Assembly (NCBI GenBank): GCA_030432035.1
Contig: JAUIHO010000010.1
Location: 1 to 43,656 of the forward strand
DNA from: Phycisphaerae bacterium
Lineage (GTDB): Bacteria > Planctomycetota > Phycisphaerae > UBA1845 > UTPLA1
DNA length: 43,656 nt
Reading direction: 5' to 3'
Shown here: positions 1-43,656 of the stretch, piece after piece
How positions within the stretch are numbered: position 1 is the stretch's first letter
Layout: the number at the start of each line of letters is the position of its first letter
Notes under the pieces: model-generated
What the model was told of the DNA's origin: nothing
Database searches by the model: none
What the model saw: only the letters and a program-made list of their open reading frames with translations
Made by a program: the position numbers and the translations under genes

Positions 1-768
1 CACGAATCGATCGACCAGTCACTTGCCCAAGCGGTCGCCAGCTATTCCCGGCGTGTCGAGGAATCCCGGCAAATGTTTCTCGCGATTCTCGGTCACGATC
101 TTCGAAGCCCGCTGTCGGCGATCAAGATGTCGACCAAGCTCCTGCGATCGTACGGTGAGGCCGATCCACAATACGCCGAAGTGGTGAAAATCATCGATGA
201 GAGTGCGACGGCTAGCGCCCGGCTCATTCATGATTTGATCGACTTTGCATCGTCCCATTTGGACGCGTCCATTACGATCACCCCAACGTCTGTCGATCTC
301 GAACATTTGGCGCGAGATGTCATTGGGGAACTGAAAGCAAGCTACTCCGATAGGAATATCGTGTTCGATTGCCAAGGCGATATGAACTGCGTTTGCGACG
401 GCCCGCGTTTGCGACAGGTGTTATCGAATCTTTTGATAAACGCTTTAAATTTCGGTGCGCCGGATACGGATGTCGAGTTATCAATGAAACCGGATCAGGA
501 TGACATCGTCTTTTCCGTGCGCAACCATGGGCCACCGATTCCGGCGGAATTGTTGCCGTCCGTGTTTGACCCGTTTGTTCGCGATTTGTCGGGAGACGCG
601 GCAAAGAGTCGGCGCGATGGAAGTCTGGGCTTGGGGTTATACATCGCGTACGAAGTCGTCGTCGCACATGGGGGCGACATACAGGTTTCCTCGACCACAG
701 AAGACGGAACGGTCTTCGCGGTGCGCCTGCCGCGGCAAGCGCAAGGCAGTGACTCGACGCGAGATTGA
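1..768 (+). CDS. sensor histidine kinase, C-terminal part (5' end outside window)
   Basis: The reading frame is open from base 1, so the start lies upstream. The visible part is a complete transmitter module. A HisKA dimerisation helix carries the phosphoacceptor His in LGHDLRSPLSAIK (about bases 88-126). A HATPase domain follows with an N box (LSNLLINAL, about bases 421-447), a degenerate G1 region (RNHGPPI, where DxGxG is usual) and a clear G2 box (GSLGLGLYIAYE). The family autophosphorylates on His using ATP and passes the phosphate to a response regulator Asp. The sensory input domain is not visible. A 6-bp hairpin (TGCTCG/CGAGCA, 795-813) lies just after the stop but has no T-tract, so I do not call it a terminator. 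Confidence 0.9.
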   Translation, partial: HESIDQSLAQAVASYSRRVEESRQMFLAILGHDLRSPLSAIKMSTKLLRSYGEADPQYAEVVKIIDESATASARLIHDLIDFASSHLDASITITPTSVDLEHLARDVIGELKASYSDRNIVFDCQGDMNCVCDGPRLRQVLSNLLINALNFGAPDTDVELSMKPDQDDIVFSVRNHGPPIPAELLPSVFDPFVRDLSGDAAKSRRDGSLGLGLYIAYEVVVAHGGDIQVSSTTEDGTVFAVRLPRQAQGSDSTRD

Positions 769-952
769 TGTGTATTCAACGGTGTCACGTCGTATGCTCG
801 CGTATTCCGAGCAGAGCTGTGCAGTTGGGCACAGAGTGGTAGTTTCGGCATCGCAGCGCCACGTTCCGAAAATATCATTAACCCGATAAGCGTCTTTATC
901 TCACGGTCATCATTCGGCAGACCGACACTTCATTCGAAGGAGTGTCTCTTCA

Positions 953-3331
953 TTGTCTGCCACGCCACTCATCGTTGACGAAGCCGCATGCCTTACGGGT
1001 TTAGGCAGCGGTGCCGTATTAGATTGTGAACGAGATAGTGCCTTCGATGATGTGGCCATTCTAGCTGGTCGGTTATCTAACTGTCCTATTGCTTTTATTA
1101 CGCTATACGAGTCCGGGCAGTGTTGCGTAAAAAGTTGCGTCGGTATTGATGTTGACGACTTGTCTCAAGATCTATCGTTCTGTGACATAGTGCACAGTGG
1201 TGATGGTTTGGTGGTTATTGCAGATGCGACAGAAGATTCGCGCACGTGTGCAAAAACACACATGGTAGGCATGCCGAATGTTCGCTTTTTCGCCGGTCTG
1301 CCGCTGCGACTCGATAACGGGGAGACGTTGGGCGCGATATGCGTGATGGATACCGAGGTGCGGGAAGAAACGGCGAGCCTGCGTAGCGATTTAGAAATGT
1401 TGGGTCGACAGGCCGTGCGTTTAATTCAGAGCCGCATTGAAGCGTCGATGCTCGATGACTTGGTTCAGCGATTAGCGCTGGCAGTCGAAGGCACCAACGA
1501 TGGCGTTTGGGATTGGATGGACATCGACGCGGACGCCGAGTGGTGGTCGCCGAAGTTTTATCGATTGCTGGGTTACGAGCCGAATGAGATTGAATCAACG
1601 GTTACGAATTTTAAGAACTTGCTGCACCCGAATGATCGTGAAAGGACGAATCGAGCGGTAGACGCTGCCTTTAAGGGAACTGTCGTCTTCGACTTGCGAT
1701 TTCAGCTAAGGCACAAGACGGGCGATTATCGTTGGTTCCAGTCCCGCGCGCGTGTGTTTCGCGATGCATCGGGGCGACCGACGCGTATGGCGGGGTCGAT
1801 TCGTGATGTGCAGAATCTTGTCGATGCGGAAAATGCGGCGAAGATGCGCGAGAAAGAATTGCGTCTGATTTTAGATGTGGTGCCAAGTCTGGTTTACTTT
1901 AAAGACTGCAACAACAAGATCCTCAATTTGAATCAGGCGGCGGCATCGGCCATGAAGTGTGATGTTGCGGATGTCATAGGTCGCCCTACGGAGGCGTTTT
2001 TTCCTGCTGAGGACGCAGCCGCGTTTCTACTCGATGATCGAGAGGTTCTCGAAAGCGGGGAGCCGAAACTCGGGATTGTCGAACATCACGAGGGAGCGAA
2101 TGGGCAGCGTCTCTTGATCCGAACGGACAAATTGCCCATACAGAACGAAGACGGCGAATTCGATCGCTTGGTCGCAATCTCGACGGATATCACGGCTATT
2201 ACCGAAGCGCAACGAAAACTGACCGAGTCAGAGAATATGCTAAAAGCGATTCTCGATAACGCGCCAGCGGTGATGTTCGCAAAACGCGTGGATGGGCGGT
2301 ATCTGTTCGTGAATTGCGAGTATGCCAAGCTGTTTACGAATGGTTCAACCCAAATCGAAGGCAAAACCGACTTCGAGCTATTTCCGACCGACCTAGCGGA
2401 GCGATTTCGGAACGCAGATAAGCTCGTGACGCGCATGAAGAAACCGATGCAATTCGAGGAGATCGCACCGGTCGGCGGCGAATTGCGACAGTATCTGTCG
2501 GTGAAGTTCCCGATGTTGGATTCCAGTGGCGAGGTGACGGCTGTTGGCGGAGTGGCGTTTGACATCACCGATTTGAAGCGGGCCAATGGGGAACTGGAAC
2601 GTAAGAATGTTGAGTTAGAGAGCTTCGTTTATTCGGCGTCGCACGATTTGAAGAGCCCGATCGTTTCCATCTTGGGTTATCTGTTTTTGCTGTCGCGCGA
2701 TCTGGATGCGGGCAAGCTCGACGAGATGCCGGAATTTTTCAGTCGCATCAAACGCGCTGCCGAGCGCATGCGCAGCAGCGTCGACGACTTGTTGGAACTT
2801 AGCCGGATCGGGCGTGTCGACGGTGAGATCGAGCGGATCGAACTTCGACCCGTGATCGATGAGACGATTCAGCAAGAGGTATCGGTTGCCGGGCGTGAAG
2901 ATATCCGTTGGGAATTTGATCTTGAAGCTAAGGTCATCGCGATCGACCCGACGCACCTGTCGCATATCCTGCAAAATCTCATCGGTAACGCGATTCGATA
3001 TGGGACGAAAGAACCAAACGGGAAAGTCATTATTGGTAGTCGCAGCCTTCCGGGTAATCGCACGCAGTTGTTTGTTCGGGATTTTGGGGCCGGCGTGGCC
3101 CCAGCACATCGCAACAAGATTTTTGAACTTTTTCAGCGGCTGGAACGCGATAAGAAAGGTACCGGCGTCGGACTGGCGATCGTTCGCAAAATCGCCGAAT
3201 TGTATGGTGGTTCCGCAACGGTGGAGGGTGCCGTCGGCGGGGGCGCAAAATTTGTCGTTGAGATCGGGTTGCCGCAGCGCAGTCGATCAAACGGAGTGGA
3301 GGTTCAAGATCGTGACGAAAATGCAAAATAG
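953..3331 (+). CDS. hybrid-input sensor histidine kinase (GAF-PAS-PAS-PAS-HisKA-HATPase)
   Basis: Soluble 792-residue sensor kinase with no obvious membrane segment, so probably cytoplasmic. Order of domains: GAF-like region (about 25-160), three PAS domains (about 175-290, 300-415, 428-540), a short coiled linker, HisKA with the H box at H564 (SASHDLKSP), and HATPase with N679 (QNLIGNAI), G1 DFGAGV (710-715) and G2 KGTGVGLAI (735-743). The first PAS ends in a PAC-like motif (GSIRDV). The start is TTG at 953, supported by AAGGAG at 937-942 with a 10-nt gap. The 3' end overlaps the response regulator gene by 20 nt, so the two probably form a translationally coupled pair. The signal sensed cannot be read from the sequence; GAF and PAS domains bind small ligands or chromophores in other systems. 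Confidence 0.92.
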   Translation: MSATPLIVDEAACLTGLGSGAVLDCERDSAFDDVAILAGRLSNCPIAFITLYESGQCCVKSCVGIDVDDLSQDLSFCDIVHSGDGLVVIADATEDSRTCAKTHMVGMPNVRFFAGLPLRLDNGETLGAICVMDTEVREETASLRSDLEMLGRQAVRLIQSRIEASMLDDLVQRLALAVEGTNDGVWDWMDIDADAEWWSPKFYRLLGYEPNEIESTVTNFKNLLHPNDRERTNRAVDAAFKGTVVFDLRFQLRHKTGDYRWFQSRARVFRDASGRPTRMAGSIRDVQNLVDAENAAKMREKELRLILDVVPSLVYFKDCNNKILNLNQAAASAMKCDVADVIGRPTEAFFPAEDAAAFLLDDREVLESGEPKLGIVEHHEGANGQRLLIRTDKLPIQNEDGEFDRLVAISTDITAITEAQRKLTESENMLKAILDNAPAVMFAKRVDGRYLFVNCEYAKLFTNGSTQIEGKTDFELFPTDLAERFRNADKLVTRMKKPMQFEEIAPVGGELRQYLSVKFPMLDSSGEVTAVGGVAFDITDLKRANGELERKNVELESFVYSASHDLKSPIVSILGYLFLLSRDLDAGKLDEMPEFFSRIKRAAERMRSSVDDLLELSRIGRVDGEIERIELRPVIDETIQQEVSVAGREDIRWEFDLEAKVIAIDPTHLSHILQNLIGNAIRYGTKEPNGKVIIGSRSLPGNRTQLFVRDFGAGVAPAHRNKIFELFQRLERDKKGTGVGLAIVRKIAELYGGSATVEGAVGGGAKFVVEIGLPQRSRSNGVEVQDRDENAK

Positions 3332-3746
3332 GCCGATACGGTTCCTATTGGTTGAAGACGACGACGATCATGCGGATCTGATTCAGCGCGCTGTTGCAAC
3401 TGCAGAGATTGAGATTGTGGTCGACCATGTTTGCGATGGTGAAGTGGCGCTTGCGTTTCTCAACAAGGATGGCGAATACGCGAATGTGTCGCGACCGGAC
3501 GTGATATTGTTGGATATCAATTTGCCGAAGCTCGACGGGCACCAAGTGCTGCGACACATTAAGAAGTCGAATATGTTGGCCAGTATTCCGGTCATTATGT
3601 TGACCACGTCGCAGTCGGAATTGGATCGCGACCGAGCATTCACGAATGAAGCCGATTCATACGTAAGCAAGCCGACCAGTCCGAGTGAGTTTGCACAGTT
3701 GGTGACACATTTGAGCAGCTTTTGGGCGACGATGGGGGCGGTTTAG
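3312..3746 (+). CDS. single-domain response regulator (Rcp1/CheY-like)
   Basis: A 144-residue receiver domain with no output domain. The acidic pocket is E15-D16-D17, the phosphoacceptor is D68 (VILLDINLP), followed by T98/T99 (IMLTTS) and K120 (VSKP). The extended acidic run after the first strand (EDDDDHADLI) resembles response regulators of the cyanobacterial Rcp1 type, which relay phosphate from bacteriophytochrome-like kinases. I chose GTG at 3312 because GGAGG lies at 3298-3302 with a 9-nt gap; ATG at 3321 is too far from it. The gene starts inside the end of the upstream kinase, so that kinase is its likely partner. The phosphate may pass on to a further protein, since no DNA-binding domain is present. 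Confidence 0.9.
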   Translation: MTKMQNRPIRFLLVEDDDDHADLIQRAVATAEIEIVVDHVCDGEVALAFLNKDGEYANVSRPDVILLDINLPKLDGHQVLRHIKKSNMLASIPVIMLTTSQSELDRDRAFTNEADSYVSKPTSPSEFAQLVTHLSSFWATMGAV

Positions 3747-3763
3747 TTCGAACGCGAAAGTAG

Positions 3764-3788
3764 GAAAGCGGGTGCATCCCGCCTTTTT
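3764..3788 (+). terminator. rho-independent terminator after the kinase/response regulator pair
   Basis: GCGGG (3768-3772) pairs with CCCGC (3778-3782) across a 5-nt loop, directly followed by CTTTTT. It lies 20 nt after the response regulator stop. Confidence 0.7.
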
Positions 3789-3838
3789 ACCGTGTTCATG
3801 CTAATTATTTAGTTCTGAGTTCACTTCTTCGGATACAA

Positions 3839-3876
3839 CCCTCATCCCGGCGTTCTCCCTGCAAGGGAGAGGGAGC
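3839..3876. repeat. dispersed hairpin repeat, CCCTC(A)-CTCTCCCT family, copy 1
   Basis: A CCCTCATCCCGG leader is followed by a hairpin of TCTCCCT and AGGGAGA around a GCA loop. The same unit recurs at 16868-16905 and, degenerate, at 37433-37493. It lies between convergent genes, where such REP-like sequences often sit. Confidence 0.7.
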
Positions 3877-3947
3877 ATACGCCACCCAGTTTCTAGCGGG
3901 GGGGGCGAGCTCCGCTTGGTTCAGCTTATCTCAATTATCTGCTCTTC

Positions 3948-5684
3948 CTAAAACTCCGACTCTTCGCGTTCCAGACCTTGTTCTGCACGCTTGTCGATCG
4001 GTTCGACGACGAACTTGGCCTTCAATGTGTCCGTTTCCACAAACGCCGAGATGATGTCGAGAATTTCGGCATAGTCGACACCGAATGCGGTGACACCGTC
4101 GTCGCGTTTGATCGGTGTGTCTGCCAGGTATCGCACCAGTCGTACCAAGTTGAGCGGCGCCTTGAGCGGCGGCGAGTTCGCCATGGTGCGCTTGTTGGTA
4201 TAGACCAACGTCAGGTCTTTGGCGCGCGGCGCGGCCGACAGTTGCACTTGCAGAATGCGACCGTCGTTGCGTTTGCCGGGGAAGATGGCGGGTGGGCGCA
4301 CGATCATGTTTTTGCCGAAGATTGCCAGACGCGGCATATCGGTCTGTTGTGCGTACACCAAGTACTTTCCACGACAATCGATCACGTCCATGATCATGTT
4401 GTCTTTATTTAAGACGTATGTCTTAATTGCCGGGTGGCGGCGCTTGCGCAGGGCTTTGTAGGCGGCGATGCGAATGTCGGTGTCTTCGTCTACCAACAGT
4501 CGTTCGAGATGTTCGCCCGCCACGAATTGATCGGTGGCCGCGCCCAATTCGATGATGGCTTCGTCGCGATAGTCGCTCTTAGTGTCGTGGGCGTGTTCGG
4601 CCACGCCGATCGCACCTTCGCGTTCACCAAGACGCAACAGCGTGCGGCTCGCATAGAAGTGGGTCGTCTTCGACTGGCTATCGAGTAGCGGCGTGAGCTT
4701 TTCGATGACCGGTTTGCCGATGGCTTCGAGCGCGAGGGCCGTCGCGTTGGGGTTGCCGTCGCGATCGTCGAGCGCTTCGATCAGCTTGTCGGCCTTTTCA
4801 TCGAGGATGGGTCGATTGGTCGACATTGGCGTTGCGATGATCAGTTCCAGTAAGCGGCGCGTGTCGAAGCGTTGCGTGCGACCCTTGAACTCGGGAATCA
4901 GCAACTCGATAAAGCCGGCGCTCTCGGCTTCGGCGATCTTCTTGCTCCCGCCGTAGCGGCTGTTGATGGTGCGTTCGATTTGGCGCGCGACACTATGGCG
5001 CGGGTCGTTTAAAACGAGTCGAATCTTGCGGGGCTCATCAACGATACCGCCGCCGAGTACGTAACCGCTGCGCAAGTCCACGTTGTCGGTGGGGCGACCG
5101 TTGCGGGTGAAGGGCGGTACGTAGATGCCGCCTGCGGCGCGGGCCAGCGTCTTACCGCCGATGATGCCGCTGGGTGTGGCGGCGTAAATCTTCAGGTCGG
5201 CCAAGAACAAGCGGCCGCCAACGAGCGACTCGGTTTCGCTGCCAAGGGCGCGCACGCGGATGTCGAAACGATCACCTTTCTTGGCGCCGGCGGGGATGAA
5301 GCCGTCGATCTCGACCATGGCCGTGTCGTAGCTATCGAGCAGGTCGACGGCGCTGACATTGTTGCCACCGATCTCGGCGCGACGGCGGATTTCTTTGGTA
5401 AGGTAGCCACGCACCACTTCGGGGCCATCGCTACCGCCGGAGTCGACGAGGTCGACGACCAGACCGAAGCCGCGCACTTGGTTGAGCGCGACGCCTTGAA
5501 CGGAAACGAGTTCGCCGATGCTGTTGCGCAGGGCGACGTCGTCGGAGGCGAGTTCGGGGTCGGAGCCGGGCTGCTTGTTCGAGTTGCCCATACCGAAGAG
5601 TTCTTCCCATTCGGCCTGGCTGCAGCCGGTGGACATGATGAGGCCGAAAACGATGAGGGAAAGGTATGTCGGTGCGCGTCCCAT
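3948..5684 (-). CDS. FlgI-like (flagellar P-ring) lipoprotein with inserted HEAT repeats
   Basis: A 578-residue exported protein. The signal sequence ends in a lipobox (MSTG|C21), so it is probably lipid-anchored; ordinary FlgI is a soluble periplasmic protein of about 365 residues. Residues 56-270 resemble the FlgI core: IGELVSVQGV followed by GFGLVVDL matches the FlgI SVQGVRxNxLxGYGLVVGL signature, and LNDPRHSVARQI resembles the LNDxDFxxAxxI segment. Residues about 296-425 look like HEAT-type helical repeats (for example VDEDTDIRIAAYKALRKR). The C-terminal part (510-560) again resembles the FlgI end (LNLVRLVRYL ... LKAKFVVE). No other flagellar gene is present nearby, so a role outside the flagellum is possible. 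The FlgI relationship is a motif-level judgement. Confidence 0.75.
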   Translation of the reverse strand: MGRAPTYLSLIVFGLIMSTGCSQAEWEELFGMGNSNKQPGSDPELASDDVALRNSIGELVSVQGVALNQVRGFGLVVDLVDSGGSDGPEVVRGYLTKEIRRRAEIGGNNVSAVDLLDSYDTAMVEIDGFIPAGAKKGDRFDIRVRALGSETESLVGGRLFLADLKIYAATPSGIIGGKTLARAAGGIYVPPFTRNGRPTDNVDLRSGYVLGGGIVDEPRKIRLVLNDPRHSVARQIERTINSRYGGSKKIAEAESAGFIELLIPEFKGRTQRFDTRRLLELIIATPMSTNRPILDEKADKLIEALDDRDGNPNATALALEAIGKPVIEKLTPLLDSQSKTTHFYASRTLLRLGEREGAIGVAEHAHDTKSDYRDEAIIELGAATDQFVAGEHLERLLVDEDTDIRIAAYKALRKRRHPAIKTYVLNKDNMIMDVIDCRGKYLVYAQQTDMPRLAIFGKNMIVRPPAIFPGKRNDGRILQVQLSAAPRAKDLTLVYTNKRTMANSPPLKAPLNLVRLVRYLADTPIKRDDGVTAFGVDYAEILDIISAFVETDTLKAKFVVEPIDKRAEQGLEREESEF

Positions 5685-5712
5685 GAGACTGGTCGACTCC
5701 GTGGTGTTGGTT

Positions 5713-5780
5713 AGTCCCCCACCCTTGGAAAGGGTGTGGCATCCAATTCTGGTGCCCCTGCCCCTCTGTGGCTGGGGGAC
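5713..5780. repeat. REP-like hairpin pair in inverted arrangement (AGTCCCCCA...GGGGCACC family)
   Basis: Two units face each other. One (5713-5744) has an ACCCTTGGAAAGGGT hairpin; the other (5751-5780) is the reverse complement of the consensus AGTCCCCCAGCCCCAGAGGGGC followed by AGGGGCACC. They are separated by about 6 nt, as in paired REP/BIME elements. Confidence 0.7.
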
Positions 5781-5830
5781 AAATTCGTTACGCCGGTAAG
5801 GTTCCGTTACCCGTTTCGGTGCCGGTTTTC

Positions 5831-5864
5831 AGTCCCCCATCACTTGGAAAAGATGAGGCACCCC
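5831..5864. repeat. REP-like hairpin, diverged copy
   Basis: Starts AGTCCCCCA and ends GAGGCACCCC, like the other units. The central hairpin is degenerate (TCACTTGGAAAAGATGA). It lies between the FlgI-like gene and the acetyltransferase gene. Confidence 0.6.
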
Positions 5865-5916
5865 TTACATGACAAGCGAGCGATAGCGGCGATGACGGCT
5901 ATTGTGACGCGGCGGC

Positions 5917-6897
5917 TCAAATCGAAAAGTCGTGAGCCGGCCCGTCGTCTTTTTTCTTCTTCGGCGGGCGTACCTTCAATTCTGGCGGATTATTCATCAC
6001 CGTGCAGCCGGCGGGCACGCTCGAGGTGACAAACGTCGATCCGCCCACGGTCGAGCCTTCGCCGATGACGGTATCGCCGCCCAGCACGGTGGCGTTGGCG
6101 TAAATCGTGACGTTGTCTTTGAGCGTGGGGTGGCGCTTGTAACCGCGAACCATCTTGCCGCGCTCGTCTTTCAAGAAGCTGAGCGCACCGAGCGTGACGC
6201 TCTGATAAATCTTGACGTTCTCGCCGATGTCGGTGGTTTCACCGATGACGACGCCGGTGCCGTGGTCGATGAAGAAGCGCTTGCCGATGCGCGCGCCGGG
6301 GTGGATGTCGATGCCGGTTTCGCGATGCGACCATTCCGACATGGCACGCGGGATAAGCGGAATGTCTTTTTCGTAAAGCTCGTGGGCGTAGCGATGGACA
6401 GTGATCGCGAGCAGGCCGGGGTACGTGAAGATGATTTCGTCAGTGTTTTCGGCTGCCGGGTCGCCTTCGAAGGCGGCGTCGACATCGAGGGCGAGCATGT
6501 CGCGCACGGCCGGAATCTTCATCATGAATTCGTCGGTTAACTCGGTGGCTTTTGCGTGGAACGGCTCGGCCTGATTGGACGGGCCGGTCGGGTCGTAATT
6601 GCCGCTGACTTCGTTGTAATGGCAGAGCGAGAGGAATATTTGCAGGTAGAGCTTCTTCGCGAGGCGCGGCAACAGTTCGCCGACGTGGAACCGCACATTT
6701 TCAAAGGAAAGATTCTGCCGCCCGAAATAACCGGGGTACGAAATCTCAAAGAGCAGTTCGATGATGCTCTCGATCTCGCGGTTGGTCGGCAGGTAGCCGC
6801 GACCGATGTGGCGCGTTGAGGCGGTCGTCTCGTAGCTGGCCACGATGCGCTCGACCAGGCCGGACAGCCGACTGTCGATGTCGTATTCTCCGATCAT
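5917..6897 (-). CDS. cysE: serine O-acetyltransferase, EpsC/SrpH-type CysE family
   Basis: Transfers acetyl from acetyl-CoA to L-serine to give O-acetylserine, the carbon skeleton for cysteine synthesis in the cytoplasm. The 326-residue protein has an N-terminal helical region (1-180) and a C-terminal left-handed beta helix of hexapeptide repeats (about 190-310: IDIHPGARIG, IDHGTGVVIGETTDIG, NVTIYANATVLGG). The catalytic His is in the IDHGTGVVIG turn. The long N-terminal domain fits the EpsC/SrpH branch better than E. coli CysE (273 residues). The C-terminal tail is lysine-rich (PPKKKKDDG). The start is ATG at 6897. No cysteine synthase gene is adjacent. The function is secure at family level; the symbol could equally be epsC or srpH. 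Confidence 0.9.
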   Translation of the reverse strand: MIGEYDIDSRLSGLVERIVASYETTASTRHIGRGYLPTNREIESIIELLFEISYPGYFGRQNLSFENVRFHVGELLPRLAKKLYLQIFLSLCHYNEVSGNYDPTGPSNQAEPFHAKATELTDEFMMKIPAVRDMLALDVDAAFEGDPAAENTDEIIFTYPGLLAITVHRYAHELYEKDIPLIPRAMSEWSHRETGIDIHPGARIGKRFFIDHGTGVVIGETTDIGENVKIYQSVTLGALSFLKDERGKMVRGYKRHPTLKDNVTIYANATVLGGDTVIGEGSTVGGSTFVTSSVPAGCTVMNNPPELKVRPPKKKKDDGPAHDFSI

Positions 6898-7123
6898 GGT
6901 GCGGGTGGCTCCTGTTAGGGGCGGGCAGAGGCGGCCGAGGGGTTTAGCGCGGGCGGTTCACGGTCATCGGTTCGATTATATGGCGTGCAACAGGCCCGGG
7001 CCAACGCCGATAAGCTTCGTTGCGGTCGTGGGTTGCCGCCGTTTGCGTCACGGGCGGGCTGGCATTAGTTTTTAGGCGGTGCGCAACCGCCAACCGAGCC
7101 ACCAGAACGAGAAATCAATACCG

Positions 7124-8461
7124 ATGCATTTTGATCGATTGGGACATACCGGCGTTATAGGTCTGCAATGGGGCGACGAGGGCAAAGGCAAAATCGTCGA
7201 CCTGCTGACCGAGCATTTTGATGTGGTGGTGCGCTGCGCCGGTGGTGCCAATGCAGGCCATACGGTCCGGCATGGCGACCAGTCGTATGCGCTGCACCTG
7301 CTGCCAAGCGGCATTTTGCGACCCGGCGTGATGAACATCATCGGCCCCGGCGTGGTCGTGGATTTGAAGGTGTTGGTGGGCGAGATTCGCGGCTTACGTG
7401 AGCGCGGGATTGAGATTGGCGACAACCTGAAGATTTCGGATCGAGCGCACTTGGTGATGCCTTGGCATCAGCGACAGGATCGCTTGTCGGAAAGCGGGTC
7501 GAGCGACGAGAAGAAGATCGGCACAACGGCGAAGGGAATCGGGCCGTGTTACGCCGACAAGATGCTGCGCACGTGGGCTATACGCGTATGCGACTTGCGC
7601 GACGCGGATGCATTTCGACGACGCGTGGAAGAGATTTTCAAGTTAAAGGGCGCTTTGTTCGGCGCGATGTACGGCGACGACTTAAGCGATTGGGGCAGCG
7701 CGGAAGCCACGCAGTTTATTGATGAAGCGTTGACGTTTGCCGAGATGCTCGCGCCGCACGTGGTCGATACGACGCCGTTGTTGCATCGGTACCTGTCCGA
7801 CGATTCGAAAGTGTTGTTCGAAGGCGCGCAAGGCTCGATGTTGGACGTGAACCACGGGACGTATCCGTTTGTGACAAGCAGTGCATGCGTCGCCGGCGGC
7901 ATGGCCGTCGGCGCGGGCGTGGGGCCGTCGGTGATTGAGAACGTGTTGGGTGTGGTGAAAGCTTACAGCACGCGCGTGGGCGGCGGGCCGTTTCCGACGG
8001 AGCAGGATAACCCGACCGGCGACCGAATACGCGAAGTTGGGCACGAGTACGGCACGACGACGGGGCGACCGCGACGGTGCGGTTGGTTCGACGCGGCGGC
8101 GGTGCGGTATGCGATACAACTTTCGGGTGTGACGGAGGTTGCGGTGATGCACCTCGATACCCTCGGAGCGCTCGACGAGATCAAGGTGTGCACGGGCTAC
8201 CGGCTAAATGGCGCGGAGATCGATGGCGTGCCCGCTCGCGCTGATGATTTGGCGGCGATCGAGCCGCTGTATGAATCGCTGGCGAGTTGGGGCACATTAT
8301 CGGCGGGCATCGAACGGTACGAACAATTGCCCGCTGCCGCTCGTCAGTATGTGGAACGTTTGGAAGCGCTGTTGGGCGTGCCAGTGACGCTGGTGAGCAT
8401 CGGCCCCGAACGCAGTGCGACATTGCATCGCGGTGCGTTTGAATTGAGTGGGCAGGCTTAG
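7124..8461 (+). CDS. purA: adenylosuccinate synthetase
   Basis: Joins IMP and aspartate using GTP to make adenylosuccinate, the first committed step to AMP. The 445-residue length fits the family. The N-terminal GTP/IMP loop is GLQWGDEGKGK (residues 13-23), with the catalytic Asp in the WGDEGKGK motif and the conserved GGANAGHTV next. Further family motifs are KGIGPCYADK, EGAQGSMLDVNHGTYPFVTSS and TTTGRPRRCGWFD. I chose ATG 7124 because it puts the loop about 15 residues from the start, as in E. coli PurA; the frame extends to GTG 7079, but that adds sequence not seen in the family. It is divergent from the acetyltransferase gene. uppS follows 225 nt later, across a hairpin cluster. Confidence 0.96.
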   Translation: MHFDRLGHTGVIGLQWGDEGKGKIVDLLTEHFDVVVRCAGGANAGHTVRHGDQSYALHLLPSGILRPGVMNIIGPGVVVDLKVLVGEIRGLRERGIEIGDNLKISDRAHLVMPWHQRQDRLSESGSSDEKKIGTTAKGIGPCYADKMLRTWAIRVCDLRDADAFRRRVEEIFKLKGALFGAMYGDDLSDWGSAEATQFIDEALTFAEMLAPHVVDTTPLLHRYLSDDSKVLFEGAQGSMLDVNHGTYPFVTSSACVAGGMAVGAGVGPSVIENVLGVVKAYSTRVGGGPFPTEQDNPTGDRIREVGHEYGTTTGRPRRCGWFDAAAVRYAIQLSGVTEVAVMHLDTLGALDEIKVCTGYRLNGAEIDGVPARADDLAAIEPLYESLASWGTLSAGIERYEQLPAAARQYVERLEALLGVPVTLVSIGPERSATLHRGAFELSGQA

Positions 8462-8467
8462 GTTTTG

Positions 8468-8644
8468 CACCGGTTATTAGCCGGTGCCACAGCGCAGAAC
8501 AGAGCAGTGCCCAAAAATGGGTGCCACGTTGCGCCCCAAAAGGGTGCCACTGGTCAGCTTGCTGCCAGTGCGGTCGCGCGGGAGCCTTCGGTAAGTTCGA
8601 CGGCTTCTCTGAATCGTTGACGTTACACCGGATAAAGACCGGTG
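8468..8644. repeat. cluster of small hairpins each ending in GGTGCCAC or GGTG
   Basis: Between purA and uppS there are four small stems: CACCGG/CCGGTG (8468-8486), CCCA/TGGG around AAAA (about 8508-8522), CCC/GGG around AAAA (about 8534-8545), and CACCGG/CCGGTG (8626-8644). All four continue as GGTGCCAC. The first and last share CACCGG-N7-CCGGTGCCACAGCG. A further inverted repeat, CACTGG/CCAGTG, lies at 8548-8570. It may act as a series of weak terminators or mRNA-stabilising stems between the two genes. Confidence 0.65.
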
Positions 8645-8686
8645 CCACAGCGCCAAGACAAGAACAGATAAAGCGGAGGCAATCAA

Positions 8687-9439
8687 TTGCCCACGTTGGA
8701 AACCCTCGATCCCGTAAAAGAACTCGGTATTCCCGCCGAGCGGATGCCGCGGCACGTGGCCATCATCATGGATGGCAACGGTCGTTGGGCCAAGCAGCGC
8801 GGCATGGAACGCGTGCGCGGTCACGAAGCCGGTGCGGAGAATGTGCGCGAAATCGTGACGCAGTCGGCGCGGTTGGGTTTGCAGGCTTTAACGCTGTATA
8901 GCTTTAGCACCGAGAATTGGCGGCGCCCCCTCGACGAAATCACGCGGCTGATGAAGCTATACGTTGAGTATCTCATCAAAGAGCGCGACGAGATCATGGA
9001 TAACGACGTGCGGTTGGTGCAGGTCGGTCGCCGCGCGGGTCTGCCCGATGAGGTGTTGCGCGAACTCGATGAAACCGTCGCGATGTCGGCTAATAACAAG
9101 GGTATGACGCTCTGTTTGGCGCTGAATTACAGCTCGCGCGTTGAGATTGTCGACGCCGTGCAACGGATCGCCGAGCAAGTAAAGGCCGGAGAGATCGACT
9201 CGAGTGACATCGATGAACAGATGATCGATCGATCGTTATATACGGCGGGCTTGCCCGATCCGGACTTGTTGGTGCGCACCGCCGGCGAGATGCGGATTAG
9301 CAACTTTTTGTTATGGCAAATCAGTTACGCCGAGATTTATGTGACGCAAACGCTTTGGCCCGATTTTCGCAAAGGCGATTTGAATGAAGCGTTGAAAGCG
9401 TTTGCGGCGCGAGAAAGGCGTTTTGGTGGGTTGAAGTAA
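8687..9439 (+). CDS. uppS: isoprenyl transferase / undecaprenyl diphosphate synthase
   Basis: Cis-prenyltransferase that extends farnesyl diphosphate with isopentenyl units to the C55 lipid carrier for cell-wall and O-antigen precursors. The 250-residue length is typical. The start is TTG at 8687, with GGAGG at 8675-8679 and a 7-nt gap, which settles the start. Family motifs: HVAIIMDGNGRWAKQRG (catalytic D29), the SFSTENWRRP substrate loop, LALNYSSRVEI, and the C-terminal LLVRTAGEMRISNFLLWQ followed by YAEIY and LWPDF. Usual partners such as cdsA and dxr are not adjacent. Confidence 0.96.
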   Translation: MPTLETLDPVKELGIPAERMPRHVAIIMDGNGRWAKQRGMERVRGHEAGAENVREIVTQSARLGLQALTLYSFSTENWRRPLDEITRLMKLYVEYLIKERDEIMDNDVRLVQVGRRAGLPDEVLRELDETVAMSANNKGMTLCLALNYSSRVEIVDAVQRIAEQVKAGEIDSSDIDEQMIDRSLYTAGLPDPDLLVRTAGEMRISNFLLWQISYAEIYVTQTLWPDFRKGDLNEALKAFAARERRFGGLK

Positions 9440-9442
9440 AGG

Positions 9443-9901
9443 CTACCTCTTCAACAGGTGATATCGGTGTCCTTCGGTTAGAAAAAAATGCCGCGGCTCG
9501 ATATTGCTGATATCGAGTTGCACGTCTATTTGCGGTTTAAGGCTGCCACCGCCGCTCCATGTCACCCATAGTTCGGCTTCATCAGATTTCGATAAACAAA
9601 GATCGATGAGTTTGAACAATTCTTGATTACTTTTCTCTGACTGCTTTCGTTCATCTGGTTCGAGTGAATCAAGTGCAAACTCGACTAGCTCAGGGGTTAA
9701 CGTTAACTCCTCAAGACTAGCGTCGTAGAAAAGGAATCCGCACCCGCAACCCAGATGTGATCCAACATAATAAACCTGTTTGAACCGCAACGGCGGCGTC
9801 GGAAGGTCGTCATGATCAGTGGCGATACGTTCGACCTTTAGAAACGCATCATCTGATTCGACGAGTTCATGATCGGTTGATAGGTAGACGACGATACACA
9901 T
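9443..9901 (-). CDS. uncharacterised small protein with N-terminal MCIVVYLS and GCGCGF motif
   Basis: I do not recognise a function. The 152-residue protein begins MCIVVYLSTDHELVES and contains a hydrophobic strand with YVGSHLGCGCGFLFYD near residue 50. The three-residue-spaced cysteines could bind metal or form disulfides, but nothing else supports this. The remainder is acidic and probably soluble. The frame extends upstream to a TTG at 9961, but the Cys/Tyr-containing start at ATG 9901 looks like a natural N-terminus. It is convergent with uppS (3 nt apart) and lies downstream of the symporter gene on the same strand, with a 283-nt gap. Confidence 0.6.
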   Translation of the reverse strand: MCIVVYLSTDHELVESDDAFLKVERIATDHDDLPTPPLRFKQVYYVGSHLGCGCGFLFYDASLEELTLTPELVEFALDSLEPDERKQSEKSNQELFKLIDLCLSKSDEAELWVTWSGGGSLKPQIDVQLDISNIEPRHFFLTEGHRYHLLKR

Positions 9902-9978
9902 CTCACGTCTCAAGCTATTCCTATGCGTATCAGTCCCTTCGTCCGTACCGGACGATTGCAACTCTCAACGCGGATTTA

Positions 9979-10028
9979 TCCACCCTTGAAAAGGGTGGGC
10001 TATTATCCACCGATCCCTGCCGGGATCG
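9979..10028. repeat. two adjacent small hairpins (CACCCTT...AAGGGTG and CGATCCC...GGGATCG)
   Basis: CACCCTT pairs with AAGGGTG (about 9981-9998) and resembles the core of the 5713 repeat. CGATCCC/GGGATCG (10011-10028) is a perfect 7-bp stem with a 4-nt loop. They sit between the small unknown gene and the symporter. The rest of 9902-10184 shows nothing further. Confidence 0.55.
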
Positions 10029-10184
10029 AAGAACTCTATTGACGCATTCCGGCTCGTTGTACAACGCTAGCTATTCGCTATCAAAATGATCTTAACAGCT
10101 AACAACTTTCCTGAGTGAGAATGGTGACTCCGTTTGATTGTTCGTCGTTGCTTCGGCTCAGAAACATTTCGACCGGTCACGGAC

Positions 10185-12053
10185 TTATGCCTTTTGCGGT
10201 GGCTTCATCTCACCACTATCCAAGCGCTTGAAGTAATGTCGTGACGCCCGAATCAGCGTGGGTAACAGAATCAAACATGCGGGCAAGTTACAGATCACGG
10301 TGAAGCCGGTCATGGCGTCGGAGAAAGCGTAGACCGTCTCGAAGTTTTGGATGGTGCAGCCCGCGTAAACGGCGAGCACGAACAGGATTTTGTATGGCAG
10401 GATTGCGCTGGGGCCGAGCAGGTATTCGACACCTTTTTCGCCGTAGTAGCTCCAACTGATCATGGTGCTGAATGCGAACAGGCATACGCCGATGAGAATG
10501 ATCCAACGACCGAGGCCGACGTAAGCCGTGTCGAGCGCGAGGCGCGTCATTTCGGCACCGTCGAGTTTAAGGTGCACGGCCTGACCAACGGCGAGGTCGG
10601 CGAAGTTGTTTTTGAAGTCTTCCGTTTCGCGCACTTCCTCAGTGGCAACGAACTTGGCCGCAAACTCCGCGGTTTGCTTAACGGCGTCGATGCTTTGGTC
10701 TTTGAACACGTTGGTTTTGAGGTCTAATCCGCGCGGTTCTGCGCCTTCTTGGTTTTCGATAAAAACCTGTAAGTTCGTCGCCGGTCGTTGAAGTTCGGTG
10801 ACGTAGGCTTCGCGCAGATTCTCGGGTATGTCAGATGTCGGCGTTTTGGCGATGGTGATGCCTGTCTTATCGATGGATGCCACCGTGCCGACGGGCGGTC
10901 GATTCCAAACGCCGGTGCTCAGAATCACGAGCGCCGTCATGGTGCAGATGATGATCGTGTCGATAAACGGGCCAATGGCGGCGACAACGCCTTCGCGTAC
11001 GGGTTCGTCGGTCTTGGCGGCGGCGTGAGCGATGGCCGCCGAGCCTTGCCCGGCTTCATTGGAAAATAACGCGCGGCGCAAGCCCCATTCAAACGCGACG
11101 AACACGGCGGTACCGGCGAACGCGCCTTCGCCCGCCGTTGCGTTGAAGGCCGATTTAACGATAAGCACGAGCATCGGGCCGAGTTGATCGATGTTGACGA
11201 ACAAGACGATCATCGCGCCGAACACATAGGCTAAACACATCGCCGGCACGAGCTTACCCGCGACGTTACCGATGCGCTTGATGCCGCCGATGATGACGAG
11301 CGAAACGAGAAAGGCGATGACGATGCCGCTCTTCCATGGGTCGATGCCTTCGGCTGCCAACGTGTTGCCGACGTTCCACGATTGAAACATGTTGCCGCCG
11401 CCGAATGAGGCGATGGCGATCACCGCGGCGTATAGTACCGCCATGAATTTGAAGACGATCCACCAGGGCTTGTTGTCTCTTAATGCCGGATCGACGAGGG
11501 CCTTTTGGATGTACCACATGGGCCCACCGCGCACTTCGCCGCGACCGTCGCTTTTGGCAACGAGGGCATTCGGTGCATCGCCGGCGTATTCCAGTGTGTG
11601 CACTTCGCCGGCGTATTCGAGCGTGTGCGCTTCGGCGTCGCGCTCGGTGAGTGCCGGCGCGCTGGGGTCGGGCACGTCGCGTCCGTCGCGAAACATGGTG
11701 GCGAGCGAACACTCGACGAATTTAATCGCCATGCCGAAAAAGCCGACGATCCACATCCAAAAGACGGCCCCGGGCCCGCCGAGGCTAACGGCAACGCCCA
11801 CACCCGCGATGTTACCCAGACCGATGGTTGCGGAGAGGGCGGCGCAGAGTGCTTGGAAGTGGGAGATTTGACCGGCGTCTTCTTCGCGATCGTACTTACC
11901 GCTGACGACGGCGATGCCGTGCGTGAGCGCGCGCCATTGAACGAGCTTGGTGGTGATGGAAAAGAGCAAGCCGCAGCCGAGCAGCAGGAAGAAGAGATAG
12001 TTGGTCCAAATGAGGGCGTCGAGAAAGTTGGTAATGGATTCGAAGATGGCCAC
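10185..12053 (-). CDS. alanine/glycine:cation symporter family (AGCS) protein with large insertion
   Basis: Inner-membrane sodium- or proton-coupled uptake of small amino acids. The AGCS signatures are clear: an early helix (TNYLFFLLLGCGLLFSI), SATIGLGNIAGVGVAVSLGGPGA with the TIGxGNIAGV motif, a GGPMWYI segment, RALFSNEAGQGSAAIAHAAAKT, and WSYYGEKGVEYL near the end. Two features are unusual. A 27-bp tandem duplication gives HTLEYAGEVHTLEYAGD (about residues 138-156) in the loop before GGPMWYI. About 110-125 extra hydrophilic residues (around 385-510) lie between two late helices, giving 622 residues where 450-550 is usual. I chose GTG 12053 because GAGGA precedes it by 9 nt and the first helix follows closely; the frame continues to 12203 without family-like sequence. 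Confidence 0.88.
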   Translation of the reverse strand: MAIFESITNFLDALIWTNYLFFLLLGCGLLFSITTKLVQWRALTHGIAVVSGKYDREEDAGQISHFQALCAALSATIGLGNIAGVGVAVSLGGPGAVFWMWIVGFFGMAIKFVECSLATMFRDGRDVPDPSAPALTERDAEAHTLEYAGEVHTLEYAGDAPNALVAKSDGRGEVRGGPMWYIQKALVDPALRDNKPWWIVFKFMAVLYAAVIAIASFGGGNMFQSWNVGNTLAAEGIDPWKSGIVIAFLVSLVIIGGIKRIGNVAGKLVPAMCLAYVFGAMIVLFVNIDQLGPMLVLIVKSAFNATAGEGAFAGTAVFVAFEWGLRRALFSNEAGQGSAAIAHAAAKTDEPVREGVVAAIGPFIDTIIICTMTALVILSTGVWNRPPVGTVASIDKTGITIAKTPTSDIPENLREAYVTELQRPATNLQVFIENQEGAEPRGLDLKTNVFKDQSIDAVKQTAEFAAKFVATEEVRETEDFKNNFADLAVGQAVHLKLDGAEMTRLALDTAYVGLGRWIILIGVCLFAFSTMISWSYYGEKGVEYLLGPSAILPYKILFVLAVYAGCTIQNFETVYAFSDAMTGFTVICNLPACLILLPTLIRASRHYFKRLDSGEMKPPQKA

Positions 12054-12122
12054 GGTCGGGGGTCCTCGGGCGATGCGATCGTTATTGGGTAGGCGGTAGA
12101 AGCCGCCGATGAGAAAAGCGGC

Positions 12123-12150
12123 ATCATAGGGCGCGGAGCGAGGATTCAAA
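12123..12150 (-). promoter_or_regulatory. possible sigma-70 promoter for the AGCS symporter gene
   Basis: Read on the minus strand, TTTGAA (12150-12145) and TATGAT (12128-12123) are separated by 16 nt. It lies about 70 nt upstream of the GTG start. The -10 is good and the -35 moderate. Confidence 0.3.
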
Positions 12151-12245
12151 AGTAAATAGACAAACGGCGTTCGCGAGTGGCTATCAGCGTTAGACGGATG
12201 CACGAATCATCGACGCTTAACGAGCAATCGGCTACCCTGTGAATC

Positions 12246-12665
12246 ATGGATCGACGCGGACGCGTGCGAATTTGTGTTTGGCTGATGGTGTTGGGGTTGG
12301 GCAATTTTCTACTCTATACCATCGGCTACGCCATCATCGGTGGCGACGCCCATAACGGCACCATTGAAGACGGCAAGTATTACGTCATGGGCCACTTTGT
12401 GCATACGCCCGGCGGCGTGAAGGATGATGTGCCGCGTTGGGTTTGGTATTACAGCTATTTGCATTCGATCAGCATTTGGCCGTCGATCGCGGCGGTGCTG
12501 TTGGCAATGCTGACGCTGGCGCGGCCGCATATTATGGCGACGTATAAGCGCGGCATCGTGCGCGGCGCAACGCTGGTGACGGTGATGTCCACATTGATCG
12601 TGTTTGTGACGATGATCATCATGCTGACGTTTATCGTGCATTTTGTGAACACGGTGTATCCGTAG
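12246..12665 (+). CDS. small integral membrane protein, function unknown
   Basis: A 139-residue protein with about three to four predicted membrane segments: 9-30 (VWLMVLGLGNFLLYTIGYAIIGG), about 69-90 (YSYLHSISIWPSIAAVLLAML) and 104-135 (ATLVTVMSTLIVFVTMIIMLTFIVHFV). The loop after the first helix contains a GGVKDDVPRW stretch. I do not recognise a family. It is divergent from the symporter gene, and the next gene on the same strand follows after a REP-like hairpin. Confidence 0.7.
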   Translation: MDRRGRVRICVWLMVLGLGNFLLYTIGYAIIGGDAHNGTIEDGKYYVMGHFVHTPGGVKDDVPRWVWYYSYLHSISIWPSIAAVLLAMLTLARPHIMATYKRGIVRGATLVTVMSTLIVFVTMIIMLTFIVHFVNTVYP

Positions 12666-12683
12666 GTGGGGTGCGTGCGGTGT

Positions 12684-12715
12684 AGTCCCCCAGCCCCAGA
12701 GGGGCAGGGGCACCC
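12684..12715. repeat. REP-like hairpin, consensus copy
   Basis: Clean example of the AGTCCCCCAGCCCC-AGA-GGGGCAGGGGCACCC unit. CCCC-A-GCCCC pairs with GGGGC-A-GGGG around an AGA loop, with one A/A mismatch. A degenerate second unit may follow (GAGTCCCGAAGGGGTAGGAGCAC, about 12738-12760). Confidence 0.75.
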
Positions 12716-12822
12716 GGTGGGGCAGGCGTAGCCTCCGAGTCCCGAAGGGGTAGGAGCACGCGGTGCGGGTGTGCCCGGCGGACTACAATTCATCCGAAAG
12801 TTACTAAGGATAAGGAACCGCG

Positions 12823-14760
12823 TTGACTGCGCAAACACAAGATCATTGGGCTCCGCTAATCGAACGTGCCGCGCGGGTTTACGAGCATCGACCTCAACAG
12901 GTTGAGATGGCCGCGGCTGTGGCGCGGGCATTTGATAAGGGCGATCACTTGTTGGTCGAAGCGGGCACGGGGGTTGGTAAGACATTTGCCTATCTGCTTC
13001 CCGCCGTGCGGCGGATTTTGGAACACGGCGAGCGCGTGGTGGTGTCGACGCATACGATCGCGCTGCAAGAGCAGTTGATGGAGATCGATATCCCCGCCAT
13101 CAAGCGGGCGTTTGACGAAGATTTCAACGCAGTATTGGTGAAGGGGCGGCACAACTATCTCGGCATTCGGCGACTGACGCAGACCAGTAAGCGACAGAAG
13201 TCGGTTTTCTCCACGCATCGCCAACTTAAGCAGTTGCACCAGATCGAAGACTGGGCCTACGCCACGGAAGACGGCAGCCTGTCGGATTTGTCGTTTCAAC
13301 CCGATACGGATATCTGGACGCGCGTGCGCAGCGAGAGCAACAACTGTATGGGGCAGCGCTGCGAGTTTTATAACCAGTGCTTCTATCAAAAAGCGCGCCG
13401 TGAGGTCGATGCAGGGCAACTGTTGATTGTCAACCATGCGATGTTCTTTGCCGATTTGGCCCTGCGCCGTCATAACGCGGCTGTCTTGCCCGAATACGAT
13501 CGCGTGATTTTGGATGAGGCGCACAACATCGAGTCGGTCGCGTCGGATCACTTCGGCGTAAGCGTGTCGAGCGGGGCCGTCGAGCATTTGCTCAAGAGCA
13601 TCTTCAACGAACGCACCGGGCGCGGCTTTATCGCCATGCTCGATTGCGCCGACGTGGTGCGCGATGTCATCGATGCCGAACGCGCCGCCGATGCGGTGTT
13701 TGCGGCGTTGCGTAAGAGGTTCAACCCGCAGCGCGGATCGGTTCGGATCGATAATACCGACGACATCATCAATCCGTTGTCACCGGCGTTGAATGACTTG
13801 GCTGATGCGCTTAAGGGATTGCGTGAGCAATTTAATGGCGAGGCCGAGAAATTTGAGTTGAAATCGCTGGCGGCACGCTGCGAAGAAACAGCCGAGGCGG
13901 TCGAGCAGTTGCTGCGGCAGAAGATGGAAGACTACGTGTATTGGTTGCAGGTCTCCAGTGGTCGCCAACCTTCTACGAGTTTGCACGCGGCACCGTTAAA
14001 GGTCGATCGCATTTTGAAGGAAGAGCTGTTTGAAACGACGCGTAGCGTGGTGATGACGAGCGCGACGTTGAGCGTGGGCGGTAAGCAGGGTTTCGATTAT
14101 GTGCGGCAGCGGCTGGGGGCCGACGATGCGGAAGAATTGCAGCTCGATTCGCCGTACGACTATGCCAAGCAGATGACGTTGCATGTGGAGCGCAATCTGC
14201 CCGAGCCGAACGACGGCGCGTTTCTCGAAGCCGCCGTTGAGCGCATCGAACATTATTTGAGGGAGACTGAGGGTCGGGCATTTGTTTTGTTTACGAGTTA
14301 CTTCGCCATGAATCAGGCGGCGGAGATGTTGCAACCGTTCTGCGAGCACGAACGCATGCTGATGATGGTGCAGGGGCAGGGCCTTCCGCGCAGTCGTATG
14401 GTCGAGCGGTTTAAACGCGAGCCGCGGGCCGTATTGTTGGGGACGGATTCGTTTTGGCAGGGCGTAGATGTGCCGGGCGATGCGCTGTCGAATGTGATCA
14501 TCACCAAGTTGCCCTTCGCTGCGCCGGACCGACCTTTGATTGAAGCGCGGATCGCGTCGATTCGCGAAGCCGGCGGAAACCCGTTTATGGACTTCCAAGT
14601 GCCCGAGGCGATATTGAAATTGAAGCAAGGCTTGGGGCGGTTGATTCGCGGCAGTCAGGATCGCGGTATTGCCGTCATTTTAGATAAACGCGTGAAGACG
14701 AAGTTTTACGGTCCGCGCTTTCTCGCGGCGCTGCCACCCTGCACGATCGAAGAACATTGA
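12823..14760 (+). CDS. DinG/XPD-family ATP-dependent DNA helicase
   Basis: Superfamily 2 helicase of the Rad3/XPD/DinG group, expected to unwind DNA 5'-3' in repair. The 645 residues carry Walker A (EAGTGVGKT, 46-54), DEAH near 230 (VILDEAHNIE), SATLS, GTDSFWQGVDVPGD and QGLGRLIRG with the arginine finger. The start is TTG at 12823, with AAGGA at 12812-12816 and a 6-nt gap. The Fe-S region retains C175-x4-C180-x5-C186, as in DinG. The usual first cysteine, in a KGRxNYxC context, is replaced by Gly (KGRHNYLG, G114). Either the cluster is ligated differently or it is absent. There is no exonuclease domain, unlike the longer Gram-positive DinG. I leave the symbol empty because DinG and YoaA cannot be told apart here. 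Confidence 0.92.
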   Translation: MTAQTQDHWAPLIERAARVYEHRPQQVEMAAAVARAFDKGDHLLVEAGTGVGKTFAYLLPAVRRILEHGERVVVSTHTIALQEQLMEIDIPAIKRAFDEDFNAVLVKGRHNYLGIRRLTQTSKRQKSVFSTHRQLKQLHQIEDWAYATEDGSLSDLSFQPDTDIWTRVRSESNNCMGQRCEFYNQCFYQKARREVDAGQLLIVNHAMFFADLALRRHNAAVLPEYDRVILDEAHNIESVASDHFGVSVSSGAVEHLLKSIFNERTGRGFIAMLDCADVVRDVIDAERAADAVFAALRKRFNPQRGSVRIDNTDDIINPLSPALNDLADALKGLREQFNGEAEKFELKSLAARCEETAEAVEQLLRQKMEDYVYWLQVSSGRQPSTSLHAAPLKVDRILKEELFETTRSVVMTSATLSVGGKQGFDYVRQRLGADDAEELQLDSPYDYAKQMTLHVERNLPEPNDGAFLEAAVERIEHYLRETEGRAFVLFTSYFAMNQAAEMLQPFCEHERMLMMVQGQGLPRSRMVERFKREPRAVLLGTDSFWQGVDVPGDALSNVIITKLPFAAPDRPLIEARIASIREAGGNPFMDFQVPEAILKLKQGLGRLIRGSQDRGIAVILDKRVKTKFYGPRFLAALPPCTIEEH

Positions 14761-14883
14761 TTACATTACGCCTCTTGTGCTAATAGCAACGGGAGGCGTG
14801 ATGCGTCAGCGATTCGATAACGACAAATGTGTTAATAGGGGTGGGTTTGTGAATCACGAGGCCGCGGGTGTTGCGCACACAAT

Positions 14884-14994
14884 GGGTGACCCTGCCCCTT
14901 TGGGGCTGGGGGACTACCCCAAACGAGATAATATAATCACGCGCATCGTTAACTTCACGATGGTTCCCCAGCCCTGGAAGGGCAGGGGCACCCG
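14884..14994. repeat. two REP-like hairpins in opposite orientation
   Basis: A reverse-oriented unit (14884-14914, GCCCCTTTGGGGC core) and a forward unit (14963-14994, GCCCTGGAAGGGC core) lie about 50 nt apart between the helicase stop and the DUF885 start. Translating through them gives unnatural peptides, which helps exclude an upstream start for the next gene. Confidence 0.7.
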
Positions 14995-15025
14995 GGGCCT
15001 GGGGTCTTGGGTTCGATGCGCCCCT

Positions 15026-16816
15026 TTGTTCTCCACGCGCGTCAGGTTTGTGGTTGCGAATATTTTTGCAGTGATGTTGATCCCGGCGGTGGCGTGTCAG
15101 GCACCGTTGAGTGCTGGCACGAGCGCGAAGGTTGATGCGGCATACCGTGATGGTGCGGCGCTCGATGCGATTTTTGACGCTTACTGGAACGCCAAGTTGC
15201 GGCAGGGGCCGGAATGGGCGACGTATCTCGGCGATCATCGCTTTGACGATCAACTGACGGATTACAGTGAGGCGGCGCGCGACGAACAGTTACAACAAAC
15301 GGCGGCACTGCTCGGGTTGGTGCGGCATGCGGCGCCGTATGCGACGAATAGCGACGATCGACTTAGCGCGGCGCTGTTTGAGGCGAGCCTTCAAGATACG
15401 TTGGCGCTGGCCGAGTTTCCCGATCATCTGATGCCGATCAAGCAACAGAATAGCCCCCACCTTACGTTGGGCACGCTGCGAACGCATTCACCCTTCGATA
15501 CGCCACAAGATTGTGCGAACTATGCTGCGCGGATGTCGGTCTTTAAGACGCAGGCTGATCAACTGATTGCGTTAATGGACGAGGGTATTGCGCGCGGCGT
15601 GGTGCGACCGAAGATTACGATTGAGCAAGCGTTGCCGCAGTTCGATGCGATGATCGCCGACGATCCGACGGACTCGCCGTTGTACGAACCGGCGTTATCG
15701 TTGGCGGAGGGCGCGGGCGGTGCCGAGTCGCAAGCGAAGATTCGCGCCGGGGTTGCGGATGCGGTGGTAGGGCTCAAGAAGTTGCGGCGCTATTTGAAAG
15801 GCACGTATCTACCCGCGTGTCGCGATACAGTGGGGTACTGTTATTTGCCTGATGGTGCGGCGTGGTATCGAGCGCTGGCTAAGCATCACACGACGACGAA
15901 CATGAGCCCGGAGAAGATTCACCAATTGGGCTTAACGGAATTGAAGCGTATTCACGAAGAGATGCGCGCGGTAATGGCCGAAGTCGAATTCGACGGCACG
16001 CTGCAGCAGTTTATCGAACACATGCGCAACGATCCCGATCAGCACAACAAGTCGCCGGAAGAAATCATGCGGCGGCATCGTGAGATTCTGACGCGTAGTG
16101 ATGCGAACTTGCCCAAGCTGTTCGGTCGATTGCCAAAGACGCCGTATGGCTTGAAAGAGATCGAAGCGTTTCGCGCGCCGGGGTCGGCGACGGCGTATTA
16201 CTACAACGCGCCGGACGACGGTTCGCGACCAGCGTACTTTTATATCAATGTTTATAAGCCCGAGACGCGCCCGAACTACACGATGGAGGCGTTGGCGTAT
16301 CACGAGGCGCAACCCGGGCATCATTTGCAGATTGCATTGGCGCAAGAGCGTAAGGATTGGCCGGCATTTCGGCGGTTCGAACACATCACGGCGTTTATCG
16401 AAGGTTGGGCGTTGTATTCGGAGCGCTTGGGGTATGACCTCGGCGGCTATCAGGATCCGTATGCGCGTTTCGGGCAACTCACGTACGACGCGTGGCGTTC
16501 GTCGCGCTTGGTGGTGGATACCGGCATGCATTATTTCGGTTGGTCGCGCGAGCGGGCAATCGAGTTTATGAAAGAAAACACGGGCCTAAGCGAGCAGAAC
16601 ATTATTAGTGAGATCGACCGATATATCGCGTGGCCGGGGCAAGCGCTGGGTTATAAGGTGGGGCAACTTGAGATAAGTCGGCTACGCGAAGAGGCAGAAC
16701 AAGCGTTGGGCGAACGATTTGATATTCGCGTGTTCCACGATCATGTATTGGCGGAAGGGTCGATACCGATGTCGATCTTGCGGACGCGCATGCGCGAGTG
16801 GATCGCGCGGCAATAG
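15026..16816 (+). CDS. DUF885 family lipoprotein, putative metallopeptidase
   Basis: A 596-residue exported protein. The signal peptide ends in a lipobox (IPAVA|C), indicating lipid anchoring. The DUF885 signature is present: YHEAQPGHHLQ with H426, E427, H432 and H433, an HExxPGHH arrangement resembling a zinc peptidase site, then FIEGWALYSERLGYDLG. Near the C-terminus YIAWPGQALGYKVGQ matches the family. Enzymatic activity is inferred, not established for most members. The frame stays open back to 14777, but that stretch crosses two REP-like repeats. TTG 15026 puts the charged n-region and hydrophobic core right at the N-terminus and gives a family-like length. I see no strong ribosome-binding site, so the exact start is uncertain. 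Confidence 0.85.
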   Translation: MFSTRVRFVVANIFAVMLIPAVACQAPLSAGTSAKVDAAYRDGAALDAIFDAYWNAKLRQGPEWATYLGDHRFDDQLTDYSEAARDEQLQQTAALLGLVRHAAPYATNSDDRLSAALFEASLQDTLALAEFPDHLMPIKQQNSPHLTLGTLRTHSPFDTPQDCANYAARMSVFKTQADQLIALMDEGIARGVVRPKITIEQALPQFDAMIADDPTDSPLYEPALSLAEGAGGAESQAKIRAGVADAVVGLKKLRRYLKGTYLPACRDTVGYCYLPDGAAWYRALAKHHTTTNMSPEKIHQLGLTELKRIHEEMRAVMAEVEFDGTLQQFIEHMRNDPDQHNKSPEEIMRRHREILTRSDANLPKLFGRLPKTPYGLKEIEAFRAPGSATAYYYNAPDDGSRPAYFYINVYKPETRPNYTMEALAYHEAQPGHHLQIALAQERKDWPAFRRFEHITAFIEGWALYSERLGYDLGGYQDPYARFGQLTYDAWRSSRLVVDTGMHYFGWSRERAIEFMKENTGLSEQNIISEIDRYIAWPGQALGYKVGQLEISRLREEAEQALGERFDIRVFHDHVLAEGSIPMSILRTRMREWIARQ

Positions 16817-16867
16817 ATGTTTAATAGTTTATTCAGTCGGTTCGATGGTGTAATTGACGGTGGACGA

Positions 16868-16905
16868 CCCTCACCCCGGCCCTCTCCCTGCGAGGGAGAG
16901 GGAGC
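16868..16905. repeat. dispersed hairpin repeat, CCCTC-CTCTCCCT family, copy 2
   Basis: Best copy of the family: CCCTCACCCCGG followed by CCTCTCCCT-GCG-AGGGAGAGG, a perfect 9-bp stem. It lies 51 nt after the DUF885 stop. Confidence 0.75.
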
Positions 16906-17001
16906 TTTTTGAGAGTGTCTTTCAAGCGACCGTAGCGGCAATAAGCTGACCGCGTTTAGTTTATTGATTCTTAAGGCCTGGTAGGGCTGATTGGTTGACA
17001 G

Positions 17002-17049
17002 CCCCGGATGAAGCGCAGACCGCGTTAGTGGTCGGAGCGCAATCCGGGG
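17002..17049. repeat. long hairpin (CCCCGGAT ... ATCCGGGG)
   Basis: The outer 8-bp stem is 17002-17009 with 17042-17049. An inner GACC/GGTC stem is 17018-17021 with 17030-17033. It is followed after 32 nt by the 133-nt structured repeat. It may be part of the same composite mobile or regulatory unit. Confidence 0.6.
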
Positions 17050-17081
17050 TAACAGGTTGCACATGCGTTAAGCCCCGGCAA

Positions 17082-17213
17082 GGGGCGTAGGTACCTGCAC
17101 CGCTACCGCGGTTTAACAATCGATACACCTCGGACCATGGATTGAGCGGCTATTGCCGCTCCATCCATGGCTCTCGACCTTCGCCCCTTCCGGGAATAAG
17201 AAAAACTATCACG
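17082..17213. repeat. structured dispersed repeat of about 133 nt, copy 1
   Basis: Matches 26286-26418 along its whole length. Predicted stems: an outer GGGGCG/CGCCCC closing pair (about 17083-17088 with 17181-17186), a CACCGCTACCGCGGT arm, and a long hairpin CCATGGAT/ATCCATGG (17135-17142 with 17162-17169) holding an inner AGCGGC/GCCGCT stem. The right end (CTATCACG) contains, on the minus strand, the stop codon of the methyltransferase gene. Confidence 0.75.
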
Positions 17214-17886
17214 TTGGTGACACGCGGCAATGCCGAAATGCGCATAGCCCGTCGCTTAATACGTCGAGCGTTTCGGCTTCTAAAAGGTTGGCGATGATGG
17301 TTAATGTTTCGGCGCTATAGAAGGCGACGTGCGTTGCGTCGCGCGCGTACCACCAATGGTGGATCGACGCTGGACCGGCGTGCCATTGCGTTTGCATAAT
17401 GAATGTGCCGCGTGGTCGTAATAGCGCGGCGATGCGCGCGAAGGTCGCGCGGGGATGGGCGAAGTGTTCGGCGGTTTCGACGCAGGTGATGATGTCGAAA
17501 CTCGCGCCGTCAACAAATGACGGCGCGAAGAACGGGTCGTAGTCGGTCGCGTTGAAACCATCGCGTTTGAGCAGTTCGACTAAGACCGGCGTTGGGCCGC
17601 AGCCAAAATCGAGAATGCTGGGATTTGGCTGCGCGGCGGCGTGGTCGCGAACGGCTTCGCGGATTCGGTCGAACGTGGCGACGTAGCCGGGGTCGTCGAT
17701 GCTGTTGTGGTGTTGAAGGTAGCGATCCCGCTCGCGGTCGCGCGCGGGTAGGGCGGATTCGTCGACGAAGACCAGGTCGCAATAGGGGCAGTGCCACATC
17801 GGCCGGGCCGGGGCAGGCATCACCTTGGTGGTCGGAGCGGCTTCGCAAAGGCGGCATGGTGGGGTTTGGGCCGAGTCGTTGGGCAT
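17209..17886 (-). CDS. class I SAM-dependent methyltransferase with N-terminal zinc ribbon
   Basis: A 225-residue soluble protein. Four cysteines in two CxxC pairs (C11/C14 and C33/C36) form a probable zinc ribbon, and a Rossmann methyltransferase domain follows. The SAM-binding motif I is ILDFGCGPTPVLVELL; motif II lies around FDIITCVETAEHF; ALLRPRGTFIMQTQ follows. This layout resembles the Methyltransf_23 group that modifies small molecules or sugars, but the substrate is unknown. The start is ATG 17886 (a GTG codon directly precedes it). The stop codon lies within the tail of the structured repeat, so the repeat may have redefined the C-terminus. Confidence 0.85.
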   Translation of the reverse strand: MPNDSAQTPPCRLCEAAPTTKVMPAPARPMWHCPYCDLVFVDESALPARDRERDRYLQHHNSIDDPGYVATFDRIREAVRDHAAAQPNPSILDFGCGPTPVLVELLKRDGFNATDYDPFFAPSFVDGASFDIITCVETAEHFAHPRATFARIAALLRPRGTFIMQTQWHAGPASIHHWWYARDATHVAFYSAETLTIIANLLEAETLDVLSDGLCAFRHCRVSPT

Positions 17887-17919
17887 CACTGGGATTATGG
17901 CCGGATTGGGGACATCGGG

Positions 17920-17933
17920 TCACCGCGCGGTGA
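17920..17933. promoter_or_regulatory. perfect 14-bp palindrome upstream of the methyltransferase gene
   Basis: TCACCGCGCGGTGA reads the same on both strands and lies 34 nt upstream of the methyltransferase start. It could be an operator for a dimeric regulator. No binding protein can be named. Confidence 0.35.
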
Positions 17934-17952
17934 GGGGTTGTCGGGTAGCGAA

Positions 17953-18004
17953 CAGTGATGGGAGAAGGCTATGCAGGTCAGTGATGGGAGAAGGCTATGC
18001 AGGT
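17953..18004. repeat. perfect 26-bp tandem duplication
   Basis: The unit CAGTGATGGGAGAAGGCTAT plus GCAGGT occurs twice with no mismatch (17953-17978 and 17979-18004). Perfect identity suggests a recent duplication. It lies in the gap between the divergent methyltransferase and nrdJ genes. Confidence 0.9.
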
Positions 18005-18120
18005 GCGGCGGCCGGCAAAATTTGCGTGACGAAGATTTCTCGGGTTTGGCGACTGCGTGCACAGTGGTCGGCGGATATCCCCATATCGTGGGGTTGTGGC
18101 CGTATTTTCGCGTCGCCGGA

Positions 18121-18284
18121 ACAAAATTTTGTGACCGTAGGAATAATTTTTGACTGGTTTTCGGACCTGAAAACGGGGTGCTGAATTCGTGAAATTCATC
18201 ACGAACGAGCCAAAGCCTAGCGCCAGCTAAGGTTACGGATTGTGGTGGCGTAAAGGACCGAAAATCGGTACATTCGTCCGTAAC
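18121..18284. other. cluster of inverted repeats upstream of the nrdJ promoter
   Basis: Four symmetric elements are packed here. ACAAAATTTTGT (18121-18132) is a perfect palindrome. TTCGTGA/TCACGAA (18186-18192 with 18199-18205) has a 6-nt loop. GTTACGGA/TCCGTAAC (18232-18239 with 18277-18284) encloses ACCGA/TCGGT (18257-18261 with 18265-18269). No reading frame explains them. The last pair makes a plausible two-tier RNA stem, so the region could be a small structured RNA or an array of operators. Confidence 0.45.
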
Positions 18285-18310
18285 TCGGGTGATTTCATGG
18301 CCTTACGAGA

Positions 18311-18326
18311 ATACTATATTTAGATA
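18311..18326. promoter_or_regulatory. NrdR-box-like site, distal copy
   Basis: ATACTATATTTAGATA matches the invariant core (CwAtATnTwG) of the published NrdR box acaCwAtATaTwGtgt, and 11 of 16 positions overall. It starts exactly 31 bp before the second box, which is the usual spacing for paired NrdR sites. Confidence 0.7.
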
Positions 18327-18334
18327 ACTTTTCG

Positions 18335-18363
18335 TTGACACCCACAATATGTTGGGGTATCTA
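18335..18363 (+). promoter_or_regulatory. sigma-70 promoter of nrdJ
   Basis: TTGACA (18335-18340), a 17-nt spacer and TATCTA (18358-18363). Transcription should begin near 18370, giving a leader of about 260 nt before the ATG at 18629. Confidence 0.75.
18342..18357. promoter_or_regulatory. NrdR-box-like site, proximal copy inside the promoter spacer
   Basis: CCACAATATGTTGGGG matches 12 of 16 NrdR-box positions, including every core position. It fills the spacer between the -35 and -10, so a bound repressor would directly block RNA polymerase. Confidence 0.72.
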
Positions 18364-18369
18364 TATCCA

Positions 18370-18628
18370 TCCGCCTCAAGCGGGGCGTTCGAGAGAACCG
18401 TTAACAGAATCGTGCGATCCAACTCACAGCGGGTCCGGTCAGCAGCAATTCCTGCGGGCCTTGCTGGCGGGGGCTTATTCGCTAATTAGGTTTTCTTAGA
18501 GGCAAGAACGGGAAAAAGCGCGGTGTCCCGCCGAGTTCAACGGCGAACGGCGGGGTGGTTTGAACTTTCGATCTGGTTGGTCGCCCATGGATGGGTGGAT
18601 CGGCCGCAGACAGAACGATTGGTGCGAG
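18370..18628 (+). promoter_or_regulatory. long untranslated leader of nrdJ with two hairpins
   Basis: Stem CAGCAA/TTGCTG (18443-18448 with 18461-18466) and a strong 7-bp stem CCCGCCG/CGGCGGG (18527-18533 with 18548-18554). The loop of the second contains GTTCAA (18535-18540), which can instead pair with TTGAAC (18560-18565). The two pairings are mutually exclusive. I see no B12-box motif (GCCACTG), so this is not a recognisable cobalamin riboswitch. Confidence 0.4.
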
Positions 18629-21253
18629 ATGGTTACGACGACAAGCAATCGAATTTCACGGATGAATCGCGAGGTAGATGAAGCCACCGGTCGCTATAAC
18701 GCGCATGGCCTCACCGAGAACGCCACGCGCGTGCTGAAGGCTCGTTACCTGGAGAAGGACGAAAGCGGCAAGTGCACGGAAACGCCGAACGACCTGTTCG
18801 ATCGCGTTGCCGAGACGGTTGCGAATATCGAGTTGAACTACGGCGCCAACGAACTGACTCGCAGCGAGTGGAAGACCAAATTCAAGAGTCTGATGACGTC
18901 GCGCCGCTTCATGCCGAACAGTCCGACGCTGATGAACGCCGGTCGTTCGATGGGCATGCTCAGCGCGTGCTTCGTGTTGCCGGTGCCGGATTCGATCGAC
19001 GGCATTTTCGATTCGATCAAGCACACGGCGCTGATCCAAAAGGCCGGCGGCGGCACGGGTTTCGCTTTTGACGCGTTGCGACCGACGGGCGATTACATCC
19101 GAAGCAGTGGCGGCACGACGAGCGGTCCGATCAGCTTTTGGCGCGCGTTTAGCGAAGCGACGAATGCGATTCAGCAAGGCGCGTTTCGCCGCGGTGCCAA
19201 CATGGGCATGATGTACATTCATCACCCCGACATTTTGAAGTTCCTGCACGCCAAGCAAGATCTGACGCAATTCACCAACTACAACATCTCGGTGAAAGTA
19301 ACCGACGAGTGGATGGGCGAATTTGTTTCGGATGCGACGGCCCCGCACACGACGCGCAACCCGCGCACCGGTCGCGAGTATTTCGTGCCGAAGGATGTCG
19401 ACATCGCGTCGTACGAACTCAAGCAATTGATCCCGGCTGAAAACTATGACGGCACCACGCCGGTTTATACGCGACAGGATATTTGGGACATCGTCGTAAA
19501 GAACGCCTGGCAAACGGGCGAGCCGGGCGTGATCTTTATCGACCGCATTAACGATGCCAACCCGACGCCGCATGTGGGCCGCATCGAAGCGACCAATCCT
19601 TGTGGCGAACAGCCGCTGCTTCCGTACGAAGCATGCAACCTGGGTAGCATCAACCTTGGTTTGTTCATTAAGGATGCCGGAACGAATAAGGCCGATGTCG
19701 ATTGGGATGCGCTGAAAGAAACGATTCACGATTCGACGCGATTTTTAGATAACGTAATCGACGCCAACAATTATCCGCTCGATGAGATCGACCATATTTG
19801 CAAGGCCAATCGCAAGATCGGTTTGGGCATCATGGGCTTCTCCGACGCGTTGTATAAGTTGGGCGTGCGGTATAACTCGGATGAAGGCGTCGCCTGGGGC
19901 GAACGCTTTATGAAATTCGTCAATGACGAAGCGCACAACTACTCCGAAAAGTTGGGTCGCGAGCGCGGTAACTTCCCGAATTGGGCCAATAGCCATTGGG
20001 ATACGAAGTACCAGCGACCGATGCGCAATAGCTGTGCCACCACGGTCGCGCCGACCGGCACGATCAGTATCATCGCCGACTGTAGCGGTGGTATCGAGCC
20101 GATGTTCAGTCTTGCCTTTTTCCGCAATGTGTTGAAGGGGCAGGAAGAAGGCGCGACGCCGATGGTGGAAGTGAACCACATCTTCGAGCAGATTGCCGAA
20201 GATCGGGGATTCCTGAGCGAGGGACTGATGGAGCGCATTGCCACGGAGGGCACCCTCGCTCATATCGATGAGGTTCCGGAAGACATTAAGCACGTCTTTG
20301 TATGTGCACACGATATCGAACCCGAATGGCACATTCGGATGCAGGCCGCTTTCCAGAAGCACTGCGATTCGTCGATCAGCAAGACGATCAACTTCGCCCA
20401 CGACGCCGACCCGGCCGATGTGGAAAAAATCTATCGCATGGCCTTCGATCTCAAGTGCAAGGGCGTGACGGTATATCGCGACGGTTGCCGTTCGATGCAA
20501 CCGATGGCGCTGAAGGATTCGGAAAAGAAGCACAAGGGTGACGACAAGGCGGCCGCCGCCGCAAACGCCGAGATGCCGGCCGAAGAGAAGAAGATTTCGA
20601 CCGAAACGAATCTGTTTGGCGAGCGCATCACCAAGATCGAAGCCCCCGCGCCGACGTTGGAGCCCGCCGTGCTCCCGGCGATCACGAGTGCGATTCGCGT
20701 GCGACAGCAAACGCCGTTCGGCAACATGCACATTCAAATCACGGTTGACCCACAGTCTCAGCGCGAATGTGAAGTGTTTGCCCAGCTCGGTAAGGGTGGG
20801 GATATCGCCACCAGCGACCTCGAAGCGATTTGCCGCATGATCAGCCTTTGGCTGCGGGCGGGCGGCGGCTTGAATCATGTGATCAAGCAACTCGCCGGTA
20901 TCGGTTCGTCGCTGCAAATCCCCACGCGCCACGGTCGCGTCGTCTCGCTCGGTGACGGCATTGCCAAGGGGCTCAAGCGTTACCTCAAAGCCAAGGAAAC
21001 GCACGGGCTAAAGGCACTGCTCTTGGGCGAAATCGACCCGAACCAAGTCGAAGCCGAGCCACTTAATGGCAACGGTTCGCACAATGGCAACGGGCACGAT
21101 ACCGCAGCCAAGGGTGCAACGGTTCGAGCGGTCGAACAGACGGGCGGCAACCCGCGCAACAGCTATCGTGTGAAATGTCCGGAGTGCAGCGGCGATCTGG
21201 ACATGGGCGAAGGCTGCGTGAAGTGCCACGGTTGCGGCTATTCACATTGTTAA
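18629..21253 (+). CDS. nrdJ: adenosylcobalamin-dependent (class II) ribonucleotide reductase
   Basis: Reduces ribonucleotides to deoxyribonucleotides using a thiyl radical made from adenosylcobalamin, so it works with or without oxygen. About 874 residues from ATG 18629. The active-site cysteines can be placed by their motifs: C114 in SACFVLPV, C325 (thiyl) in NPCGEQ and C336 in YEACNLGS. Substrate loops: FMPNSPTLMNAG, GGTGFAFDALRP and TVAPTGTISIIADCSGG. The C-terminus carries a TSCPD-like domain (TPFGNMHIQI ... LEAICRMISLWLRAGG) and ends in a cysteine-rich CPECSGDL ... CHGCGYSHC tail that probably serves disulfide exchange. The frame stays open to TTG 18560, but the extra residues look non-conserved. 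The gene stands alone, behind a promoter with two NrdR-like boxes. Confidence 0.95.
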   Translation: MVTTTSNRISRMNREVDEATGRYNAHGLTENATRVLKARYLEKDESGKCTETPNDLFDRVAETVANIELNYGANELTRSEWKTKFKSLMTSRRFMPNSPTLMNAGRSMGMLSACFVLPVPDSIDGIFDSIKHTALIQKAGGGTGFAFDALRPTGDYIRSSGGTTSGPISFWRAFSEATNAIQQGAFRRGANMGMMYIHHPDILKFLHAKQDLTQFTNYNISVKVTDEWMGEFVSDATAPHTTRNPRTGREYFVPKDVDIASYELKQLIPAENYDGTTPVYTRQDIWDIVVKNAWQTGEPGVIFIDRINDANPTPHVGRIEATNPCGEQPLLPYEACNLGSINLGLFIKDAGTNKADVDWDALKETIHDSTRFLDNVIDANNYPLDEIDHICKANRKIGLGIMGFSDALYKLGVRYNSDEGVAWGERFMKFVNDEAHNYSEKLGRERGNFPNWANSHWDTKYQRPMRNSCATTVAPTGTISIIADCSGGIEPMFSLAFFRNVLKGQEEGATPMVEVNHIFEQIAEDRGFLSEGLMERIATEGTLAHIDEVPEDIKHVFVCAHDIEPEWHIRMQAAFQKHCDSSISKTINFAHDADPADVEKIYRMAFDLKCKGVTVYRDGCRSMQPMALKDSEKKHKGDDKAAAAANAEMPAEEKKISTETNLFGERITKIEAPAPTLEPAVLPAITSAIRVRQQTPFGNMHIQITVDPQSQRECEVFAQLGKGGDIATSDLEAICRMISLWLRAGGGLNHVIKQLAGIGSSLQIPTRHGRVVSLGDGIAKGLKRYLKAKETHGLKALLLGEIDPNQVEAEPLNGNGSHNGNGHDTAAKGATVRAVEQTGGNPRNSYRVKCPECSGDLDMGEGCVKCHGCGYSHC

Positions 21254-21418
21254 TAGTGTTGAAAAGTCGGAAAATTATCGATTTTTCCTCAAGCGGCGAA
21301 CCTGCCGTGCGTCGATAGCGTTAAATAGACAGATAGATAATTTCGGATGGAGGGAGCTTTATTCCATCATCCCGCATAGCCGGGAGGGCATGTGAGGCAC
21401 GGCTTCTTTCCCCTCCGG

Positions 21419-21460
21419 AAAGCGTCGGGACACCCAAGCGGGTTTCGACGCTTTCTTTTT
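21419..21460 (+). terminator. rho-independent terminator downstream of nrdJ
   Basis: AAAGCGTCG (21419-21427) pairs perfectly with CGACGCTTT (21446-21454), followed by CTTTTT. It lies 166 nt after the nrdJ stop. The remainder of the gap to gltX holds two minor GC hairpins (ACCCGC/GCGGGT near 21573-21589, GCCCGC/GCGGGC near 21642-21662). Confidence 0.8.
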
Positions 21461-21681
21461 GCGCCCACCTAATCAACTTTTTGAAGGTACAGACCGCATT
21501 TCGGGACGAACGTCGCCGCGAGCGGTTGGTGCATCGAGGGATGCACCCTACAGTATCCCGCCTGATGGGTTGACCCGCGTTTGGCGGGTTGGCTGACGCG
21601 AGCGTTCTTTGATTAACGACTGGATTACCTAAATCAGTATGCCCGCGAACTTGCGGCGGGCGCTGAAGGATTGAATGCGAT

Positions 21682-23334
21682 ATGTCTGATTCCACGATTC
21701 GCGCTCGGTTTGCACCTTCGCCTACGGGGCACTTGCATGTGGGTGGCGCGCGCTCGGCGTTGTTTAACTTTCTTTACTGTCGGCGACATGGCGGCAAGTT
21801 TGTGCTGCGCATCGAAGATACGGATATCGAACGCAACATCGCCGGTGCCGAGCAGAAGATTCTCGATGATCTGCGTTGGCTGGGCATCGACTGGGATGAA
21901 GGGCCAGACGTCGGTGGGCCCGGCGCGCCGTATATGCAAAGCGAATGCTTGGATCAGTATCACGCCGCGCGCGACAAGTTGCTTGCCGACGGTCATGCTT
22001 ATTACGCGTTTGAAACGGCGGACGAATTGAACGCCATGCGCGAACAGGCGCAGGCCGAAAGCGGCGGGTTTAAGTATCCGCGGCCCGACCCCTTACCGAC
22101 GGCGGCCGATGCGGAAAAGGCGCGGGCTGAAGGGCGACCGGTGGTGGTGCGGTTTAAGACGCCTGCCGAAGATGTGTCGATTCACGATGAGATTCTCGGC
22201 GATGTGACGCTGGCGGCGGGCGAATTGGATGACTTCGTGATTGTGAAGGCCAACGGCTGGCCGACGTATCACTTGGCCGTAGTCGTAGACGATGCGCGGA
22301 TGCAGGTCAGCCACGTGTTGCGCGCGCAAGAGCACCTAATGAACACGCCCAAGCATGTGTTATTGCAACGAGCGCTGGGCGTGGCGATGCCGAAATACGC
22401 GCATTTGCCGTTGGTGTTCAACATCGACGGTAGCAAGATGTCGAAGCGCGACAAACACAAGGCGGTGAGGCAGGGCGTGAAGGACGCGATTAAGCAAAAC
22501 ACGCTGACGAAGGAACGCGTGTGTGAGATTACGGGTGCCGATGCGAAGGCCGTCGAGCGCTGGATAAAGAAGAAGGCCGACACCGAGTTGAGCATGGAAC
22601 AGGTCGTGACGCTCGCGGGTGAGATCGGTGTCGACATGCCCGAGATCGATGTGTTCGACTTTCGTCGTAGCGGGTATATGCCCGAAGCATTGGTGAACTT
22701 TATTGCGCTGATCGGTTGGTCACCGGGCGGCGATCGAGAAAAGCTGACGCTCGATGAAATGATCGAAGCGTTTTCATTGGAGCGCATCGGTAAGACAGCG
22801 GGGCGTTTCGATCGTGAGAAGCTGCTCGCGATGAATTTAGACTGGTGTAGTGAATTGCCGACGGATCGGTTGCTGGTGCAATTTAAGGATTGGGCGGCGC
22901 TGAATGATTGTCATCTGGGTAAGCTTGATGACGACACGCTCAGTGCGGTGATCGACGCCTGTCGCGGGTTTAAGATTTTCCCGGATATCGTGACGAAGGC
23001 GGGCATTTTGTTTGAGCCCGATGAAAACGTAGTTTACGACGATAAGGCGGTGAAAAAGAACCTTGCCAAGAATGACGGCGCGGGTTTTGCGACGTTGGAG
23101 AAACTGCGCGACGCGTTGGCAGGCGTTGATGATTGGTCGGTCGATCATCTCGATGCAGTTGTTAAGGATTTGGTGAAGGCGACTGGCAGCAAGATGGGGG
23201 ATGTGGCTCAACCGTTGCGCGTTGCGGTGGCGGGCCGACCCGTAAGCCCGGGGATTGGACAGACGCTTGTGTTTCTGGGTAAGGATAAGACGCTGTATCG
23301 GATCGGTCGGTGTTTGGAGTTGCGCGGGGCGTGA
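21682..23334 (+). CDS. gltX: glutamyl-tRNA synthetase with ~60-residue insertion after KMSKR
   Basis: Charges tRNA-Glu (and possibly tRNA-Gln) with glutamate. The 550 residues include the HIGH-type signature (PSPTGHLHVGG, 12-22), RIEDTD and KMSKR (252-256). In typical GltX about 12 residues separate KMSKR from the GYLPEALLNY motif; here 74 do (GYMPEALVNF near 331). The extra part contains LTKERVCEITGADAKAVERW, which reads like a helix-turn-helix. The C-terminal anticodon-binding region is present (GRPVSPGIGQTLVFLGK). The start is ATG 21682 with AAGGA 10 nt upstream. No Gln-tRNA amidotransferase genes are nearby. Confidence 0.94.
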   Translation: MSDSTIRARFAPSPTGHLHVGGARSALFNFLYCRRHGGKFVLRIEDTDIERNIAGAEQKILDDLRWLGIDWDEGPDVGGPGAPYMQSECLDQYHAARDKLLADGHAYYAFETADELNAMREQAQAESGGFKYPRPDPLPTAADAEKARAEGRPVVVRFKTPAEDVSIHDEILGDVTLAAGELDDFVIVKANGWPTYHLAVVVDDARMQVSHVLRAQEHLMNTPKHVLLQRALGVAMPKYAHLPLVFNIDGSKMSKRDKHKAVRQGVKDAIKQNTLTKERVCEITGADAKAVERWIKKKADTELSMEQVVTLAGEIGVDMPEIDVFDFRRSGYMPEALVNFIALIGWSPGGDREKLTLDEMIEAFSLERIGKTAGRFDREKLLAMNLDWCSELPTDRLLVQFKDWAALNDCHLGKLDDDTLSAVIDACRGFKIFPDIVTKAGILFEPDENVVYDDKAVKKNLAKNDGAGFATLEKLRDALAGVDDWSVDHLDAVVKDLVKATGSKMGDVAQPLRVAVAGRPVSPGIGQTLVFLGKDKTLYRIGRCLELRGA

Positions 23335-23639
23335 GTGAGAACGTAGAGATCTAGCCTACCAAATAGGCAAGCCATGAATCAGTGCTGCAACGATTGATCG
23401 CGGGGTGGCGACTTTATCGGTAGATGCGGGATGATACGTTTAGGACGAGAGGATTAGCCCATTTTTAAGTTCGTTGCTTGCCTTTTCCAAAATGAGAATT
23501 TCGGAATGCATATCGGGGTGAGCTCGTGCTAGCGATCTCCAAATGCTGGATTCGCTAAATCATTTCCGTTTATCATGCCTGATACGTTGCACTTCGCAAT
23601 ATTCAGTGACGTATCGTGAGTGATTAAACGGGGCGGAGA
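23335..23639. other. intergenic gap without recognisable features
   Basis: 305 nt between gltX and the M48 peptidase gene. I see only a weak GCCT/AGGC inverted repeat near 23354-23369. There is no convincing gene, terminator or promoter. Confidence 0.5.
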
Positions 23640-25904
23640 ATGCAAGGAGCCAACCAAACCGCACAGCCGCGCACTAGCGCGGCAAGCAGCCGAACGCAAT
23701 CGTCGGGTCGAGCGCGAAGCATCGCCGATGGATTTCGCGGCGAATTGCCGCGCGGCTACACGAGTTTTGGACATTTCTTTTCGCTTGTTCTGATTTCCCT
23801 TGGCATGTTGTTGTTGGTCGCGGCCTTTTTTAGTGTGATCGCGGCTATCTGCTACGCGCTCTATTGGCACGCACAAAACAACAATTGGCTCGCGGCAGGA
23901 GAACATGCGAGCGGCCTTAGAAGCTTTCGACTTAAGATAGCTTACGTCTTCGTTTTTATTGTTCCGTTCATCATCGGAAGCATCGCAATTTTCTTTTTGA
24001 TAAAGCCGATCTTTACGCGGCGGCGGGTGCATTACGAACCGTTGACGCTCGATCGAGCGCAAGACCCCGAACTTTACGCCGTATTAGAAGAGATTGCTCG
24101 ACGCGTGAAGGTGCCGATGCCCAAACGCATCGAAGTCGACTGTGACGTCAGTGCGAGCGTGATGTTGTCGGGCTTCTTCAGCCGCGGGTTGGTTTTGCAT
24201 TTGGGGCTGCCGCTCATTGCGGGTTTATCAACCAACGAGTTTGTTGGCGTATTGGCGCATGAGTTAGGGCATTTTCGGGGACGCTTGGGCATTCGCTTGA
24301 GGCACCTGAACGGCCGTCTTAATAGATGGTTTATCCGCGTGGCCTATGAACGCGACGGGTTTGACGAGGAAATGCAATCGTATGGTGAGGGTGAAGATGA
24401 CAATAACATTATATGGCTGTTGATCCTACTGACGCGCCCAATCGTTTGGGCGTGTCGCAAGATCATGGTCGGACTTGCCTATGCCAGTCATTACATCAGT
24501 TTCATCGAGAACCGCCAAAGTGAATTTAAATGCGATGCCGTTGGCGCTGCGGTCGTCGGAAGCAGCGCGATGTCATCGGCGCTGCATAAAGGTGCAATTT
24601 TATCGTTCGCGCAGCAGCACTGCTATCGAGACCTTGCTGCTGCATGGCGTGAGCAACGGTTGCCGGACAACTTTCCTCAATTAGTTGCGACGCGCGCATC
24701 AGAGATGCCCGAAGCGTCGCGGGAGGCATTGCTTTCCGTGATGGCGTCCCAATCGCAGGCCAGGTGGCATGACACCCATCCATTGACACCTAAGCGTGTG
24801 GAAGCGTTGGAAGCAAAGCCGATTGAAGGCATTTTCGATTTTCCAGGGCCGGCTTCTCAGTTGTTAAAGAATTTCAAGATGGTGGCCTGTGCCGTCACGA
24901 TTGTTTACTACCGAAAGGGATGCGGATTAAACGTCGATCAGTCGAACTTGGTCGCGACTGATGCGTTGGTTGAGCAACATGCGGTGTTGTTTGAAGAGCA
25001 GGGAGCCTTGGATCGGGTTGGTCGAAAATGTATCAACCTGTATCTGCCGCCGGTCCTATGTGCAAAGCCGCTGGCAGTGTCGCGCCAGCCCAAGGCTGAT
25101 TTGGCTCGACTAAAGGAAGTGCACCAGAAGATCGATCAGCATGCCAAACGGTTTGCGAATTGGTTTGAGGCATTCTCTAATCAGCTCGACCGCCAGCACG
25201 ATTTGGCAATGGCTGATGCGTTTCTGCGCATCGGCGTAAAGTTAGACAAAAAGAAATGGAAGTTGCCGAGTGCAGATCGCGCCGGCGTGGGGCAGGCTCG
25301 TACAGTGACGGATTCTGAAATCGACAGCTTGCGACCGCGATTGCAGTCGATGAACGCGCTACAGGCGGAGCGCATTCGATTGGCATTGCAGTTGGCGCTT
25401 CTGCCGCAGGTGCGTCAGAAGATTGGTTTGACCGATGAGGATGTTAGCGAACTTAAGAGAATCTGGCCGGTACTGCGTGCGTGTGAGTCTGCCTGCCCGT
25501 CATGTATAGAGGTTCGGCAGTCACATCATGCGGCTGCCGGCATCTGTCGTGCAGTCGAGGAGGATGGCGATCGTGTTGAGGCGTTCGACAACGTTGCGCC
25601 AGTGGCACGCTCTCTCGCGCGACGGGTGACGGACCATTTTACGTCACTTGAATACGATTTTGATGGGCTGGCCTATCCGTTTGAACATCAGGCAGGGACG
25701 ATATCGATGAAGCAGTTCCTGTTTGGCGCGACGGGTATTTCGAAGGTGTCGGTTGGAAGCACGGTGGCGCAGGCGGACGTTACGTTTGATCGTTTGTTTA
25801 ATCTATATAGCCGTTGCTTGATGCGCGTGGCGGCGATCGTCGAAAAGGTGGAAAAGGCGACAGGGGTTGCGGCTTCGCATAATAAGCAAAGGGCGGCGGA
25901 TTGA
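23640..25904 (+). CDS. M48-family membrane metalloprotease
   Basis: A 754-residue integral membrane protein. Two N-terminal membrane segments (about 40-80 and 98-128) precede a peptidase domain with the zinc motif H207-E-L-G-H211 (GVLAHELGHFRG). The third zinc ligand is likely the Glu in FIENRQSEFKCDAVGA, the M48 ExxxD-type segment. The family includes HtpX/Ste24-like proteases in membrane quality control. The C-terminal half (about 400-750) is unusually long, mostly helical and not recognised, with two adjacent cysteines around CESACPSC. The start is ATG 23640. It stands alone, without neighbours that suggest a substrate. Confidence 0.85.
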   Translation: MQGANQTAQPRTSAASSRTQSSGRARSIADGFRGELPRGYTSFGHFFSLVLISLGMLLLVAAFFSVIAAICYALYWHAQNNNWLAAGEHASGLRSFRLKIAYVFVFIVPFIIGSIAIFFLIKPIFTRRRVHYEPLTLDRAQDPELYAVLEEIARRVKVPMPKRIEVDCDVSASVMLSGFFSRGLVLHLGLPLIAGLSTNEFVGVLAHELGHFRGRLGIRLRHLNGRLNRWFIRVAYERDGFDEEMQSYGEGEDDNNIIWLLILLTRPIVWACRKIMVGLAYASHYISFIENRQSEFKCDAVGAAVVGSSAMSSALHKGAILSFAQQHCYRDLAAAWREQRLPDNFPQLVATRASEMPEASREALLSVMASQSQARWHDTHPLTPKRVEALEAKPIEGIFDFPGPASQLLKNFKMVACAVTIVYYRKGCGLNVDQSNLVATDALVEQHAVLFEEQGALDRVGRKCINLYLPPVLCAKPLAVSRQPKADLARLKEVHQKIDQHAKRFANWFEAFSNQLDRQHDLAMADAFLRIGVKLDKKKWKLPSADRAGVGQARTVTDSEIDSLRPRLQSMNALQAERIRLALQLALLPQVRQKIGLTDEDVSELKRIWPVLRACESACPSCIEVRQSHHAAAGICRAVEEDGDRVEAFDNVAPVARSLARRVTDHFTSLEYDFDGLAYPFEHQAGTISMKQFLFGATGISKVSVGSTVAQADVTFDRLFNLYSRCLMRVAAIVEKVEKATGVAASHNKQRAAD

Positions 25905-26039
25905 GTTTGGGGCTTTTTAGACCGTGCCGAAGTCGAATGTAGCCGATTTGAGATTTTGCCGACGACTTTAAGCACGAATTGAACTTTCGGATTTTCGCGT
26001 TCACCGCTATGTTTATTCGTCCTCTTCTACGCCACAGGC

Positions 26040-26285
26040 GTTGTCTCATCAGCCTGGGGTTGACGCGAAGCGGCTACCCTAGGAAATCGTTGGCAAGATT
26101 CCATTGAACTCTGAAGGAGTTCCGCCATCGTTCGGCATGCCGCAACGCCTTCAGCTTTGAAATCCTTGAGTTTTCACCCGCAACCCAGGGTAGCTGCTGC
26201 GCATCAACCCTGGGCTACTGGCGTAACGCCTTTGGCGTTGGATTCCGCTTATCGCATCTCAACGCTATTTGCATTGCGAACGCAA
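26040..26285. repeat. composite of dispersed inverted repeats
   Basis: Includes ACTCTGAAGGAGTTCC (about 26108-26123), a CCCAGGGTAG ... CCTGGGCTAC pair (about 26183-26219), and AACGCCTTTGGCGTT (about 26225-26240), all imperfect or perfect palindromes. It directly precedes copy 2 of the 133-nt element. Any translation here (for example of 26157-26339) is an artefact of repeats. Confidence 0.55.
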
Positions 26286-26418
26286 AGGGGGCGTAGGCAC
26301 CTACACCGCTACCGCGGTTTAACGCGCGAAATAATATGAACCATGGATTGCGCGGCTAGCGCCGCTTCATCCATGGCTCTCAACCTGCGCCCCTCCGGGG
26401 CTGAGAAAGACTATCACG
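26286..26418. repeat. structured dispersed repeat of about 133 nt, copy 2
   Basis: Same layout as 17082-17213: GGGGCGTAGG ... CCTGCGCCCC closing ends, CACCGCTACCGCGGTTTAAC arm, CCATGGAT/ATCCATGG hairpin with an inner GCGGC/GCCGC stem, and the ACTATCACG tail. The sequence has drifted in loops and linkers while the stems are preserved. It ends 73 nt from the stop of the cyanophycinase-like gene on the minus strand. Confidence 0.75.
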
Positions 26419-26490
26419 ACGCCAAACTGGAATGAAAAATGGTCTAAGGTTTGATGGCCGTTTGCTCTGAGAAGGCAACTTGCCGATCGC

Positions 26491-27423
26491 TCAATCAACT
26501 TTTTTTAAACTCGTGATTGAAAACGCGTTGCCATCACTTACGAGATCTACGCGTACACCTTGCGCGTCGTGATGCTTGCGTTGGTTTGAATCGACCGGGT
26601 CGGCTTGGGCCTTGGCACGCCGCGCATCGATAACGAGGACGCTGCTTTCCCCCATCACTTCAAAGCCATCAGCTTGCACAATCACCGCCGTGCGTTCGTC
26701 GATGCCGATGCCGATTTGATCAGGATGGTCGAGCACGGCGGAGAGCAGCCGATTGAAGCGGCGGCGGCGATGGAAGTGTTGATCGACGATGGTGCCGGGC
26801 CAGAGGCCAAGGCCGTCGGCAAGGGGTGTGCCGCCGCGCACGATGGCTTCCAATTCGGCGTTGCCGATGATCATGCGTTGCGACATGACGGCGGCACCGG
26901 CGCTGGTGCCGCCGATGACGGCGCCGGCGCGATGGCGCTGTTTGATGAGGTCGACCAAGTTTGCTTCGCGCAGGGCGTCCATCAAGCGCGATTGATCGCC
27001 GCCGCTGAACCAGATGAATTTGGCTTGTTTGAGTAAGGCGATTTCGGTGTCGCGCTGTTCGGGTTTAAGTGTAAGCGCCGTTACGTTGGTCGCGCCCGTT
27101 TTTTTCCAGAATGCGACGTTTTCTTCACCGGCTTCGGGGCGGCGCGAGGCTTGGGGGATGATGACGACTGGGGCATCGGGGCCACCGGCGAGTTCGATGG
27201 CGCGCTGTTTGACAATGTCGGGCGTGCCGCCGCCACCGACGATGATGAGGGGGCCGACGGTCGGTTCGTGCGTGTGTCGAATAAGCTTGGTTTGTTTTGA
27301 TGATAGTTTCGCATAACTCGTGTCGGACGAACACGCTGCTCCTAGAAGCACGGCTAACAATAGAATGACATTGAGGCCGAAATAGAATTTATGAAACTCC
27401 GGCTTGTTGTTTTGATGCTTCAT
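26491..27423 (-). CDS. cyanophycinase-like (peptidase S51) lipoprotein
   Basis: A 310-residue exported protein with a lipobox (LLGAA|C31). It has the S51 fold signatures: a GGGG strand turn (63-66), WFSGGDQSRL (138-147) and the nucleophile elbow GGTSAGA with catalytic S174. DQHFHRRRRFNRL and GIGIDERTAVIV follow, as in cyanophycinases (CphB), which cut multi-L-arginyl-poly-aspartate into dipeptides. There is no cyanophycin synthetase gene in the window, so the substrate may be another isopeptide or an external polymer. Lipid anchoring resembles secreted members of the CphE type. The start is ATG 27423. Convergent neighbours lie on the far side of the repeat region 26040-26418. Confidence 0.85.
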   Translation of the reverse strand: MKHQNNKPEFHKFYFGLNVILLLAVLLGAACSSDTSYAKLSSKQTKLIRHTHEPTVGPLIIVGGGGTPDIVKQRAIELAGGPDAPVVIIPQASRRPEAGEENVAFWKKTGATNVTALTLKPEQRDTEIALLKQAKFIWFSGGDQSRLMDALREANLVDLIKQRHRAGAVIGGTSAGAAVMSQRMIIGNAELEAIVRGGTPLADGLGLWPGTIVDQHFHRRRRFNRLLSAVLDHPDQIGIGIDERTAVIVQADGFEVMGESSVLVIDARRAKAQADPVDSNQRKHHDAQGVRVDLVSDGNAFSITSLKKVD

Positions 27424-27506
27424 GGTTGTTGGCTCAAACTCAATTATCCGAATTGCCGTTCACCTCGTGACTGCACTGAATGCCAGTAAGCAACGTTTTG
27501 TGATAC

Positions 27507-27914
27507 TTAGATTTGGCGAGAGTTGACACCGAACAAGCTCGGTTGAGTGCCTAGATTGGAAACGAATCGTCTCGCTTTGAGAATGAGGAAGAGCAGCACA
27601 ATTAGTTGGATCACAGGAAGGAACATTAAGAAGAATAAGAAGAACTGTAGGCCGACCGAGTAATCGAGGACGGCAGACACCTCAAAGAATCCTCGCGCGA
27701 TAAAAAACAAGGCGACAATTAATGCGAGAAGGCCAAGCGGGCCCGTGTTTTGAAATACCGCAGTAAAGAAGTAGAGAGCGACAAAGATCATTAGGCCGAT
27801 TGATAGGCCTTTTATGGCAGTTGCCGCTCTCCGCAATTGGCTATCAGGGGCAAGCGAGTCGTTGCGTCTGCCCAAATCCAACTCTTCGGGTTGTATGTCG
27901 TTTTGCCATGTCAC
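27507..27914 (-). CDS. small membrane protein coupled to alaS
   Basis: A 135-residue protein with three to four predicted membrane helices (about 35-58, 60-75, 82-112). The N-terminal 30 residues are polar (WQNDIQPEELDLGRRND). I do not recognise a family. It starts at GTG 27914, which overlaps the alaS stop codon in a GTGA arrangement, and AGGA lies upstream inside alaS. Translation is therefore probably coupled to alaS. The tight overlap suggests a real gene even though its function is unknown. Confidence 0.7.
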   Translation of the reverse strand: MTWQNDIQPEELDLGRRNDSLAPDSQLRRAATAIKGLSIGLMIFVALYFFTAVFQNTGPLGLLALIVALFFIARGFFEVSAVLDYSVGLQFFLFFLMFLPVIQLIVLLFLILKARRFVSNLGTQPSLFGVNSRQI

Positions 27915-30889
27915 GAGATTCTTCCTTTACACCACTGCACCGCCGCGGCTAGTGCGTCATCGATCTTGTTGGCATCGCTGCCGCCGCCTTGGGCCATGTC
28001 GGGGCGACCGCCGCCTTTGCCGCCGACGATGGGGGCGATCTCTTTGATGAGGTCGCCGGCTTTGATGCCTTTGCCGACGAGGTCTTTGGTGACGGCGGCG
28101 AGAAGTACGACGCGACCGTCGTTTTCGGCGGCGAGCAAGACGATCGACGAGCCAGCGCGATCGCGCAAGGAATCGGCGGCGGAGCGCATTTGATCGACCG
28201 GCGCAGTGCCGAGGTTGGCGGTGCACAGCTTCATGTCGCCGATGGATTGGGCTGCGGCGAGAATTTCGTCGAGTTGCCCCATGATGTCGGCGGCGCTGGC
28301 CTTGGCTTGGGCCTTCTTGGCTTCTTTGAGGCGTTCGGCAAGACCGCCAAGTTGGGTGCGCAGCTTAGCCTTGGCGAGCACGGGCAGCTCGGTTTCGTTA
28401 ATCGATTGGTTGAGACTGGCTGCGAGCTTTTCGATTTCATCGACGCTTTGGCCTTCGGCGTGCGGATGTTCGCCGCGGTCTTTTTGCGATGCCTCGTTGG
28501 TCGCGTTGGTGGCGGCGATGTCTGCGAGCTTTAGCGCTTCGTCTATTTCGCGGGCGAGATCGACGGCAGCCTTATCGGCGGCAGCGGCGCGCTCGCCCGT
28601 CACGCCCACGACGCGGCGAATGCCTTTGGATACGGCCGATTCTTCGATCAGGCGGAAGGCGTTGATGGTTTTGGTTGAGTTTACGTGTGTGCCGCCGCAG
28701 AACTCGACGCTGTATTTCATCCATTCGGCGTTCTTCGGATCGGCCAAGAGTTCATCGACGGGTACGCCGACGGAAACGACGCGCACTTGGTCGGGATATT
28801 TCTCACCGAAGACGGCGCGGAGCGTGTTTACTTCCCGCGCGGCTTTTTGATCGACGACTTTGGTATGCACGGGCAGGTCTTCGTCGATCTGGTCGTTAAC
28901 GAGTTTTTCGATGCGCGTGAGTTCGTCGTCGTTGATGGCGGCGTTGTGCGATAAGTCGAAGCGCGTCTTCTCGGCATCGACGAGCGAGCCTTTCTGTTGC
29001 ACGTGATCGCCGAGGACTTCCCGCAAGGCCCAGTTGAGGACGTGGGTGGCGGTGTGGTTGGACATGACGGGGCGACGGTGGTCCAGATCGACCTTGATTG
29101 TTGCATCCTGATCGAAATCGACGGTCCCGTCGGCGAGTCTTCCTTTGTGAAGGATGGTGCCCCGTTCGATCCGTTTAACTAATTCAACCCTAACCTGTCC
29201 TGTTGGTGTATTGATGGTGCCGGTATCGGCGACTTGGCCGCCCTGCTCGACATAGAACGGCGTCTTGTCCGTTACGACGACAACATCGTTACCCGCTTGA
29301 ATTTCTCCAAGCGCGGCAACGTATAAGATTTTCGCTTCACACTCGGGTGGATAATCATATTTAAATGAATCATCCGTTCCGACCATTTCGAGCCGAACTT
29401 TTTCCGAGATATGGTTTAACGTAATTGAATCGAGAAGTTCGTCTGATTCGACCTGCCCGCCGGCGCGTGCTTTTTTGCGCGCTTCCTCCATCAACCGTTC
29501 ATATTCACCAATATTGAGCGTGAGCCCACGCTCTTCCGCCATCAGTTCCGTCAAGTCGATCGGAAAGCCATAGGTGTCGTGCAGCTTGAATGCATCTTCG
29601 CCGCTGATGCGTCCCTTGTGATGGCTTTCGGCGTATTCGGCGGCTTCGTTGAACAGCGCGATCCCTCGATCCAGTGTCTTCCCAAAACTTGCTTCTTCAT
29701 CGCGCACGATCTCGCTGACGTGCTCGACGTTCTTACCGCCGTGGGCGGTCTTGAGTTCGGGGAATGCCTCAGCCATCGTGTCGACGACGACGGGCACGAG
29801 TTTATAGAGAAAGGGCTCGTGCATATCGAAGAACTGGCGGCCATAGCGCACGGCGCGACGCAAGATGCGACGCAGTACATAACCGCGACCGTCGTTACTC
29901 GGCACAGCGCCGTCGGTAAGGGCAAATGTGAGCGTGCGAATGTGATCGGCGATGACGCGATAGGTGACGTCGCGCATGACGGTGGGCGTTTGTTGGTCGG
30001 CGGTCGCATCTTCGAGCAAGCCTTCATACGTTCCCGCGCCGGTTACTTTCTTAATGCCGTCGAAGATCGGCGTGAACACATCCGTGTCGTAATTGCTGAA
30101 TTGGCCGAGCCGATTCGCGTCCATGCCTTGCAAAACCGACGCGATGCGCTCGAAGCCCATGCCCGTGTCGACGTGCTTGGCGGGCAATGGCGACAGGCCA
30201 TCTGCCGAACGATTGAATTGAATAAACACCAAATTCCAAATCTCAATCACGCGGGCGTCGTCACCGTTGACGAGGGCCGCGCCGCTCTTGTCGGGCGTCA
30301 GGTCGATATGCAACTCGCTGCACGGTCCGCAGGGGCCGGTATCGCCCATCTCCCAGAAGTTGTCTTTCTTATTGCCGGGGTGCACGCGCTCGGGCGGTAG
30401 GATTTTCAACCACAGGTCGCGCGCTTCGGTGTCGGGCTCGAGGCCTTCGTCGGCATCGCCCTCGAAGTAGGTTGCGTGCAGACGCGAACCATCGACGCCC
30501 CATACTTCGGTGAGCAGTTCCCACGCCCATGCGATCGCTTCCTTCTTGAAGTAATCGCCGAACGACCAGTTGCCGAGCATCTCGAAAAACGTGTGGTGAT
30601 AGGTATCGTGGCCGACGTCGTCGAGGTCGTTGTGTTTGCCGCCGGCGCGGATGCACTTTTGACTGTTGGCGGCGCGCGTGGCCATGCCGGGTTTGACGCC
30701 GGGCCATTTATCGACGTCGGGTTGCTGCTGACCGAGGAAGATCGGCTTGAATTGGTTCATGCCCGCGTTGGCGAACATGAGCGTGGGGTCGTCGTGCGGA
30801 ACGCAAGGGCTCGACGGCACAAACGTGTGGCCGCACTTGTCCATGAAAAAGTCGATGAATTGCTGGCGAATTTCGCTGGCAGAGGGCAT
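27911..30889 (-). CDS. alaS: alanyl-tRNA synthetase
   Basis: Charges tRNA-Ala and edits mischarged Ser/Gly. It has about 992 residues (E. coli 876), with the class II catalytic core at the N-terminus (FANAGMNQFKPIF, RAANSQKCIRAGGKHNDLDDVG, HHTFFEMLGNWSFGDYFKK). The editing domain has H612/H616 (NHTATHVLNW) and C731 (CGGTHVNST). The C-terminal region ends in the DHHA1-like GGKGGGRPDMAQGGG. A hydrophilic segment around 840-870 (ASQKDRGEHPHAEGQ) accounts for part of the extra length. I chose ATG 30889 because GAG lies 9 nt upstream and MPSASEIRQQFIDFF is the expected N-terminus; ATG 30898 is an alternative. Confidence 0.95.
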   Translation of the reverse strand: MPSASEIRQQFIDFFMDKCGHTFVPSSPCVPHDDPTLMFANAGMNQFKPIFLGQQQPDVDKWPGVKPGMATRAANSQKCIRAGGKHNDLDDVGHDTYHHTFFEMLGNWSFGDYFKKEAIAWAWELLTEVWGVDGSRLHATYFEGDADEGLEPDTEARDLWLKILPPERVHPGNKKDNFWEMGDTGPCGPCSELHIDLTPDKSGAALVNGDDARVIEIWNLVFIQFNRSADGLSPLPAKHVDTGMGFERIASVLQGMDANRLGQFSNYDTDVFTPIFDGIKKVTGAGTYEGLLEDATADQQTPTVMRDVTYRVIADHIRTLTFALTDGAVPSNDGRGYVLRRILRRAVRYGRQFFDMHEPFLYKLVPVVVDTMAEAFPELKTAHGGKNVEHVSEIVRDEEASFGKTLDRGIALFNEAAEYAESHHKGRISGEDAFKLHDTYGFPIDLTELMAEERGLTLNIGEYERLMEEARKKARAGGQVESDELLDSITLNHISEKVRLEMVGTDDSFKYDYPPECEAKILYVAALGEIQAGNDVVVVTDKTPFYVEQGGQVADTGTINTPTGQVRVELVKRIERGTILHKGRLADGTVDFDQDATIKVDLDHRRPVMSNHTATHVLNWALREVLGDHVQQKGSLVDAEKTRFDLSHNAAINDDELTRIEKLVNDQIDEDLPVHTKVVDQKAAREVNTLRAVFGEKYPDQVRVVSVGVPVDELLADPKNAEWMKYSVEFCGGTHVNSTKTINAFRLIEESAVSKGIRRVVGVTGERAAAADKAAVDLAREIDEALKLADIAATNATNEASQKDRGEHPHAEGQSVDEIEKLAASLNQSINETELPVLAKAKLRTQLGGLAERLKEAKKAQAKASAADIMGQLDEILAAAQSIGDMKLCTANLGTAPVDQMRSAADSLRDRAGSSIVLLAAENDGRVVLLAAVTKDLVGKGIKAGDLIKEIAPIVGGKGGGRPDMAQGGGSDANKIDDALAAAVQWCKGRIS

Positions 30890-31029
30890 GGGATGCATCT
30901 CGGCGCGCCGCGGATGGGCGGCGCGATCACGCACAACCGACAGACCGAGGGGCGACGCGCCCGACTCGGCATGCGGGTCGATTTAACATTTTATGAAAGC
31001 GTGAGTTATACCGGATGCGGGCGAAATCG

Positions 31030-31563
31030 TCACAGCGGTCGCGGGTTATAGCATCCGCACTCAGGGCAGCGACCGTCTGGAAGACCGCGTAGTGAATAGT
31101 TGCAGCGGCGACAGGTTCCGCGGCGCTGGTGTCGCCGCGTCTTAAGCTCGCCGTGAGCCGCAATATAGGTCAACGCCGGCAAAAGCGCGAAGGCCACAAG
31201 TAGGAGTGGAAACGAGAGCGTCGAGCGTCGGCGCCAGTAGCTTCCGGTGTCGTCACGAAAGCCAGAAACGTGAAAACCGGCAGTGCTTTCGTGTACGTCA
31301 TGACCGGTGGGGTAGCATGAGATTGGAATGTTCCATTCGTAAAAGACGCCAATGGGGCTGACGCCAACGCGGGTCGCGATGTCTCGATACGTAGGCTGAA
31401 GATACCGCGATGGAATTTTTTCCTTTCGAATGCCCAGTTCGATGGTCCTCAACTCATCATCAGTAAGCGACCAGAGCCAAAGCGCACTCGTCGTGGAGAA
31501 TCCCAGCAATGATAAGATTGCCAACCCAAGAATCGTATACTTGATCAAACGCCCGATGACCAT
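31030..31563 (-). CDS. membrane protein with C-terminal planctomycete-type zinc ribbon
   Basis: A 177-residue protein with two membrane helices (about 9-32 and 116-136), an extracytoplasmic domain between them, and a C-terminal cytoplasmic zinc ribbon. The ribbon cysteines are C151, C154, C166 and C169 in CRRCNYSLRGL ... CPECG. This ribbon form is very common on small planctomycete membrane proteins of unknown function. The gene at 32223 has the same ribbon, so the two may be distant paralogues. The start is ATG 31563. Confidence 0.75.
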   Translation of the reverse strand: MVIGRLIKYTILGLAILSLLGFSTTSALWLWSLTDDELRTIELGIRKEKIPSRYLQPTYRDIATRVGVSPIGVFYEWNIPISCYPTGHDVHESTAGFHVSGFRDDTGSYWRRRSTLSFPLLLVAFALLPALTYIAAHGELKTRRHQRRGTCRRCNYSLRGLPDGRCPECGCYNPRPL

Positions 31564-31638
31564 GGTTGTCCTCGGTAGCTTCAGGCGATTTATTGAGTTA
31601 AGTGTTTCGGCGTACTTTAGCGGTGGCAGCGGGCCTCG

Positions 31639-32112
31639 TTAACCCTCGTTAAAACAGATGCGACGGATGTCGGCGTATTCCTTATCGCTTAGCGGCAGCG
31701 CCTTGCTGGGCGTGATTAGCATATTTTCTTCGAGGCCGTAGGTGTATTGGCGCTTGTTGCCGTATGTGACGGTGAACTGCTTGTTGGGCTTGCGGCTGCG
31801 ACCGTCGAAGGATTGCCAGCGGCCTTCGCGTTGTTCGAAGAAGCGCGTCATGTAGAGCAGGTCTTTTTCGGCGGATGTGGCATAAGTGCGCGAGCCGACG
31901 TCGCGTTTTTCCTTGCCTGCGGTGGCGTAGTCGACATTGGTTTGGTCGACCGACGATTGAATTTCGATAATGGTTTGTTGGAGCTTGCTGCTCCCTTGAA
32001 GATTGGGGCCACCGCTGCGTCGACCACCCTGTTGACAGGCGACGAAGGGGCAAAGCAGGCTCAGGCAGAGTACGACCAGGCAAGTTCGTTGCGACACGCG
32101 AAAATCCTCCAT
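31639..32112 (-). CDS. small lipoprotein, function unknown
   Basis: About 157 residues from ATG 32112. The signal peptide ends in a lipobox (PFVA|C), followed by a Gln/Gly-rich linker (CQQGGRRSGG). The mature part is charged and has no family I recognise; it contains a helix (KLQQTIIEIQSSVDQ) and a TYGNKRQYTYGLEEN strand region. The open frame extends upstream to 32145, but the shorter start puts the charged n-region directly ahead of the hydrophobic core. Confidence 0.65.
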   Translation of the reverse strand: MEDFRVSQRTCLVVLCLSLLCPFVACQQGGRRSGGPNLQGSSKLQQTIIEIQSSVDQTNVDYATAGKEKRDVGSRTYATSAEKDLLYMTRFFEQREGRWQSFDGRSRKPNKQFTVTYGNKRQYTYGLEENMLITPSKALPLSDKEYADIRRICFNEG

Positions 32113-32222
32113 GCTCAATCGGCGGCGTGGGCCGGGGCGGCTCACCGCGTTACATATTTGGTGGGCGTATGATAAACCGGAGGGGGGCGATTTGTCAGGG
32201 TGGATGACGGCGAGCGACTGAA

Positions 32223-32801
32223 ATGGGCGTTAGATACATCGGGCCAGATGAGCGTTACACGCGGGATCGGCTAGTTGGGCTCGGATTTGCATACGGCGTG
32301 TTTGGTGCTGTCGCGATTTTCGGTGTCGGGTCGGCATTATTGGTCTTAGCTACATTCTTGCCGGTGGGTGAGACGCTGTTGACGTTTTTTGCAATATGGG
32401 GAATGCCCTTTGCGGTTTTTTTGGTGCCGATGTGGGCAGGCTTAGGTCATCGTGTGGGCGTGGTCAATTTTCAGCGATTTGCATTGATGGGAGCAATTTA
32501 CGCGATCACGGTAGCGTTGATCTTTTTTGTATTCAGCGGTCCATTCGTTTCAATTGTCCTTGATGTATTTGGCTTGATGGTTTTGATAGGGCTGGTTGCC
32601 TGGGTTGGGTTCATCATTTCGTGGCTTCCGGTGTGGGCGTTTACCGATCGTGTCGTTGTGGTTGCACCCGGTCATTGTGTTGAATGCAATTACAATCTGA
32701 GGGGATTGGAATCTGAGGTTTGTCCGGAGTGTGGCCGGGGGTTCCAATTCGAGGATGAATCATTCGTGTTGGACGACAGTGACCGCGCGAGCGTGAATTA
32801 A
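32223..32801 (+). CDS. membrane protein with C-terminal zinc ribbon
   Basis: A 192-residue protein with four predicted membrane helices (about 24-48, 52-76, 86-108, 112-140) and a C-terminal zinc ribbon C152-x2-C155 ... C167-x2-C170 (CVECNYNLRGL ... CPECGRGF). The helix count differs from the ribbon protein at 31030, so only the ribbon is shared. The start ATG 32223 directly follows a purine-rich GCGACTGAA, without a strong ribosome-binding site. Function unknown. Confidence 0.75.
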   Translation: MGVRYIGPDERYTRDRLVGLGFAYGVFGAVAIFGVGSALLVLATFLPVGETLLTFFAIWGMPFAVFLVPMWAGLGHRVGVVNFQRFALMGAIYAITVALIFFVFSGPFVSIVLDVFGLMVLIGLVAWVGFIISWLPVWAFTDRVVVVAPGHCVECNYNLRGLESEVCPECGRGFQFEDESFVLDDSDRASVN

Positions 32802-32902
32802 CCTATCATTTAGCCATCTGGGACGTAACAAGTTTCACGCGAATTAATTTCTACGCATCCATTCGGAAACTGTCGCACTGTCGTATATGATTTTCCTTGT
32901 CC

Positions 32903-33922
32903 ATGAACTACTCCACGCCGCCAACGTCTAACGACTTCGATAAGCCGAACTACCCGCGCGTGTTTGATGCGCGACCGGCGGTGCCTGCGCGGCCAGTGAC
33001 GGATGATGGAGCGGCAAACGCGCCGTCGGGGGCGGAGCCAACTGGCACGGTGCCCGGGCCGCCGCCTCTTTCGATGCCTCCAAACACACATGCATACGCG
33101 GCGATTCCGCTGACCGATCCAACTGTGGTGGAGTTTCCCGAGTTACCGCTCACGCGGCGACAGGCGGCTGTGGATGTGGCCGTGGCGGTGCTCGCGTTGC
33201 TGTTTTTGTTTTCGCCCGTGGGTGGCATCGTTTTCGGTATTTTGATCGCGCTGTTCCCGGCGTTGGAGAACTTGTTTGACGGGTTGCTGATCGGCGGCGT
33301 CACGGTCTGCACGGTCGCGCTGGTTCTCATCATTCGACGACACTGGCCGCGCACGATTGGATTGGGCGGCTTGCGCGGTATGCATCTGTTGTGGGCGCTG
33401 GCTGCCATTCCGGCGTGCTATATCTCGCTGTTCTCGATCGGTCTGATCGGCATGGTCGTGCACTTGGCTGTCGGTACGGATATGAACGAGATGATGGCCG
33501 AGCGGCAGGCGTTTATGGACCTGTTGCCCGAGCGTAACTTGCTTGGTTTTTTTCTGATCGGCGTGTTTACCGGCTTTCACGAAGAGTTGCTCTTTCGCGG
33601 ATTCTTGTTGTCAAGGTTTACGGCGATTGCGAAGAACCGTTGGGTGGCGATGTTGATTTGCGCGGCGATCTTCGGTTTGTTGCATTATTTCGGGCAAGGT
33701 TGGTTGGGCGTGTTTCAAACGGCAGGGATCGGCGCGGTTTTAGGGGCCGTCACGATCGTGTCGCGTTCGCTATGGCCGGCCGTGATTGCTCATGCGGCGT
33801 TTAATAGTATTCAGTTGGCGATGTTCCCGTTTCTGGAAAAGCTGATGGAACAATACATGCCGCCCGTGGGGGAAGAAGGTACGACGACGGCACCGGCGAT
33901 GATGTTGTTTGCTTGGTTGTAA
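32903..33922 (+). CDS. CPBP-family intramembrane glutamic protease (CAAX protease-like)
   Basis: 339 residues. A proline-rich cytoplasmic N-terminus (about 1-85) precedes about eight membrane helices. The Abi/CPBP motifs are present in order: E227-E228-xxx-R (HEELLFRGF), FGLLHYFGQG with the motif 2 His, and VIAHAAFNS with the motif 3 His and Asn. Relatives cleave membrane substrates or mature bacteriocin-type peptides, but most are uncharacterised. I prefer ATG 32903; TTG 32897 is 6 nt upstream and neither has a clear ribosome-binding site. It is not in an operon with any peptide gene. Confidence 0.88.
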   Translation: MNYSTPPTSNDFDKPNYPRVFDARPAVPARPVTDDGAANAPSGAEPTGTVPGPPPLSMPPNTHAYAAIPLTDPTVVEFPELPLTRRQAAVDVAVAVLALLFLFSPVGGIVFGILIALFPALENLFDGLLIGGVTVCTVALVLIIRRHWPRTIGLGGLRGMHLLWALAAIPACYISLFSIGLIGMVVHLAVGTDMNEMMAERQAFMDLLPERNLLGFFLIGVFTGFHEELLFRGFLLSRFTAIAKNRWVAMLICAAIFGLLHYFGQGWLGVFQTAGIGAVLGAVTIVSRSLWPAVIAHAAFNSIQLAMFPFLEKLMEQYMPPVGEEGTTTAPAMMLFAWL

Positions 33923-33951
33923 GGATTGGTTGCGCTTGCTTGGATTTCTAA

Positions 33952-33983
33952 AGTCCCCCAGCCCCAGAGGGATAGGCTCACCC
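33952..33983. repeat. REP-like hairpin
   Basis: AGTCCCCCAGCCCCAGAGGG then ATAGGCTCACCC, a slightly diverged copy with the right arm mutated. It lies 30 nt after the CPBP stop. Confidence 0.7.
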
Positions 33984-34084
33984 GTGCAAGTTCGGATGGA
34001 AAGGGACATCCAAACGCTTAGATAGACATTCAGCGTTGATATTGGCTTGCCGTTTCGCGGTTCTCGCGCGTACTGAAGATTCGT

Positions 34085-34117
34085 AGTCCCCCAGCCCCAG
34101 AGGGGCAGGGGCACCCA
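34085..34117. repeat. REP-like hairpin, consensus copy
   Basis: Identical in its core to the copy at 12684-12715 (CCCCAGAGGGG with flanking CCCCCA and AGGGGCACCC). It is in the same orientation as the copy 133 nt upstream. The rest of the 33923-34322 gap shows no gene. Confidence 0.75.
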
Positions 34118-34322
34118 AGCGTGGTCGTCTGCGCGAGGCCATCTGCGCGGCATGCACGCGCGAGAATCGACCTGCCGCTCGGACCACCCCTTTTGCTTTC
34201 AAAACATCTTGAAACGCGCCTCGCTTGGCAAGGTGATGACCATCTTTCACAATGCAGATTTGGCGAAAATTGGAAGCGGCGTGGTCGTTTAAACCGGTAG
34301 CCGCTTGGAAAAGGAGCCCGCA

Positions 34323-36398
34323 ATGAAACGCGCGACGATTACCGTACTGACAGGCCTGATGCTTATGACGACGTTTACACCGCTGCATGGCGATGAGGGT
34401 ATGTGGTTGCTGAACAACCTGCCCGAGAAGTACCTGAAAGAAACGTATAACTTTACGGCGACGGATGAGTGGGTCGAACACATTCAAAAGTCGTCGGTGC
34501 GTTTCAGTAACGGCGGGTCGGCGTCGTTTATTTCGCCGAATGGTTTGGTGATGACGAACCATCACGTCGGTTCGGATTTGATTCAGTCGCTAAGCAGCAA
34601 AGAGCATAACTACATGCACGACGGCTTTTTGGCGAAGACGACTGCCGACGAGTTGAAGTGCGAAGGGCTCGAACTCAACGTGCTGATGGAAATTCGGCCG
34701 GTAACCGATGAGGTCAAGGGCGCGGTGAAGTCGGGCATGAGTGATGCCGATGCGGCCGCCGCGCGGCGCGCAAAGATCGCCGAGATTGAAACCAAGGCCG
34801 GCGAATCAACAGGGATGAAGCCGCAGGTGGTAACGCTCTATCGCGGCGCGCGATATGACCTTTACCTGTACAAGCGCTATACCGACGTGCGGTTGGTGAT
34901 GGCACCGGAGCACGGCATTGGTTTCTTCGGTGGGGATATCGATAACTTTGGTTACCCGCGTTACAACCTCGACGTCAGTTTTTTCCGAGCATATGAAGAT
35001 GGTAAGCCAGCCAAGACGCCGCACTATTTGAAATGGAGCGAAGCGGGGATTTCTGAGGGCGATTTGATTTTTATCTCGGGTCACCCCGGTAGCACGCGAC
35101 GGTTATACACGGTGGCGCATCTGGAGTTTATGCGCGATACGTGGCTGCCGTTGGTGTTGGAATCGTACAACCAACGCGAAGTAGCGTTGCAACAACTCGC
35201 AGCGTCGGGTGCCGAGCAGGCGCGGATTGCGGCGGAGGATATGCTGATTATCCAGAATGGTCGCAAAGCGTTCGGCGGTATGTTGGCGGGCTTGCTCGAC
35301 GAGCGCGTGATGGATATGAAGCGCGCGGAAGAAGCGCGACTGCGCGGCACACCGAAGGCGGATGATGCGTGGGGCCGGCTCGAATCGGCGTTGAAGAAGA
35401 TTGAAACGAACTACGCAGAGCACTTTCTGCTGGCGAATCGTCGCACGGGGTTGAGCGAGTTGTATTCGGCGGCGGTGCACTTGGTGCGGTCGGCGAATCA
35501 ACGCAAGCTCTCCGACGGCGAGCGCTTCCCCGAATATCAGGATGCATCGCTGCCGTCGTTGGAGCTTCGACTGTTTGCCGAAACGCCGATTCACGACGAA
35601 CTCGAACAGTTGCGCTTGGAAGATGGGATCACGCGCGTGGCGCGCATCCTCGGTGGCGATCATGCGATTGCGAAGACGCTGTTGGGCGGCATCGATCCGA
35701 AAACGCGCGCGGCGAATTTGCTGGCGGGCACGAAGCTGCGCGATATCGCAGAACGGCGACGACTGTACGACGGCGGCCTCGATGCGATCAATGCCAGCGA
35801 CGATCCGATGATTCAGTTGGCCAAGGCGATGGAAGGGTATGCCATCCCGGCGCGCAAGCATTACGAAGATACGTTCGAAAGCGTTGAGACGGGGGCTTAT
35901 GCCGATATCGCCGATGCGCGGTTTGAGAAGTACGGCGAAAAGGTGTATCCCGATGCGACGTTTACGTTGCGCTTATCGATCGGCACGGTGAAGGGATACG
36001 ACTTAGGCGGCGAACACATCGATCCGTTTACAAACATCTCGGGGGCGTTTCAACATGCGGAGGCGCACGATCATCGCGAACCGTTTGCACTGCCGGAGCG
36101 TTGGATGAAGAGCCGCGGCAAGCTGAATGGGTCGGTGCCGTTTAACTTTGTAACGACCAACGACATCATCGGCGGCAATTCGGGTAGCCCGATGATGAAC
36201 CGTAAGGGTGAGTTGATCGGCATTGTGTTCGACGGCAACATTCAGAGCTTGGTTTGGGATTTCCAGTTTGACGATCGCGTGGCGCGTAGCGTCGGCGTCG
36301 ATGCGCGGGCGATCATCGAAACGCTGCGGTCCGTGTATGAGGCCGATCATCTCGTTGGTGAGATTTTGGGCGGCAAGACACTGGCGGCAGCGAATTAG
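34323..36398 (+). CDS. S46-family serine peptidase, dipeptidyl-peptidase 7-like
   Basis: A 691-residue periplasmic or secreted peptidase that removes dipeptides from peptide N-termini. The signal peptide is about 1-24. The trypsin-like catalytic residues are visible: His in MTNHHVG (H80/H81), the Asp region at DIDNFGYPRYNLDVSFFRAY, and the nucleophile in GGNSGSP (S620). The family's specificity position, 18 residues after the Ser, is Gly here (FDGN, G638). By comparison with Gly673 of DPP7 and Arg673 of DPP11 (recalled from the literature), this suggests a preference for hydrophobic over acidic P1 residues. The start is ATG 34323 with AAGGAG 6 nt upstream. It stands alone, with a strong terminator behind it. 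Confidence 0.93.
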   Translation: MKRATITVLTGLMLMTTFTPLHGDEGMWLLNNLPEKYLKETYNFTATDEWVEHIQKSSVRFSNGGSASFISPNGLVMTNHHVGSDLIQSLSSKEHNYMHDGFLAKTTADELKCEGLELNVLMEIRPVTDEVKGAVKSGMSDADAAAARRAKIAEIETKAGESTGMKPQVVTLYRGARYDLYLYKRYTDVRLVMAPEHGIGFFGGDIDNFGYPRYNLDVSFFRAYEDGKPAKTPHYLKWSEAGISEGDLIFISGHPGSTRRLYTVAHLEFMRDTWLPLVLESYNQREVALQQLAASGAEQARIAAEDMLIIQNGRKAFGGMLAGLLDERVMDMKRAEEARLRGTPKADDAWGRLESALKKIETNYAEHFLLANRRTGLSELYSAAVHLVRSANQRKLSDGERFPEYQDASLPSLELRLFAETPIHDELEQLRLEDGITRVARILGGDHAIAKTLLGGIDPKTRAANLLAGTKLRDIAERRRLYDGGLDAINASDDPMIQLAKAMEGYAIPARKHYEDTFESVETGAYADIADARFEKYGEKVYPDATFTLRLSIGTVKGYDLGGEHIDPFTNISGAFQHAEAHDHREPFALPERWMKSRGKLNGSVPFNFVTTNDIIGGNSGSPMMNRKGELIGIVFDGNIQSLVWDFQFDDRVARSVGVDARAIIETLRSVYEADHLVGEILGGKTLAAAN

Positions 36399-36502
36399 AC
36401 GGAGTTGGCAGACGGCTTAAGCGGAGCGCGTTGCATAACCTGCTCGTGCTTTTCGCAATCGCCAGTCGATAACGAAACTTCTCATACCGTTGCAGTAACA
36501 GA

Positions 36503-36550
36503 AAAAGGACGTCGCACTCATTTCATTAGGTGCGGCGTCCTTTTATTTTT
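36503..36550. terminator. strong bidirectional terminator between convergent genes
   Basis: AAAAGGACG-TCGCAC (36503-36517) pairs with GTGCGGCGTCCTTTT (36530-36544), a stem of about 14 bp with one mismatch, followed by a T-rich run (to 36550). The A-run on the left lets it act for the minus-strand gene too. Confidence 0.88.
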
Positions 36551-36597
36551 TTGGATTGTGTTTTAGGGGTATGTGCGACGGATACGGGGTGCGTTGT

Positions 36598-36942
36598 TCA
36601 GCTTACGCGTGCGCCCGGTTTGATATCCGCCGTAGGGCTGATGACGACGACTTGCGCCTTGTCATCATCCGAAGCAGCCAGCAGCATGCCCTGGCTTTCC
36701 TCGCCGCGCATCTTGCGCGGCTTGAGATTCTTCACGACGACGATAAGTTTGCCTACCAAATCTTCAGCCTGATAGTACTGCTTTAAGCCAGCGACGAGTT
36801 GTCGCTGTTCGTCTCCGAGGTCGATTTGCAGCACGAGCAATTTGTCGGCGTCGGGGTGTTCCTTGGCTTCGAGGACTTTGGCAACACGCAAGTCGATCTT
36901 GGCAAAATCATCAAACACGATCGTGTCGGGGGCATCACTCAT
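36598..36942 (-). CDS. free-standing tRNA-binding domain (MetRS C-terminal/CsaA-like)
   Basis: A 114-residue OB-fold protein matching the EMAP II-like tRNA-binding domain found at the C-terminus of methionyl-tRNA synthetase: FDDFAKIDLRVAKVLEAKEHPDADKL, VAGLKQYY and VVVKNLKPRKMRGEESQGMLLAA. Such domains are often labelled MetG beta subunit, or act as tRNA- or chaperone-type CsaA proteins. No catalytic MetRS domain is in the window. Curiously, the initiator tRNA-Met gene lies about 730 nt away on the other strand; this may be chance. The start is ATG 36942. Confidence 0.88.
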   Translation of the reverse strand: MSDAPDTIVFDDFAKIDLRVAKVLEAKEHPDADKLLVLQIDLGDEQRQLVAGLKQYYQAEDLVGKLIVVVKNLKPRKMRGEESQGMLLAASDDDKAQVVVISPTADIKPGARVS

Positions 36943-37630
36943 TGGGGCGTCTCCATCCTATCGGTCAATTCCGGTTCAAGACCGGGGCGGTTTGTCATGG
37001 CCGTTTTTGGCTGGCACGGTGCAATTGAAATTTACTCAACGGGCACGCTACCCGACGCGAGAATGGTTGAAAAGAGAACGCGAGGGAGTAGCGATCGCCG
37101 GCGGTGCGTGGTTGTCGTCTGCTGAGTGACCGGGCCTGGTTTGGCATATCTGAAGCGTGTTTTATTCCGGATTAACGTTGCAAATGTCTTTCTCGGCCTT
37201 CCGGGCATTTAGGTATGAGAGACTGACCTCGGCCAACCCCTAATGCCACCATTTATTCATGGCAAGCGCTCTGGGTAGATGTTATAACGAACTTGCATGA
37301 AGTGTGGCGACCGTTCAGGCGCAGCAATTCAAGTACATTTGATGGGTGTCCGAGGGCGGGTCTCAGGGAAGCCTAGTACTCCAGCCACATTAATTGTGTG
37401 TTTCGAAACTATGCGATTTGGCTGCAATGCAACCCTCACCCAAGACGTTCAGGCTCCCGACTTGGTCGCCTTCACTCTGCGAGGGAGAGGGAGTAAACGT
37501 CACCCACGTCTTTAATGTGGTTGACGTTCTTGGGTTCGCATCTGAACCGCCGAATGGGGCGACAGCTTTGGATGTCTGCAGTTGAGCGTTAGGCGGGCTG
37601 GCCGCAGATACCTTCGCGTAATCCCGTGAA
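36943..37630. other. intergenic region with little recognisable content
   Basis: About 690 nt between the tRNA-binding protein gene and the tRNA promoter. It holds only the degenerate CCCTC repeat (37433-37493). The short frames here use no family-like sequence and lack ribosome-binding sites. Confidence 0.5.
37433..37493. repeat. degenerate copy of the CCCTC-CTCTCCCT hairpin repeat
   Basis: Starts CCCTCACCC and ends CTCTGCGAGGGAGAGGGAG like the copies at 3839 and 16868. About 24 unrelated bases separate the two ends and the left stem arm is lost. Confidence 0.5.
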
Positions 37631-37659
37631 TTGACGATATCGCGATGAGCGTCTATATT
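37631..37659 (+). promoter_or_regulatory. sigma-70 promoter of the initiator tRNA gene
   Basis: TTGACG (37631-37636), a 17-nt spacer and TATATT (37654-37659). Transcription would start near 37666, just ahead of the mature 5' end at 37673. Confidence 0.78.
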
Positions 37660-37672
37660 GCAGCGTTCCGAT

Positions 37673-37745
37673 TGCGGGGTAGAGCAGTTGGCAGCTCGTC
37701 GGGCTCATAACCCGGAGGTCGGAGGTTCGAGTCCTCCCCCCGCTA
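37673..37745 (+). tRNA. initiator tRNA-fMet (anticodon CAT)
   Basis: A full cloverleaf can be drawn: acceptor GCGGGG/CCCCGC (37674-37679 with 37738-37743), D arm GAGC/GCTC, anticodon stem TCGGG/CCCGG with loop CTCATAA, T arm GGAGG/CCTCC with loop TTCGAGT. Three consecutive G-C pairs at the bottom of the anticodon stem and an unpaired first position mark it as the initiator. Positions 1 and 72 are both T, where E. coli has C and A. CCA is not encoded. Confidence 0.93.
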
Positions 37746-38044
37746 GTTTCCTAAGATATTTATAGTAAATTACTTGTAAACGTAAGTGGCCGCTTTCCAT
37801 GCCTTTGCCGATGCCAGGTCTGGCGGAGAGTTGTGTTTGACAGTGAAAGCAACCGTCGCCTTAGGCTTATCAGCAACGAATCGACTAATGACCCAAAAGC
37901 TAGTCGGGCATTATCCCCGGCGACAGTCGCCCCGACGCTTAGCAACTAATGGTGCGTGGCCGACGTTAAATGACTCGTTGCTCCTATCTAGCGGGCAGTT
38001 CATTAGTTAGGATCCGTTCTCACACAAACCTTAACACCTAAGCG

Positions 38045-39148
38045 TTATTCACCGCTGGCGATCATTCTTACGACACCGCCTCCGAAGGCAACTACCATCG
38101 TGAGGGCAATGCTCCCGACTCGAACGAGTCGGTGGGTCTGTTGGAACGATTGTTTTCGTGACTTATGCCTTAGATAGCGTTGGCCAAAATCTGCACCGGG
38201 CCAGCCCCAGAATAATGCAAATGAATGTAGCTGGCGCTCGCTGAGTCGCCAATACCGACCAGCAGCGAACTTGTCGATTGCATAACATGCCATTGTTATG
38301 GCACTCATCCACAGGTGCCCAGCTGCTAATATTCCCAGTCGCGCCCACGGCGATGTCACCAGAGCCAGTCCTAGCACGGTGACAACTCCAACGACGCCAA
38401 GCGACGGAATCCAAGTTCGAAGAAGATATAAGATGTGTGCCTTTAGATTTGTTCGTTCTAGCGTTGCGCCGACCAGTTCATCCAGTCGGTGGCTGTGCGA
38501 CCAGCAATTTATCATCGCTGACCAGAAACCAGCTGCTACTGCAAGACACGCAATTGCTACCAAGCCAGCATTGAACAGGTTGGAAAGTAGATAGGTGAAC
38601 AGTGGGGCAACAATCGCAGTACAAGAGAAGAGGGCGGCGACCATAGAAATCATTTCTTGTCGGCGATCACTTTCAAGTCCAGGTAGAAAAATATAGATAG
38701 AGAAGGAGCCAACACAAACGTAGGCCCAACCAGTTGCTACGTAGAATGCCAACCAGCATCGAGCGCTACCAGCATCGGAGGTGAGAGAAATGCCGTTAGA
38801 TGCAACGTGGACCAGATGAACTATAAATATACTTAAGCCACCGAGGACGCTGACCAACGGAATCGTTGGCCGCCTAAAAATTGCGTTAATGCGTCGGGGC
38901 CACGCGATACCGTGAACAACAAGCGTAGTTAGTCCTATCGCAAAGAGCGCCCACCCCGCGAACGTGACGCCGCGCCACTCGCAAATCACCTTTGAGTGGG
39001 TCATCAAATTCGCGCGCGTGTAACGCGGGTTGTCAATTACATGGAAGCAGGTCGTTACCCCGATCCAAATTACCACAACGGCGACAAATGGCAGGCCCCA
39101 GTCTAGAAGACAATTTTTTAATCGAAGATTTCGTCGCTTTCGAGACAT
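38045..39148 (-). CDS. polytopic membrane protein with C-terminal DUF1294 domain
   Basis: 367 residues from ATG 39148, with GGGAG 8 nt upstream. About eight or more membrane helices. The C-terminal part matches DUF1294: YAIDKFAA followed by RLSERQLHSFALFWGWPGA and RYLRHKSRKQSF, the DK-A ... RxxE..L ... GWPGA ... HKxRKxxF pattern. DUF1294 proteins are usually much shorter; here about 240 residues of extra membrane domain precede it. Function is unknown. The frame extends upstream to 39298, but that segment lacks a plausible signal. The stretch 37746-38044 downstream shows nothing I can name. Confidence 0.75.
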   Translation of the reverse strand: MSRKRRNLRLKNCLLDWGLPFVAVVVIWIGVTTCFHVIDNPRYTRANLMTHSKVICEWRGVTFAGWALFAIGLTTLVVHGIAWPRRINAIFRRPTIPLVSVLGGLSIFIVHLVHVASNGISLTSDAGSARCWLAFYVATGWAYVCVGSFSIYIFLPGLESDRRQEMISMVAALFSCTAIVAPLFTYLLSNLFNAGLVAIACLAVAAGFWSAMINCWSHSHRLDELVGATLERTNLKAHILYLLRTWIPSLGVVGVVTVLGLALVTSPWARLGILAAGHLWMSAITMACYAIDKFAAGRYWRLSERQLHSFALFWGWPGADFGQRYLRHKSRKQSFQQTHRLVRVGSIALTMVVAFGGGVVRMIASGE

Positions 39149-39710
39149 GTTTGCGACTCCCTGGCGCGCAACCCGCGAAGACTCAGCACGCGTCATTGCT
39201 GGCGGCTGACAGGCGCATTTTTGGAAAGGAACGCGTCCTCCCACCAAGGATTCGGGAGTCCCCCCGGATTCTGCCAAGAAATCTATTGAGAATTTCATGG
39301 ACTAGTGGGGGGGATGTCAGATCCGGTAATTGGGTCGCGCGTTCTTAATGCACCGATCGCGGGTCTTACCGCCTTCGGTGAATTGGGGGAATCGAAGTGC
39401 TGAAAAAGCAATCAAAACACAGGGCAGAAATCACTAGCGTAGCCGAATGCCATGATGCGACCGATGGTGGTCGGCCTTGAAGGGAGTTTGATGATGTTTC
39501 AATCGATCATCTACTTGATTTCAAATATAATGAGCTTGCTCCATCGTTTCGGTGTTTCATGGCTTCGATATCTCTAGCGATCCGTATTCGATCGGTGGGC
39601 CAAATTGACCATTTTGATCGACAGGAGATCATTTTTCTAATTAGCGTTTGTATCGCCCCTTTTGTGTTGGGTGCGCGCGGGCAGAAACGAATAATATGGT
39701 GGATTGACCA
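39149..39710. other. intergenic region upstream of the sigma factor gene
   Basis: About 560 nt. A perfect TATAAT occurs at 39526-39531; the best -35 at 17 nt spacing (TCGATC, 39503-39508) is poor. A promoter for the sigma-kinase pair is plausible here but weakly supported. I see no gene. Confidence 0.3.
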
Positions 39711-40286
39711 GTGGATTCAACCAATGCCAGCCTGCTGCTACGGATTCGCGATCGCGAGGATCAACATTCGTGGAAAGAGTTTCATAAGATTTATGCGCCG
39801 ATGATTATTGGATTTGCCATGACTCGCGGCTTAACGCGGGATGATGCTGAAGATTTGTGCGGCCAGTGCCTGCAGGCGGTCGTTAGCCAAATCGACACGT
39901 TTGAATATTCCAAGTCGCGTGGTGGATTTAAGGCATGGCTTCGAACGCTCGTAAGCAGACGGATCGTTGACCAGTTTCGAAAAAGGCGTCCACAGCAAGC
40001 AGATACAGGCCGTCTGCGGGATCTTGAAGATTCGGGGCAATCGCCTGAGGCCGTATGGGATCGCCAATGGGACTTGCGACATTTGGAATATTGCATGGAA
40101 CAGGTCAAGGATAGAGTGGCGGACGAGAAATATCATGCCTTTTATCTATTGGTAATTGGCCAGTGTAGTGTGTCGGACGTATGTGATAAACTCGAGATGA
40201 ACCCAAATCAGGTTTACAAGGCTAAGTCGAATATCCAGAAGTTGATTCGCGCAGAAATGGTGCGGATCGGGTACGACCTTCACTAG
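39711..40286 (+). CDS. ECF-type RNA polymerase sigma factor
   Basis: A 191-residue sigma-70 family factor of the ECF size. Region 2 spans about 25-95 (WKEFHKIYAPMI, DDAEDLCGQCLQAVVSQI, FKAWLRTLVSRRIVDQFRKR). Region 4 spans about 135-185 (CSVSDVCDKLEMNPNQVYKAKSNI, a helix-turn-helix for the -35). The linker holds the DSGQSPEAVWDRQWD segment seen in planctomycete ECF factors. The start is GTG 39711; an in-frame TGA two codons upstream excludes a longer form. The kinase gene begins 8 nt after its stop, so the two are almost certainly co-transcribed and functionally linked. Confidence 0.9.
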   Translation: MDSTNASLLLRIRDREDQHSWKEFHKIYAPMIIGFAMTRGLTRDDAEDLCGQCLQAVVSQIDTFEYSKSRGGFKAWLRTLVSRRIVDQFRKRRPQQADTGRLRDLEDSGQSPEAVWDRQWDLRHLEYCMEQVKDRVADEKYHAFYLLVIGQCSVSDVCDKLEMNPNQVYKAKSNIQKLIRAEMVRIGYDLH

Positions 40287-40293
40287 GGCAGCC

Positions 40294-42702
40294 ATGTCTG
40301 ATTGTCCAACATCGAGATTGCTTGAGCAGTATTATCATGGCGACTTGCGCGGTGCGGATCGTCAAGCAATCGAGGAACACGTTGCGGGTTGCCAGCGCTG
40401 CGCGAATACGGTCGTCGCAGAGGGGCGCGACTCGGAATTGGAAAAGCAATTACGTCTGCTGCGAAACGCGACTACGACACAGGATCCGACTGGTGAATCG
40501 CCAGCTGACGCCGACGTATTGCAGGATATTCGCATAGAAGGCTATCGCATCATTCGCCTCATTGGTCGAGGTGGCATGGGAGTGGTCTACGAGGCGGAGC
40601 AACTAAAGCTCAATCGGCGCGTTGCGTTAAAAGTGCTGCCGGCTACAACAGGCAAAATTCAGCGTGATGCAATCTCGCGATTCAAAAGAGAGGCGACGGC
40701 GGCAGGAAAGTTGCATCACACGAACATCGTACCGATCTATGATTTTGGGCAGTCGGGTTTCGCTTACTACTACGCCATGGAACTCATCGATGGCTCACCG
40801 TTAAATGACCTCATCAAGAGGTTTGCACAAATTAACGCCCCTGAAGCCCCGCTGGTTGATTTGGCACATGCGATCATACCCCAAGCGGATGGCGACTGTT
40901 TAGACCAAGGTTCGGATTCAGGCTCGAGAAATCGATCGTGGTCGGGTAGTGATTCACGAAGCAGAGGCCGGGCGTATTATCAGCAAGTCGCATTATGGGT
41001 TGCTGACGTGGCCGATGCCCTTCATTACGCGCACGGTCAAGGGGTGGTGCATCGCGATATCAAACCTCATAACTTAATCATGTCGCGCGATGGCCGCCTG
41101 ATGATCCTCGATTTTGGTTTGGCGAAGAGTTCGGAGGACCGCTCGGTAACAATGACGGGATCACTGATCGGCACGTTGCGCTATATGAGTCCTGAACAGG
41201 CAATGGCCAAGCGGATGAACGTCGATCATCGAACCGACATCTATTCACTTGGTACAACGCTGTACGAACTACTGACCTTCGAACCGGCATTTAGCGGGCA
41301 GGATGAAAAGGAAGTTCTCGGGCAGATTATCACGCGGGAGCCGCCATCGCCCCGCAAAGTCATTCCGACGATTCCTCGCGAACTCGATACGATTTGCGTT
41401 AAGAGTATGGAGAAGAACGCGGATGATCGGTATGCCACGGCATACGACCTCGCGGCGGATCTCCGACGCTTTGCCGACGGCATTCCTATCGTCGCCAAGC
41501 CGACCGGGTTGCTGGGTAGGGGTGTCAAGTTCGTCCGACGCCGTCGGGCACTGTCAGCAGCAATCTTTCTTAGCATATTGGTGTTGGTCACGGTTCCCGT
41601 GATTTCCTACCAGCGCAGCGCGTTAACAAACGAGCGTTTAAATCGAATCCACGAAGCCTATCGAAGCGCCCGTGGTAATAAACAGATCGAAGAACAATTC
41701 AATTTGTTAAATCAATGGGAAGAGATCGACCCGGAAGACCCTTCGTTACACGAAACTCGAGTCTCAGCATACATTGATGCCTACAAGGCTGAGGTGGTGG
41801 CCGGAGGAAGTGGAGATTCCCTCCAGACATTGTTGCGATCTGCGCTATCTGAGTCAGACCGCTTTATCGATCTGATCGGAGATTCAATCACGGACGAAAA
41901 TAGGGAGAACATCGCCGCAGTATATGCAAACAGGTGCATTGTGTTTCGAGAGTTGGGAGATCTTGACAAAGCAGTAGAGGCCGGATTGAAGGCGGTTGAA
42001 ATTGAGCCGAATGGCTTGCGGGGCATCAATAATCTGGCAACTGCTGAATTGCTGCGACGGGCTTCACGCGAATCTCTCGTCGATGTTGCCGAACGATTGC
42101 GGAAATGGATCGAAGATTCACAGGATCAGTCCATTAGGTCGGCGATTGCCGAACATAATCTCGCTGCAATTTATTTGGAATTGGGGCAGGTGGACGCTGC
42201 GTATCAGTGGTTAGAGAAAGCAGAAAGTAAGAAGCAGAATGAGAGTCTTGAGTGGCAGATTTCCCTCTTGCGGTCGAAGCTCCTTGCAGCTGTTCCGGAG
42301 TTAAGTAGTGATCCGGAGTCCGCATCTGCTGAAGTAACGGTCGCCGCAAATGCTTATGAGGGTCCCGAATTGCCTGCCGTAATGAATCGCCAGCGTGCCT
42401 TATTCAAGGCAGCGGCGAAGCAATGGGAGTTGGTAGAGAGGTTCGCGTCGGACGCCATTAATTCGGATCCGAAGGACTATCCGTCGTACCTCTTGCGTGC
42501 CATTGCTCGGGCCAAAACGGGGAACGTCGATAAAGCGCAAGAGGATCTTGAGATTGGGATGCGCGATCCGCTACTGGATCGGGATTCCGATAAGTCAGTG
42601 CGAGTCCACGCCTTCAGCGGCTTTTTTTGGTTTGATAACCGCAATCTTCTGATCGATCTGCGGGACCAAGCGGAGGCCGCGTTGTCGGCAGCAGCTCAAT
42701 AG
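40294..42702 (+). CDS. Ser/Thr protein kinase with anti-sigma zinc finger and TPR repeats
   Basis: An 802-residue membrane kinase. The N-terminus carries a zinc finger of the anti-sigma type: H29, C33, C36 in HVAGCQRC. The kinase domain (about 83-395) is complete: GRGGMGVVY (91-99), K113, HRDIKPHN (253-260), DFGLA (273-277) and a PEQA activation segment. A Ser/Arg/Gly/Asp-rich insert (about 198-227) sits between the N- and C-lobe helices. One membrane helix (420-439) follows, then about 360 residues of TPR-like helices. The sigma factor gene lies directly upstream, so the kinase probably holds or phosphorylates that factor and releases it on a signal sensed by the TPR part. The start is ATG 40294. 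Confidence 0.92.
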   Translation: MSDCPTSRLLEQYYHGDLRGADRQAIEEHVAGCQRCANTVVAEGRDSELEKQLRLLRNATTTQDPTGESPADADVLQDIRIEGYRIIRLIGRGGMGVVYEAEQLKLNRRVALKVLPATTGKIQRDAISRFKREATAAGKLHHTNIVPIYDFGQSGFAYYYAMELIDGSPLNDLIKRFAQINAPEAPLVDLAHAIIPQADGDCLDQGSDSGSRNRSWSGSDSRSRGRAYYQQVALWVADVADALHYAHGQGVVHRDIKPHNLIMSRDGRLMILDFGLAKSSEDRSVTMTGSLIGTLRYMSPEQAMAKRMNVDHRTDIYSLGTTLYELLTFEPAFSGQDEKEVLGQIITREPPSPRKVIPTIPRELDTICVKSMEKNADDRYATAYDLAADLRRFADGIPIVAKPTGLLGRGVKFVRRRRALSAAIFLSILVLVTVPVISYQRSALTNERLNRIHEAYRSARGNKQIEEQFNLLNQWEEIDPEDPSLHETRVSAYIDAYKAEVVAGGSGDSLQTLLRSALSESDRFIDLIGDSITDENRENIAAVYANRCIVFRELGDLDKAVEAGLKAVEIEPNGLRGINNLATAELLRRASRESLVDVAERLRKWIEDSQDQSIRSAIAEHNLAAIYLELGQVDAAYQWLEKAESKKQNESLEWQISLLRSKLLAAVPELSSDPESASAEVTVAANAYEGPELPAVMNRQRALFKAAAKQWELVERFASDAINSDPKDYPSYLLRAIARAKTGNVDKAQEDLEIGMRDPLLDRDSDKSVRVHAFSGFFWFDNRNLLIDLRDQAEAALSAAAQ

Positions 42703-42902
42703 AAACACGACCCAAACGGGTACCCATTCTAACTGGTTGATACCGCTTCACCGCGCTCGTTAAAATGCTCCTTTGCGGGGGGAGTTCTGGATTCCCGAAA
42801 AAATTTGGCAGAAATTGAGCGATACTTCGAATGCCTTTCTGGAAATTCGAGTGTCGTTGTGTTCACAACCCTGAGATGAGGGACGTGGGCCAGGAGGTCA
42901 TT

Positions 42903-43656
42903 ATGCGACAACCACGTCGACTTAGCCGCGGAATGGCTCGTCAATGTGCCGGCTTGGCGACATTGCTACTCTGTGCCGCCACTTTTTCGTCCGCAGAGGC
43001 TCAGACGCTCATCACCTGGGATGGTGGGGGCGATGGCATTTCATACAACGATCCGCTCAACTGGGACTTGGACGTGGTACCGACCAATGCCGGTCCGGAT
43101 GAATACGACGTCGTGATTCCGATGGGGGCCACCGTCTCGTTGGCCGGCGATTTTGATACGGCGGCGATCAGTCCGACGGTCAACAGCGTCGACAATTCGG
43201 GCCAGGTGGAGATGACCAGTCAGACGCTGACGATCAATGCGCAGGTCAACGGTCTGGTAAATGGTGGCTCGATCCTGCAGACAGGAATCGCCGCGACCAG
43301 TTCGATGGTTTTTGCGGCAACACCGACGGGAGCAAACGAATTTAATGCGGTGAACATGGGTTTGATTCAGTGTGCGGCGGGCACTTTGAATGTAACCGGC
43401 GCGGTGATGATGCAGGATCAAGCCGGCGTTATAGATGTTACTGATGGTCAGGTGAGATTTCAGGGTCAGCCGGTAGTCATTGGAGGCACACTGATCTCAA
43501 CGCCAATGAGCGATCCGCTGGCAGAGTTTTTTGTCGGCAGCGGTTCGACAACGACGTTGGAGAGCCTGCTTCTTGATGGTACGTTCCGCATCAACGCATC
43601 AAACGCTAATGGCCTTTCATCGCTGCAGATCGATCAGTTGGGCTTGACAGATAACA
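42903..43656 (+). CDS. secreted repeat-rich surface or autotransporter-like protein (3' end outside window)
   Basis: The frame begins at ATG 42903, with AGGAGG at 42892-42897 and a 5-nt gap, and stays open to the window end (251 codons seen). Residues 1-33 form a signal peptide (arginine-rich n-region, ATLLLCAATFSSAEA). The mature part begins TLITWDGGGDGISYNDPLNWD, which resembles the W-G-x-NW start of planctomycete PEP-CTERM/PATR-type beta-helix proteins. What follows is a run of short beta strands with N, T and G turns and no catalytic motif. It follows the sigma-kinase pair by 200 nt and could be one of its targets, but no shared promoter is visible. Confidence 0.8.
   Translation, partial: MRQPRRLSRGMARQCAGLATLLLCAATFSSAEAQTLITWDGGGDGISYNDPLNWDLDVVPTNAGPDEYDVVIPMGATVSLAGDFDTAAISPTVNSVDNSGQVEMTSQTLTINAQVNGLVNGGSILQTGIAATSSMVFAATPTGANEFNAVNMGLIQCAAGTLNVTGAVMMQDQAGVIDVTDGQVRFQGQPVVIGGTLISTPMSDPLAEFFVGSGSTTTLESLLLDGTFRINASNANGLSSLQIDQLGLTDN

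Follow-up and report, generated by a model that had tools for sequence, protein, structure and literature searches.

The stretch of DNA that was analysed (the window, 43,656 nucleotides of a Phycisphaerae bacterium) carries two copies of a structured repeat. The first lies between a DUF885 gene and a methyltransferase gene (PF13489, 17209-17889, minus strand) that runs into the tail of the element, and the second lies beside an M48 peptidase gene. The initial annotation had placed both copies behind minus-strand genes, which holds, but the two gaps are convergent and each copy also lies behind a plus-strand gene (DUF885; M48 peptidase). The copies extend from about 16911 to 17213 (copy 1) and from 25920 to 26444 (copy 2). 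Their features are listed below, together with those read by comparison with the sister genome CP030884.1 (complete chromosome of the Planctomycetaceae MAG ECT2AJA-110-A), the nearest relative among the genomes compared, which shares about 86-91% identity with the surroundings of the window.

16911..16974, plus strand: copy 1, left end derived from an IS630 terminal inverted repeat, with spacer, GAGAGTGTCTTTCAAGCGACCGTAGCGGCAATAAG... (left-end profile 16912-16974, 65 bits)
16975..17093, minus strand: copy 1, left module, an inverted three-hairpin module (model R1 match 17105-16958 on the minus strand, 58 bits, E 2e-13)
17002-17049: long hairpin of the left module, CCCCGGAT...ATCCGGGG
17072-17086: short hairpin of the left module
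17092..17205, plus strand: copy 1, right module (model match 17080-17213, 150 bits; folds)
17099-17112: first hairpin of the right module, ACCGC/GCGGT
17135-17170: long hairpin of the right module, CCATGGAT/ATCCATGG
about 17183-17196: terminal hairpin of the right module
17206..17213, plus strand: copy 1, start of the right IS630-derived end, CTATCACG, remainder missing
17209..17211, minus strand: TGA stop of the methyltransferase gene, inside the element tail CTATCACG
25918..25919, no strand: copy 2, left TA of the target duplication (empty site GGCTTTCTAATGATT in the sister genome)
25920..26285, plus strand: copy 2, left half, starting GACCGTGCCG, with other GTAG-type palindromes in inverted arrangement (e.g. 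26184-26217)
26286..26418, plus strand: copy 2, right module of the same family as 17092-17213 (model match 157 bits)
26407..26444, plus strand: copy 2, intact right IS630-derived end, ...CAAACTGGAATGAAAAATGGTC (right-end profile 26407-26446, 46 bits)
26445..26446, no strand: copy 2, right TA of the target duplication

The two-copy alignment and the covariance-model matches for the right modules (17080-17213 and 26286-26418) agree that the two window copies align end to end; the outer stem CCATGGAT/ATCCATGG is identical in both, and the inner stems read AGCGGC/GCCGCT in copy 1 and GCGGC/GCCGC in copy 2, as first annotated. The structured repeat is therefore real, but the 133 nt given for it are not its natural unit, as they begin inside a hairpin of the other half. 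They form the right-hand part of an element whose left half and two transposon ends lie outside them. The covariance model of the 133-nt region matches this left half on the opposite strand with 58 bits, so that one module of about 120 nt with three hairpins, in the order short hairpin, linker, long hairpin, tag and terminal hairpin, occurs twice, head to head, in the interior of the element, hereafter its cargo.

The initial annotation had also allowed for an element confined to two places and had proposed a search of this genome and its relatives. This search revealed a whole family: among 29 places found by BLAST in the window's genome, 28 are genuine copies (the 29th being a 19-nt match only), and modules occur in other genera as well. 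The consensus of the whole element is about 330 nt (about 28 genomic copies), and full-length copies of this size, all turned to the same strand, run from TAGAGCGTTTTTCAACTGACCGTAGCGGCA to CGCCAAACTGGAATGAAAAATGGTCTA, both ends being common to them. The element does not contain any transposase reading frame of its own. A plasmid collection gave no match to it, and Rfam returned nothing except a tRNA over the window at the gathering score and no credible family over the element at E up to 5.

In copy 1, the left-end consensus matches the left end of a resident IS630, and the right end breaks off after CTATCACG, at a point beyond which other copies run on to ...GAATGAAAAATGGTCTA. The right-end profile finds no right end for this copy, which therefore offers no readable TA pair of its own. 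The methyltransferase gene takes its stop from the element, as had been proposed: the TGA at plus-strand positions 17209-17211 lies within CTATCACG, and the sister gene (77% identical) has a different end, its product terminating in ...GLCVFHRHDR instead of the ...GLCAFRHCRVSPT found here. The spacer between the DUF885 and methyltransferase genes measures 424 nt in the window versus about 56 nt in the sister genome. The simplest account would be an insertion beside the end of the methyltransferase gene, then a deletion that took the right end of copy 1 together with the last codons of the gene and fused the element tail to it. A repeat, CCCTCACCCCGGCCCTCTCCCTGCGAGGGAGAGGGAG, lies directly left of copy 1 (16862-16906; also at 3835-3876) and recurs next to other copies, such as L009, as well as in the sister genome; a perfect 26-nt tandem duplication, CAGTGATGGGAGAAGGCTATGCAGGT, is found just upstream of the methyltransferase gene (17953-18004).

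The element ends are imperfect inverted repeats, TAGAGCGTTTTTCA / TAGACCATTTTTCA (terminal repeats TAGAnCnTTTTTCA...). The same genome harbours, on contig C80, an intact-looking IS630-type element whose ends, TAGAGCGTTTTTCATTTGGCCGTAGCGG and, read inwards at the opposite side, TAGAGCGTTCTCATTCCAGACTGGCG, enclose a DDE_3 transposase. When the ends of the two elements are compared, the left ones score 22 (background maximum of 13 in 40,000 windows, drawn with element copies excluded) and the right ones score 14, a modest likeness reached 8 times in the 40,000 background windows. The right-end pattern, allowing up to 3 mismatches, has 16 genomic matches, all 16 of which bound cargo, and its reversed control has 0. 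Profiles of the ends detect a clear IS630-derived end in 20 of the 28 copies, a weak one in another 4 and none over the module loci of other genera. The transposase of the C80 element (L034 980-1990) is read in two overlapping frames, a helix-turn-helix-like one and a DDE one, that flank eight consecutive A, a split that suggests programmed frameshifting, and a second copy of this IS630 (L035) is truncated where its contig ends. Another genome, G003, has seven IS630 relatives with 37-38% identity (L146, L148, L150-L152); they have one or two TGA inside the match, several copies score identically, and they would form a frameshifted or decayed family.

Four insertions (copy 2, L003, L009 and L010) have matching empty sites in CP030884.1. 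For copy 2, the sister genome reads GGCTTTCTAATGATT where the window reads GGCTTTTTA, then GACCGTG...AATGGTC, then TAAGGTTT, i.e. a 525-nt insertion and one extra TA. The joined flanks of the three other insertions run unbroken through the sister genome: at L010, TCTAATTT stands against TCTAAATT, which makes it, with copy 2, an exact single-TA empty site; the L003 site also keeps its TA, and the L009 site is AA, not TA, in the sister. Five of the copy sites are without the element in the sister genome. At the site of L006, that genome carries about 660 nt of unrelated gene-like sequence in place of the element (L141 830-1510). The copies that the sister genome does possess have weaker ends according to the end profiles, as expected of relics, and a search of this genome for an IS630 relative yielded none passing the threshold. 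Given the TA target, the shared ends and the empty sites, the element is an IS630-type MITE, and the suggestion of a non-autonomous mobile element made in the initial annotation was right.

Copy 2 is a hybrid, with the usual right module and right IS630 end and a different left half, which is 85% identical to locus L018 over 359 nt and contains a self-inverted repeat (26029-26238). Modules of different families have therefore been exchanged within the same frame. The window also has a second family of palindromes, GC-rich and GTAG-tagged (GTAGTCCCCCAGCCCCAGAGGGGCAGGGGCACCC), at 5711-5780, 12682-12761, 14866-14993 and 33950-34116; with six direct copies and additional inverted ones, it constitutes another REP-like family of the same genome.

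On either strand, no shuffle reaches the fold of copy 1 or copy 2 (z of -7.6/-5.9 for copy 1 and -2.9/-3.4 for copy 2). Compensatory changes are practically absent from 32 close copies (only 3 cells), so the lack of covariation named beforehand as an argument against structural constraint nearly holds among them, but the stems do covary in 31 diverged modules, which come for the most part from the family's other genera and were aligned independently with MAFFT. In this set, which was chosen with a model already scoring the tested pairs, 7 of the 14 pairs change on both sides, with 30 cells versus 6.2±1.9 expected (0 of 500 shuffles). The covariation score is 0.229 versus 0.092, slid controls remaining at or below 0.054, and RNAalifold predicts the same stems from this alignment. 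Within the genome, the 13 fullest copies match the consensus at 93-99% in the hairpins, 81-87% in the IS630 ends and 74-79% in the linkers. A three-way junction closed by GGGGCG/CGCCCC, a fold suggested by the 133-nt view, was rejected: this stem connects the left module's short hairpin with the right module's terminal hairpin, has no real covariation, shows the lowest proportion of paired cells (87%) and is broken in copies having another left half.

The modules have a second context. When the surroundings of the Y1 transposase genes (PF01797) of 12 genomes were searched, diverged versions of the cargo modules were found to flank them, mostly as inverted pairs (G003, G005, G007, G008, G009 and G010), with one pair in single orientation (G011). 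Model matches in the family's other genera are weaker, and some of those in G003 enclose a Y1 gene. In the window's own genome, the module that follows the Y1 gene of contig C112 scores 98 bits, and the one on its 5' side is weak (15.5 bits). A scan of the phylum with a second model gave matches in 30 of 199 sampled genomes. Among them are three pairs with a spacing of about 480-510 nt, from three genomes of another family, all with a Y1 gene inside; close pairs in this list are head-to-head in 9 cases and tail-to-tail in 2, and modules pair inverted with their tags outside. Same-strand module arrays, unlike the usual inverted pair, exist at L091, L173 and L174, the last two beside Y1 genes. 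The tag, which precedes the long hairpin on the other strand, is GTAG in most modules of other genera and GAGAG or GACAG in the window's genus; the GTAG REP superfamily tag is also known from Planctomycetes (PMC3733652). The GGGGWSAS motif of published TIRs gave no match by eye.

The cognate Y1 protein scores 81.5 bits with the IS200/IS605 model NF033573, above its cut-off of 55, and 32.9 bits with that of REP-associated tyrosine transposases (NF047646), below the curated cut-off of 80. The Y1 proteins resemble solved IS200-like transposases, including TnpA of ISHp608, have the IS200 length and contain DHVH as well as Y---Q--HH, reported as the signature of TnpA-Y1 subclass 1.2 (PMC6006769). 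The cargo modules are thus probably the recognition ends of a Y1 (IS200/RAYT-like, HUH) transposase, brought together as a REPIN-like pair with no gene between them.

The whole feature is very probably a composite non-autonomous transposon, in which an IS630-type MITE frame carries a pair of Y1-end modules as cargo. Judging from the shared ends and flanks, its mobility can be pictured as follows. The IS630 transposase of contig C80 would mobilise the frame and hence move the copies between TA targets, and a Y1 enzyme, which would recognise the cargo hairpins as single-stranded DNA, may have moved the cargo. It is conceivable, and we propose it tentatively, that the element is a nested one with two possible drivers: a REPIN-like Y1 end pair captured, or was captured by, IS630 ends and spread into TA sites by means of the double-strand DDE enzyme, while the substrates of the single-strand HUH enzyme were kept, the hairpins being conserved because this second enzyme still acts.

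The initial annotation had offered a 3'-end RNA structure as an alternative, that is, an element of stability or termination kept by selection behind genes, its mobility being secondary. The strong folds on both strands would agree with this, as would the placement of the copies: of 26 with a gene on both sides, 17 occupy convergent gaps, 7 co-directional gaps and 2 divergent gaps (for the convergent ones, P of 1.6e-5 versus one quarter and 7e-4 versus 33%), although the gene strands behind this count rest on an ORF heuristic. Convergent placement also fits an avoidance of promoters, REPs have the same placement bias (PMC3733652), and the sister genome, where 4 of 9 copies lie between convergent genes, does without the element at the five sites mentioned above. 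A scan of 16800-17260 for terminators found none with a T-tract after the element's own hairpins; the terminator-like sites of this region are the hairpin of the CCCTCACCCCGGCCCTCTCCCTGCGAGGGAGAGGGAG repeat, its best one, outside the element (16880-16902, T5 tail), and a weak one that spans the tail junction. Since the covarying modules flank the gene of a single-strand-DNA transposase, the pairing of the stems is explicable as DNA. An RNA element is hence very improbable as the primary identity of the repeat; a secondary 3'-end role, drawn from the convergent-gap bias, is possible.

Two readings dispense with one half of the composite transposon. A plain IS630 MITE whose interior hairpins have nothing to do with a second transposase, as in RUP or Correia elements, would account for mobility through ends, TA and copy number, and long stem-loop folding is frequent in MITEs (PMC2229807), but the interior is homologous to Y1-flanking modules of this and other genera, in the same inverted geometry, which makes this reading very improbable. 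The least probable is a REPIN/BIME-type repeat spread by a Y1 transposase with the IS630-like ends as an incidental flank, for although the cargo is a Y1 gene flank in head-to-head pairs and module pairs without IS630 ends exist in other genera, most copies have such an end (20 clear and 4 weak among 28), every genomic right-end match bounds cargo and the single-TA empty sites of copy 2 and L010 fall exactly at these ends.

The composite transposon shares features with two known types of repeats. Like IS630-derived MITEs (RUP of Streptococcus pneumoniae, Correia of Neisseria, ERIC-like TA elements), it is small, non-autonomous, mostly intergenic and strongly folding, with TA ends, imperfect terminal repeats common to an IS630 and an occasional reading-frame fusion (PMC2229807, PMC2817692); unlike them, it is longer (330-525 nt) and GC-rich, and in its interior the paired end modules of another transposase can be recognised. 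Like REPINs or head-to-head REP dimers and the REPtrons or TIRtrons of RAYTs (PMC3733652), it has an inverted pair with tags outside, the same module flanking a Y1 gene and, in most modules of other genera, the GTAG tag. It differs from them by modules of about 120 nt with three hairpins, versus a palindromic unit of 20-40 nt, by the GAGAG/GACAG tag of the window's genus, and by its IS630 ends and insertion at TA. The closest arrangement is that of the GTAG-15 dimers of Anabaena variabilis, regularly located inside a long TATAGGA...TCCTATA palindrome with TA at both ends; in the passage of PMC3733652 that describes them, this outer palindrome comes with no linked transposase, target duplication or empty site, whereas here an IS630 is linked. 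Among the papers searched, mostly from outside subscription journals, none brings REPIN, RAYT and IS630 together.

IS630 MITEs and REP pairs were both already known; here, a REPIN-like pair is carried by an IS630 MITE. The case comes with a putative parent IS630, with empty sites in a sister genome and with a sister lineage whose copies have decayed and which yielded no related IS630 transposase. In addition, Y1 transposases with Y---Q--HH receive elaborate inverted end modules: TnpA-Y1 subclass 1.2, reported mostly from Cyanobacteria and Bacteroidetes, was described as generally devoid of terminal structures (PMC6006769), unlike the genes of Planctomycetota considered here. A covariance model is available that detects such modules in the 30 genomes of the phylum sample. 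MITEs and REP-type repeats are usually regarded as separate classes depending on different enzymes, and in this genome one carries the other.
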